From contig JASHOB010000189.1 in NCBI GenBank assembly GCA_030041335.1, positions 1-43,128 on the forward strand: a stretch of DNA of 43,128 bases. The letters are read 5' to 3'. The DNA comes from Alphaproteobacteria bacterium. Lineage in GTDB: Bacteria; Pseudomonadota; Alphaproteobacteria; ATCC43930; CGMCC-115725. The notes under the pieces are model-generated. The model was not told the origin of the DNA and made no database searches. It was given only the letters and a program-made list of their open reading frames with translations. Below, piece after piece: positions 1 to 43,128 of this stretch (the stretch's first letter is position 1; every line of letters begins with the position of its first letter). A program made the position numbers and the translations under genes.

Positions 1-2
1 GC

Positions 3-323
3 ATGCCGCGGCCGCACGCCGGAGTAGACCCGTTTCGCGCCATCGCCGATCCAACCCGGCGGGCCATCCTCGACCGCCTGCGGGCGGGGCCAGCCAACGC
101 CGGCGCGCTGGCAGCGGATTTTCGCCAAAGCCGACCCGCCATATCCAAGCATCTCAGAGTGCTTCGCGGAGCACGCCTGGTGGTTGCGACCCGCCGCGGC
201 CGGCAGCGCATTTACGCGATCGATGCGCTGCCGCTGCAAACCGTCGCCGGTTGGCTCGAGGGCTATCGCGCGTTCTGGCAGTCGAGTCTTGATCAGCTGA
301 AACGTCACCTGGAGGTAAAATGA
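3..323 (+). CDS. ArsR-family winged-helix transcriptional regulator
   Basis: A 106-residue protein with the compact ArsR layout. An N-terminal 'DPFRAIADPTRRAILDRL' segment leads into a winged helix at about residues 30-75 ('RPAISKHLRVLRGARLV' is the recognition helix). The usual metal-binding cysteine motif is absent, so it belongs to the SdpR-like branch that is often paired with AHSA1 proteins. Its stop overlaps the start of the next gene by 4 bases (ATGA), so the two are translationally coupled. It probably represses its own two-gene operon; the ligand is unknown. The gene begins at the window edge, so an upstream in-frame start cannot be excluded. Confidence 0.88.
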   Translation: MPRPHAGVDPFRAIADPTRRAILDRLRAGPANAGALAADFRQSRPAISKHLRVLRGARLVVATRRGRQRIYAIDALPLQTVAGWLEGYRAFWQSSLDQLKRHLEVK

Positions 324-787
324 CCTGCTCCGTCAGCCGCACTGCCCATGCCGTCGCCGAACTCGCGGATGGCGTCATTCGCGCCAGTGTCGAGGTCGCG
401 GCGTCGCCTGAAAGAGTATTCCAGGCACTCGCCTCGGAGGAGATTATCGATTGGTGGATCAGGCCGGGCGTCTTCGACACACGCGAATGGGAGGGCGATG
501 TCCGTGTCGGCGGTCGCTGGCGCGCCGCGGGCATAGGCAACGGCCGTCCTTATGCGCTCGAGGGCGCATTCCTGGAACTCGATCCGCCGCGCAAGCTCGT
601 CCATACCTGGCACGCCGCCGGAGCACCTGGTACACCGTCGATCGTTACCTATGTGCTCGATGCGATCGAAGGCGGCACGCGGCTCACATTGCGTCACCAA
701 GGCATCGCGTCGCCGCTGACCGGCGCCAACACCGGAGCGGGTTGGGAGACGAGCCTCGAGCGACTTGCCGAAATTCTGGCCGGCTGA
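320..787 (+). CDS. SRPBCC/AHSA1-family protein
   Basis: A 155-residue protein of the START-like SRPBCC fold in its AHSA1 (Hsp90 activator homology) form. Typical blocks are 'ASPERVFQALASEEIIDWW' near residue 28, 'GDVRVGGRWRA' near residue 60 and a C-terminal 'GWETSLERLAEIL'. Such proteins form a hydrophobic cavity for a small lipophilic ligand. Small operons of an ArsR regulator plus an AHSA1 protein are common in Proteobacteria, and the 4-base overlap with the upstream regulator fits that arrangement. The ligand and physiological role are not known. Confidence 0.88.
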   Translation: MTCSVSRTAHAVAELADGVIRASVEVAASPERVFQALASEEIIDWWIRPGVFDTREWEGDVRVGGRWRAAGIGNGRPYALEGAFLELDPPRKLVHTWHAAGAPGTPSIVTYVLDAIEGGTRLTLRHQGIASPLTGANTGAGWETSLERLAEILAG

Positions 788-822
788 ACTAGGCCAGCCA
801 CGACCGAATGGGAGGCGGCGCC

Positions 823-2031
823 ATGATGAAACCGCAATCGATTGGTCTCGCCGCACTGGCCCTCCTCGTGACCATGATTGTTTTTGTCACGACCGGGTTT
901 GCGCAAAAGGCGCATGACGCGCCTGGAGTGACGGCGAGCGCCATCAGGATCGGCCAGACCATGCCCTATAGCGGCCCGGCGTCGATCGTCGGAACGCTGG
1001 GTAAGGCGCATACCGCCTATTTCAGGATGATGAACGATAAAGGCGGTGTGAACGGCCGTAAGCTCGATCTCATCAGTCTTGATGACGGTTTCAACCCGGC
1101 ACGGACGCTCGCCAATGTCCGCGAGCTGGTCGAAAACGACCATATCGCAATCCTCTTCGGCTCTGCAGGAACACCAACCAATCTCGCGACCGTGCCCTAT
1201 CTCACGGCACAGCGGGTTCCGCTGTTGTTTCCGGTCTCGGGTACACGCGCGTTCTACCAGCCGAAGCAGCATCCCTGGATTGTCGGCTGGTTTCCGACCT
1301 ATCACCTCGACGGGCTCATGAACGCGCAGTACATCGTCAAGCACGCGCCTGACGCGAAGATCGGCGTACTCTACGAAAACGACGATTTTGGCCGCGAACT
1401 GGTGCGCGGCCTTCGCGACGGGTTGGGCGACAAGGCGGCAACCATGATCGTGCACGCCGCCAGCTACGAAGTCTCCGATCCCACGGTCGATTCTCAGGTA
1501 ATCGAGCTGCAGCAATCCGGTGCCAACGTTTTCTATATCGGCGGCTCGCCCAAGTTCTCGGCACAAGCGATCGGCTCCGCCGCTGCCATCGGCTGGAAAC
1601 CACTGCGGCTGCTCAACTACAGTGCCCAGTCGATTCCGGGAACCTTAGCGCTCGCCGGTCTCAAAATCTCCGTCGGCATCATCTCGCACGCCTTCGCCAA
1701 GGATCCGCGCGATCCGCAATGGCAGGGTGACCCAGAACTCAAGGCCTTCTACGCCTGGGAACGAAAATATCTGCCCGACGCCAATCCCGATGACGGCAAT
1801 GCGATTGCCGCCTATGCGCAGGCGGCCACGCTGGTTCAGGTCTTGAAGCAATGCGGCGACGATCTAAGCCGTGAAAACATCGTGCGCCAGGCAACGAATC
1901 TGCACGCCTTGCGCCTGCCGCTGATGCTCGCGCCTTTCACCACGACGCCGACCGATTACCAGGGCTTCAAGGAGTTGAAGCCGGTGCGGTTCGACGGCAC
2001 GCGCTGGGCGCTGCTGCCGCCGGCGGGCTAG
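823..2031 (+). CDS. ABC transporter substrate-binding protein, branched-chain amino acid type (periplasmic)
   Basis: About 402 residues, with a hydrophobic signal peptide over the first ~28 residues ending at 'TTGFAQKA'. A Leu/Ile/Val-binding-protein (Peripla_BP_6) domain follows: 'IRIGQTMPYSGPAS', 'LISLDDGFNPARTLANVRELVENDHIAILFGSAGT' and 'IGVLYENDDFGRELVRGL'. The start at 823 is chosen because GGAGG lies 7 bases upstream at 811-815; an ATG at 808 would sit before that ribosome site. No permease or ATPase genes are adjacent, so this is an orphan binding protein. In this family such orphans often bind aromatic or carboxylic acids, which would suit the neighbouring catabolic genes (inference). 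Confidence 0.9.
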   Translation: MMKPQSIGLAALALLVTMIVFVTTGFAQKAHDAPGVTASAIRIGQTMPYSGPASIVGTLGKAHTAYFRMMNDKGGVNGRKLDLISLDDGFNPARTLANVRELVENDHIAILFGSAGTPTNLATVPYLTAQRVPLLFPVSGTRAFYQPKQHPWIVGWFPTYHLDGLMNAQYIVKHAPDAKIGVLYENDDFGRELVRGLRDGLGDKAATMIVHAASYEVSDPTVDSQVIELQQSGANVFYIGGSPKFSAQAIGSAAAIGWKPLRLLNYSAQSIPGTLALAGLKISVGIISHAFAKDPRDPQWQGDPELKAFYAWERKYLPDANPDDGNAIAAYAQAATLVQVLKQCGDDLSRENIVRQATNLHALRLPLMLAPFTTTPTDYQGFKELKPVRFDGTRWALLPPAG

Positions 2032-2153
2032 CGAGGCTTGGCAGAGCAACATTCTTCAGCCCTCTGCGCGCGGGATCGCGCCAGCGAAAAATCCGGACAA
2101 AAGTTGAACGGTGCCGAAGGCCCCACTAATGTGGCGCCGGGGAGGCGAGGACG

Positions 2154-3209
2154 ATGGCGAGATCACGCAACAAATGGAAGGCCGAGGTGGACCGGCTGGC
2201 GGTCCAGGAAGCGTGGCAGAACAACGCTCCCCAAGAGCCGCTAATCGAGCCCGAGTTGCCGATCATCGATCCCCATCATCATGTTTGGGACCGCGACAGC
2301 CGCTATCTCTTCGACGAACTATTGAATGACGTTGATAGCGGCCATAACGTCAAATCGACCGTCTTTTTGCAATGCGCCGCGATGTATCGTGGCGACGGCG
2401 ACCCGCTTTATCGGCCGCTCGGCGAGACCGAATTCGTCAACGGCATCGCAGCGATGGCAGCGAGCGGCAGCTATGGCGATATCCGGCTGTGCGAGGGCAT
2501 CGTCGGCTTCGCCGATCTGCGCCAGGGAGCGATCGTCGAAGGCGTGCTCGAACAGCATCTCAAGGTCGGCGGCGGCCGCTTCCGCGGCGTGCGCCATGCT
2601 TCGAATTGGGACACCGACCCTGAAGTCAAAAAGATGATCCGTATGCCGGTGCCGGAAAAGGTCCTGTGTGAGCCGAAATTCCGCGAAGGCTACGCCAAGC
2701 TGGGCCCCTTGGGACTGAGCTTTGATGTCTGGACCTATTTTCCGCAATTGAGGGATGTCGGGGACCTGGCCGATGCCTTTCCTGCAACGACGATCATCGT
2801 CGATCATGTCGGTGGGCTCTTGGGCATTGGCAAATACGCCGACCGCCGGGACGAGGTGTTCCGCCAATGGCGCCAGGCGATTTTCGACCTGGCGCGGCAT
2901 GCGAATGTCACGATCAAACTTGGCGGGCTTGGAATGCTGAGCTGTGGCTGGGATTTCCACAAGCGCCCGCAGCCGCCATCTTCGGAGGAGCTCGCCTCCG
3001 CCTGGCGGCCCTATATCGAATCCTGCATCGAGGCGTTCGGCCCGAACCGCGCCATGTTCGAAAGCAATTTTCCGGTCGACAAGGAAAGCTCGAGCTACCG
3101 GACCGTTTGGAACGCGTTCAAACGCCTCGCCAAGCAATACAACCATGCCGAGAAGGCGGCGCTGTTCCACCAGACTGCGCAACGCGTCTATCGGCTTCGC
3201 CCCGCTTGA
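2154..3209 (+). CDS. Amidohydrolase-2 family metal-dependent hydrolase
   Basis: A 351-residue TIM-barrel amidohydrolase. The metal-binding 'IIDPHHHVWD' lies at residues 38-46, a barrel histidine follows in 'TIIVDHVGG' and a C-terminal 'MFESNFPVDKES' carries the acidic end of the active site. Related enzymes hydrolyse lactones or decarboxylate aromatic and dicarboxylic acids; the substrate here cannot be read from sequence. GGAGGCGAGG just before the ATG supports this start. It is followed after 17 bases by the thiolase-like gene, so it is probably the first gene of a catabolic operon running to about 7.4 kb. Confidence 0.88.
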   Translation: MARSRNKWKAEVDRLAVQEAWQNNAPQEPLIEPELPIIDPHHHVWDRDSRYLFDELLNDVDSGHNVKSTVFLQCAAMYRGDGDPLYRPLGETEFVNGIAAMAASGSYGDIRLCEGIVGFADLRQGAIVEGVLEQHLKVGGGRFRGVRHASNWDTDPEVKKMIRMPVPEKVLCEPKFREGYAKLGPLGLSFDVWTYFPQLRDVGDLADAFPATTIIVDHVGGLLGIGKYADRRDEVFRQWRQAIFDLARHANVTIKLGGLGMLSCGWDFHKRPQPPSSEELASAWRPYIESCIEAFGPNRAMFESNFPVDKESSSYRTVWNAFKRLAKQYNHAEKAALFHQTAQRVYRLRPA

Positions 3210-3226
3210 TTGGATGGGATGGGACC

Positions 3227-4357
3227 ATGGCGGATACGATCGATCTCAAGAACACAGCGGCGGTGATCGGCGTCGGCACTACGCGTTATGGCAGTTTTCC
3301 CGAAACCGACGACTACGGGCTCGCTGCGGAAGCTTTCATCACGGCGGTCGGCGATTGCGGCATCAACAAGAATGAGGTCGACGGGCTCCTGGTCTGCCGC
3401 ATTCCCTATTATGCGCGCATGGGTGAAATACTCGGTCTCAATCCGCGCTGGACCATGACCCTGCCCGGGCATGGCCGGATGTCCGGCATGGGGATCATTG
3501 AAGCGGCGCTCGCGCTTGCCACCGGGCGGGCCCGCTATGTCGCGCTGCTTTACGCCAATATCGGCCGTTCGCGGCGGGTGAATTATGGCGGCGAAGAGGC
3601 GAGCGGCTTTTGGGACCCGTGGGGCCTGACCTCGCCGGGGGCCACCCACGCCATGATGTTCCGCCGTCACGCGGCTCTTTACGGCACGACAACCCGGCAG
3701 CTCGCCGAAGTGTCGGTCGCGTTTCGCCACCACGCCTCGCTCAATCCCAATGCCGTGATGCGGGTGCCGATAACGATCGACGACCATGAAAATTCTCGGT
3801 TCATCGTCGAGCCGCTGCGCCTTCTGGATTACTGCCTGATCAATGACGGCGCGGTTTGCATGATCATGACGACGGCGGAGCGCGCCCGCGATTTCAAAAA
3901 ACCGCCGGTCGTCATCGCGGGCGTCGGCGGTCAGGAAAGCTACGACAACGCCTCGATCGCCAATTTCGACATCGATTTCTGGTACGAGCCGACGCGGCGC
4001 GCGGGCGAAGAGGCTTACGCCATGGCGGGAATCTCGCATTCCGACATCGCCGCGCTGATGTGCTACGACAATTTCTCGCCCACCGTGCTGTTCGCGCTCG
4101 AGGGGCTTGGCTTTTGCCCCCGTGGCGAGTCAGGTCGCTTTGTCGAAGGCGGCGCGCTCAAGGTCGGCGGCCGGCTGCCGATGAACACCGACGGCGGCCA
4201 TCTCTCCAACTCCTACATGCAAGGTTGGGCACTCAATGTTGAGGCTGTGAGGCAAGTCCGCGGCGAATGCGGCCCTCGCCAGGTTCGTGATGCCGAGCTC
4301 GTGCAGTTCGTCGAAGCGACCCCGTGCTGCCGCTCGATCATCTATGCCCGCGGCTGA
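3227..4357 (+). CDS. Thiolase-like / lipid-transfer-type protein (Cys-lacking)
   Basis: A 376-residue member of the thiolase superfamily, SCP-x/Ltp branch. N-terminal 'AAVIGVGTTRYGSFPETDDYGLAAEAF' and C-terminal 'GGRLPMNTDGGHLSNSYMQGW' are family blocks. At the position where true thiolases carry the nucleophilic cysteine, this protein reads 'GHGRMSGMGIIEAA' with no Cys, so ordinary thiolysis is unlikely. Ltp2-type proteins also lack that Cys and act as retro-aldolases with a DUF35 partner, and a DUF35 gene follows immediately. The start at 3227 gives the normal family N-terminus; a longer in-frame extension upstream overlaps the amidohydrolase gene and was rejected. Confidence 0.87.
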   Translation: MADTIDLKNTAAVIGVGTTRYGSFPETDDYGLAAEAFITAVGDCGINKNEVDGLLVCRIPYYARMGEILGLNPRWTMTLPGHGRMSGMGIIEAALALATGRARYVALLYANIGRSRRVNYGGEEASGFWDPWGLTSPGATHAMMFRRHAALYGTTTRQLAEVSVAFRHHASLNPNAVMRVPITIDDHENSRFIVEPLRLLDYCLINDGAVCMIMTTAERARDFKKPPVVIAGVGGQESYDNASIANFDIDFWYEPTRRAGEEAYAMAGISHSDIAALMCYDNFSPTVLFALEGLGFCPRGESGRFVEGGALKVGGRLPMNTDGGHLSNSYMQGWALNVEAVRQVRGECGPRQVRDAELVQFVEATPCCRSIIYARG

Positions 4358-4370
4358 AGGAAAAGCGACC

Positions 4371-4787
4371 ATGCCGACCGCAAGCAACTACGCAAAACCG
4401 CTGCCGCGTCTCACGCCGCTGACCCAACCTTTTTGGGATCACGCCAAGGCCGGGCGCCTTGCCGTGCAAGCCTGTGGCGAATGCGGCGATCTGCATTTTC
4501 CGCCGTCGCCGGTCTGCCCGAAATGCCTTTCCGCCAAACAGGAATGGCGCACCGTGAGCGGCCGCGGCACCTTGATGTCCTGGGTGGTTTTCCACCGCGC
4601 CTATTGGGACGGCTTCAAGGACGAGCTGCCCTATCCGGTTTGCCTGGTTGAGCTCGCAGAAGGCCCGCTGCTCGCCACCAATTTCGGGCGCGGCATGACC
4701 GGGGAACCGAAAGTCGGCGCGCCCGTCCATGTCGTGTTCGAACCAGCGACTGACGCTATCACGCTTCCCCAATTCGTCGTCGACTGA
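4371..4787 (+). CDS. DUF35 zinc-ribbon/OB-fold protein, partner of the thiolase-like protein
   Basis: A 138-residue protein. An N-terminal rubredoxin-like zinc ribbon ('CGECGDLHFPPSPVCPKC', residues ~36-53) is followed by an OB fold that starts with 'GRGTLMSWVVFHRAYW'. This is the standard DUF35 (YgaU/ChsH2-type) architecture. Such proteins bind acyl-CoA and form complexes with thiolase-like subunits. The gene starts 13 bases after the thiolase-like gene, which matches a two-subunit enzyme. The start at 4371 gives the normal family length; an earlier in-frame ATG lies inside the upstream gene. Confidence 0.9.
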   Translation: MPTASNYAKPLPRLTPLTQPFWDHAKAGRLAVQACGECGDLHFPPSPVCPKCLSAKQEWRTVSGRGTLMSWVVFHRAYWDGFKDELPYPVCLVELAEGPLLATNFGRGMTGEPKVGAPVHVVFEPATDAITLPQFVVD

Positions 4788-4823
4788 GCGAGCGCCTTCA
4801 TCGACTTTTTTCGCGACAGAGGC

Positions 4824-7424
4824 ATGGCTCCATCCGCCGAAACGATCGATCATCCCGTCCCCGAACACGCCGATCCGTCGCTCCCCGGCATGCTGGCCGG
4901 CATCCGTGTGATCGAGGTCGCGGACGAGACGGCGGAATATGTCGGATTGATCCTGGCGGGGCTTGGGGCCGAAATCGTCAAGGTCGAACCACCCCAAGGC
5001 AGTACCAGCCGCGGTCTCGCGCCGTTCTATCGAGACCGGCCGGATCCCGAGCGCTCGCTCTTTTTCTGGGCCTACAATCGCGGCAAACGCTCCATCGTGC
5101 TCGATCTCGAGCGTCCGGATTCGCGGCCAACGCTGCTCGACCTGCTGGGTTCGACCGACGTCCTGCTGGATTCGACCCGCGGTAGACTCTACGACCTGCT
5201 GGGGCTCGATGGCCAAGCGCTCTTGGCGCGTTTTCCCGGGCTGATCACGGCGCGCCTGTCGCCGTTCGGCGATACCGGACCGTGGCGGGATTATCGGGCG
5301 ACGGACCTGATCCATCTCGCGCTTGGCGGCGTCATGATGAATTGCGGTTATGATCCCGACCCCGACGGCCATCACGATTTGCCGCCACTCGCGCCGCAAT
5401 TCTGGCAGGCCTACCACATCGCGGGCGAACAGCTCGTCATCGGCATCTTGGCGGCGCTGCTCCATCGTGAGGCAACCGGCGAGGGCCAGGATGTCGCGAT
5501 CGCAGTGCATGAAGCCGTGGCCAAGAATACCGAGCTCGACGTCATGTCTTGGATCATGCGCCGCGTGCCGCTGCTGCGCGTGACTTGCCGGCACGCCACC
5601 GAGCGCGTCGACCGCACGCCAACCATCGGTCACACCAAGGACGGCCGCTGGTACATGATCGGGATGTCGCAAGACCCCGCCAAAGTGATTCCGTTTTTGC
5701 AAGCCCACAGGATGGCCGGCGACTTGGAGCCGCCCGATCCCGGGGAGACGCAAAGCGCCAGGCGGGTACCCGGCAGTTCGCCCAATGACGAGCGCGTCAT
5801 GCATCTGGTCGAAGTGGTGCAGCGTCTGGTCCACGCGCACACATATGAAAATGTGCCGTGGCGCGCGGCGCAGGATGCGGGATTGCTCTGGGCGCCGCTG
5901 CGCAAGCCGCACGAAAGTTTGGGCGATCTGCACTGGCTGAAGCGGGGCTCGCTCGGCGACGTTGCGCATCCAGAGGTCGGTGTCAGCCTTCGCTACCCGA
6001 TCAGCAAGTGGCGGAGCAACGCAACACGTTGGCTTCCAGGCCGCCGCGCGCCGCAGCTGGGCGAGGATAACGCCGCGGTGCTCGGCACCGCGCGTCCTGC
6101 GGTGCTCCGGCGCGCACGGATCCCGGCCCGGGCCCGTCTGTCGAAACGGGGCAAGCCGTTCGCGCTCCAAAACATCCGGATCCTGGATTTCTCTTGGTTT
6201 CTCGCTTCGGCCGGCGGCACGCGGTTCCTCGCGGCGCTGGGAGCAGAAAGCCTCAAAGTGGAATGGAAAGCGCATCCGGACACGCGGCTCGCGGCAATGG
6301 CGCCGGTCGGTGGCCGGGACGCGCGCCGCGCAGCCGCAGCGCCGTTGCCGGGCGTCACCGATCCCGATATGGGCGGCCAATTCCTCAACAAGAATTCGGG
6401 AAAGCGCGGCATCTCGCTCAATATCCGCGATCCGCGCGGTCTAGAGATCGCAAAACAACTCGTCGCGATTTCCGACATCGTGGCCGAAGGCTTTTCGCCG
6501 GGCGTGCTCGATCGGGCCGGCTTAGGCTACTCGGTGATGAAGTCGCTGCGCCCCGACATCATCTACATTCAGCAATCGGGTATGGGCGCCTACGGCACCT
6601 ATGGCCGCTTTCGCACCGTCGGACCGGTCGCGGCCGCCTTCACCGGCGCGTCAGAAATGTCGGGACTTCCGGAGCCGGCGATGCCGGTTGGGTGGGGGTA
6701 CTCCTATCTCGACTGGATCGGCGCCTACAGTTTTGCCAGTGCCATCCTCGGCGCGCTTTATCACCGTGCACGCACTGGCGAAGGCCAGTGGATCGACGCA
6801 TCGCAGTGCGAATCAGGCATCTTCCTCAACGGCGTCGCCATGCTCGACTGGGAGACGAACCGCCGCGCGTTTGCCCGCGCCGGCAACCGGTTGCCGTATC
6901 GCGCGGCGGCACCCCACGGCGCCTACCGCTGCCGCGGCGCGGATCGTTGGATCGCTATCGCCTGTCTCGATCAGGCGGATTGGGAACGGCTAGTTAATGC
7001 CGCGGACAAGGAAGAATGGCGCCACGATCCGCGCTTCGCATCACTCGATGCGCGTGTCGCCAATCAAGACGCGCTCGATGCCGTGATCACCCGATGGACC
7101 GAAACGCAGGACGCCTACGAGTGCATGACGCGGCTGCAGCGCGCGGGCGTGCCTGCGGGCGTGTGCCAGAATGCGGAGGATCGCTGCGATCATGATCCGC
7201 AGCTTGCCGCGCTCCAATGGTTGACCGAAATCACCGGCACCAAGATCGGTACTTGGCCGATCCCCGAAGTCCCGATCAAGCTGAGCGCAACGCCGGCTTA
7301 TGTCGGCGGCCCGATCGACCGCGGCGCGCCGTGTTACGGCGAGGACAATGTCTACGTGCTGCGGGATCTGCTCGGTTATTCGGAAGAAGACATCGCCAAA
7401 TTTGCCGAAGATGGCGTGATCTGA
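4824..7424 (+). CDS. Tandem (two-domain) family III CoA-transferase, CaiB/BaiF type
   Basis: An 866-residue protein made of two CaiB/BaiF units; family members normally have about 400 residues with one unit. Unit 1 runs from about residue 20 ('LAGIRVIEVADETAEYVGLI') to about 390. Unit 2 begins near residue 450 ('LQNIRILDFSWFLASAGGTR'). Unit 2 has the expected acidic residue in 'GQWIDASQCESG', whereas unit 1 reads 'GQDVAIAVHEA', with Ala in place of the catalytic Asp. Unit 1 may therefore be structural only. Family III enzymes move CoA between carboxylic acids, which would activate the acid that the thiolase/DUF35 pair then processes. AGAGG at 4815-4819 supports this start. Confidence 0.9.
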   Translation: MAPSAETIDHPVPEHADPSLPGMLAGIRVIEVADETAEYVGLILAGLGAEIVKVEPPQGSTSRGLAPFYRDRPDPERSLFFWAYNRGKRSIVLDLERPDSRPTLLDLLGSTDVLLDSTRGRLYDLLGLDGQALLARFPGLITARLSPFGDTGPWRDYRATDLIHLALGGVMMNCGYDPDPDGHHDLPPLAPQFWQAYHIAGEQLVIGILAALLHREATGEGQDVAIAVHEAVAKNTELDVMSWIMRRVPLLRVTCRHATERVDRTPTIGHTKDGRWYMIGMSQDPAKVIPFLQAHRMAGDLEPPDPGETQSARRVPGSSPNDERVMHLVEVVQRLVHAHTYENVPWRAAQDAGLLWAPLRKPHESLGDLHWLKRGSLGDVAHPEVGVSLRYPISKWRSNATRWLPGRRAPQLGEDNAAVLGTARPAVLRRARIPARARLSKRGKPFALQNIRILDFSWFLASAGGTRFLAALGAESLKVEWKAHPDTRLAAMAPVGGRDARRAAAAPLPGVTDPDMGGQFLNKNSGKRGISLNIRDPRGLEIAKQLVAISDIVAEGFSPGVLDRAGLGYSVMKSLRPDIIYIQQSGMGAYGTYGRFRTVGPVAAAFTGASEMSGLPEPAMPVGWGYSYLDWIGAYSFASAILGALYHRARTGEGQWIDASQCESGIFLNGVAMLDWETNRRAFARAGNRLPYRAAAPHGAYRCRGADRWIAIACLDQADWERLVNAADKEEWRHDPRFASLDARVANQDALDAVITRWTETQDAYECMTRLQRAGVPAGVCQNAEDRCDHDPQLAALQWLTEITGTKIGTWPIPEVPIKLSATPAYVGGPIDRGAPCYGEDNVYVLRDLLGYSEEDIAKFAEDGVI

Positions 7425-7440
7425 CCACGGCTCGGCGACA

Positions 7441-7461
7441 CACCCTCACTTTGCGAGGGTG
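7441..7461. terminator. Inverted repeat between convergent genes, possible terminator
   Basis: CACCCTC at 7441-7447 and GAGGGTG at 7455-7461 form a perfect 7-bp stem with a 7-base loop, across the point where the CoA-transferase and MmgE/PrpD genes converge. There is no T-run on either side, so an intrinsic terminator function is uncertain. Confidence 0.3.
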
Positions 7462-8846
7462 AGGCCGATCAGGTCGCGGGCGACGCTGGTTTCGTGGTCG
7501 AGCGTGCGGCAGGCATCGATCAGTCGTTGGAATTGGGTCTCGGGGATCTTGATCCCAGGCACGATCGGGTAAACCCGACGGGCTTCCTCGTCGAAATCCC
7601 AGATGAATTCGCGGCCGGTGCCTTCCTTGACGAAGCTTTGCCCATCCGTGGTGAAGATCGTCACGCGGGGGCCGAACAAGACGCGGTCGGTGGCCGGAAT
7701 CACCGTCACCCGCCGCATCAGATCGAGAACTTCGGGCGAGTCGGGTTCCTGATGGCGGTCCGTCATATTGCGCAGGATAGGGAAGTCGCCTCTAACGGCG
7801 GCCCAGGCCGCGAAATAATGCGGGCTCCCCGGTCGCGGACCGTGATCGCTGCCGGGGGTTGGAAAGGCCGGGCTCGGATACTCGGTCTCCAACCAATTCA
7901 CGACCGCCTCGATGCGATCGATATCGGCGTAGGCGATGCGGTATTCGGCACAGAGTGCCGCGGTCAGCGCAATATGGGCGATGTTGAAGCCAGCAACCGA
8001 ATAGAGGCGATAGAGAGTCTCGAGGAACAGCCATTCCTGTCCCAACCCGGCGGTGATCGCCGCGAGGTCGGTCCGGTTCAGGCCGGTGAAACTGTATCGC
8101 AGTTCGCCGCGATTATTGCCGGCATAGGCGTGGTAAAAGCCTGCCTCGCCTTCGAGGGTGGTTTCGCCGCCGGGTGTGCCGTGCTTGGCCATGGCGACCG
8201 CGAGTAGCGCATTGCGCACGGCCGCGCCTTCGCGCAGCGCGCGGCCGCCGCTTCTGCCACCTTCGAGATTGCCGGCCGCCAGATTGACGCACTGTGCGAT
8301 GGCGCTGTTGATCTGGTGCTCGTCGAGCCGCATGATTTTCGCCGCGGCAACGGCGGCGCCAAAAATTCCGAAGACCGGTCCGGCATGAAAGCCGCGTGCC
8401 ATGACCGTCGGAATGAATTCAGCGGCCATGCGCTCGGTGATTTCATAGCCGGCGGCGAGGCCGGCGAGAAACGCCCGTCCCGAACACCCGGTGATTTCGG
8501 CGGCCACCAGCGCGGCCGGGATGATCGCGGCGCCGGGATGAGTCAGCATGCGGAACGTGTCCCATTTGCCACCGGCCAGGATCATCTCGGCATTGACGAA
8601 AGCGGCGCCGCCTTTGCTCAGCTTGACGCCGTGCCCCAGCACCGTGGCCATGCCGCCGACGCCCTCCTCCTCGCGCATCAAAGCAAGCGCTTGGCGGACC
8701 GGGCTCGTATCATGAGCCAGCAGCGCTGAGGCCAATGCGTGCAGCGTGACGCCCTTGGCGCGGTCGATAACGGCCACGGGCAACGCATTGAAAGCGAGCC
8801 GGTCGACAAAGTGCGCGAACTGGCGACTGAGCGAGGGAACGATCAT
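7446..8846 (-). CDS. MmgE/PrpD family protein (2-methylcitrate dehydratase-like)
   Basis: A 466-residue protein spanning the whole MmgE/PrpD fold. Family blocks are 'GHGVKLSKGGAAFVNAEMI' near residue 75, 'HPGAAIIPAALVAAE' near residue 105, 'AAGYEITERMA' and 'RGFHAGPVFGIFGAAVAAAKI'. Founding members dehydrate 2-methylcitrate or iminodisuccinate-like acids, but many relatives have unknown substrates. It is convergent with the CoA-transferase gene and separated from it by only 21 bases, so it is a separate transcription unit that probably serves the same catabolic cluster. No prpB or prpC neighbours are present, so a propionate role is not supported. Confidence 0.9.
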   Translation of the reverse strand: MIVPSLSRQFAHFVDRLAFNALPVAVIDRAKGVTLHALASALLAHDTSPVRQALALMREEEGVGGMATVLGHGVKLSKGGAAFVNAEMILAGGKWDTFRMLTHPGAAIIPAALVAAEITGCSGRAFLAGLAAGYEITERMAAEFIPTVMARGFHAGPVFGIFGAAVAAAKIMRLDEHQINSAIAQCVNLAAGNLEGGRSGGRALREGAAVRNALLAVAMAKHGTPGGETTLEGEAGFYHAYAGNNRGELRYSFTGLNRTDLAAITAGLGQEWLFLETLYRLYSVAGFNIAHIALTAALCAEYRIAYADIDRIEAVVNWLETEYPSPAFPTPGSDHGPRPGSPHYFAAWAAVRGDFPILRNMTDRHQEPDSPEVLDLMRRVTVIPATDRVLFGPRVTIFTTDGQSFVKEGTGREFIWDFDEEARRVYPIVPGIKIPETQFQRLIDACRTLDHETSVARDLIGLTLAK

Positions 8847-9080
8847 CTGATCCGGCGACCGCGGTCAGGCGAGGTCGACAAGGTCGGATTGTACACCCGA
8901 ATCATCGGCCGGCGGTGGAACACCGTTCGAACTCGAAACAATGTTGTCACCCGGTCCCGAGTTCGCGACGGCAATGCAAGATCAGGGCGCCAGCAAGCGT
9001 AGGGCTGCCCATCAGCAGCAAATCGAGGCAGGAAAGGCCAGGCTCGAACAGGCGCTCGCCGCCGCCGAACAGATAGGGCG

Positions 9081-9520
9081 TTGCCATCAAGCGATACTCA
9101 TGCCATCGCCGAGGCCCTTCCAATGCGTCTCACGAAGCTTCGTGCGTTCTATTGGGTTGGGCGGTCAATCGCTCTCCCCGGCGACTTGCGGATCGTTGGC
9201 GCCTGTCGGGCACGCGTACCGACCAAATTTTTTGACGACGAGCTCTTCGTCTGGTTTGCCGGCGCGCTGCCGCTGTTTGCAGGGCTGCTGATTGTCGCTT
9301 TCCACCAATGCTGGTCGAGTGTGGCTGCCGTGATGATCTTGTTGTTTGGCTGGATTCTGGCGCTTCGAGGTAGCGTATTCATGGCGGCTCCCAACCTGTA
9401 CGAGCGCGCAGATCCATCTCTGGTGCGATATCTCTCGTGCGAGTTGTGTTCGGTGGCCTCGTTGCAAACGGGCTTTATCTCGCCTATGTGGGTTGGCTTG
9501 CCAAGTCGGCGTCATCATAA
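9081..9520 (+). pseudogene. Small inner-membrane protein gene broken by a 14-bp duplication
   Basis: The region 9220-9430 reads as a hydrophobic small membrane protein ('FDDELFVWFAGALPLFAGLL', 'WILALRGSVFMAAPNLYERA'). The expected C-terminal transmembrane end ('VVFGGLVANGLYLAYVGWLAK') is in another frame, at 9440-9517, followed by TAA at 9518. The switch coincides with a near-perfect 14-base tandem duplication, 9417-9430 and 9431-9444; removing one copy restores a single frame. In the disrupted frame translation would run on to about 9659, over the end of the next gene. The part before 9220 is poorly defined and no ribosome site was seen. The family name is not known to me. Confidence 0.6.
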
Positions 9521-9547
9521 GCAACCAACAACGGTGGTGCCTTTGCC

Positions 9548-10171
9548 TCAGCTTATTCCTTCGAGGTGCTGGGTTTCGTTGACTCGCAGGATGCTGACCT
9601 TACCCTTCGTAATATCAATCTCGTTGAGGCAGCACGGGTTCTGCGCGAGCCGCCAGTAGGCGGACAGCGGTTGGTCGAGCAGTTGCAGGAGAAGCGCTCG
9701 ATTGACGCTGTCATGTCCGACCAGCACGATGACATCGGCATCCGATCCGTGTCGTTCAATCACGAATCTGAGAACATCGGCCCCCCGGGCAACAAGATCT
9801 TGAAGTGACTCACCTTCCGGAAATCGCACAAGGTGAGGTGCCGAGAGCCACTCTTTGAAAGGTAAGGGCCAAGCGCTCTCAACTTCCGTATAGGTCTTCC
9901 ATTGCCAGGCACCATAGTCGAGGTCATTCAGATCATCGAGAATCTCGGCATCGATTTGGCAGGCTGAGGCGATCTGACGGGCGGTTGTAAGGGCACGGCC
10001 CATGGGGCTCGTATAGACGACCTTTGGGCGCCAGGTCCCCGCGATACGGCGCGCGACTGCGGCAGCCTGAGCCTCGCCGAGCGCGGTGAGGGGGATTTCG
10101 CTGCGGCCACGAAAGCGAACGGGATCGATGCCTTCGACATGACCATGGCGAGTCAGAAGAATTTTGGTCAT
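9548..10171 (-). CDS. Histidine phosphatase family protein (phosphoglycerate mutase-like)
   Basis: A 207-residue protein. The phosphohistidine motif is 'LLTRHGHVEG' (residues ~5-14, RHG core), the second arginine lies in 'RFRGRSEIPLTALGEAQA', an acidic 'DLDYGAWQWKTY' sits mid-domain, and a C-terminal 'VLVGHDSVNRALL' supplies the second catalytic His. This is the branch-1 histidine phosphatase fold (CobC/GpmB-like). The substrate could be a phosphorylated sugar, alpha-ribazole phosphate or another small phosphate; no cobalamin or glycolysis genes nearby decide this. It is convergent with the broken membrane-protein gene. Confidence 0.9.
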   Translation of the reverse strand: MTKILLTRHGHVEGIDPVRFRGRSEIPLTALGEAQAAAVARRIAGTWRPKVVYTSPMGRALTTARQIASACQIDAEILDDLNDLDYGAWQWKTYTEVESAWPLPFKEWLSAPHLVRFPEGESLQDLVARGADVLRFVIERHGSDADVIVLVGHDSVNRALLLQLLDQPLSAYWRLAQNPCCLNEIDITKGKVSILRVNETQHLEGIS

Positions 10172-10550
10172 CGCGCATCACCGCGAGCGTTTCGTCGGCC
10201 GCAACCTGTATCGGCCGAACCCGGCTGATAACACTCCTCATATTAAGCGATGAAATAAGGCATCTCAATGACACAAAGCGCTCGGGCGAAGCGCGCGCAA
10301 CCGCCCCTTGGGCGCTTTGAGACGCCGCATTGAGCCTGAGGCTCGCGCCCGTTCTTCCCCTGTCCTGCCGTGGCTCGGTAAGTAGCGTACTCGACGCCGG
10401 TGCGGCACCCGAGGTCCAGAACAAATGCACGGCCCAGTGATGTGAGGCGCCACCGAAGTTCCCGTCGAACATTGCGGGCGCTGCTCTCTTGGTGGGATGG
10501 CATCGGTTTTGCGTGCCGGGCGGGCATGATCGGCAGAATCGTCACGATCG
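10172..10550. other. Intergenic stretch before nasT, no gene recognised
   Basis: This 379-base gap lies between the divergently transcribed phosphatase and nasT. Short reading frames on both strands show no recognisable protein. The only clear signal is a sigma-54-type promoter near its right end (10498-10512), described separately. Confidence 0.5.
10498..10512 (+). promoter_or_regulatory. Candidate sigma-54 (RpoN) promoter of nasT-nasS
   Basis: TGGCATCGGTTTTGC has the invariant GG (10499-10500) and GC (10511-10512) exactly 10 bases apart, matching the -24/-12 consensus TGGCAC-N5-TTGC at all but one of the main positions. Transcription would start near 10524, about 27 bases before the nasT ATG at 10551. 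RpoN with NtrC controls many nitrogen genes, so the setting is suitable. Confidence 0.55.
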
Positions 10551-11168
10551 ATGGCGCTCAAAATCCTGGTAGCTGACGCGTGGCCCGAGCGTGCCGCCGC
10601 CGTCGAAAGGAGCCTGGTGAGATCGGGCATCGGCGAGGTGTATCGCGCCGCCGCCGGAGCTAATCTTGCGGATCTCGTCGCGCAGATTTCGCCCGACGTC
10701 GTGATTGTCGACATGGCGCTGCCCGATCGCGACACGCTCGATAGCGTGCGCGAAGTGGCACAGCGGATGCCGAGACCGATCGTCATGTTCGTCGATCGCG
10801 ACGATCCGAATTTCATGGAAGAAGCGATCGAAGCTGGCGTCAGTTCCTACAACGTCGGTGGCATGCCGCTGCGCGACGTCAAGCCTATTGTCGCTGCCGC
10901 CATAGCGATGTTCCGCCGCTATCGTCGGGTCGAACGCGAATTGGCGGACGCCAAACTGTCGCTTGACGAGCGGCGCGACATCACTCGGGCGAAGGCGATA
11001 TTAATGGCCGAGCGCCGCATTGACGAGCCTGGCGCCTATGCCTGGCTGCGCCGCACGGCAATGAACCAAAACCGCCGTATAGCGGACGTCGCCGCGGAAG
11101 TGATCGCGAAGAATGCGGCGGTGCCGGCTGCGGCGGAGCGGCGACGCCAAGTGAGGGAGCAGCGATGA
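10551..11168 (+). CDS. nasT: NasT: ANTAR-domain antitermination response regulator
   Basis: A 205-residue protein with an N-terminal receiver-like domain ('LKILVADAWPERAAAVERSL'; Asp in 'DVVIVDMALPDRD', near residue 50) and a C-terminal ANTAR RNA-binding domain (residues ~135-195). The latter includes 'ITRAKAILMAERRIDEPGAYAWLRRTAM', with the helix pattern and aromatic of ANTAR proteins. NasT binds paired hexaloop hairpins in leader RNA and prevents termination; NasS holds it inactive when nitrate is absent. The gene overlaps nasS by 4 bases (ATGA), and a matching two-hairpin leader lies before narK. The ribosome site before this ATG is weak. Confidence 0.92.
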   Translation: MALKILVADAWPERAAAVERSLVRSGIGEVYRAAAGANLADLVAQISPDVVIVDMALPDRDTLDSVREVAQRMPRPIVMFVDRDDPNFMEEAIEAGVSSYNVGGMPLRDVKPIVAAAIAMFRRYRRVERELADAKLSLDERRDITRAKAILMAERRIDEPGAYAWLRRTAMNQNRRIADVAAEVIAKNAAVPAAAERRRQVREQR

Positions 11169-12286
11169 AACTCGTTCATAATCGCCGCAAACTAACAATC
11201 GGGTTGTTGAGACTGACTGACGCCGCACCGGTCATCATGGCCAAGGAGCTCGGCCTGTTCGCCGACGAAGGCCTCGACGTCTCCTTGTCGATTGAACCGT
11301 CATGGGCAACGCTCGCCGACAAGCTCGCCTATGGTTTCGTCGACGCCGCCGTTATGCTGGCACCCTTGGTGCTGGCGACGAATATCGGACTGAGGGGCGT
11401 GCCGCGGCCGTTGATCGTGCCGATGAATCTGAGCTTAGGCGGCAATACGGTGAGCTTGTCGCCGCGCTGGCGCGAACCCCGCGGAACCAAGCCGACATTG
11501 GCGGTCGTTCATGCATTCTCGTCGCATAATTTCCTGCTGCGCTACTGGCTGGCGGCACGGGGGATAGATCCTGATCGCGACGTCTCGCTGACAGTGATCC
11601 CCCCGGCACGCGTGGTTGATGCGTTGCACGAAGGACGCATCGACGGCTTCTGCGCCGGCGCACCGTGGGGAGAGTTGGCACGCAGCGCCGGTCTTGCGGA
11701 GACGGCCGCCACCTCGCATGACATTTGGCGCAACGGCCCGGAAAAGGTTTTTGCCGTGCCGCGCGCATGGGCGGAAGACGATTCCCAAACGCTTCACGCC
11801 GTGCTGCGCGCCTTGTTGCTAGCGGCACAATATTGTGACGTGCCGCAGAATGCCGACGCCGTCGCCATGGCGTTGGCGCAGGCCGACTACCTCGATATGC
11901 CCGCAAAACTTTTGCGCGCGTCGTTGCCCGGCGCCGCCGCGCCATCGCGATTCTTTTCCCACGCAGCAACCTTTCCATGGCTTTCGCACGGCGTCTGGTT
12001 CCTGTCGCAAATGGTTCGCTGGGGCTATCTTGCGGCCACCGCGGATTGCTCCGCCATCGCCGCCGCCTCATATCGGCCCGATCTCTATGCCGGGGTGGCC
12101 CGCGAACTCGGTGTTGCGGTACCGCTCACCACCAGCAAATGCGAAGGCGCGCACGGTCAATTGTGGTTTCTAGACGCGACACCCGGGCCGATCGCGATGG
12201 AGCCAGACCTGTTCTGTGACGGCGCGATCTTCGATCCGGACTCGCTGCGCTGCACACAAAGCGCGCAACCGATGCCGAACCTTTAG
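11165..12286 (+). CDS. nasS: NasS: cytoplasmic nitrate/nitrite sensor (NrtA-like)
   Basis: A 373-residue protein of the NrtA/CmpA binding-protein fold. Blocks include 'LTIGLLRLTDAAPVIMAKELGLFADEGLDVSLSIEP', 'FSSHNFLLRYWLAARGI' and 'GRIDGFCAGAPWGELA'. It has no signal peptide: the protein starts 'MKLVHNRRKL' and goes directly into the domain, as expected for the cytoplasmic sensor NasS rather than for a transporter subunit. In characterised systems NasS sequesters NasT until nitrate or nitrite binds. Coupling to nasT by a 4-base overlap and the absence of nrtB/nrtC permease genes support this reading. Confidence 0.9.
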   Translation: MKLVHNRRKLTIGLLRLTDAAPVIMAKELGLFADEGLDVSLSIEPSWATLADKLAYGFVDAAVMLAPLVLATNIGLRGVPRPLIVPMNLSLGGNTVSLSPRWREPRGTKPTLAVVHAFSSHNFLLRYWLAARGIDPDRDVSLTVIPPARVVDALHEGRIDGFCAGAPWGELARSAGLAETAATSHDIWRNGPEKVFAVPRAWAEDDSQTLHAVLRALLLAAQYCDVPQNADAVAMALAQADYLDMPAKLLRASLPGAAAPSRFFSHAATFPWLSHGVWFLSQMVRWGYLAATADCSAIAAASYRPDLYAGVARELGVAVPLTTSKCEGAHGQLWFLDATPGPIAMEPDLFCDGAIFDPDSLRCTQSAQPMPNL

Positions 12287-12313
12287 CCAGGACCATCTTA
12301 TTTTTCGTGTGGA

Positions 12314-12337
12314 CCGCGGGTCTCCGTGTGCCCGCGG
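12314..12337 (+). repeat. GC-rich hairpin after nasS
   Basis: CCGCGGG (12314-12320) and CCCGCGG (12331-12337) form a perfect 7-bp stem with a 10-base loop, downstream of the nasS stop and just upstream of the narK sigma-54 promoter. There is no T-run, so it may be a Rho-assisted end for nasTS or simply a DNA palindrome. Function is undecided. Confidence 0.35.
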
Positions 12338-12340
12338 CGC

Positions 12341-12355
12341 TGGCACGCATTTTGC
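12341..12355 (+). promoter_or_regulatory. Sigma-54 (RpoN) promoter of the narK-nirBD-nasC operon
   Basis: TGGCACGCATTTTGC matches the sigma-54 consensus TGGCAC-N5-TTGC exactly, with GG at 12342-12343 and GC at 12354-12355. The predicted start is about 12367. This leaves a leader of about 125 bases before narK, which contains the ANTAR-type hairpin pair. Confidence 0.75.
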
Positions 12356-12366
12356 GACTTCCGTCG

Positions 12367-12492
12367 GGACCGGGCGTCCGGCCGCGTCCCTGCCAATGGC
12401 GGCATCGATAGCGTCACCGGGATCTTAGATCCCCTCCCATTGTTCTTGGGCCAACGGCGGTCCACTGCATCGTTGCTGTGGGGCGCGTTAAT
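12367..12492 (+). promoter_or_regulatory. ANTAR-type leader RNA (NasT target) before narK
   Basis: Two hairpins with six-base loops of the same pattern lie in the leader. Hairpin 1 (12391-12404) has stem TGCC/GGCA and loop AATGGC. Hairpin 2 (12447-12464) has stem TGGGCC/GGTCCA with one G-U pair and loop AACGGC. Both loops have A at position 1 and G at position 4, the hallmark of ANTAR targets, and share the core GCCAAYGGCGG. Between them, GGGATC-TTA-GATCCC (12419-12433) and CCCA...TGGG (12437-12450) can form; the latter competes with hairpin 2. I see no strong U-run, so the terminator itself is not clearly identified. Confidence 0.7.
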
Positions 12493-13707
12493 ATGGCCAA
12501 AGGATTCTTGCAGGCTGGACACCTGCCGTCGCTGATCGCGGCCTTTCTCTATTTCGATGTCAGCTTCATGGTCTGGGTTCTGCTCGGACCGCTCGGCGTG
12601 CAGATTGCCGAGGATCTGCATTTCGACGCCGCCGAGAAAGGCTTCATGGTGGCGACCCCGGTTTTGGCAGGCGCAACGCTGCGGATTGCGCTCGGCGTTC
12701 TCGTCGATCATCGCGGGCCGCGACTTGCCGGTATCGTTGCGCAGATCCTGGTGATCGCGGGTTTGCTCGCGGTCTGGATATTCGGCGTTCACAGCTTCCA
12801 TCAGATTTTGCTGGTTGGCGTTGTGCTCGGCCTGGCGGGCGCCGCTTTCGCGGTGGCGCTGCCGCTCGCATCGCAATGGTATCCGCCCGAACATCAGGGC
12901 GTCGCGCTGGGCATCGCCGGTGCCGGCAATTCGGGCACGGTGTTGGCGGCATTGTTCGCGCCGGGGCTTGCGATGGTGCTCGGCTGGCGAAATGTCATCG
13001 GCCTCGCGGCCGTTCCTCTCACGCTGGTCCTCATCTGCTTCATCGCCAACGCGCGCAACGGTCCTACCGCGCCGCGGCGCAAGTCCTGGCTCGATTACTT
13101 CGCAGTGCTGCGATTCGCCGATTGCTGGTGGTTCATGTTTCTCTATGGCGTCACCTTTGGCGGCTTCGTCGGGCTGTCATCTTCGCTAACCATCTACTTC
13201 AATGATCAATATGGTCTGACACCGGTTGTTGCCGGCTATTTCACCGCCGCCTGCGTCTTCATCGGATCGCTGATGCGGCCGGTCGGCGGGGCGCTGGCCG
13301 ATCGTACCGGCGGCGTTCGCGCGCTCACCTATGTCTATAGCATCGCAGCGGCGTGCTTTGCCGTCATCGGCTTGCATTTGCCCCAGGCTTGGATGGCGCT
13401 CGTCGCATTCATCACCGGCATGCTGGCGCTCGGCATCGGCAACGGTTCGGTATTTCAGCTCGTGCCGCAACGCTTCGCCCGCGAGATCGGCGTGGTGACC
13501 GGCATCGTCGGTTCCGCCGGCGGCCTCGGTGGCTTCGTTTTGGCCGCGGGCCTCGGTTATTCGAAGCATCTGACAGGCACTTATCAGTCCGGCTTTGTCG
13601 TCTTCGCGCTGCTTGCGGTATTGGCTCTGACAGGGCTGTCCACGATCAAACGGCGCTGGCGCGCCATGTCGCGTACCGCTGCAGCGCCAGGGGCGGCACG
13701 GGTTTGA
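12493..13707 (+). CDS. narK: NarK-type nitrate/nitrite transporter (MFS)
   Basis: About 404 residues with the 12-helix major-facilitator layout. Two nitrate-signature loops are visible: 'GIAGAGNSGTVLAALFAPGLA' near residue 140 and 'GIGNGSVFQLVPQRF' near residue 315. It imports nitrate and may export nitrite across the inner membrane. The ATG at 12493 gives the usual short N-terminus ('MAKGFLQAGHLPSL'); a GTG at 12478 is an alternative start. It is the first structural gene after the ANTAR leader and is followed after 8 bases by nirB. Confidence 0.92.
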   Translation: MAKGFLQAGHLPSLIAAFLYFDVSFMVWVLLGPLGVQIAEDLHFDAAEKGFMVATPVLAGATLRIALGVLVDHRGPRLAGIVAQILVIAGLLAVWIFGVHSFHQILLVGVVLGLAGAAFAVALPLASQWYPPEHQGVALGIAGAGNSGTVLAALFAPGLAMVLGWRNVIGLAAVPLTLVLICFIANARNGPTAPRRKSWLDYFAVLRFADCWWFMFLYGVTFGGFVGLSSSLTIYFNDQYGLTPVVAGYFTAACVFIGSLMRPVGGALADRTGGVRALTYVYSIAAACFAVIGLHLPQAWMALVAFITGMLALGIGNGSVFQLVPQRFAREIGVVTGIVGSAGGLGGFVLAAGLGYSKHLTGTYQSGFVVFALLAVLALTGLSTIKRRWRAMSRTAAAPGAARV

Positions 13708-13715
13708 GCGCTGCC

Positions 13716-16175
13716 ATGAATGGGATCAGCCCGTCCCGCGAGCATCTCGTCGTCGTTGGCAACGGGATGGCCGGCATGCGCACTGTCGAAGAGCTGAAAG
13801 CGCGCGCGCCATCGCGTTACCGCATCACCGTGTTCGGAGCCGAGCCGTACGCGAACTACAACCGCATCGCACTGTCCGCGGTGCTTGCCGGCGACAAATC
13901 GCTTGATGACATCGTCATCAACCCGCGCGCCTGGTACGAGGAGAACGGCCTCGATCTGATCGCCGGCGACCCGGTGTTGAAGCTCGATCCGGTAACCAAG
14001 ACGGTGACCTCCGTTGGCGGTCGCGTCGCTCGCTACGACAGGCTTCTGCTTGCGGTTGGTTCGAAGCCGATTGCACCGCCAATCCCGGGGGTAAACTTGC
14101 CCGGCGTCAGGGCGTTCCGCGATATCGCCGATGTCGAGGCGATGATCGATGCCGCGACCCATAGAAAACGCGCGGTAGTGATCGGCGGCGGCTTGCTGGG
14201 TCTCGAGGCGGCATGGGGCCTGAAACGGCGCGGCATGTCGGTCGCGGTGGTGCATTTGATGACGACCCTGATGGAACGTCAACTCGACGAGCCGGCGGCA
14301 CATTTGCTGCAACACGAGCTCGACAGCCGCGGGATCGCCTTTTTCACCAACGGGCAGACAGAGGAAATTTACGGCACCGACCGCGTCGAGGGCGTACGCC
14401 TGGCGGATGGGCGCGAGGTGCCGGCCGATTTCGTGGTGCTCGCTATCGGCGTTCGGCCGAACGTCGCTTTGGCGAAGCAAGCCGGGCTTAACATCAATCG
14501 CGGCATTGTGGTCGGCGACGATATGCGCACCAGCGACCCGGCCGTCTACGCCGTCGGCGAGTGCATCGAGCATAATGGCCAGACGTTCGGCCTCGTGGCG
14601 CCGCTGTGGGAACAGGCCAAGGTATGCGCCGCCCGTCTGGCCGGCGACGCGGCCGCCGTCTATGTGCCACAGCCGGTCTTCACCAGCCTCAAGATCACCG
14701 GTATCGACGTGTTTTCCGCCGGCGCATTGACGGCAGCCGACGCCGATGACGACGAGATCACGCTGCACGACGCCAAACGCGGCAAATACAAGAAACTCGT
14801 GATGCGCGGCGACCGCGTCATCGGCGCTGTCCTCTATGGCGATGTCGCCGATGGCACCTGGTACCTCCAGCTCATGCGCCATAGCAACGATATCGCCATG
14901 ATCCGTGACCGGTTGATCTTTGGCCGCGCCTTCGCCGAACAGGCGTTGGGCCGCAACGAAGCAGAGATGGATGTCGCCGTCATGCCAGAGAGCGAACAAG
15001 TTTGCGGTTGCAACGGTGTCAACCAGGGCAAAATCCGCGCGACAATCGCCGCCAAACATCTGACGACGCTCGACCAGGTGCGCGCCCACACCAAGGCCTC
15101 GGCGTCATGTGGGCAATGTACTCCGATCGTGCGGGCGATTCTGGCGCAAACGGTCGGCGGCGCCGCCCCAGCCGAGAAAGCGGCCGCAATGTGCGGCTGC
15201 ACCGAATTCGGCCACGATGAAGTGCGCAAGGCGATCGTCGCGCGTGGTCTGAGAACGCAGGCGGATGCGCGGCGCGAACTCGGCTGGAAAAACGCCGATG
15301 GTTGCCAGAAATGCCGGCCGGCGCTGAACTATTACCTGCTGTGCGCTTGGCCCGGCGAATATCGCGACGATTCGCGTTCGCGTTTCGTCAATGAACGCGT
15401 CCACGCCAACATTCAGAAGGATGGCACCTATTCGGTCGTGCCGCGCATGTGGGGTGGCGTTACCACGCCGCGCGAGCTGCGTGCCATCGCCGACGCCGCG
15501 GAAAAGCACGGCATCCCGACCGTGAAAGTCACAGGCGGGCAGCGCATTGACATGCTCGGCGCGCGCAAGGACCAGCTGCCGGGGATCTGGGCAGACCTTA
15601 ACCAGGCAGGCCTGGTCTCGGGCCACGCCTATGGCAAGGCCCTGCGAACCGTGAAGACCTGCGTCGGCAGCGAATGGTGCCGGTTCGGAACGCAGGATTC
15701 GACCGGGTTGGGCATCAAGATCGAGAAAATGTGCTGGGGCTCCTACACGCCGCACAAGGTGAAGCTCGCCGTGTCGGGATGCCCGCGCAACTGCGCCGAG
15801 GCCACGATCAAGGATCTGGGCGTGGTTTGCATCGAAGCCGGCTACGACATCATGGTCGGCGGCAATGGCGGCGTCACCGTGCGGGTTACCGACAAGCTGG
15901 TGCGCGTCACGACCGAAGCCGAGGTCCTCGAATATGTCGGCGCCTTCCTCCAGCTCTACCGTGAGGAGGCGCACTACCTGGAACGGACGGCGCCGTGGAT
16001 CGAACGGCACGGAATCGAGTATTTGAAACGCCTCTTGGTCGACGATGCCGAGAACCGGCGCGCGCTATACGCGCGGTTCCTCTATTCGCAACGGTTCTGG
16101 CAAACCGATCCCTGGGCCGAGCGCGCCGCCGGCGCCGATGCGCACGAATACGCGGCATTGGAGACGGTCGGTTGA
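13716..16175 (+). CDS. nirB: NirB: assimilatory nitrite reductase [NAD(P)H], large subunit
   Basis: About 819 residues with full NirB architecture. An FAD/NAD(P)H pyridine-nucleotide oxidoreductase module comes first ('LVVVGNGMAGMRTVEEL' near residue 10, 'AVVIGGGLLGLEAAWGLK' near residue 150). Two BFD-like [2Fe-2S] segments follow ('CGCNGVNQGKIR...CGQC' and 'CGCTEFGHDEVRK...CQKC', ~430-540). The sirohaem/[4Fe-4S] reductase domain has both cysteine pairs ('TCVGSEWC' and 'SGCPRNC', ~650-700). It reduces nitrite to ammonium in the cytoplasm. The start at 13716 gives the normal N-terminus; longer in-frame sequence upstream overlaps narK and was discounted. Confidence 0.95.
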   Translation: MNGISPSREHLVVVGNGMAGMRTVEELKARAPSRYRITVFGAEPYANYNRIALSAVLAGDKSLDDIVINPRAWYEENGLDLIAGDPVLKLDPVTKTVTSVGGRVARYDRLLLAVGSKPIAPPIPGVNLPGVRAFRDIADVEAMIDAATHRKRAVVIGGGLLGLEAAWGLKRRGMSVAVVHLMTTLMERQLDEPAAHLLQHELDSRGIAFFTNGQTEEIYGTDRVEGVRLADGREVPADFVVLAIGVRPNVALAKQAGLNINRGIVVGDDMRTSDPAVYAVGECIEHNGQTFGLVAPLWEQAKVCAARLAGDAAAVYVPQPVFTSLKITGIDVFSAGALTAADADDDEITLHDAKRGKYKKLVMRGDRVIGAVLYGDVADGTWYLQLMRHSNDIAMIRDRLIFGRAFAEQALGRNEAEMDVAVMPESEQVCGCNGVNQGKIRATIAAKHLTTLDQVRAHTKASASCGQCTPIVRAILAQTVGGAAPAEKAAAMCGCTEFGHDEVRKAIVARGLRTQADARRELGWKNADGCQKCRPALNYYLLCAWPGEYRDDSRSRFVNERVHANIQKDGTYSVVPRMWGGVTTPRELRAIADAAEKHGIPTVKVTGGQRIDMLGARKDQLPGIWADLNQAGLVSGHAYGKALRTVKTCVGSEWCRFGTQDSTGLGIKIEKMCWGSYTPHKVKLAVSGCPRNCAEATIKDLGVVCIEAGYDIMVGGNGGVTVRVTDKLVRVTTEAEVLEYVGAFLQLYREEAHYLERTAPWIERHGIEYLKRLLVDDAENRRALYARFLYSQRFWQTDPWAERAAGADAHEYAALETVG

Positions 16176-16178
16176 ACC

Positions 16179-16520
16179 ATGGGTGCGTTGACGCAACACA
16201 CTTGGATCGATCTCGGCGCCGCCGGCGACGTTCCCCGCCTCGGGGCCAGGAAGTTCCGGCTCGGCAACGAAACCGTCGCGGTGTTCCGCACCTCGGCCGA
16301 TGAATATTTCGCGGTGATCGATCGCTGCCCGCATAAGGGCGGGCCGTTGTCGGAAGGCATCGTCTCAGGACGGACCGTAGCCTGTCCGTTGCATGGTTGG
16401 GTGATTGCGCTCGACAACGGCCGTGCGGTCGCGCCGGATGAAGGCTGCGCCACGACCTTGCCGCTGCGGCTGGTAAGAGGCCGCCTCCATCTCGGCCTGC
16501 GCTGCAAGGGAGCTGCATGA
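16179..16520 (+). CDS. nirD: NirD: nitrite reductase small subunit, Rieske [2Fe-2S] protein
   Basis: A 113-residue Rieske-fold protein that keeps both cluster-binding motifs, 'CPHKGGPLSEG' (Cys-x-His, residues ~50) and 'CPLHGW' (Cys-x-x-His, ~68). It can therefore hold a cluster, unlike some NirD proteins that have lost these ligands. It partners NirB in NAD(P)H-dependent nitrite reduction. The gene lies 3 bases after nirB and overlaps nasC by 4 bases, indicating tight coupling. Confidence 0.93.
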   Translation: MGALTQHTWIDLGAAGDVPRLGARKFRLGNETVAVFRTSADEYFAVIDRCPHKGGPLSEGIVSGRTVACPLHGWVIALDNGRAVAPDEGCATTLPLRLVRGRLHLGLRCKGAA

Positions 16521-19177
16521 TGGACGCGAGCGGCGGCGACCGGATCGCAGGCACGCGGACCACGTGCCCCTATTGCGGCGTCGGCTGCGGCGTAATCGCA
16601 AAACGGGACGGGACAATAGTCGGCGATCGCGATCATCCCGCCAATTTCGGCCGGCTATGCTCCAAAGGTGCCGCACTGGCTGAAACCCTCAATGATCGAG
16701 GGCGGTTGTGTTACCCGCAAATTGGCGGTCGCCGCACCACATGGAACGAGGTGCTCAACACGATTGCAGCGCGGTTCCGCGAAACGATGCGCGAGCGGGG
16801 CGCCGACGCGGTCGCACTCTACATTTCGGGGCAATTTCTGACTGAGGACTATTACGTCGCCAACAAGTTGATGAAAGGGTTTATCGGCTCGGCCAACATC
16901 GACACCAATTCACGCTTGTGCATGGCGTCGTCGGTCGCGGGGCACGTGCGGGCCTTCGGCGAGGACATCGTGCCCGGGTGCTACGAGGACATCGACCAAA
17001 GCGATCTCGCGATCCTGGTCGGCAGCAATATGGCCTGGTGCCACCCGATCCTGTATCAGCGACTGAGCACGGCACGAAAGCAGCGCGGCACGCGCATTGT
17101 CGTCATCGATCCGCGCCGTACGGCGACCTGCGACGTTGCCGATCTGCATCTGGCGTCTCGTCCGGGCACGGATGTCGCGCTGTTCGCCGCTCTGCTCCGC
17201 GAAATCGCTGCGCGGGGTGCTGCGGACGAATCTTGGGTGACGCATCATACCCAGGGCTATGCCGCCGCGTTGCGGGCGGCGCGGCAAACGGCGCCGTCGC
17301 TGGCCGCGGTCGCCGCGATCTGCGATGTGCCGCTCGATGCGTTGCAAACCTTCTGCGACTGGTTCATCGCGACCGAGCGCGTAGTGACGTTTTATTCGCA
17401 AGGCGTCAACCAGTCGGCGGCCGGCACCGACAAAGTCAATGCCATCCTCAACTGCCATCTCGCGACCGGGCGGATCGGGCGGCCCGGCATGGGGCCCTTT
17501 TCGCTGACGGGTCAGCCCAACGCCATGGGCGGACGCGAGGTCGGCGGGCTAGCCAATCAACTGGCCGCCCATATCGATTTCAACAATCCCACCGAAATCG
17601 ACCGTGTGCGTCGTTTTTGGCAAGCGCCAGGGATCACGACGCAGCCGGGATTGAAGGCGGTCGATTTGTTCGACGCCGTCCGCGACGGCCGGATCACGGC
17701 GCTGTGGATCATGGGCACCAACCCCGCCGCCAGCATGCCACGCGCCGGCCGCGTGCGCGAAGCGCTTGCCACCTGCCCATTCGTCGTCGTCTCTGATTGC
17801 TGGCCTACCGATACGACGCGGTTTGCCGATGTCGTCTTGCCGGCGGCGAGCTGGGGCGAGAAAGACGGCACCGTCACCAATTCCGAGCGGTGCATTTCGC
17901 GGCAGCGCGCATTTCGTCCGGCGCCCGGCGATGCGCGGCCGGACTGGTGGATGCTCGCCGCGGTGGCGAAGAGGATGGGATGGCGCGCGGCGTTCGACTA
18001 TGCCGACGCGGCCGCAATCTTTCGCGAGCACGCGGCGCTGTCGACGTTCGAGAACAACGGCGAGCGGCTCTTCGAGCTCGGTCCGTTCAGCGGGCTTTCC
18101 CGCCGCGATTATGACGTCCTCATGCCGAGGCAATGGGGCGCAAGACGCTTTTTCGGCAACGGCGTTTTCCCGACGGGTGATGGCCGGGCGCGGTTCGTCT
18201 CAACACTCTACCGCCCGGTCGCGGCTCCGCCCTCACCGACGCGGCCGTTTCTCCTCAATACCGGTCGCGTCCGCGATCAATGGCACACCATGACCCGCAC
18301 GGGCCGCGTGGCGCGGCTGATGCAGCACACCCCTGAGCCCCTTCTGGACATCCACCCCGACGACGCCGCCAATCTTAACCTCGGCAACGGCGATTTGGCG
18401 CGGATCGCAAGCGATGACGGCAACATCGTGCTTCGCGTTCGCATAGCGCCGGGGATGCGGCGTGGCGAGCTGTTCGCGCCGATGCACTGGACGGATGCCC
18501 ATGCCTCGAGCGGACCGGTCGATCGTCTGATCGGCGGCGCAGTCGATCCGATCTCGGGCCAGCCCGAGCTGAAGTCAGCGGCGGTGAGCTTGACGCCCCT
18601 GCCCACATTGTGGCGCGGGTTTCTTCTACACCGGCGCACCATTCAGCCGCGAGGCAACAAATTCTACTGGGCGCGATTGCCGCTGGAATCCGGCGAGGCC
18701 TGCGAATTGGCAGGGTGGTCGCACCTCCCCGAGGGAGAGGAATCGGAGATCTGGGTGCGGAGCCTGCTCGGCGCGCCAGCGGAAGCAGAGCTGGTGATCT
18801 ATGCCGATCCGCGTCGCGGCACGTTTCGCTACGCAAGTTTGGCCGACGGACGGCTCGAGGCGTGTCTCTTTATGGCGAGGAACGCCGAAGCCTTGCCGTC
18901 GCGCGACGCGTTAATCGCGACGCTGGGTTCCAGGATCAGCGACGACAAACGTTCCCATCTGCTTGCGGGCGCGGGGCCACCAAGAAAAGCGGCGCCCGGA
19001 CCGCTCCTCTGCTCCTGTTTCCAAATTGGTGTGGCGACTCTGCAACAAGCTATTCGCGAGCGAGAACTCAAGACGGTCGAAGCGATCGGCGGGGCGCTGC
19101 GCGCGGGTACCAATTGCGGATCATGCATTCCGGAGATGACGCGTGTCCTGCGCGAGAGCGCGCGAACAGGGCAATGA
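16517..19177 (+). CDS. nasC: NasC: assimilatory nitrate reductase catalytic subunit with C-terminal BFD-like domain
   Basis: An 886-residue molybdopterin oxidoreductase. The N-terminal [4Fe-4S] ligands are in 'TCPYCGVGCGV...LCSKG' (residues ~15-50). The bis-MGD-binding core follows ('LTGQPNAMGGREVGGLANQL', 'NPAASMPRAGRVREAL'), then a molydopterin dinucleotide-binding domain after ~570 ('FLLNTGRVRDQWHTMTRTGR'). The last ~60 residues form a BFD-like [2Fe-2S] domain with 'LLCSCFQIG' and 'GTNCGSCIPEM'. This extra cluster domain is found in part of the NasA/NasC family and suggests electron delivery through an Fe-S or flavin partner. No twin-arginine signal is present, consistent with a cytoplasmic enzyme. 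Two adjacent ATGs (16517, 16520) are both possible. Confidence 0.93.
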   Translation: MMDASGGDRIAGTRTTCPYCGVGCGVIAKRDGTIVGDRDHPANFGRLCSKGAALAETLNDRGRLCYPQIGGRRTTWNEVLNTIAARFRETMRERGADAVALYISGQFLTEDYYVANKLMKGFIGSANIDTNSRLCMASSVAGHVRAFGEDIVPGCYEDIDQSDLAILVGSNMAWCHPILYQRLSTARKQRGTRIVVIDPRRTATCDVADLHLASRPGTDVALFAALLREIAARGAADESWVTHHTQGYAAALRAARQTAPSLAAVAAICDVPLDALQTFCDWFIATERVVTFYSQGVNQSAAGTDKVNAILNCHLATGRIGRPGMGPFSLTGQPNAMGGREVGGLANQLAAHIDFNNPTEIDRVRRFWQAPGITTQPGLKAVDLFDAVRDGRITALWIMGTNPAASMPRAGRVREALATCPFVVVSDCWPTDTTRFADVVLPAASWGEKDGTVTNSERCISRQRAFRPAPGDARPDWWMLAAVAKRMGWRAAFDYADAAAIFREHAALSTFENNGERLFELGPFSGLSRRDYDVLMPRQWGARRFFGNGVFPTGDGRARFVSTLYRPVAAPPSPTRPFLLNTGRVRDQWHTMTRTGRVARLMQHTPEPLLDIHPDDAANLNLGNGDLARIASDDGNIVLRVRIAPGMRRGELFAPMHWTDAHASSGPVDRLIGGAVDPISGQPELKSAAVSLTPLPTLWRGFLLHRRTIQPRGNKFYWARLPLESGEACELAGWSHLPEGEESEIWVRSLLGAPAEAELVIYADPRRGTFRYASLADGRLEACLFMARNAEALPSRDALIATLGSRISDDKRSHLLAGAGPPRKAAPGPLLCSCFQIGVATLQQAIRERELKTVEAIGGALRAGTNCGSCIPEMTRVLRESARTGQ

Positions 19178-19231
19178 CAAGATGCACTGGGAGGCGATGG
19201 AAGGCGAGACCTTCAACTTATGGAGATGCCG

Positions 19232-19654
19232 ATGACGCCTGCCCAGATCGACGAAGTGAAGCGGTCCTTCACGCTGGTCGCGCCAATAGCGGATCAGGCC
19301 GGGATATTGTTCTACACACGCCTCTTTGAGATCGATCCGTCGTTGCGGCCGCTGTTCAAGGGCGACATCGAAGTTCAGAGCAAAAAGTTGATGCAACTGA
19401 TCGCCGTTACCGTGAACGGCCTCGACAGACTTGAGACGATCGTGCCGACGGTTCAGGCGCTCGGGGCGCGGCACGCTGGCTACGGGGTGACGGACGAACA
19501 TTACGACACAGTGGCCGCCGCGCTGCTGTGGACCTTGGAGCAAGGGCTCGGCACCGCCTTCACCCCCGCGGCGCGCGAGGCCTGGACGGCGGCCTATCTG
19601 TTGCTCGCGGGGGCGATGAAAGCCGCCGCTCGCGAACCGTCACCGGTTTCCTAG
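19232..19654 (+). CDS. Single-domain haemoglobin (globin family)
   Basis: About 140 residues, a bacterial globin without a reductase domain. The helix pattern 'IDEVKRSFTLVAPIADQAGILFYTRLFEIDPSLRPLFKGD' carries the CD region. The proximal histidine is probably in 'LGARHAGYGVTDEHYDTV'. Its place inside the nitrate operon resembles the Bjgb haemoglobin of Bradyrhizobium nitrate loci, where it helps remove nitric oxide made during nitrate reduction. The start at 19232 has GGAG 6 bases upstream; in-frame ATGs at 19220 and 19226 are alternatives. It probably belongs to the narK-nirC transcript. Confidence 0.88.
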   Translation: MTPAQIDEVKRSFTLVAPIADQAGILFYTRLFEIDPSLRPLFKGDIEVQSKKLMQLIAVTVNGLDRLETIVPTVQALGARHAGYGVTDEHYDTVAAALLWTLEQGLGTAFTPAAREAWTAAYLLLAGAMKAAAREPSPVS

Positions 19655-19673
19655 CTGCACAGAGGATAAGACC

Positions 19674-20486
19674 ATGTTTCTTGACACGGTCGACCGCATG
19701 GCCGACACCGCCGCCGCCAAATCCGCCTTCCTGAAGCGTAACGCCGGTGGTTTCTTCGTCTCGTCCATGATGGCCGGAGCATTCGTCGGCCTGGGCATCA
19801 TCCTGATCTTCTGCGTCGGATCCGATGTCGACCCCGCCTATCGCGCGCTGGTGATGGGTTGCTCCTTTGGTATCGCGCTGACGCTGGTGATCTTCGCCGG
19901 GTCCGATCTCTTCACCGGCCATACCATGTTTATGACCCACGGCGTGCTGCGGCGAAAAATTGCGCTCGGCGATCTCGCGGCGGCATGGCTGGTGTCGTGG
20001 ATCGGCAATCTTGCCGGCTGCGTTGCTCTGGCGGCAGTCTTCGCATGGGGCGGCGGCGGTGCGATGCTGCACTCGAAAAGTCAATTCCTGATGACGGTTG
20101 CAGTCACAAAGATGAACGCGCCGGTGCTATCGCTTCTGGCACGCGCAATACTGTGCAATTGGCTGGTCTGCCTGGCGATCTGGACGTCGGCACGAACCAC
20201 GAGCGACACCGCCAAGTGTATCCTGATCTTCTGGTGCCTGTTTGGCTTCATCGGCAGCGGTTACGAGCACTCCGTCGCCAACATGACGCTGCTACTGATT
20301 GCGCTCCTTGGCAATCACCCCGACGCGGTGAGCTGGGGCGGTCTCGCTTACAATCTGTTCTGGGTAACGGTCGGAAATATCGTCGCCGGCGCGGGCATCA
20401 TGGGGATCGGCTACTGGTACATATCGCGGCCTGCGCCGGCTTCAGCCTCGCCTATTCGAGCGGCAGCACTCGACGCGACCGACTGA
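19674..20486 (+). CDS. nirC: Formate/nitrite transporter family protein (NirC-like)
   Basis: A 270-residue integral membrane protein with the six-helix FNT fold. Family blocks include 'AGGFFVSSMMAGAFVGLGIIL', 'GCSFGIALTLVIFAGSDLFTGHTMFM' and 'FGFIGSGYEHSVANMTL'. Members are pentameric channels for nitrite or formate; as the last gene of the nitrate operon it most likely carries nitrite. The 3' end overlaps by 45 bases the end of the convergent DUF429 gene. Confidence 0.92.
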   Translation: MFLDTVDRMADTAAAKSAFLKRNAGGFFVSSMMAGAFVGLGIILIFCVGSDVDPAYRALVMGCSFGIALTLVIFAGSDLFTGHTMFMTHGVLRRKIALGDLAAAWLVSWIGNLAGCVALAAVFAWGGGGAMLHSKSQFLMTVAVTKMNAPVLSLLARAILCNWLVCLAIWTSARTTSDTAKCILIFWCLFGFIGSGYEHSVANMTLLLIALLGNHPDAVSWGGLAYNLFWVTVGNIVAGAGIMGIGYWYISRPAPASASPIRAAALDATD

Positions 20487-21326
20487 TGCCTGCGCATTTT
20501 TGCCTAGCGCTCCCTCGGGAACTTGGGCCGCTGATTTAGGTATCCAGATTGCCGAGGTTTGATCGCCATAAGGCGGCTGAATTTCCCCTGCCAAAGCGCA
20601 CGTTCCCACCCAGGCGCAGACAATGGCGTCGATTACGTCTTCCCTTGCCTTCAGCTGCCTTCGCGTCGCGTACTCCGGCAAAGGCCGCAGACTACGTTTG
20701 ACCCCATGAATTTCGCGATCGAGCGCATCTATTATCCTTTGCCATTGTGCAAGGAGACGTTGGAGCGCAACCGCGGCGGGGAGGTTCTCCCTTTTCCAAT
20801 AGCTTTTGATCTTCGCAATTTTGTACGGCAGGCGACACACCGCGCCGGTGAGTTCAACGATCGCCGGGTGTGGGTAGACCTCGATTATTCCTCGTTGCAC
20901 CGGAGCACGCGTGAGCAGCGGATACCCTTCGCGGAGAAAACCTTCTGTTATCAATTTGCCGATCGTCCCTGGTCGGTTGGCATCGGGACTAAGGGTCCCG
21001 CATTTTCGAGCGCTGTACGCACGAGAGACGGCATTATCGGCATTACGCCGACCGTCGACGGGCACGTTTGCGACGGGAATGTCGACTGCGATTATTTCAA
21101 CCGGACGGTTGGACAGCTCGCCTGCAGCGATCAGCAGCTTGGAAGCGTCTGGTGCACAGCCGCTAGGCCTGTCGGGTGGATCTTCATCGGCGCCACGCGC
21201 AATGATATGTTGATAAGACGGCTCCGCCGTCACCAAATGCCAACCGCTCGCGTCTTCCGCAACCAGCGCAACACCGCTTGGCTCTTTGGATGTCCACGCG
21301 GCATCAATGCCAAGGACTGCTCTCAA
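20442..21326 (-). CDS. DUF429 family protein (RNase H-like fold predicted)
   Basis: About 294 residues. 'VLGIDAAWTSKEPSGVALV' at the N-terminus and 'IIAVDIPVANVPVDGRRNADNAVSRAY' near residue 80 are DUF429 blocks with acidic residues placed as in RNase H-like enzymes. A C-terminal 'KAREDVIDAIVCAWVGTCAL' supplies a further conserved Asp. Predicted to be a nuclease-like or nucleotide-acting protein, with no proven function. The first codon appears to be TTG. It is convergent with nirC and overlaps it by 45 bases. Confidence 0.82.
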   Translation of the reverse strand: MRAVLGIDAAWTSKEPSGVALVAEDASGWHLVTAEPSYQHIIARGADEDPPDRPSGCAPDASKLLIAAGELSNRPVEIIAVDIPVANVPVDGRRNADNAVSRAYSARKCGTLSPDANRPGTIGKLITEGFLREGYPLLTRAPVQRGIIEVYPHPAIVELTGAVCRLPYKIAKIKSYWKRENLPAAVALQRLLAQWQRIIDALDREIHGVKRSLRPLPEYATRRQLKAREDVIDAIVCAWVGTCALAGEIQPPYGDQTSAIWIPKSAAQVPEGALGKNAQASVGRVECCRSNRRG

Positions 21327-21436
21327 CGCTGAATGTCCCGGACCATTGCCGCCTCATGCTTCGAGAACGTGGCGACTACATTTAGCGGCAGTTAGACCTT
21401 ATGACTGGCATTAACGTGCCATTCACCGAGATTGAT

Positions 21437-22288
21437 CTACTCATTCGCCATTCGTTGAACGAGGTTTTCAAGCCGCAGCCGCATTTGAGCAGCAGGAAAG
21501 TGGCCGCTCCCCCCATGTCCCGCAAAGACCCACTCGAATGAATAATCGAGCAATCGGCGCAGCGATTTGATTTGTTCCGGCCATGAGTACCAACACGCGT
21601 CCCGGAATGCAGTGAGGTCGCCGTCGCGATGGCTGACGGCAAGTGAATCGCCTGTGAATGCTGCGCGGTCACCGTACAGATAGACCACGCTTCCTTTGGT
21701 ATGGCCTGGTACAGGTACCGCCAGCAAGTCTTCCGCGATCGCCGTAGGTTCTCGACCTTTGATCGTGTTGTCGGCGAAGCGGGCAGCGGCCTTGTCCCAC
21801 TCGTGGATCCAGACATGCGCGCCGAAATGCCTCGCATAACGGTCCGCATCGGCGACATCGTCGCGATGGCTCAACAGGATGTTCGAAAGGCCGCCCCAGG
21901 CTTCGAGTTTGGCGACCAGGTTTGACGTCCAGCGCGGCGAATCGACCATGAAATTGTCCGCCTGCCGGCGGATCAGATACGAATGGGCGCCGAACGAGCC
22001 GCGCGCGTTGTAGCCTAGGCGATAAATGCCCGAGGTAAGTTCCTGAGGGAAGAGACCATCAGGTGTCGCCTGCTTGGTGGCGGTATGGATGGACGCCGTC
22101 GGGCAAAGCAAGCGCGCACGCCACGCCATCTTCAGCTCTTCTTCCGTCTGCGGCTGACGCGCGAAGACCGACTGCCCGTCCCGCGCGACAATCAAACCGG
22201 GCGCCACTTCTCGAGCCGCCGCACAGTCGATGCAGCTCGTGTCCACGAACCAGTCGCCGGGCACATTCAATTCATGTCGGGTCGCCAT
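21437..22288 (-). CDS. MBL-fold metallo-hydrolase with N-terminal ferredoxin-like segment
   Basis: About 283 residues. An N-terminal region with 'DTSCIDCAAAREVAP' and 'RARLLCPTASIHT' looks like a reduced ferredoxin module (three cysteines seen). It is followed by a metallo-beta-lactamase fold, with 'NILLSHRDDVADADRYARHFGA' in place of the classical HxHxDH, then 'VPVPGHTKGSVVYLYGDRAAFTGDSL' and 'WVFAGHGGSGHF'. The variant HRDD metal motif is normal for this plant/cyanobacterial-type subfamily. The substrate is unknown. ATG at 22288 is preferred, with GTG at 22291 possible. Confidence 0.85.
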   Translation of the reverse strand: MATRHELNVPGDWFVDTSCIDCAAAREVAPGLIVARDGQSVFARQPQTEEELKMAWRARLLCPTASIHTATKQATPDGLFPQELTSGIYRLGYNARGSFGAHSYLIRRQADNFMVDSPRWTSNLVAKLEAWGGLSNILLSHRDDVADADRYARHFGAHVWIHEWDKAAARFADNTIKGREPTAIAEDLLAVPVPGHTKGSVVYLYGDRAAFTGDSLAVSHRDGDLTAFRDACWYSWPEQIKSLRRLLDYSFEWVFAGHGGSGHFPAAQMRLRLENLVQRMANE

Positions 22289-22291
22289 CAC

Positions 22292-22661
22292 CGATCACCC
22301 TCAGCCGCATAACTGTACCATATTCCTCCACCTTTGCCGGCGCGATTGCGCTTGTATTGTCGGTCACCACGTTCCGCCAAAGACGCTGGTGTCATTGGCG
22401 CCGTTCTCAAGAACGGCGTTGCCGCGGCAGGGCCAGCCAACTTCCGGACGCGGCCGCCTTCGCCGGGACCAACTTCGCCGACACGGCCGAGCGGTAGCCT
22501 CCCGTCCGGCGGGCGACCAGGGTTTGCAAAACGGGATGGCAGCGAGCGGGCGTGATCCGAGGATTGGTTAGGGTCAGATCGAAATCGCACACCGGCAGCA
22601 TGAAACTTGCGCTGATTGTTATCGGAATATTGCGCCCGAACAGGCTGCGATGTGGAGGATG
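22292..22661. other. Gap with no recognisable gene
   Basis: About 370 bases between the divergent MBL-fold gene and the SDR remnant. Short frames show no recognisable protein. It contains one perfect inverted repeat, CGCCGTTCT-CA-AGAACGGCG (22399-22418), of unknown meaning. Confidence 0.45.
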
Positions 22662-23341
22662 ACATGACGAATAAGGGATCCATTGCCGGCAAGGTGGCGA
22701 TCGTAACTGGCGCGGGACGCGGACTCGGTCGCGCGATGGCAGTGGGACTGGCCCGTGCCGGCGTGAACGTGATCGCGACAGCGGCTCGACAAAGCGATGA
22801 AATCGAAGACGTCGCAGCCGCAGGTGCGTCTCCGCCCCGCGGCGGGCAATCGTTCCTGTGGTCGCCGACGTGACGAAGGGTGGCGGCCGAACGTACCGTC
22901 GGGGTCGCCCTTGAACGCTTCGGACGTCTTGACATTATGGTCAACACCGCGGGACTCGGTATGAAATATGTCAGCGCCCATTTTATGACCGAGCCGCCGC
23001 GTTTCTGGGAGGTTGACCCCGCAACATGGCGGATGGTCATCGACACTAACGTCACCGGGCCTTTTCTCATGGCGCGCGCGGCAGTGCCGCATTTGCTCCG
23101 GCCGGATGGGGGTCGTCTGGTAAATATTTCAATGAATCACGCGACAATGCGACGGCCGGGCTTTTCGCCCTATGGGCCTTCGAAAGCAGCGCTTGAATCC
23201 GAGACCGTGATATGGGCCGGGGATTTGGTTGCCACTGGCATCACCGTCAACGCCCTTTTGCCGGGCGGCGCCACCGCAACGGGCAAGAACCGTGCCGAGC
23301 GCGGTACCCACATCATCAACATGGGAAGCGCGCCCCGCTAA
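22662..23341 (+). pseudogene. Short-chain dehydrogenase/reductase with two frameshifts
   Basis: Three reading-frame pieces together make an SDR. Piece 1 (22662-~22835) carries the NAD(P)-binding 'VAIVTGAGRGLGRAMAVGLA'. Piece 2 (~22846-22875) gives 'AIVPVVADVTK' in the next frame. Piece 3 (~22880-23341) gives 'ERFGRLDIMVNTAGLG', 'TNVTGPFL' and the catalytic 'YGPSKAALE' (Tyr-x3-Lys). Each switch is a +1 shift. The normal SDR C-terminus after 'VNALLPGGATATG' also appears lost. GGAGGATGAC before the first ATG is a good ribosome site, so the gene was once expressed. Sequencing error could explain one shift but less easily two plus a degraded end. Confidence 0.75.
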
Positions 23342-23563
23342 TCCACAAGTAGATGGCCGACTTGGCACCGGTCTCCTCTGTTGTGCATTTGCAAAATCGG
23401 TGTTAGCAAGTGACCGTTTCCAATGCGGAATATTTGATGGCGGAACGGCCCGCAAATCGCGGCGAAGTGGGGGGCTAAGAGATGCCTGAAGACACTGGGG
23501 ACCGCACTCGAACGCCCGCATCAACGACGAAGGGGATTTGAGTTAACCTAAGGGACGAACACG

Positions 23564-23863
23564 ATGGCGACAACGGCTATAAAGGTCGAGACAGTAACCT
23601 TGAAGCATCTCGCCGCGCAGCTTGCGGAAGAGCACGAGCTTCCGAAGAAGCAGGCTGAGGCGATCTTGAATGACATGGTCGGCCTCATCACGAAGCACCT
23701 GAAGAAGGGAGCGCGAATCCGGGTTCCCGGCCTTGGCATTCTGCTGGTGCGCAAGCGCGCGGCGCGCATGGGCCGCAATCCTGCCACCGGCGAAGCAATC
23801 AAAATAAAGGCGAGCAAGAAGGTGGCGTTTCGGCCTGCCAAGGAACTCAAGGAAGCGGTCTGA
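23564..23863 (+). CDS. HU/IHF-family DNA-binding protein
   Basis: A 99-residue bacterial histone-like protein. The dimerisation helices ('LKHLAAQLAEEHELPKKQAEAILNDMVGLI') are followed by beta strands with 'KKGARIRVPGLGILLVRKRAARMGRNPATGEAIKIKASKKVAFRPAKELKEAV', where the 'GRNPATGE' arm intercalates DNA. It has a short N-terminal extension ('MATTAIKVE') compared with standard HU. It stands alone between gene remnants, so it is probably an accessory nucleoid protein rather than the main HU copy. Confidence 0.92.
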   Translation: MATTAIKVETVTLKHLAAQLAEEHELPKKQAEAILNDMVGLITKHLKKGARIRVPGLGILLVRKRAARMGRNPATGEAIKIKASKKVAFRPAKELKEAV

Positions 23864-23992
23864 GGCAAGCGCGGCGAACCGGCGCGGCAACCGCGGAAAT
23901 AGCCGATGCTTGCCGGGCGCGACGCATTTAGGGTCTGGTGCCGCTGTTGCTAATTTGGTCAGTTCCGATGGCAGCGGCAACCGCGACAGTGA

Positions 23993-24018
23993 GCATTATC
24001 GCCAATGCCCCTTTTTTT
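23993..24018 (+). terminator. Weak candidate terminator downstream of the HU gene
   Basis: GCATT (23993-23997) pairs with AATGC (24004-24008) across a 6-base loop and is followed by CCC and seven Ts. The stem is only 5 bp, so this is tentative. The rest of 23864-24190 shows no gene. Confidence 0.3.
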
Positions 24019-24189
24019 GAGCATCAGGTGATGCCAGAACGTCGGTTTGCCGTTCTTTGCCGTTTTCTAGCGACACGCCGATAAATCGGTTCACGCCACC
24101 CGGTTGCGGAATCTTGATGCGTCAAATCGACACTTCTCCATTGCGGCAGCGGGACACAAATCGGAGGGGTCTCGCGGACTCGAGCGGCT

Positions 24190-24582
24190 TCCGATCGAGG
24201 TCGACGTTAGCCTCGGGCGAGTTAGGAACCGCACGCCGACCGCAACCGCATTGGCGTCAGTGACCGGGAATTCGAACGCCTCCGCGAACCGGTTGATGAT
24301 ATTGAACGCAAAGCCAATCGCGCGCGCGTCCTCGATCTGCGTGCGGGAGGCCCCGGCGGCTAACAGCATGCGCATATCATCATCGGCATCGACGTGGTGC
24401 GCCTGAGCGAGCTTCGTCAGCATCGACAAGGTTAGGCGTAGTGGCTGAGCGATCGGCGCTACATCCGGATTGGCAAGGATCGCGGCAGCGCGCGCCTCAT
24501 CATGGTACGCAAGCGCAGCCACGGCGCTGGGCGCAGCGACGTAATAGCGGCAGGCGTTCGCCTGCGAGATGACAGCGGCCAT
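24190..24582 (-). pseudogene. AhpD/carboxymuconolactone-decarboxylase-like remnant lacking its CxxC
   Basis: The reverse strand encodes 'MAAVISQANACRYYVAAPSAVAALAYHDE' followed by a helical stretch ending 'FAFNIINRFAEAFEFPVTDANAV', the pattern of peroxidase-related AhpD-fold proteins. Active members have CxxC and a nearby His ('CRYC...AAHS' type); here the second Cys is Tyr and the His position is Pro. The sequence before 24582 and after about 24190 does not look like the family. The open frame reaches 24714 on one side and 24091 on the other, but its ends seem to be random sequence. It is probably decayed; a neofunctionalised protein is possible but less likely. Confidence 0.6.
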
Positions 24583-24723
24583 GGGCTCGCGGTCGGCGAC
24601 CAGACAGAGAGGCCGCGCATCGCACGCTGTGCCAACGCTGACATTGGTTTCCCGAAAAAACCCGCGCAGTATGTCAACGCCTTTAGGATTCCGGGACCGG
24701 CGGGCGCGAAGCAAGGGCGATGA

Positions 24724-25146
24724 AGCGGAACAGGGCTCGCTGCCTCGCTGGTGATGGTGCTTACCCCATGGGTGCCGGCAATGGTGCTGGTCATGCTGAG
24801 CTTTTTGTTGATTGGCGCGGGCCCGGTCTTATGGGTTATCAGTTCGACCACCTTGCGCCAGGTGGTAACCCCTGCGGCCATGCTTGGGCGCGTATCGGCT
24901 TTGATCACCACAGCCACAGTCGGAGCGAGGCAACTCGGATCCGCAATTGCCGCTTTGGCGGCGGCGTATGGACCGAATGCCTGTATCTTCCTGGCTGCGG
25001 GCTTCGTGCTGCAGCTAACGATCATTGCATCCTCGGCTACAGCGAAGCTCGTGGGTTCTGCCGCCGGCAACGATGCAAGCCAGTTGACACGGCAAATTCG
25101 CAGCCAGGTCGGGTCCCCGGTGATAGCAAAGATCGAAAGGCCGTGA
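24724..25146 (+). pseudogene. C-terminal remnant of an MFS transporter
   Basis: About 140 residues resembling the last four or so helices of a drug/metabolite MFS carrier: 'PAMVLVMLSFLLIGAGPVLWVISSTTLRQVVTPAAMLGRVSALI' followed by 'ARQLGSAIAALAAAYGPNACIFLAAGFVL'. A full carrier would have about 400 residues; an in-frame TGA lies at 24721 and nothing of the N-terminal helices is present. It abuts the AhpD-like remnant, so this point is probably a deletion or recombination junction. Confidence 0.7.
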
Positions 25147-25208
25147 CGCCTTCGTCTCGGAGGCTTGCCCGCGAGACGCCGCTTGCTTGACAAGCGCCGG
25201 TCGGTTCT

Positions 25209-25223
25209 GTTCTCTTTATGTTC
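25209..25223 (+). promoter_or_regulatory. LexA (SOS) box before dinB
   Basis: GTTC (25209-25212), seven bases, then GTTC (25220-25223). This is exactly the direct-repeat GTTC-N7-GTTC operator of alphaproteobacterial LexA, 17 bases before the dinB ATG. SOS induction of dinB is therefore expected. Confidence 0.75.
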
Positions 25224-25240
25224 CCAACACGAGCACCGGC

Positions 25241-26482
25241 ATGGAAGCCACGGTTCTCCACGCAGACTTGGACGCGTTTTATGCGTCGGTCGAGCAGATG
25301 CTCGACCCGTCGCTGCATGGAAAGCCCATGGTCGTCGGTGGCGGGGTTGTGCTTGCGGCCTCCTACGAAGCCAAGGCCTTCGGGGTTCTGAGCGGCATGT
25401 CAGGCTGGCGTGCCCGTCAACTGTGCCCGCAACTCATCTTTGTCGCCGGGCATTTCAAGGAGTACCAGCGGCTGGGAGATGCAGCGATCAAGATCGTCGG
25501 TGATTTTACGCCCCTCGTCGAACGGGTTTCCATCGACGAGGCCTTCGCCGATGTGGCCGGCTGCACACATCTTTTTGGACCGCCGGCCGAAATTGCCAGA
25601 ACGATCCGGCGCCGTGTGCGGGCGGAGATTGGCCTGCCGATCTCGGTCGGCGTGGCGCGCACAAAGCACCTGGCGAAGATTGCCTCCCAGGTGGCAAAGC
25701 CGGATGGGCTGGTGGTCGTCGATCCCGAGACCGAACTCGAATTCCTTCACGACCTGCCCGTCGAGTTGATGTGGGGTGTGGGCCCTGTCACCAAGGCAAG
25801 GTTGGCCGAGTGTGGGGTCACGACCATTGGGCAGTTGGCACGGACACCGGGATGGTCGCTTGAGCAGTTGCTCGGTCCCGCCGCGGGAGAAAAGCTTGCA
25901 GCGCTCGCGTGGAATCGCGACCCACGGGAAGTCAAGACATTTCGCCGGGCGCGATCGGCCGGAGCCCAGTCGGCCCTCGGCAAGAAACCTGCCGAAGAAC
26001 GTGTCTTTCGACCCGCGCTATGGCATCTCGCGGACAGAATCGGCGCCCGGCTCCGAGCGAAATCGCTCTCCGGTCGGACAGTAACCGTTCGCGTGCGCTT
26101 TGCGGATCTCCGCTCTGTTACACGCTCAGTGACGCTCGCTGCAGCGGTCTCGGCGACGGCAACTCTTGCCGAAATTGCCGAAGACCTTGTGCGCGCGGTC
26201 CTCGCGCATCACCCCGATGAACGCAAAATCTCGCTCCTAGCGATCTCGGTTTCGCACCTCAAGAGGGTGTCGGAAGTGCAGCTGGAATTGCCGCTAGGGC
26301 TTAAAGACGAGGGACGCAGGCCCGGCAGCAAGAAAGGCATGGCGCGTGGGGCGGCGGATGACGCTGTTGACCGCATCCGCGAGCGTTTCGGATGGCACGC
26401 CGTCGGATACGGGGCCGTTGCGTTGGGAACCGCCCATTCCGTTCCGGACGAGTTTCGCGTGCTGGCCCAGCAGGAGCTGTAA
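25241..26482 (+). CDS. dinB: DNA polymerase IV, Y-family translesion polymerase
   Basis: About 413 residues with the Y-family order. The palm motif 'VLHADLDAFYASVEQML' (metal-binding Asp, residues ~6-12) is followed by 'VLAASYEAKAFGV' and the second acidic motif 'VSIDEAFADVAGC' (~100). Next come HhH thumb sequence 'WGVGPVTKARLAECGVTTIGQLA' (~180) and a little-finger domain with 'GRTVTVRVRFADLRSVTRS'. The start at 25241 gives the standard N-terminus; an earlier in-frame start at 25187 would span the LexA box and was rejected. It performs error-prone synthesis past lesions. One conserved spot reads 'SGMSGWRARQLCP', with Trp where relatives usually carry Arg. Confidence 0.93.
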   Translation: MEATVLHADLDAFYASVEQMLDPSLHGKPMVVGGGVVLAASYEAKAFGVLSGMSGWRARQLCPQLIFVAGHFKEYQRLGDAAIKIVGDFTPLVERVSIDEAFADVAGCTHLFGPPAEIARTIRRRVRAEIGLPISVGVARTKHLAKIASQVAKPDGLVVVDPETELEFLHDLPVELMWGVGPVTKARLAECGVTTIGQLARTPGWSLEQLLGPAAGEKLAALAWNRDPREVKTFRRARSAGAQSALGKKPAEERVFRPALWHLADRIGARLRAKSLSGRTVTVRVRFADLRSVTRSVTLAAAVSATATLAEIAEDLVRAVLAHHPDERKISLLAISVSHLKRVSEVQLELPLGLKDEGRRPGSKKGMARGAADDAVDRIRERFGWHAVGYGAVALGTAHSVPDEFRVLAQQEL

Positions 26483-26717
26483 CAGGTGCTACCCGGCAGC
26501 GGCTGTTCCCTGTACCCCATTCTCGATTCTCTCCGCCCGTTGAACGCTGAATCCACCACCGGACCGATATCAGTCAGATCTCAGGCACAAGCAAGCGCAT
26601 TCGGCCGGTCAGGGTTGAACGTCAAAGGGTCAAAGTCGACACCAAACCCCTGGGGCGCGGCGCGCAGGCGCAAAACGGGCTTGCCCGGCTACCGTCCTTT
26701 CATTGCGGTGGCACCAA

Positions 26718-28097
26718 TCATCTCAAAAGCCACTCCGGGTTTGACGTTCCGAGATTTCGAGCAGGCAGTTCCCACCGCAGCGGTGTGCCGCTGACAGCGA
26801 AAGGTGCCGCGATCCGCCGAGCCGGGCCCCAATCCGTCTGCTCGATAGCTGGCATGAGATCAGAGTCTGTTTCGGGAGCAAGCGGCGCATCGGTAACTTG
26901 GCGTTCGTGATCGATCAGCAGTTTGGCAGCACGCGCAAGCGACAAACGCGCTTCTGTTCCGGTGCCATTTTCCAATCGTCTTGTCACCCCGCGGATCGCG
27001 GCGGCGGCCATCAGATAGCCGGTCGCGTGATCGAGAGCCTGAACTGGCAGGGGCAGAGGCTTTGCCTTATGCACCAGCCGCATGCCGCGATCGGCAATCC
27101 CTGTGCTCATCTGCACCAGGCTGTCGAAGCCGCGGCGTCCGGCCCAGGGTCCCGACCAGCCATAGGCGTCGAGACTGACGTCCACTAATCCCGGCGCCAG
27201 CTTGCGGCGCGCCGCGGCGTCGAATCCAAGGCCCTCAAGCGCTCCGGGGCGATAACCATGGATAAGAATATCCGCGCCGGCGAGGAGCCGCTCGAAGACG
27301 GCGCGGTCATGCGGCGTGCGCAGATCGAGGCGCGCGCAACGCTTTCCCAGCGTCACTTCCGGCGCCACGCCGGGTTCGTCCCAATCGGGGGGATCGATGC
27401 GCAGGACATCGGCACCGAAACCCGCTAGAAATCGGCTTGCCACGGGTCCCGCCAATACGCGGGTCAAGTCCAGCACGCGAATTCCAGCCAGCGGGCGTGC
27501 CGGCAACACTCGCCAACTTGGCACTCCTCCCGGTGCCGTCGTAACCCAGCGGACCAGGGGTTCCGCCGCGACCGCGCGACCTTGGGGATGCTCCTGCCAC
27601 TCGCCGACCGAGCGCATCTCTGCCGCGCATCCGCCGGCTTCGACCACGGCGTTTTCAAGAGTAGCCTTCGGCCAGCGGGCGACCGCGCGCGCTATGGCAT
27701 CACGATCGCTGCGCGCTTCGAGAACGCGTTCCACTGCAGCGCGATGATGCGGCGCGTTGGTGTGGAGCCGGATCCAGCCGTCGCGCGTTGGGTAGTCGCC
27801 TGCGATGGGGTCCCATGGCGCCGGCAGCTTCCATCCTATCGGGCGGATCGAGGTCCAGAACCAGATTGATGCTAACCGGCGATCCACTGTGACGGGCGGG
27901 CGGCTGGTACCTGTCTTTCCTGCGAACTCGGCAATCGACAAGGCCGCCGTCGCCACCGCGGCGCTCGCGAAGTCGGAGACTGGAAAAGCGGATGCCAACC
28001 CGCCCGATCCGGCGAAGGCCAATTGGTCTGCAATGTGTGCCTCGCCGCCGACTGCAGACCAGGCAAGTTCCGTAAGGGCACGAGACAGTTCCGTCAT
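26718..28097 (-). CDS. CaiB/BaiF-type CoA-transferase with rearranged domain order
   Basis: A 459-residue protein with CoA-transferase III sequence in an unusual order. Residues ~95-185 look like the C-terminal part of a CaiB/BaiF unit ('DGWIRLHTNAPHHRAAVERVL'). A canonical N-terminal start block, 'LAGIRVLDLTRVLAGPVASRFLAGFGADVLRIDPP', then appears near residue 205. The expected catalytic Asp region reads 'GTEARLSLARAA', with Arg instead of Asp. It could be a relic of a tandem enzyme or a permuted active form. It is divergent from the HTH-citrate synthase gene and shares its 154-base promoter region. Confidence 0.8.
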   Translation of the reverse strand: MTELSRALTELAWSAVGGEAHIADQLAFAGSGGLASAFPVSDFASAAVATAALSIAEFAGKTGTSRPPVTVDRRLASIWFWTSIRPIGWKLPAPWDPIAGDYPTRDGWIRLHTNAPHHRAAVERVLEARSDRDAIARAVARWPKATLENAVVEAGGCAAEMRSVGEWQEHPQGRAVAAEPLVRWVTTAPGGVPSWRVLPARPLAGIRVLDLTRVLAGPVASRFLAGFGADVLRIDPPDWDEPGVAPEVTLGKRCARLDLRTPHDRAVFERLLAGADILIHGYRPGALEGLGFDAAARRKLAPGLVDVSLDAYGWSGPWAGRRGFDSLVQMSTGIADRGMRLVHKAKPLPLPVQALDHATGYLMAAAAIRGVTRRLENGTGTEARLSLARAAKLLIDHERQVTDAPLAPETDSDLMPAIEQTDWGPARRIAAPFAVSGTPLRWELPARNLGTSNPEWLLR

Positions 28098-28209
28098 ATT
28101 GGTCTCTCCACTCCGATCGCGCTCATCCGGTATTGGCCGCGCAAGACTGACGGCGATGTTTAAACCGACAGCGCCGAAAAGCTTTCACTTCAATTTGTCA
28201 GTGCTAGAA

Positions 28210-28238
28210 TTGACGTCAATCTTGATTGAAATCGTCAA
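28210..28238. promoter_or_regulatory. Overlapping palindromes, candidate operator
   Basis: TTGACGTCAA (28210-28219) is a perfect 10-base palindrome. It overlaps TCAATC-TT-GATTGA (28216-28229), and TTGACG is repeated inverted as CGTCAA at 28233-28238. The cluster lies 14 bases before the start of the HTH-citrate synthase, in the divergent promoter region. It is probably a binding site for a dimeric regulator; autoregulation by the HTH domain is an inference. Confidence 0.5.
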
Positions 28239-28251
28239 CATAGGGGGCTGC

Positions 28252-29409
28252 ATGGCGTGGCTGAAGGCGGCGGAGGCGTTGGCGGCCCTCGAGGTCTTGC
28301 CTCAGACCCTTTACGCCAATGTGACCCGGGGACGCATCCGCGCGAAGCCGGACCCGAAGGACCCGCGCAGGAGCCTCTACAACAGCGATGACGTCAACCG
28401 TCTCGCTTCCCGACGACGTGGCCGCCGGCCGGTCGCGACGATCGCTGCCGAGGCGATCGAATGGGGCGATCCCGTGCTCGCTTCAGGAGTCTCGACGGTG
28501 TTCGCTGGCCGCCTGTGGTACCGAGGGCATGATGCGGTCACGCTTGCGGATGCCGCAACCCTCGAGGAAATCGCTGCCCTGATTTGGGAAGCCCGCGACG
28601 TTCGTTTCACACGTGCGCGCAATAGCTCGCCAATGCCCAACGAGCGCAATGCTTCGCCGCTGCGGGCGGCCCTGGACGTGCTTTCGGCGCGCGCCAATGC
28701 GGACCCTCCTGCATTGGGGCGTTCGCGCGGCATTCTCGTAGCAGAAGCGGCGGGTCTTGTTGACGAGTTGGCTTTGGCCATGATTGGTACCCGGAGCCCA
28801 GGAGGAATGGCGTTACACAGGCGTCTCGCCCTGGCCTGGCGAGCCCCCAAAGCCGAAGACGTTCTGCGGCGGGCAATCGTACTGCTCGCTGATCACGAGC
28901 TGAACGCTTCTACGTTCGCTGCTCGTGTCGCAGCCTCAACGGGAGCGCCGCTGGCGGCCGGCCTGTTGGCCGGCGCGGCTACACTGGTCGGTCCCCGTCA
29001 CGGCGGCGCGGCGGCGGGCGTTAATCTTTTGATCGAGGCTGCGCGCCGGAAGGGTGTGGAGAACGCGGTGCGCGATTGGCTGGTTCAGGGAAATTCGCTC
29101 CCTGGGTTCGGCCACCCGCTCTATGCCCAGGGAGATCCGCGAGCCGTCGGTCTACTGGCGCATTTTCGGCCGCGGCCGATATACGCCGAGTTAGGCGCCG
29201 CAGTGGAAGCTCTGACGGGCGAGCAGCCGAACATCGACTTTGCGATTGCAGCCATGGCCGACTCCTGCAAATTGCCTTCGAGCGCGCCGTTGACGATTTT
29301 CGCGCTTGCTCGCTCGGTGGGATGGATCGCCCATATTCTGGAGCAGCTGGCGACGGGACGTCTTATCCGTCCTCGGGCGCGCTATATCGGCCCGCCGCTC
29401 GTGCAATAG
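28252..29409 (+). CDS. Citrate synthase-fold protein with N-terminal helix-turn-helix domain
   Basis: About 385 residues. Residues 1-60 form a MerR/excisionase-like HTH ('WLKAAEALAALEVLPQTLYANVTRGRIRAKPDPKD'). Residues ~70-385 are a citrate synthase fold that keeps the active-site signatures: 'GPRHGGAAAG' (first His), 'LPGFGHPLYAQGD' (second His), 'NIDFAIAAM' (acidic residue) and the C-terminal 'RPRARYIGP'. A DNA-binding domain fused to citrate synthase suggests metabolite-responsive regulation or a regulated condensing enzyme. AGGGGG at 28242-28247 and the family N-terminus support the start; earlier in-frame sequence reads into the neighbouring gene. The divergent CoA-transferase suggests a shared acyl-CoA role. 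Confidence 0.87.
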   Translation: MAWLKAAEALAALEVLPQTLYANVTRGRIRAKPDPKDPRRSLYNSDDVNRLASRRRGRRPVATIAAEAIEWGDPVLASGVSTVFAGRLWYRGHDAVTLADAATLEEIAALIWEARDVRFTRARNSSPMPNERNASPLRAALDVLSARANADPPALGRSRGILVAEAAGLVDELALAMIGTRSPGGMALHRRLALAWRAPKAEDVLRRAIVLLADHELNASTFAARVAASTGAPLAAGLLAGAATLVGPRHGGAAAGVNLLIEAARRKGVENAVRDWLVQGNSLPGFGHPLYAQGDPRAVGLLAHFRPRPIYAELGAAVEALTGEQPNIDFAIAAMADSCKLPSSAPLTIFALARSVGWIAHILEQLATGRLIRPRARYIGPPLVQ

Positions 29410-29565
29410 GGTTGCCCAAGTCCCGACTCCCGGAGCGCAACAGAGTCGGATTGGCTCGCACCCGTGCCGGTACGGAATTTTCAAAAACCCGTCGCATGCG
29501 CATGCAATTCAATCACGAAAGACCACGAAGGCCGAGCCTCGAGCCGGCCGCGCCGACGCAGCGCC

Positions 29566-31224
29566 TCATCGCCATTCGTCGATGAGAAAGGTCGGTTTCC
29601 CGTGGTTCGGCGTGCCCGGCCCGCGTCCAAGATAACGGCCACCGAACATCTTGAAGGCGGCCTGCGTGCTGCCGCCGGTAACGACAATGTTGATGTCGTC
29701 CGGTGTGAATAGGCTGACAGGTTCGTCCGGCGCCGCTTTCAAGCGGCTGGCATACGGTTCGATCCCGGCGACAGCGTGGGGATGGATGAGCGTTTGCATC
29801 GCGAAATCGTCCCAGTAATCGCGGGCAGGCAATTTCGCATGCTCGACGCACCACTCGATCAGAGAGCGCTTGGTGAAGCCGAGCTCAGCGAAGCCGTGCG
29901 CGACCAGTGGATCCATGACGATCAGCGGTGGCAAGTATTGCTCCAACGCGGTCAGGCAGCGGACGAACTTGGCCTGCCAAGTTTCGCGCGGCCCATATCC
30001 CGATTGCGTGTACCAGCCGCCGAAGAAAATGCTCACGGTGCTGTCGGTCGCCTTGAAGCCCTCATCGACATGGAACGGCGCCCACGGGCTGCGTTCCTCC
30101 GCCTCTGCAAAACAGAATGTATAAGCGAGCGGATTGCCGAGCGATCCCATATAGGTTTCGCCTGGCACGGAGCCGCCCTGCAAATTCTGACTAAGGAGGC
30201 CGAAGGCGCGGCCGATCGTCGTATTAGCCTGATTGTAGGGTCCAAGCGCACCGGTTCCGTCGTTCATCCCGATCTCTTCACGAATCGGCCCGTTGACGAT
30301 CGCGATGGTCGCAAACGAGGTAGTGCTGCTCGATCGGGCGGTGATGCCGCTCGACGCCATGGCGAGAATGATGGGGAAGTATTCGGGGCGGGCGCCCGCC
30401 ATCACGGCATTGACCGCAACCTTCTCGACGTTGAACTCCCAGAACTCGCGGAACGCGGTCGGGCGCAACCGGCCAACGATCCTGTCTCGCGGCTGCCGGG
30501 TTCCCTTGAGCATCCGCTCGACGCGTTCTTCAGTCGGGAGCACGATTGGCAAAAAATCGGTCCAGCGGTTGCGGATGAAGAGCTCGTGCAGATTCTCCTC
30601 GGTGTCCGGCTCCAACAGGCGCGGCGTCGCGCGCTCAAAAGTTGCGCCCTTGAAATCGTCATCGCTGAGCGGCTCGGTCAGGGCCTCAATGACGCCCTGC
30701 ATGAAGGGGCGCTGAGCGACCGGGTCATTGCCTTCGATGTAGCCGCGCAAGCCCTCGGCGGGAACGCCGACGACGGGCTGCGGCACGAAAACGTTGCGAA
30801 GGGTTGGCCGGCCCTCGGCAAGCGCCGTGGCCTTCGCCAAACGTGCGAACACTTGGCTATGAACGGGGACGGTTGGTACTCCCGCTTCCTCCAGCTTTGA
30901 GGCCAACCCCACGACCGTGGGGCAGCAGGTACTTCATAAACCGACGCCGAGAATGGCGCCCTGCCCCTCTGCGGCGACGGTGGCACGCATCTCGGGATCG
31001 TCGACCCAACTCTCGCGCGGTCGAATGACGCGCGTCGTCACGGACGGCAGATGTACGGCGAACCACTGCCGCATCTCCTCGATGAACACGTCCGTGTTAT
31101 CGAACAAGCAATCGACCAGGAAGATGATCTTGCCGTCGAGGCGGTCGAGCCGGGGCGCGAGGCGTTTGCCGACGACTTTGGGAGGAAACCCGCGGGGATC
31201 ATGAACCGCAATATTCCCGGCCAC
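29566..31224 (-). CDS. Candidate selenoprotein of the UGSC-like family, TGA read as selenocysteine, with long C-terminal extension
   Basis: One frame of 553 codons, broken only by TGA at 30934-30936, gives 552 residues if TGA encodes Sec. The N-terminal part matches the UGSC-family layout: an 'HDPRGFPP' motif, a 'LDGKIIFLVDCLFDNTDVFIEEM' fold, 'TTRVIRPRES', then 'GAILGVGL-U-STCCPTVVGLASKLEEAGVPTV'. Sec and Cys form U-x-x-C, where the family has U-G-S-C. About 440 further residues follow, with no motif known to me. The GTG start at 31222-31224 has AAGGAG at 31231-31236. A SECIS-like hairpin begins 11 bases after the TGA. Otherwise the gene would be two pieces, and the second would lack a good start. 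The role is unknown; a redox enzyme is the best guess. Confidence 0.78.
30907..30922 (-). promoter_or_regulatory. Bacterial SECIS-like hairpin after the in-frame TGA
   Basis: On the coding strand CCCCAC-GGTC-GTGGGG makes a perfect 6-bp stem, with a G-U pair that lengthens it to 7, and a GGTC tetraloop. The loop begins 17 bases after the TGA. The E. coli fdhF SECIS has the same GGUC loop 18 bases after its UGA. This is the position and form needed for SelB binding. Confidence 0.72.
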
Positions 31225-31234
31225 TGCAGCCTCC

Positions 31235-31441
31235 TTAGCGGCCGCGGCGATCGACCACGGCGCCAATCCGCATCATCGCCATTATAGGGTTGAGCAACGT
31301 CATTTCAATCGCGAGGTCGAAGCGCGCAGAATTTGACATGCCGAGGGGCCGAGCGCCCGTGCCGCTCAGCGACCCACCGGCGGCATCCGCGGCGATGCGG
31401 GCGAGCGAATCGTCCTCGAGGTTGAGGTAGCTCCACCTCAT
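31235..31441 (-). CDS. Small hypothetical protein, coupled to the selenoprotein candidate
   Basis: A 68-residue frame, 'MRWSYLNLEDDSLARIAADA' to 'MMRIGAVVDRRGR', ends 10 bases before the GTG of the next gene. Its TAA stop overlaps the AAGGAG ribosome site of that gene, so the two would be translationally coupled. I do not recognise the family. The only cues are the acidic and Gly/Ser-rich composition and a C-terminal hydrophobic stretch ('IEMTLLNPIMAMMRIGAVV'). The ribosome site is weak. A longer frame upstream is antisense to the amidohydrolase gene and was not used. Confidence 0.5.
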   Translation of the reverse strand: MRWSYLNLEDDSLARIAADAAGGSLSGTGARPLGMSNSARFDLAIEMTLLNPIMAMMRIGAVVDRRGR

Positions 31442-31507
31442 CGCTTTGTAGATAATGATATATAAGCTCGAAGACCGAGAGGAACGTATCATTGAGGGGA
31501 TTTGCGG

Positions 31508-32536
31508 ATGATCATCGATATTCATGGCCATGTCAGCGCGCCGGCGCAGCTCTATGCCTACAAGGCGACCCTGTTGGCGTCGCGCGGTTCGCACGGGCGC
31601 GGCGCGCTCAAATTTTCCGACGAACAGCTCAAAGCCGTGCTCAACGGCACCGGCGGCTCCGAGGGGCTTGGTGCGCACTTGCCCCTGCTTGACAAGCACG
31701 GAACCGACTTTCAGCTGATCTCGCCGCGGCCGTTTCAAATGATGCACAGCGAGAAGCCGGCCAGGATCGTGCATTGGTTTCATGAAGAGACGCACAACGT
31801 CATCCACCGGCACGTCAAACTCTACCCGAAGCGCTTTGCCGGCGTCTGCATGTTGCCCCAGGTCGCGGGCGAGCCGATCGATTCGGCGCTGCCGGAGTTG
31901 GTGCGCTGCGTCAAGGAACTGGGCTTCGTCGGTTGCCTAGTGAATTCTGATCCCTACGAGAACGACGGCGGCGGCACGGCGCCGGGTTTAGGCGACCGTT
32001 ACTGGTATCCGCTCTACGAGAAATTGTGCGAGCTCGACGTGCCCGCAATGTTGCATGGCGCCGGCTCCAAGAACGACCGCGTCAGCTACTCGACCCACTT
32101 CATCAACGAAGAGACGCTGTCGGTGGTCCATCTCCTCAATTCGACGGTGTTCAACGATTTCCCGAAACTGAAATTCGTTGTGCCGCACGGCGGCGGCGCG
32201 GTGCCGTATCAGTTGGGGCGCTGGGAATCGATGTCGTTGCGCGGCGGGCAGAAGCGCTTTTCCGAACGCCTGCGAAATCTATGGTTCGATTCCGCGCTCT
32301 ATACCCCCGAGGCGCTCGAACTGCTGATCAAGGTGGCGGGTGCGGATCGCGTTCTGTTCGCGACCGAATGCCCGGGAACCGGTTCGGCGGTCGACCCGCG
32401 CACCGGCCGCCAAATGGACGACACCGCCCATTGGATTCAGGATTTCGAATGGCTATCAGCCGCCGACAAGAAGCGCATTTTCGAGGACAACGCACGGCAG
32501 CTTTACAAACTGGACAAGGTCCTGGCCGCCGGATAG
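31508..32536 (+). CDS. Amidohydrolase family protein, LigJ (4-oxalomesaconate hydratase)-like
   Basis: A 342-residue amidohydrolase-2 enzyme starting 'MIIDIHGHVSAPAQLYAYK', with the metal-binding HxH at residues 6-8. Later blocks 'FPKLKFVVPHGGGAVPYQLGRW' and 'VLFATECPGTGSAVDPRTGRQMDDT' resemble LigJ, which hydrates 4-oxalomesaconate in protocatechuate 4,5-cleavage and gallate degradation. Related decarboxylases share the fold, so the substrate is not certain. The ATG at 31508 has GAGGGG at 31494-31499; a TTG 6 bases earlier is less likely. It is divergent from the selenoprotein pair, with about 65 bases between start codons. Confidence 0.87.
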   Translation: MIIDIHGHVSAPAQLYAYKATLLASRGSHGRGALKFSDEQLKAVLNGTGGSEGLGAHLPLLDKHGTDFQLISPRPFQMMHSEKPARIVHWFHEETHNVIHRHVKLYPKRFAGVCMLPQVAGEPIDSALPELVRCVKELGFVGCLVNSDPYENDGGGTAPGLGDRYWYPLYEKLCELDVPAMLHGAGSKNDRVSYSTHFINEETLSVVHLLNSTVFNDFPKLKFVVPHGGGAVPYQLGRWESMSLRGGQKRFSERLRNLWFDSALYTPEALELLIKVAGADRVLFATECPGTGSAVDPRTGRQMDDTAHWIQDFEWLSAADKKRIFEDNARQLYKLDKVLAAG

Positions 32537-32586
32537 CGATGTTCCCGATCATTGCGTGATTGTCAGTGTTGGCCGGGGACACGCGG

Positions 32587-34173
32587 TTGACTCAAGTCAT
32601 CATTGTCGGCGGCGGTCCGGTCGGCCTGGGACTGGCGATCTCGCTGGGTCAGCGCGGCATTGACTGCGTTCTCATCGAGCGACGCCTCGAGCCGCAACCC
32701 ATCCCCAAGGGTCAGAACCTGACCCAGCGCACGATGGAGCACTTCTATTTCTGGCATGCGGAAGACGCCTTGCGGCGGGCACGTACCATTCCGCCCGAAT
32801 ACGGTATCGGGGGCCTCACTGCCTATGGAACGCTGCTCAGTGATTATCATTACGACTGGCTCCAGCGCGAACTGGTGCGCGATTATTACTTCACGGCTAA
32901 CGAGCGATTGCCGCAATACGAGACGGAAGCGGTGCTGCGCGCCCGCGCTGCGCAACTTCCGTCCGTGCGGACCCACTACGGCAGCGTCGTTTGCGACCTG
33001 CGCCAAGATGCGTCCGGCGTCACCGTTGAGGTTGAAGGCCCGGACGGCGACCGGCGGCAGACGCTGCGCGCCGACTACGCCGCGGGTTGCGACGGCAGCC
33101 ATTCCGTGACGCGGCAGGCCGCGGGCCTCACGCAGACGCTCTCGGATCACGACCGACGCATGGTGCTTTTGGTGTTCCGCTCGACCGAGTTACACGAGTT
33201 GCTGAAGCGCTACCCAGGCAAATCCTTCTATTGCGTCCTCAATCCCGAGCTCAAGGGCTACTGGCGGTTTTTCGGGCGCGTCGACCTCGGCTCGACCTGG
33301 TTCTTTCACGCGCCGGTGCCCGCTGGTACCACCGCGGACAATTTCGATTTTCACGGCCTGTTGCACAAATCGCTGGGCGCGCGGTTCGCAATCGCCATGG
33401 AACATGTCGGTTTCTGGGATTTGCGCTTCGCCATCGCCGATAGCTATCGACGCGGCCGGATCTTCGTGGCCGGAGACGCGGCGCATAGCCATCCGCCCTA
33501 TGGCGGTTACGGCGTCAACACCGGCCTTGAGGACGCGACAAATCTCGGCTGGAAGCTCGCCGCGACGCTCCAGGGCTGGACCGGCCCGGGCCTGCTCGAT
33601 TCATACGACACCGAGCGGCGACCGGTTTTTGCCTCGACCGCACACGACTTCATCGAAAAGGCGATCCGATCCGACAGGGAATTCCTCGCGGCGTACGATC
33701 CGGCGCGGGACCGCGCGGCGTTCGAGGAAAACTGGAACAAGCGCGCTGCGCAGGCCCGGTCCGAGGTCGGCGAGTTCGAACCGAATTACGAAGGCTCGCC
33801 GATCGTTTGGGGACCACCGGGCGGCGCTTGCAGCGCGCTCGGCTCGCACAGCCACGCCGCGCGCGCGGGGCATCACCTCGCGCCGCAGCCTCTGTCATCG
33901 GGGCGGAATGTCTACGAGGAACTCGGCGACGGCTTCACGCTTCTGGCCTTTGGTGCACCCGACACCGCTGTTGCCGCGTTCGAGGCGGCTGCGCGCGGGT
34001 TCGCCTTGCCGTTGAAGACGATCCACGACACGCGCGACGGCGGACGCGAACGGTACGGCGCCACTTTGGTCCTGGTTCGGCCCGATCAGTTCGTCGCGTG
34101 GGCCGGGGACAAAGCCGATCCTGATCCAGCCCGCATTCTCCAAAGGATGATCGGATCAGCCAACGTTACATAG
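32587..34173 (+). CDS. FAD-dependent aromatic monooxygenase (PheA/TfdB-like)
   Basis: About 528 residues. The N-terminal Rossmann motif 'VIIVGGGPVGLGLAISLGQRGIDCVLIER' binds FAD, 'AAGCDGSHSVTRQAAG' is the DG motif near residue 170 and 'GRIFVAGDAAHSHPPYGGYGVNTGLEDATNLGWKL' is the second FAD motif near residue 295. A thioredoxin-like C-terminal region follows, as in phenol hydroxylases. Hydroxylation of an aromatic substrate using NAD(P)H is expected, and the LigJ-like neighbour fits such a pathway. No ATG is available; TTG at 32587 is preferred because GGGGA lies 7 bases upstream, while GTG at 32566 and TTG at 32560 are alternatives. Confidence 0.87.
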   Translation: MTQVIIVGGGPVGLGLAISLGQRGIDCVLIERRLEPQPIPKGQNLTQRTMEHFYFWHAEDALRRARTIPPEYGIGGLTAYGTLLSDYHYDWLQRELVRDYYFTANERLPQYETEAVLRARAAQLPSVRTHYGSVVCDLRQDASGVTVEVEGPDGDRRQTLRADYAAGCDGSHSVTRQAAGLTQTLSDHDRRMVLLVFRSTELHELLKRYPGKSFYCVLNPELKGYWRFFGRVDLGSTWFFHAPVPAGTTADNFDFHGLLHKSLGARFAIAMEHVGFWDLRFAIADSYRRGRIFVAGDAAHSHPPYGGYGVNTGLEDATNLGWKLAATLQGWTGPGLLDSYDTERRPVFASTAHDFIEKAIRSDREFLAAYDPARDRAAFEENWNKRAAQARSEVGEFEPNYEGSPIVWGPPGGACSALGSHSHAARAGHHLAPQPLSSGRNVYEELGDGFTLLAFGAPDTAVAAFEAAARGFALPLKTIHDTRDGGRERYGATLVLVRPDQFVAWAGDKADPDPARILQRMIGSANVT

Positions 34174-34834
34174 GCCCACCCGGTTCGCATTGTTGGCGGC
34201 GCTTACCGCAGTGCAGTCCGCCCCGGGGATAGCTGCAGCGATCGCTCGTCAGGTCAAGGTCATCGTTCCAATGGCCCAGCGGGCGCTTCGACCTCGGGCA
34301 TGCTTCACTCCTGCGCCTGCTTCGCCACGCAGGGCAGTCCTTGGTCCGCGAGCTATTCCTCGATGTCATCCCGGTCCGGCTCATCAGCGCAAGGACAACG
34401 GCAATACTGCTTGACTTGCGAGGACCGGCCGCACGCGCTTGCAACTGCGGTCGGATGCTCCAAATGGACTCGATAGATCATGTGAATTGGTGGATTTGCC
34501 GCGACGAATCCGAAATTCGTCGTTGGCGTTGACAATGGCTGCGTTGCTAACCACCGGACCGGTCACGATTTCGGCGCATGCGGAAAATTCTCTCGACGCC
34601 GCTTGCGCCACAACAAACGCGTCCCGAGCCACCGGCTGGCGGCTCCTCTGCCCTGCACGCGACGACAGACTGTGGCGAAGGCGCGCTTCGGATCTCTCTT
34701 GTTGAAGAGATCTGCCAGGAGGTCTAGGGTCTCTGCAGGGGATGGAGTACCCCCCACAACCGCCATTTCGGCTGATGACTCCTGGCCATTTGTTTTGCTG
34801 CCAGACCACCGGGCAGCGGCGAGGGGTCATTCGC
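34174..34834. other. 660-base gap, possible gene fragments only
   Basis: No intact gene recognised. Near 34505-34600 on the plus strand a frame reads 'RNSSLALTMAALLTTGPVTISAHAE', which looks like a signal peptide, but no ATG precedes it in frame and what follows is not a recognisable protein. Another frame near 34310-34440 is hydrophobic but brief. The stretch looks like decayed coding sequence. Confidence 0.45.
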
Positions 34835-35548
34835 ATGCGGGCTCATTCAACCCAACGTAGTCCGTCGAGATCGCGAAGTAATGCAGGCAGTCCGTTTCGA
34901 CACCGCTTCGCGAGAAAAGAACCCAAGCTGAATGCACTGCTGGACGACCCGTTAACCCAGCTGATGATGCGGGCGGATGGTGTCGATCACCGTGATCTCG
35001 TCGCTGCCGTTAATATCATGGCGAACAAGCTACTGCTTCAGAAAATCAGACAGGCCAGAGAAGCTTCCGACGCGCGCGCGGTAGACGAAGACAAATATCG
35101 TCCCGGCGTAGGCGTAATTCTCCTCAACAAGCGAAACGAAATATTCGTTGGCCGCCGCCACGACATAAACCGCAACGTATGGCAGTTGCCGCAGGGTGGT
35201 ATTGACGATGGAGAAACGCCCGCCCAGGCAGCGTTGCGGGAGCTTAAGGAGGAAGTTGGAACGGACCGGGTAGAAATTGTCGCCGAGAGCAAAGGGTGGT
35301 TCTATTACGACTTGCCGAGATCGGTGGCGACACGATCGTGGGGCGGGCGTTGGTACGGCCAACGTCAAAAGTGGTTCGTAATGCGATTAACGGGATCCGA
35401 ACGGGAGATCGACATCGCGACTTTAAATCCCGAATTTGATCGCTGGCGCTGGATCAAGATCCGCCAACTGCCACAGCTCGCCGTTTCCTTCAAGTGCCAG
35501 CTTTACTTGAGCCTGATGGGTGAGTTCGGCGAGCTTGTCGAAGCCTAG
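34835..35548 (+). CDS. rppH: RNA pyrophosphohydrolase (RppH-like Nudix hydrolase) with N-terminal extension
   Basis: The Nudix domain occupies the C-terminal ~155 residues: 'YRPGVGVILLNKRNEIFVGRRHD', then the Nudix box 'GGIDDGETPAQAALRELKEEVG' with all catalytic Glu residues, and 'SWGGRWYGQRQKWFVMRL', which is typical of RppH. The enzyme removes pyrophosphate from mRNA 5' ends. Before it lie ~80 extra residues with 'LNALLDDPLTQLMMRADGVDHRDLVAAV', resembling a small stand-alone protein of rhizobia rather than RppH. The ATG at 34835 has GAGGGG 8 bases upstream, but starts near 34962 or 35019 are possible. A second, shorter RppH may exist elsewhere in the genome. Confidence 0.8.
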   Translation: MRAHSTQRSPSRSRSNAGSPFRHRFARKEPKLNALLDDPLTQLMMRADGVDHRDLVAAVNIMANKLLLQKIRQAREASDARAVDEDKYRPGVGVILLNKRNEIFVGRRHDINRNVWQLPQGGIDDGETPAQAALRELKEEVGTDRVEIVAESKGWFYYDLPRSVATRSWGGRWYGQRQKWFVMRLTGSEREIDIATLNPEFDRWRWIKIRQLPQLAVSFKCQLYLSLMGEFGELVEA

Positions 35549-35733
35549 CAGAGGGACGGATGCTACGGCCCCTTCGCCGTGACGGATCATGGTCGAACTC
35601 CCGCTTGTCGTTAAGGCCTTCGATGAACAGCGGTGCCTCGGCATCCTGGATCTTTGGGGTTTTGGCTCTTGAGAGGAAGGATCGTTACTGAAACGCCGCG
35701 TGCCGCGAGGCGGCGACAAAGGGAGACCAGGCT

Positions 35734-36405
35734 ATGTCGCTCAAGGAGGAGGCCGATCGGACGACATTATTGGCGATAGGGCTGTTTTCGGTGATTGCCA
35801 GTATCATCATGACGATTTATCTGTGGGATCGTCCTGTCGAAGTCGTCTTACGCGCACAATCGGGCACGTCCCTTCTCAACGTTGCCGAATGCATCAGCGT
35901 CTTGGGCCTGCCGCTGCCCTATGTCGGTCTTGCCGTGGCATTTCTGCTGTTCTGGAGCATGGTTCTGGTAAACTCCGGCTTTAAAATTGTGGAGCGAATC
36001 TTCCTCTACCGCGCGCTGTTTATTTTGTCGGGGGCGATCATCCCCTGGCTTGCGGCAACCGGGCTCCAGGTACTTTTCGGACGCGCGCGGCCGCATGTGT
36101 ATTTCGAACGCGGGATCTACGCGTTCCATCCCCTCAGCTTGACGCCAGATTTTTGGTCTTTTCCTTCGTCGCATTCGGCCGTATCGGCGGCGATGGCCGC
36201 CGCGTTCTCGGGCTTTCTACCGAGCTACCGCTTCACCTTCTTTTTTGTCGCGACCCTTGTTTCGGCTAGTCGCATAGCAGCCGGTTACCATTACATGAGC
36301 GACACAATCGGCGGCATGCTTCTTGGAATAGCGATCATTGCCGGGCTGCTGCGCGGCTTCGATCATTTTGGCATGAGCGTTCAGTCGACCCGACCTCGGT
36401 GGTAA
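35734..36405 (+). CDS. PAP2-family membrane phosphatase
   Basis: A 223-residue membrane protein with about six helices and the phosphatase motifs. These are a variant of motif 1 ('LQVLFGRARPH', near residue 115), motif 2 'SFPSSHS' (~142) and motif 3 'SRIAAGYHYMSD' (~180), where the last His and Asp are catalytic. Members dephosphorylate phosphatidic acid, undecaprenyl pyrophosphate or lipid A. A clear ribosome site (GGAGACCAGGCT) precedes the ATG. It appears monocistronic. Confidence 0.9.
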   Translation: MSLKEEADRTTLLAIGLFSVIASIIMTIYLWDRPVEVVLRAQSGTSLLNVAECISVLGLPLPYVGLAVAFLLFWSMVLVNSGFKIVERIFLYRALFILSGAIIPWLAATGLQVLFGRARPHVYFERGIYAFHPLSLTPDFWSFPSSHSAVSAAMAAAFSGFLPSYRFTFFFVATLVSASRIAAGYHYMSDTIGGMLLGIAIIAGLLRGFDHFGMSVQSTRPRW

Positions 36406-36838
36406 TGGCGGGCGCGCTCATGTTATGCCGGCGCCGAGGGTTCCGCGCGCGTCGCCTCGGGTGACAAGCGGCAGATCGGTGGTCCTCATTAATCCTCCTG
36501 TCGGCGGCTGCGTGGCTTTTCCACCTCTTGGCCTCGTCGGCGGCCGGCGATTACATCCTGCACCGCCGCTTTTTCGCGAATTCAATCCATATCGTCTCTT
36601 ATCTCTGCGGTTCCTCGGCGGTCACATCGACATTCAGATCGGCGCTAACACGAAACGACCCACCGTCCGTGTCAAACCACCTGACTTGCCGCTTTCGGAA
36701 AGCAAATGCCTCAACACGGCCGGCACCACGCGAACTTCGCACAGCGAATCAAGCACTACGTCGGGCGGAAGCTTGACTTGACATCTGCTGTGGCCGGACA
36801 CTCGGGCTGCGTGACGGAGCTCGATACCATCGTATGGG
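36406..36838. other. 430-base gap without a recognised gene
   Basis: Frames of 80-120 residues exist in two phases on the plus strand, but neither shows a convincing start or any family pattern. A hydrophobic run near 36480-36570 ('LILLSAAAWLFHLLASSAAG' in one frame) might be a fragment of a secreted or membrane protein. I cannot support a gene here. Confidence 0.45.
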
Positions 36839-37210
36839 CTAGACTCTCCGGATCTTGGTAAGAAGCGGCCGATGATGCGCGGCGGGTGGGATTTGTCCCG
36901 TCAAAATGCGCTCGTGCGTTCGATCCAAGACGGCTATGACCAGCGCGTGATCGGTTGCCGAATCGTCGTTAAAGCTGTCGATTCTCGTGAAGCCGATTCC
37001 GGTGACATCGCGCGCTGCGGCCAAAATCACCGGCCCCAGCAAATATCTCGAACGGGTCAGAAAGAGAGCGGCGAGGATGCAGCGTTTTCCGTTCCAAGCG
37101 AGAAATTGGTGCTTGCACCACTTATCCTCGGAATCCAGCAGATGCACCACAAGATCAAGTTTGTCGAGAAGATGCTGGCGGCGGTTGAAATCAATTCCAT
37201 CGAAGGGCAT
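36839..37210 (-). CDS. DUF6197-like hypothetical protein
   Basis: About 123 residues. The pattern 'LLDSEDKWCKHQFLAWNGKRCILAAL' (residues ~25-50) followed by 'FNDDSATDHALVIAVLDRTHERI' (~85-107) is characteristic of DUF6197 proteins, which have no known function. A GGAGGAG ribosome site lies 7 bases before the ATG at 37208-37210. It follows the six-TM gene after about 85 bases on the same strand, so both may be transcribed together. Confidence 0.72.
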   Translation of the reverse strand: MPFDGIDFNRRQHLLDKLDLVVHLLDSEDKWCKHQFLAWNGKRCILAALFLTRSRYLLGPVILAAARDVTGIGFTRIDSFNDDSATDHALVIAVLDRTHERILTGQIPPAAHHRPLLTKIRRV

Positions 37211-37295
37211 GGTATTCTCCTCCACCATTTCACGGTGACGTTGGCGACCTTTGCGAGCTCCCATGGCACGCATGCCACTTGGGTCTTTCCTGCTA

Positions 37296-37949
37296 TCAAA
37301 AGCGTCCGACCACGGCCAAGACGGCGCCCCCTAAGGCGGCGCCATTCAGCAGGATTATGGCCCCCAACGTAAGCAGCGCGATTAGCACCAAGACGACGGG
37401 GCTGAAACCAGCGAGGGCGAGAATCCCCAAGATGATCGCCGCCAGCCCGCTCAATGCTTGAGAGGCCGCAGAGCTGGTCACCACGTCTCCCGCCAGCCGA
37501 CGTGTGATCGGGTTGTCGGAGAATACTTCGACACGGGCGCGCGCAATTCGGGACGTGGACGCGCTGCTCAACAGCGCGGCACCGCCGTAGCTAATCGCCG
37601 CGATCGCAACAAGCTCGATCGAAGCCACGTTGAGCAATGCCAAGATTCCAAGCACCACGCCGGCGACACCGGCAAGAAGTCCGAGCGACCAAGTGGAAAC
37701 GCCGCCCAACTCAGTAACCTGTTCCGAACGTCCAAGCATTCGGGCAAATTCCTCAATAAGATTGAGGCTCTGCACAATTATCGCAGTTCCAACGGCAATG
37801 GTCGCGATCGCGACGAGGAACAGGGGCGCGACGCGACCCAGTCCTAGAATCGTCAAAACGATAGCCGCAAATCCCCCAAGCGCTTCTGCATAGGCGCCGA
37901 TCGCCTTGCCGTTCAGGTTGGCAAATTGGGTTCTCTCGATAGCTGACAT
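37296..37949 (-). CDS. Six-TM hypothetical membrane protein, threefold repeat
   Basis: About 217 residues with six predicted helices arranged as three hairpin repeats, each containing 'G..A.VLGILAL......LV.IA....G.A.LL': ~22-60, ~87-130 and ~168-212. The pattern is like HdeD/DUF308 proteins, but the family is not certain. GGAGGAG 6 bases before the ATG supports the start; an upstream in-frame ATG at 37988 lacks such a site. It is the first gene downstream of a fluoride-riboswitch-like RNA and terminator, about 200 bases away, but direct control is unproven. Confidence 0.72.
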   Translation of the reverse strand: MSAIERTQFANLNGKAIGAYAEALGGFAAIVLTILGLGRVAPLFLVAIATIAVGTAIIVQSLNLIEEFARMLGRSEQVTELGGVSTWSLGLLAGVAGVVLGILALLNVASIELVAIAAISYGGAALLSSASTSRIARARVEVFSDNPITRRLAGDVVTSSAASQALSGLAAIILGILALAGFSPVVLVLIALLTLGAIILLNGAALGGAVLAVVGRF

Positions 37950-38015
37950 TCGTCTCCTCCACGGTGCCTTATGATTGCGCCGAGTCATCCGAGTTGACGC
38001 GGCTTGGAGGAACCC

Positions 38016-38077
38016 CCGCCACGACCGTCTCCATTAGGGGAACCCTGGTGTTGGAGACGGAAAAAAGATCGTGGCGG
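38016..38077. repeat. Nested inverted repeat upstream of the six-TM gene
   Basis: An outer pair CCGCCACGA (38016-38024) / TCGTGGCGG (38069-38077) encloses an inner pair CCGTCTCCA (38025-38033) / TGGAGACGG (38052-38060), each 9 bp and perfect. An A-rich bulge (38061-38068) lies on one side, and a small AGGG-GAA-CCCT hairpin is inside. The element lies in the leader between the fluoride riboswitch and the six-TM gene. Its strand of action and function are unknown. Confidence 0.6.
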
Positions 38078-38150
38078 AGGTCCACAAATGCCCGTTTAGG
38101 TGACGTTTCCTCCCTCTCCCTCGCAGTGAGGTCGCGTTTGCCCGGGCAAC

Positions 38151-38177
38151 AAAAAAGCCCACCGACAGACGGTGGGC
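38151..38177 (-). terminator. Intrinsic terminator after riboswitch A
   Basis: On the minus strand GCCCACCG and CGGTGGGC form a perfect 8-bp GC-rich stem with a 5-base loop (38157-38177), followed at once by six Ts (38156-38151). It lies about 25 bases after the fluoride-aptamer-like sequence, as expected for a transcriptional riboswitch platform. Confidence 0.82.
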
Positions 38178-38185
38178 GTCGCGAT

Positions 38186-38248
38186 CTCCCACCGCGAGGA
38201 CGCGGTAGGAGTCATTAGCCGAGGCTTTTTCAGGGAGACTCCATTCCC
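38186..38248 (-). promoter_or_regulatory. Fluoride (crcB-type) riboswitch A
   Basis: Read on the minus strand, P1 GGGA/TCCC at 38248-38233 is followed by a GCC...GGC hairpin, then CTAATGACTCCTAC at 38217-38204. The loop GGAGTC can pair with GACTCC to form the six-base pseudoknot of fluoride aptamers. The 3' part (CTCCTACCGCG, 38211-38201) can instead pair with CGCGGTGGGAG (38196-38186) in an 11-bp hairpin. This gives the two exclusive states of a riboswitch, followed by the terminator. One normally conserved base differs (CTAATG instead of CTGATG). Confidence 0.65.
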
Positions 38249-38289
38249 AAATATCTTGTAACGCTCATGCGACGGAACCTCAAGTTTTT

Positions 38290-38588
38290 TCGTTCTTGGC
38301 CAGATCGATCTGCTGCAGACCAGATATTCAATAAACAGCGTCGTCGCGTACCAACGCGGCCACGTGATGAGCGTTTTCGAACGGCGACGGAGGTCCCCCA
38401 AGCGCCGGGGGCCCGATCCGCCGATGGCCGCAGGGCTCGATCAATTGTTTCTCGACCGGTCGCGGGCGTTTGGTATCACCATGGTACTCGTGACTCACGA
38501 TCTCGACTCGGTATATGCGATCTTCGATCGCATGGCGGTGCCGGTGAATCGGCCGCATCATGACGACAGGCCCCATCGCGGCAATTGA
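38290..38588 (+). pseudogene. Remnant of an ABC ATPase (MlaF-like)
   Basis: A frame on the plus strand contains 'MAAGLDQLFLDRSRAFGITMVLVTHDLDSVYAIFDRMAV', the post-Walker-B and H-loop region of MlaF-type ATPases (lipid transport). The Walker A, signature and Walker B motifs are missing, and the sequence before about 38415 and after about 38560 does not match. It is a fragment of about 50 residues. Confidence 0.6.
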
Positions 38589-38654
38589 GACGCTGCACCA
38601 CCCCTGGCTACGTTGCCCACGCCCATGGTCCGAGAAAACGACGCCGCGCCGACT

Positions 38655-40187
38655 TCAGACGCCTGGAGAGACCGTTTCAGAGTGCTGAGGCGCGGCATCA
38701 TCGTTGAATATTCTCGCATATAAATCATGCCCGTAACTCGTTGGAAGCGGCTCGCCGGCTACTAACCGGAACGTGCGTTCGCCGCTTTCCCGCCGCTCGG
38801 CCCGCAGGAAGATGGCATTGCTCATGCCTTGTTCCCAGAGGCTGTTGGCGAAATAGTAAAAGTGGGTAACGAAGAAGATTTTGATCTGTTTCTCCAACAT
38901 CGCGCGGACAACCTGGCGCGCGATTTCGGACCCTTCTCGTTCGTGGGTGGCGGCAAAAGACTCGTTGAAGAGCATTAAGGCGTTGGGCCTCAGCGCTTCG
39001 ACGATGGCACTCATCCGCGCCAACTCTTCGTCGAGCTTGCCGCTTTTCAGCGACGGATCCTCTTCCCGCTTGTAATGCGTGAAGACACCGGTGCACACAT
39101 CAGCGCTGAAGCTATCGGCGCCAACGAACATGCCGCATTGCATCATCAGTTGCGCCAAACCGAAGCTCCGAAGGAATGTGGATTTGCCACCCTGATTAGC
39201 GCCGGTGATGATCGTCAGATCCTTGCCCGGCGCAGCCAGATCGTTACCGACCACGCGCTGCGACGAGGTAAGTGTGAGACAGACATCATACAATCCATGG
39301 AACGAATACCCTCGTTGGCCGAGCGGCGATGGTTCCGGAAAGCAAACTGCACCTCCTCGTTTGGCAAGCTCGGTGTAGAGGTTAATCGCCCCGATATAGA
39401 AGGCTAGTTCCGTTCGGAGCATATGAAAAAAACCAAGAATATGGTCTGTCGACTGACCGAGCGCGTTCGCGATCAGATTGATGCCGCGGTCCCGCAATTC
39501 CGCCAACGCCCTGAAGCCGTGCTCGTCGCGCGGGTGGATGTGAAAGGTATGGCCGCGCGGTCGGCGGACCAGTCGTCCCAGCCATCCTTGATCGCTGCCG
39601 AGAGGCCGGCGCAGAACGTAGTGGGTACCACAGTTGCCTTCGCCGATCTCCGCGCTAATCAAGACGCCGCCGCCGAATTTCATCCGTCGCAAATGGGCGC
39701 GCAATTCACCGAAATACGTGTCGTCGAGTTCGCTCCTCAACATGGCGAACAACGTCACAAACCCTTCCGCCCGAAACTTATCAGCGTGCTCATCCGCGAT
39801 TTGTCGCAACCGTCGCAGCGCTTCGACGAAGATGTCAAGGACCTGAACAGACCGATGCAGGATAAGGGACGGCGATTGGGCAAACAGACCAAGATAATTC
39901 CGGCGTTCCCGCTCAATCGCCTCCACCGTCAATCTATAAATGCTTTGCACTACGCCCGAATTTTCCAAGCAGTCACGCAATATATCTTGCCGATAGCGAA
40001 TTACACCGGGATCCTCTACGCACGACAGGAGGGCCTTTCGGCCGATATCGAATAGGCACTTGTCGCCGGCGGCCATCGCGTCGACCAGCGTATTGAGTTC
40101 GAGATCTTGCGTCAGATCAGCTTGATTCGGCGGTAAATTTTGTTCGGGATCGAAATCACGGTCCCGAAACATCAAATGAGCCTTCAT
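38655..40187 (-). CDS. MutS-like ATPase, second gene of a coupled pair
   Basis: A 510-residue protein with the MutS core/clamp and ATPase domains, but no N-terminal mismatch-recognition domain. Walker A is 'ITGANQGGKSTFLR' (residue ~330). The Walker B position reads 'ALMLFNESFAATHEREGSEI', with Asn-Glu where MutS has Asp-Glu, and 'IKIFFVTHFYYFA' is the last ATPase motif. Without the mismatch domain it is unlikely to act in ordinary mismatch repair. It overlaps the upstream MutS-like gene by 4 bases (ATGA), so the two proteins probably form a heteromer. The pair lies behind a fluoride riboswitch. Confidence 0.85.
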   Translation of the reverse strand: MKAHLMFRDRDFDPEQNLPPNQADLTQDLELNTLVDAMAAGDKCLFDIGRKALLSCVEDPGVIRYRQDILRDCLENSGVVQSIYRLTVEAIERERRNYLGLFAQSPSLILHRSVQVLDIFVEALRRLRQIADEHADKFRAEGFVTLFAMLRSELDDTYFGELRAHLRRMKFGGGVLISAEIGEGNCGTHYVLRRPLGSDQGWLGRLVRRPRGHTFHIHPRDEHGFRALAELRDRGINLIANALGQSTDHILGFFHMLRTELAFYIGAINLYTELAKRGGAVCFPEPSPLGQRGYSFHGLYDVCLTLTSSQRVVGNDLAAPGKDLTIITGANQGGKSTFLRSFGLAQLMMQCGMFVGADSFSADVCTGVFTHYKREEDPSLKSGKLDEELARMSAIVEALRPNALMLFNESFAATHEREGSEIARQVVRAMLEKQIKIFFVTHFYYFANSLWEQGMSNAIFLRAERRESGERTFRLVAGEPLPTSYGHDLYARIFNDDAAPQHSETVSPGV

Positions 40188-41719
40188 GACCGTATTCGCT
40201 CTTTCAGGCGCTCATAAGTTAGTTGATATTTTTCGGCGATCGAAATTGCGTAGGACAGGCCGTCTGCGGCTTGTCGCACGATCTTGAACGTGCGCGTCGC
40301 GGGGTCCTCCGGGACGACGGTGCTGGTCATGCTCACTGTCCTTTCATTGAGTGATGCCAGTTCATCGATGAAAGTGACGCAAACGCAGATCGCATCCAGC
40401 TCCGCGATTCGGTGCATTACGTTCTTGCCCAGAAAAATCGCATCATGGAGTGTCGTGGAATTGAAAATTTCATTCATGATAAGGATGCTATCCGAGGTGG
40501 CTTCCGCAAAAATCGCATGGATGCGTACCAGCTCCTCCTCCAATTTGCCGCGCAACGTTTGAATGTTTTCCTCCCGCTCAAAATGCACAAAGATCTGATC
40601 AAACAGAAATAAACGTGCATCGCTTCCGGGAAGCGGGCAGCCCAGACTCGCGAGATAATGTAGCTGGCCAAAGGTGCGGGCAAATGTGGTCTTGCCGCCC
40701 TGGTTCGGACCGGACACGACTAGGATGCGTTCGCCGTAGCGCAGCTCGAAATCATTACACACAACGTGCCGGTTTTCGCGAATAAGCTTCGTCGCAAGCG
40801 CCAAGTCAAAACTGTCTTTGCTGCGTTCCCGCTTGTCTATGCGCGACAGCACCGGATAGCAGAACGGAAGCCCGGCCATTCGTAATTTGGCCATGTATTC
40901 TTGGTAGGAGAGATAGAACTGAATGTCCCGATCGAAGGTCGAGATCGCCTGGTCGAAGAACTCGATATGATGACGACAATAGTTAGCCAACGCCGAAAAT
41001 ATTTCGGGATAGAGCCGTGCGACAAACTCTAAAATTTTGGCTTCGACGTGATTCATTCCCGATAGATCGGAGAATTTCGCGGAGTAGCTCCTTACCGCAC
41101 CCTGCTTGAACTTCTCAAACGTGCGTTCGACCTCGACGCTATAGTCGCCTTCGTCTTCATAGCGCCGTACCGTGAACCCTCCGTCAAAGATCAGGATAGT
41201 GTATTTGACGGTCGCCAAATCGGCTCTCAGCTTGGTGGTCTCTGCGGCCAGAGCCGTGAAGCTCTCCGACTTGATATAATGGAATAAATAGGCACGGAAC
41301 GCGCACAGTGCACGGGAGGTGAGGTCAGCGGCTTCGAGGTTGCGAACAAACGAGGTAACCGCTTCGCAGTAAAGATGAGCCGCGTCCAGAAGCCACCCTT
41401 GCTTCTGCAGTTGGTAATGCAACTTGGCTATTTGTGCTACATGTTGCCGAACCGAATGTATCGTCGCTGCAAATGATCGGACGCACATACACAGTTTCTC
41501 ATTTTCGAGATCGCGCCAGACTTCTTGGCGATAGACGATGGCATCGATATCGCATAGGGGCTGATAAAAATAGGGTAGCAAATCGTACTCTTGCTTACCC
41601 GCTGTAATCGACGCGACGATTTGGTCGAGGCCGAGGTCACCAAAGAACGAGGGCGCCGGCACAAGAGCGGGTTCGCCGTCCTTCGACGCGCCGGGGTGGA
41701 CGATGCTTGGATATGTCAT
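40184..41719 (-). CDS. MutS-like ATPase, first gene of a coupled pair
   Basis: About 511 residues, similar in plan to its neighbour. It has an all-helical core, then Walker A 'VVSGPNQGGKTTFARTFGQ' (residue ~338), the segment 'FEREENIQTLRGKLEEELVRIHAI', and a Walker B variant 'SILIMNEIFNSTTLHDA' with Asn-Glu. No mismatch-recognition domain is present. The ATG at 41717-41719 is preferred; an extended frame from 41818 would run through the riboswitch and was rejected. The start lies 25 bases after a fluoride aptamer whose alternative hairpin could mask the ribosome site. Fluoride riboswitches have been reported before genes annotated mutS. Confidence 0.86.
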   Translation of the reverse strand: MTYPSIVHPGASKDGEPALVPAPSFFGDLGLDQIVASITAGKQEYDLLPYFYQPLCDIDAIVYRQEVWRDLENEKLCMCVRSFAATIHSVRQHVAQIAKLHYQLQKQGWLLDAAHLYCEAVTSFVRNLEAADLTSRALCAFRAYLFHYIKSESFTALAAETTKLRADLATVKYTILIFDGGFTVRRYEDEGDYSVEVERTFEKFKQGAVRSYSAKFSDLSGMNHVEAKILEFVARLYPEIFSALANYCRHHIEFFDQAISTFDRDIQFYLSYQEYMAKLRMAGLPFCYPVLSRIDKRERSKDSFDLALATKLIRENRHVVCNDFELRYGERILVVSGPNQGGKTTFARTFGQLHYLASLGCPLPGSDARLFLFDQIFVHFEREENIQTLRGKLEEELVRIHAIFAEATSDSILIMNEIFNSTTLHDAIFLGKNVMHRIAELDAICVCVTFIDELASLNERTVSMTSTVVPEDPATRTFKIVRQAADGLSYAISIAEKYQLTYERLKERIRS

Positions 41720-41790
41720 GATACTCTTACCGCTTCCGATTGCGCAGTAGGAGTCATCAGCCGATGGCGTTTTAGGGAGATTCCATTCCC
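41720..41790 (-). promoter_or_regulatory. Fluoride (crcB-type) riboswitch B before the MutS-like pair
   Basis: The minus-strand sequence follows the fluoride-aptamer consensus closely. GGGAATGGAATCTCCC (41790-41775, P1 GGGA/TCCC) is followed by TAAAACGCC, a short loop, then GGCTGATGACTCCTACTG (41762-41745). The loop GGAATC can pair with GACTCC with one mismatch. CTCCTACTGC can alternatively pair with GCGGTAAGAG, just before the MutS start. This suggests translational control: without fluoride the ribosome-site region is masked. Confidence 0.82.
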
Positions 41791-41968
41791 GCTCAATAAA
41801 TAGCGCTCGCAAGGTCAATTCTCAACATTTTCCCGATGCCAAGGCCAGGACAGATCGCAATGCAGCCATTCAAGAGCGACTTCTCTTACGCCGAGGTGCT
41901 CCAACAGCTCTGAAGTCCGGCAATATCGTCTTAGCCTTTATTGTATTGTGCTCATTTCCCACATAACT
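41791..41968. other. Short gap between the riboswitch and the ABC remnant
   Basis: A 178-base gap. It has only a tiny plus-strand frame of about 25 codons ending at 41913; no gene or clear terminator is supported. It must hold the promoter for the fluoride-controlled transcript, but no clear -35/-10 pair is visible. Confidence 0.4.
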
Positions 41969-42796
41969 TCACGAAGGGCTTTTCCGCAACTCGGCGACGA
42001 TTTTGCCTTCTTCCATATGGAATCGTCTGTCGGCGACATCGAAGTAGTGATCGTCGTGCGATACTGCCACGACAGTTAGGCCGCGGGCCCGGAACAGTGG
42101 CAGCAACTGTTCATAGAACTTGCGTCGGAACAGTGGATCTTGATCCACAGCCCATTCATCCAGCACACAGATCGGCCGTTGTTCCAAGAGGGCCACAATA
42201 AGTGCCAGGCACCTACGCTGGGCAGTGGACAACGCGACGTCATGGAAAGCGCCATCGACAATCGCCGTTTTATCGTCCATTTCAAACAAGTGCATTAGCG
42301 CGGCGCCTTCCTGTTGAGCCGCGAGATCAACGCCATAAAGCCGCCGGAAAAGGTGGTATTCCGAAAATACCGTCGCGAACAACGCCCGATAGCGTTCGAC
42401 ATTCGCCTGTGTAACCCGTTGACCGTCAACTGCGATAAATCCATCGGTCGGCCAATACAGCGACGTAAGAAGCCGCATGAATGTCGACTTCCCTGAACCA
42501 TTGCCCCCGGAAATGAGCAAGATTTCGCCGGCATGGAGCGAGAAATTGAAGGGGCCGACGGTGAACGCGGTACTGGCCTCACCGCCATAGCGGAAAGTGA
42601 GCCCGTGTGCATCGATCCGCTTGAACGATGCTGGCAATAGCGTTGGAGCGCTATTTTGGCACGATATACGCCGAGGGAGGCCTAAGCATCGCCGCAAGTG
42701 CAAAATGGTTTTTGCAGAAGTGTTCGCGTTGACGATTGTTTGAACCGACAAAACGACACCGGCGATTGCGCTGGCTACAAAGAGAAATTGCCGATG
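41969..42796 (-). pseudogene. Truncated cyclic-peptide-type ABC exporter (YojI/SyrD-like), ATPase part
   Basis: The frame carries the end of the last TM helix ('FLFVASAIAGVVLSVQTIVN') and a full nucleotide-binding domain: Walker A 'ISGGNGSGKSTFMRLL', a signature-like 'ALSTAQRRCLALIVALLEQ' and Walker B 'ICVLDEWAVDQDPLFRRKFYEQLL', with the DEWAxDQDP form of this family, then 'VVAVSHDDHYFDVADR'. Family proteins have about 550 residues with six TM helices; five or so are missing, and the frame before 42796 is not membrane-like. The signature has Ala for the usual Gly (LSTGQ). It is probably a decayed exporter gene. Confidence 0.68.
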
Positions 42797-43128
42797 CCCG
42801 CGGCTTTCGCAGGCCACCACTGCCCCGCGATTGGTCGCCTGAAAGCTGGTATCTAAGCTTGATAGGCTACCCTTCGCGACATCCTTCGAGACCGCGCCGG
42901 GGCAAGACGGCGCCGATAATCCGCTCATGGCCCCCGGCGGATAAAGGAACTGGAATGAACACATTGTGTGGGCCTTACCTGTTCGGGCGGAGCGCAGCTA
43001 CATAGCTGATTGGTCGCCAGCCCCGAAGACCGGAACAATTTCGCTGTGCTGTGGAAAAGTCAGACGCTGATCCGATCGCGCACAATCGCCGCAAGCGCAC
43101 AACGGGCATCTGATGGGAGCGACGTGCG
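42797..43128. other. Right end of the window, no gene recognised
   Basis: About 330 bases upstream of the truncated exporter. The missing exporter helices are not found in any frame, and no other gene is recognised before the window ends. Confidence 0.4.

Follow-up and report, generated by a model that had tools for sequence, protein, structure and literature searches.

Our analyses indicate that an apparent pair of broken genes in an alphaproteobacterial contig is very probably one intact gene, the internal stop codon of which is read as selenocysteine (Sec). The gene (29566..31224, minus strand) lies within a stretch of 43,128 nucleotides that was analysed as a whole, hereafter the window, and encodes a protein of 552 residues with one Sec codon, in which a UGSC domain is fused to a C-terminal domain and for which full-length homologues exist. 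Ordinary calling of open reading frames (ORFs) breaks this protein into two false genes. The best explanation of the results as a whole, to which we assign a probability of roughly 0.6, is a selenoprotein related to PrdB and GrdB, the selenoproteins B of D-proline reductase and of glycine, sarcosine and betaine reductase, that would serve as an NAD(P)H-fed selenol reductase in the catabolism of small acids. The results presented here bear on the identity of residue 97 as Sec, on the kinship and on the neighbourhood of the gene; the chemistry and the substrate are inferred. Together, the kinship with PrdB/GrdB, a recurrent neighbour resembling thioredoxin reductase (TrxR) and a context of carboxylate uptake would turn an uncharacterised selenoprotein into a testable enzyme class, for which natural cysteine (Cys) versions are built-in controls; this functional proposal was not found in those parts of the literature that were searched.

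Reading frame and decoding of codon 97

The frame runs from a GTG at 31224 to a TGA stop codon at 29568-29566 and is open except for one TGA (30934..30936), which corresponds to residue 97 of 552; this putative Sec (U97) and C100 complete a U-x-x-C pair, and the flanking residues read GVGL-U-STCC. Judged from the sequence, a strong ribosome-binding site, AAGGAGG (31230..31236), precedes the GTG by 5 nt. When scanned without recoding, the same region yields an ORF of 110 amino acids (30934-31266), starting at an upstream TTG, and another of 448 amino acids (29566-30912). The frame, the ribosome site, the residues around the TGA and the split into two ORFs had all been described in an earlier note on this DNA, and each proved correct. 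Non-synonymous change is constrained alike on both sides of the TGA: in comparison with four relatives, pN/pS is 0.25-0.35 for residues 1-96, 0.32-0.56 for residues 98-185 and 0.26-0.35 for residues 186-552, ratios that are rough because pS is high (0.48-0.75). An AlphaFold2 model of the 552-residue fusion has a pLDDT of 91.7 and a pTM of 0.91.

Relatives were gathered by scanning a sequence collection, and the best 80 of at least 562 confirmed relatives were fetched as loci. These best 80 supplied 85 rows of a codon-97 alignment, completed by the window to 86 rows; four loci (L056, L062, L078 and L085) contribute several rows each, near copies are present (the 52 Sec rows contain 48 distinct stretches), and L130, which stops short of codon 97, lies outside the alignment. 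Codon 97 is TGA in 52 rows, TGC in 32, TGT in two and nothing else in any of the 86. Scattered stops, which the earlier note had named as a sign against recoding, were looked for in the Sec rows and none was found within the aligned part, where the TGA at codon 97 is the sole in-frame stop in every TGA row; elsewhere, stops are seen at 381 in L132 and at 185 and 189 in L121. Since all 86 rows carry either TGA or Cys at codon 97, and since the TGA rows have no other in-frame stop, the TGA is there by more than chance. Across the 58 full-length rows drawn from the best 80 of at least 562 relatives, columns 97 and 100 invariably hold Cys or Sec, and no other column does. On a maximum-likelihood tree of these 58 rows (33 Sec, 25 Cys) the Sec/Cys label switches twice, the Cys rows forming two groups and the Sec rows coming from several phyla; the tree is midpoint-rooted for drawing only and so gives no direction to the changes.

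Within the same family of genomes, TGA also occupies codon 97 in G002 (apparently on the same contig as L066) and G027, as it does in a paralogue on contig C245 of the window's own genome, while another paralogue on contig C138 and the homologue in G038 have Cys. The earlier note had held that homologues with neither residue would count against Sec: none occurs in the 86 rows from the window and the best 80 of at least 562 relatives, but two were found at about 30% identity, both homologous to the whole fusion, one on contig C55 of the same genome (L024:6043-7620, with GPAAT) and one on a Sporomusa plasmid (L160:5320-7044, with GDMGTS). These two show that the domain pair can persist after the loss of both residues, and so without this redox centre. 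The C55 copy lies near a gene resembling isocitrate lyase or PEP mutase (named by eye), and a homologue on the Acidovorax plasmid p2-T1 is also near an annotated gene of this kind.

A bacterial-type SECIS hairpin is predicted at 30906..30923 (minus strand), with the loop GGUC at 30913-30916, that is, nucleotides 21-24 counted from the T of the TGA; a GGUC loop at about such a distance from the UGA is also a feature of Escherichia coli fdhF. Among the rows from the best 80 of at least 562 relatives, positions 20-25 read CGGTCG (CGGUCG in the RNA) in all 52 Sec rows, whereas the Cys rows keep G21 in 11 of 34, C24 in 21 and G25 in 12. Stem pairs 17-28, 18-27 and 20-25 are each formed in 52/52 Sec rows, against 5, 18 and 12 respectively of the 34 Cys rows, and pair 18-27 covaries in the Sec rows (G-C in 46, C-G in five, A-T in one). 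Pair 19-26 behaves differently in the same set: it is formed in 46/52 Sec rows (A-T 21, G-C 24, G-T 1, with an A-C mismatch in six) and is commoner in the Cys rows, 32/34, where it is always G-C. Four or more stem pairs follow one another without a break in 46/52 Sec rows and 1/34 Cys rows from these best 80. RNAfold places the hairpin in the best fold of many, not all, Sec rows, and an Rfam scan of the SECIS region matched no family. Each of the 52 Sec rows has an A immediately 3' of the recoded TGA (window codon 30931-30933); we also observed that Ser98 is AGC or AGT in each of these rows and TCN in 5/34 Cys rows.

The genome to which the window belongs (5.17 Mb in 262 contigs, listed as 100% complete with 3.65% contamination) encodes a complete Sec machinery. 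Contig C233 holds tRNA-Sec (76 bits), SelA (567) and SelD (422) together, and contig C164 holds SelB (428), all above curated cut-offs; two more tRNA-Sec matches, at 52 and 49 bits narrowly above the cut-off of 47, are probably other tRNAs. Among the genomes of the best 80 of at least 562 relatives, selA exceeds its cut-off in 45 of 46 with the Sec form, the exception (L119) having only a selA fragment, and in 7 of 30 with Cys only. The remaining 23 of these 30 lack selA above the cut-off, which agrees with the expectation in the earlier note that Cys would replace TGA in relatives without selenium machinery. The count leaves out L125 and excludes from the Cys-only class those Cys genomes that also have a Sec form (L095/L067, L113/L057); the L062 genome, with both forms, was counted as Sec, and L106 and L129, Cys genomes in which pieces of selA lie at the ends of contigs, were counted as without selA. 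By eye, selB-like genes are seen in nine of the best 80 loci, all of them Sec, and selA-like genes in five, four of them Sec; SelB and SelA domains were found among the scanned neighbour proteins. With selA, selB, selC and selD present and Cys in place of TGA in relatives, the identification as a selenoprotein in the earlier note stands, and on sequence evidence we have very little doubt that residue 97 is selenocysteine.

If the UGA were instead a true stop, the region would contain two genes or one decaying gene, and the ORF of 448 amino acids would be started separately. A GTG at 30912 could serve as that start, and the two parts are indeed encoded separately in the C138 paralogue, in L121 and in a second pair in L062; these split relatives, however, break near residue 185, not 97, and have Cys at codon 97. 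A stop at 97 would also, according to the model, cut the UGSC domain in mid-fold, and the codon is only ever TGA, never TAA or TAG, in the 52 Sec rows from the best 80 of at least 562 relatives. With the Sec-specific hairpin, the co-occurrence with selA and the constraint on both sides of the TGA also standing against it, termination at codon 97 is highly improbable. That a changed genetic code reads TGA as tryptophan or another ordinary residue has nothing but the open frame in its favour and can be given practically no weight, as TGA-free relatives always have Cys (34/34 rows from these best 80), TGA also serves as the stop codon of the fusion gene, and a full Sec system is present in the genome.

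Several further Sec fusions were observed. The paralogue on C245 (L022:1-12000) is a second Sec fusion of the same genome, 68% identical to that of the window and cut by the contig end. Two Actinomadura loci (L078, L085) each hold three Sec-fusion copies within 12 kb. A Sec fusion in a record titled as a Klebsiella pneumoniae metagenome-assembled genome (L068), a label that looks doubtful, is 64% identical to the window's. On the Neorhizobium galegae plasmid pNgVX (L135, 7962-9630) the fusion is annotated as two overlapping hypothetical proteins, and since it also matches in two pieces it is probably frameshifted in the record.

The UGSC domain and the C-terminal domain

Residues 7-160 (30745..31206, minus strand) match the UGSC domain of Pfam, PF24696, with 74.1 bits against a gathering cut-off of 25. 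The earlier note had proposed a UGSC-type domain with a variant U-S-T-C motif, which this match bears out at the level of the domain; against the narrower NCBIfam equivalog model, UGSC_fam (NF041046), the score is 56.3 bits, below the cut-off of 125. The domain order agrees with that of the UGSC family (PF24696; NF041046), as does, counted by eye, the spacing from U-x-x-C to a strand of the form LE-x-x-G-[IV]-P, and hhalign aligns the UGSC part of the fusion with canonical UGSC proteins of related genomes at 99.6%. The window protein differs from the latter in its motif (USTC in place of UGSC), in its fusion to a domain of about 370 residues and in its SECIS loop, which is CGGUCG; of 10 canonical UGSC Sec genes examined in related genomes, eight have CGUGCUGUACG instead. 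It is almost certainly a true selenoprotein and a USTC-type variant within the known UGSC kind, not a new class. The eight canonical genes with CGUGCUGUACG (L031, L033, L035, L042, L045, L046, L048 and L049) have the hairpin at a similar place, and PrdB-like genes (L140-L159) have hairpins with CCGUG-type loops at a similar distance after the TGA; given these differing loops, SelB of such genomes may need to read several loop types.

Beyond its own family, the UGSC domain is in all likelihood a distant relative of the Sec domain of PrdB/GrdB-like proteins (PF07355, GRDB), as far as can be read from sequence profiles. The comparison was made with 20 PF07355 matches from alphaproteobacteria, small proteins whose motif contains Sec in 16 and Cys in four. 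Against these, hhalign gave 95.8% (P 7.9e-9) with Sec aligned on Sec, and still 91.8% (P 7.5e-7) when the CxxC columns were masked in both profiles; a reversed control gave 0.6%, 20 column shuffles gave at most 1.7%, and canonical UGSC alone reached 90.7%. In both groups U-x-x-C is followed by a strand resembling LE-x-x-G-I-P-T. On these results and their controls we consider it very likely that UGSC and PrdB/GrdB belong to a single superfamily. PF07355 itself is unmatched in P0001, L092 and two canonical UGSC proteins (hmmscan, up to E 10), so that the case for kinship comes from aligning profiles with those of 20 small PrdB-like proteins and not with true glycine or proline reductases. A PrdB-like protein with U-P-L-C is encoded on contig C18 of the window's own genome (L141, near 1402-1995; PF07355, 49 bits), which apparently brings the selenoprotein genes of that genome to three or more. 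Neither the PrdB/GrdB kinship nor a TrxR-like neighbour was found in those parts of the literature searched on UGSC and on glycine and thioredoxin reductases.

In the AlphaFold2 model the Sec lies between a strand (89-95) and a helix (100-113). Strands alternate with helices in the UGSC part, the PDB entries ranked highest have flavodoxin-like or Rossmann-like folds, and thioredoxin is absent among the 50 PDB rows listed in either structure search. The model looks flavodoxin- or Rossmann-like, which leaves the thioredoxin-like fold given as likely for UGSC in the consulted part of PMC2398784 (2008) conceivable but unsupported. The closest of the listed structures to the UGSC part, 8s7v_H (Z 10.6 at an rmsd of 4.4 across 135 residues), was set aside, a designed protein tying with it at Z 10.5, and a profile search of PDB sequences with A2 returned nothing up to E 1.

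The C-terminal domain (residues 186-552; 29569..30669, minus strand) comprises about 370 residues, fewer than the extension of about 440 residues in the earlier note, a figure close to the full length of the ORF downstream of the TGA. Neither Pfam nor NCBIfam yields a match for the domain. Modelled alone it gives a confident structure (pLDDT 88.6), with no significant PDB fold (Foldseek best E 8e-3, probability 0.23; VIA-align best Z 5.6), which does not imply that its fold is new; rows for fumarate hydratase and cyclic amide hydrolases recur among the PDB matches and are too weak to use. In the 58 full-length rows from the best 80 of at least 562 relatives the domain is highly conserved and contains no conserved Cys. 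It has no likeness to the PrdB-like proteins (hhalign 0.4%). In GrdE and PrdA a Cys is needed for pyruvoyl formation, and the absence of a conserved one would set the domain apart from these proteins too.

The earlier note had taken the domain to be unknown from the UGSC family, which is not supported. Sequence comparison indicates that it is not a private add-on of the window gene and is elsewhere a neighbour of UGSC: it is encoded as a separate gene beside a UGSC gene in eight other genomes of the same family and on contig C138 of the own genome, and it stands before or after the UGSC gene on several plasmids, those of Roseovarius and Variovorax included (the UGSC gene of Variovorax SRS16 being named by its CGSC motif only). 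A UGSC/Unknown_1 fusion, in which a UGSC selenoprotein is likewise joined to one conserved domain of unassigned function, is moreover reported in the Global Ocean Sampling selenoproteome (PMC2398784), and the C-terminal domain is perhaps this Unknown_1. The consulted part of that paper states that fused domains carry, as a rule, conserved Cys, of which the window's domain has none, and does not mention a reductase partner or PrdB/GrdB kinship for UGSC/Unknown_1. Overall, the interpretation in the earlier note is partly supported.

Gene neighbourhood and a candidate reductase

In the window the fusion gene appears isolated. Divergent from it, an ORF resembling an amidohydrolase (by eye, without an NCBIfam match) starts at 31502 and is followed by a FAD monooxygenase-like ORF, and a citrate-synthase-like ORF (27805-29409) is convergent with the fusion gene; no TrxR-like, selA/selB-like, TctC, malonyl-CoA decarboxylase or aconitase-X-like gene adjoins this copy. 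By tblastn, the distance between the fusion and a TrxR-like gene is at most 400 nt in 36 of the best 80 of at least 562 loci (16 Sec, 20 others) but not in the other 44, some of which are cut by contig ends. Among the called TrxR-like copies from these best 80, 29 of 30 have CxxC, the remaining one being a piece of 205 amino acids, and 28 of 29 tested are on the fusion's strand. The own genome shows this link only at the C245 paralogue, directly before which lies a TrxR-like gene. Its product shares CxxC and GxGxxG with thioredoxin reductase (TIGR01292) and scores 275 bits against the equivalog cut-off of 343, so that it is perhaps a dedicated paralogue. On the Roseovarius plasmid trxB adjoins the split UGSC and C-terminal-domain genes, and on the Variovorax plasmid it belongs to the same cluster, with two genes between.

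Other neighbours were scanned as proteins of more than 150 amino acids from a simple gene caller (81 of 130 for Sec loci, 74 of 98 for Cys loci), TrxR-like and fusion genes having been removed beforehand and many near copies left out. Within these samples of the best 80 of at least 562 loci, TctC accounts for 8/74 proteins at Cys loci and 4/81 at Sec loci, and the Cys loci further contain malonyl-CoA decarboxylase (6/74) and AMP-binding enzymes (5/74). Aconitase-X-like genes are present in 4 of the 80 loci (L074, L099, L107, L111) and on the Sporomusa plasmid; one Variovorax plasmid has genes of ornithine-cyclodeaminase, DHDPS and semialdehyde-dehydrogenase type, and none of these three types occurs in the 80 loci, so that a link to hydroxyproline stays a lead. 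With neighbours so varied, one common substrate is not established.

From these elements the following mechanism may be proposed. UGA 97 is very probably decoded as Sec through the hairpin directly 3' of it, acting as SECIS, and the complete Sec machinery of the genome. The selenolate of U97 would be the nucleophile and would react with an electrophilic substrate bound to the C-terminal domain, and C100 would resolve the adduct or a mixed Se-S state. The NAD(P)H-dependent TrxR-like flavoprotein, whose gene often adjoins the fusion, would then re-reduce U97-C100; a reductase fed in this way is, on balance, probable. The substrate might be a small carboxylic acid imported via TctC, ABC or TRAP receptors, which might be reduced or reductively cleaved to a product that enters central metabolism, at several rhizobial Cys-type loci perhaps by way of malonyl-CoA synthetase and decarboxylase; we regard a carboxylate as a tentative suggestion. 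PrdB and GrdB act on amino acids, TrxR genes occur in grd operons, and the proposed mechanism parallels that of glycine and proline reductases. Judging by record titles the fusion is spread over at least Pseudomonadota, Actinomycetota, Chloroflexota, Myxococcota, Rokubacteria and Latescibacterota, and its host genera include Neorhizobium, Ramlibacter and Actinomadura, which are aerobes. It is conceivable, and no firmer than the choice of substrate, that UGSC, its C-terminal partner and the TrxR-like flavoprotein together do with tolerance of oxygen what glycine and proline reductases do in anaerobes, as a selenol enzyme that reduces or reductively cleaves a small carboxylic acid in carbon catabolism and in which Sec and Cys have been exchanged at least twice.

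The roles of the two domains could also be exchanged, the C-terminal domain being the catalyst, for instance a carboxylate lyase or hydrolase, and UGSC a redox switch or regulatory subunit. Most distant matches do come from the C-terminal domain, which is often encoded apart from UGSC and whose highest-ranking PDB matches, to fumarate hydratase and cyclic amide hydrolases, would suit such a catalyst without being significant. The C55 and Sporomusa homologues keep the domain pair though the redox motif is gone, and together with the varied neighbours they would fit a regulatory or non-redox role. A switch, however, would scarcely be expected to keep Sec or Cys without exception at position 97 (86 rows) and at position 100 (58 rows) across several phyla, or to come with a signal for Sec insertion and a reductase encoded next to it, and we consider this arrangement unlikely. 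Slightly less room is left for U97-C100 as a general thiol oxidoreductase or peroxidase, reduced by the TrxR-like protein and without a specific catabolic substrate. The U-x-x-C motif and the recurrent TrxR-like neighbour are what such an enzyme would show, but the flavodoxin- or Rossmann-like model, with no thioredoxin in the 50 rows of either PDB list, and the profile kinship with PrdB/GrdB-like proteins point elsewhere, and neither the size and conservation of the C-terminal domain nor the neighbours with roles in transport or catabolism would be accounted for.

Two features of individual loci may be added to the preferred reading of a selenol reductase in small-acid catabolism as observations in their own right. 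On C245, genes resembling a multi-subunit formate dehydrogenase (named by eye) lie a few kb from the Sec fusion. In six Caldilineaceae loci (L084, L086, L087, L088, L101 and L102) the Sec fusion stands among genes that are conserved from one of these records to another, some of them phytanoyl-CoA dioxygenase-like.
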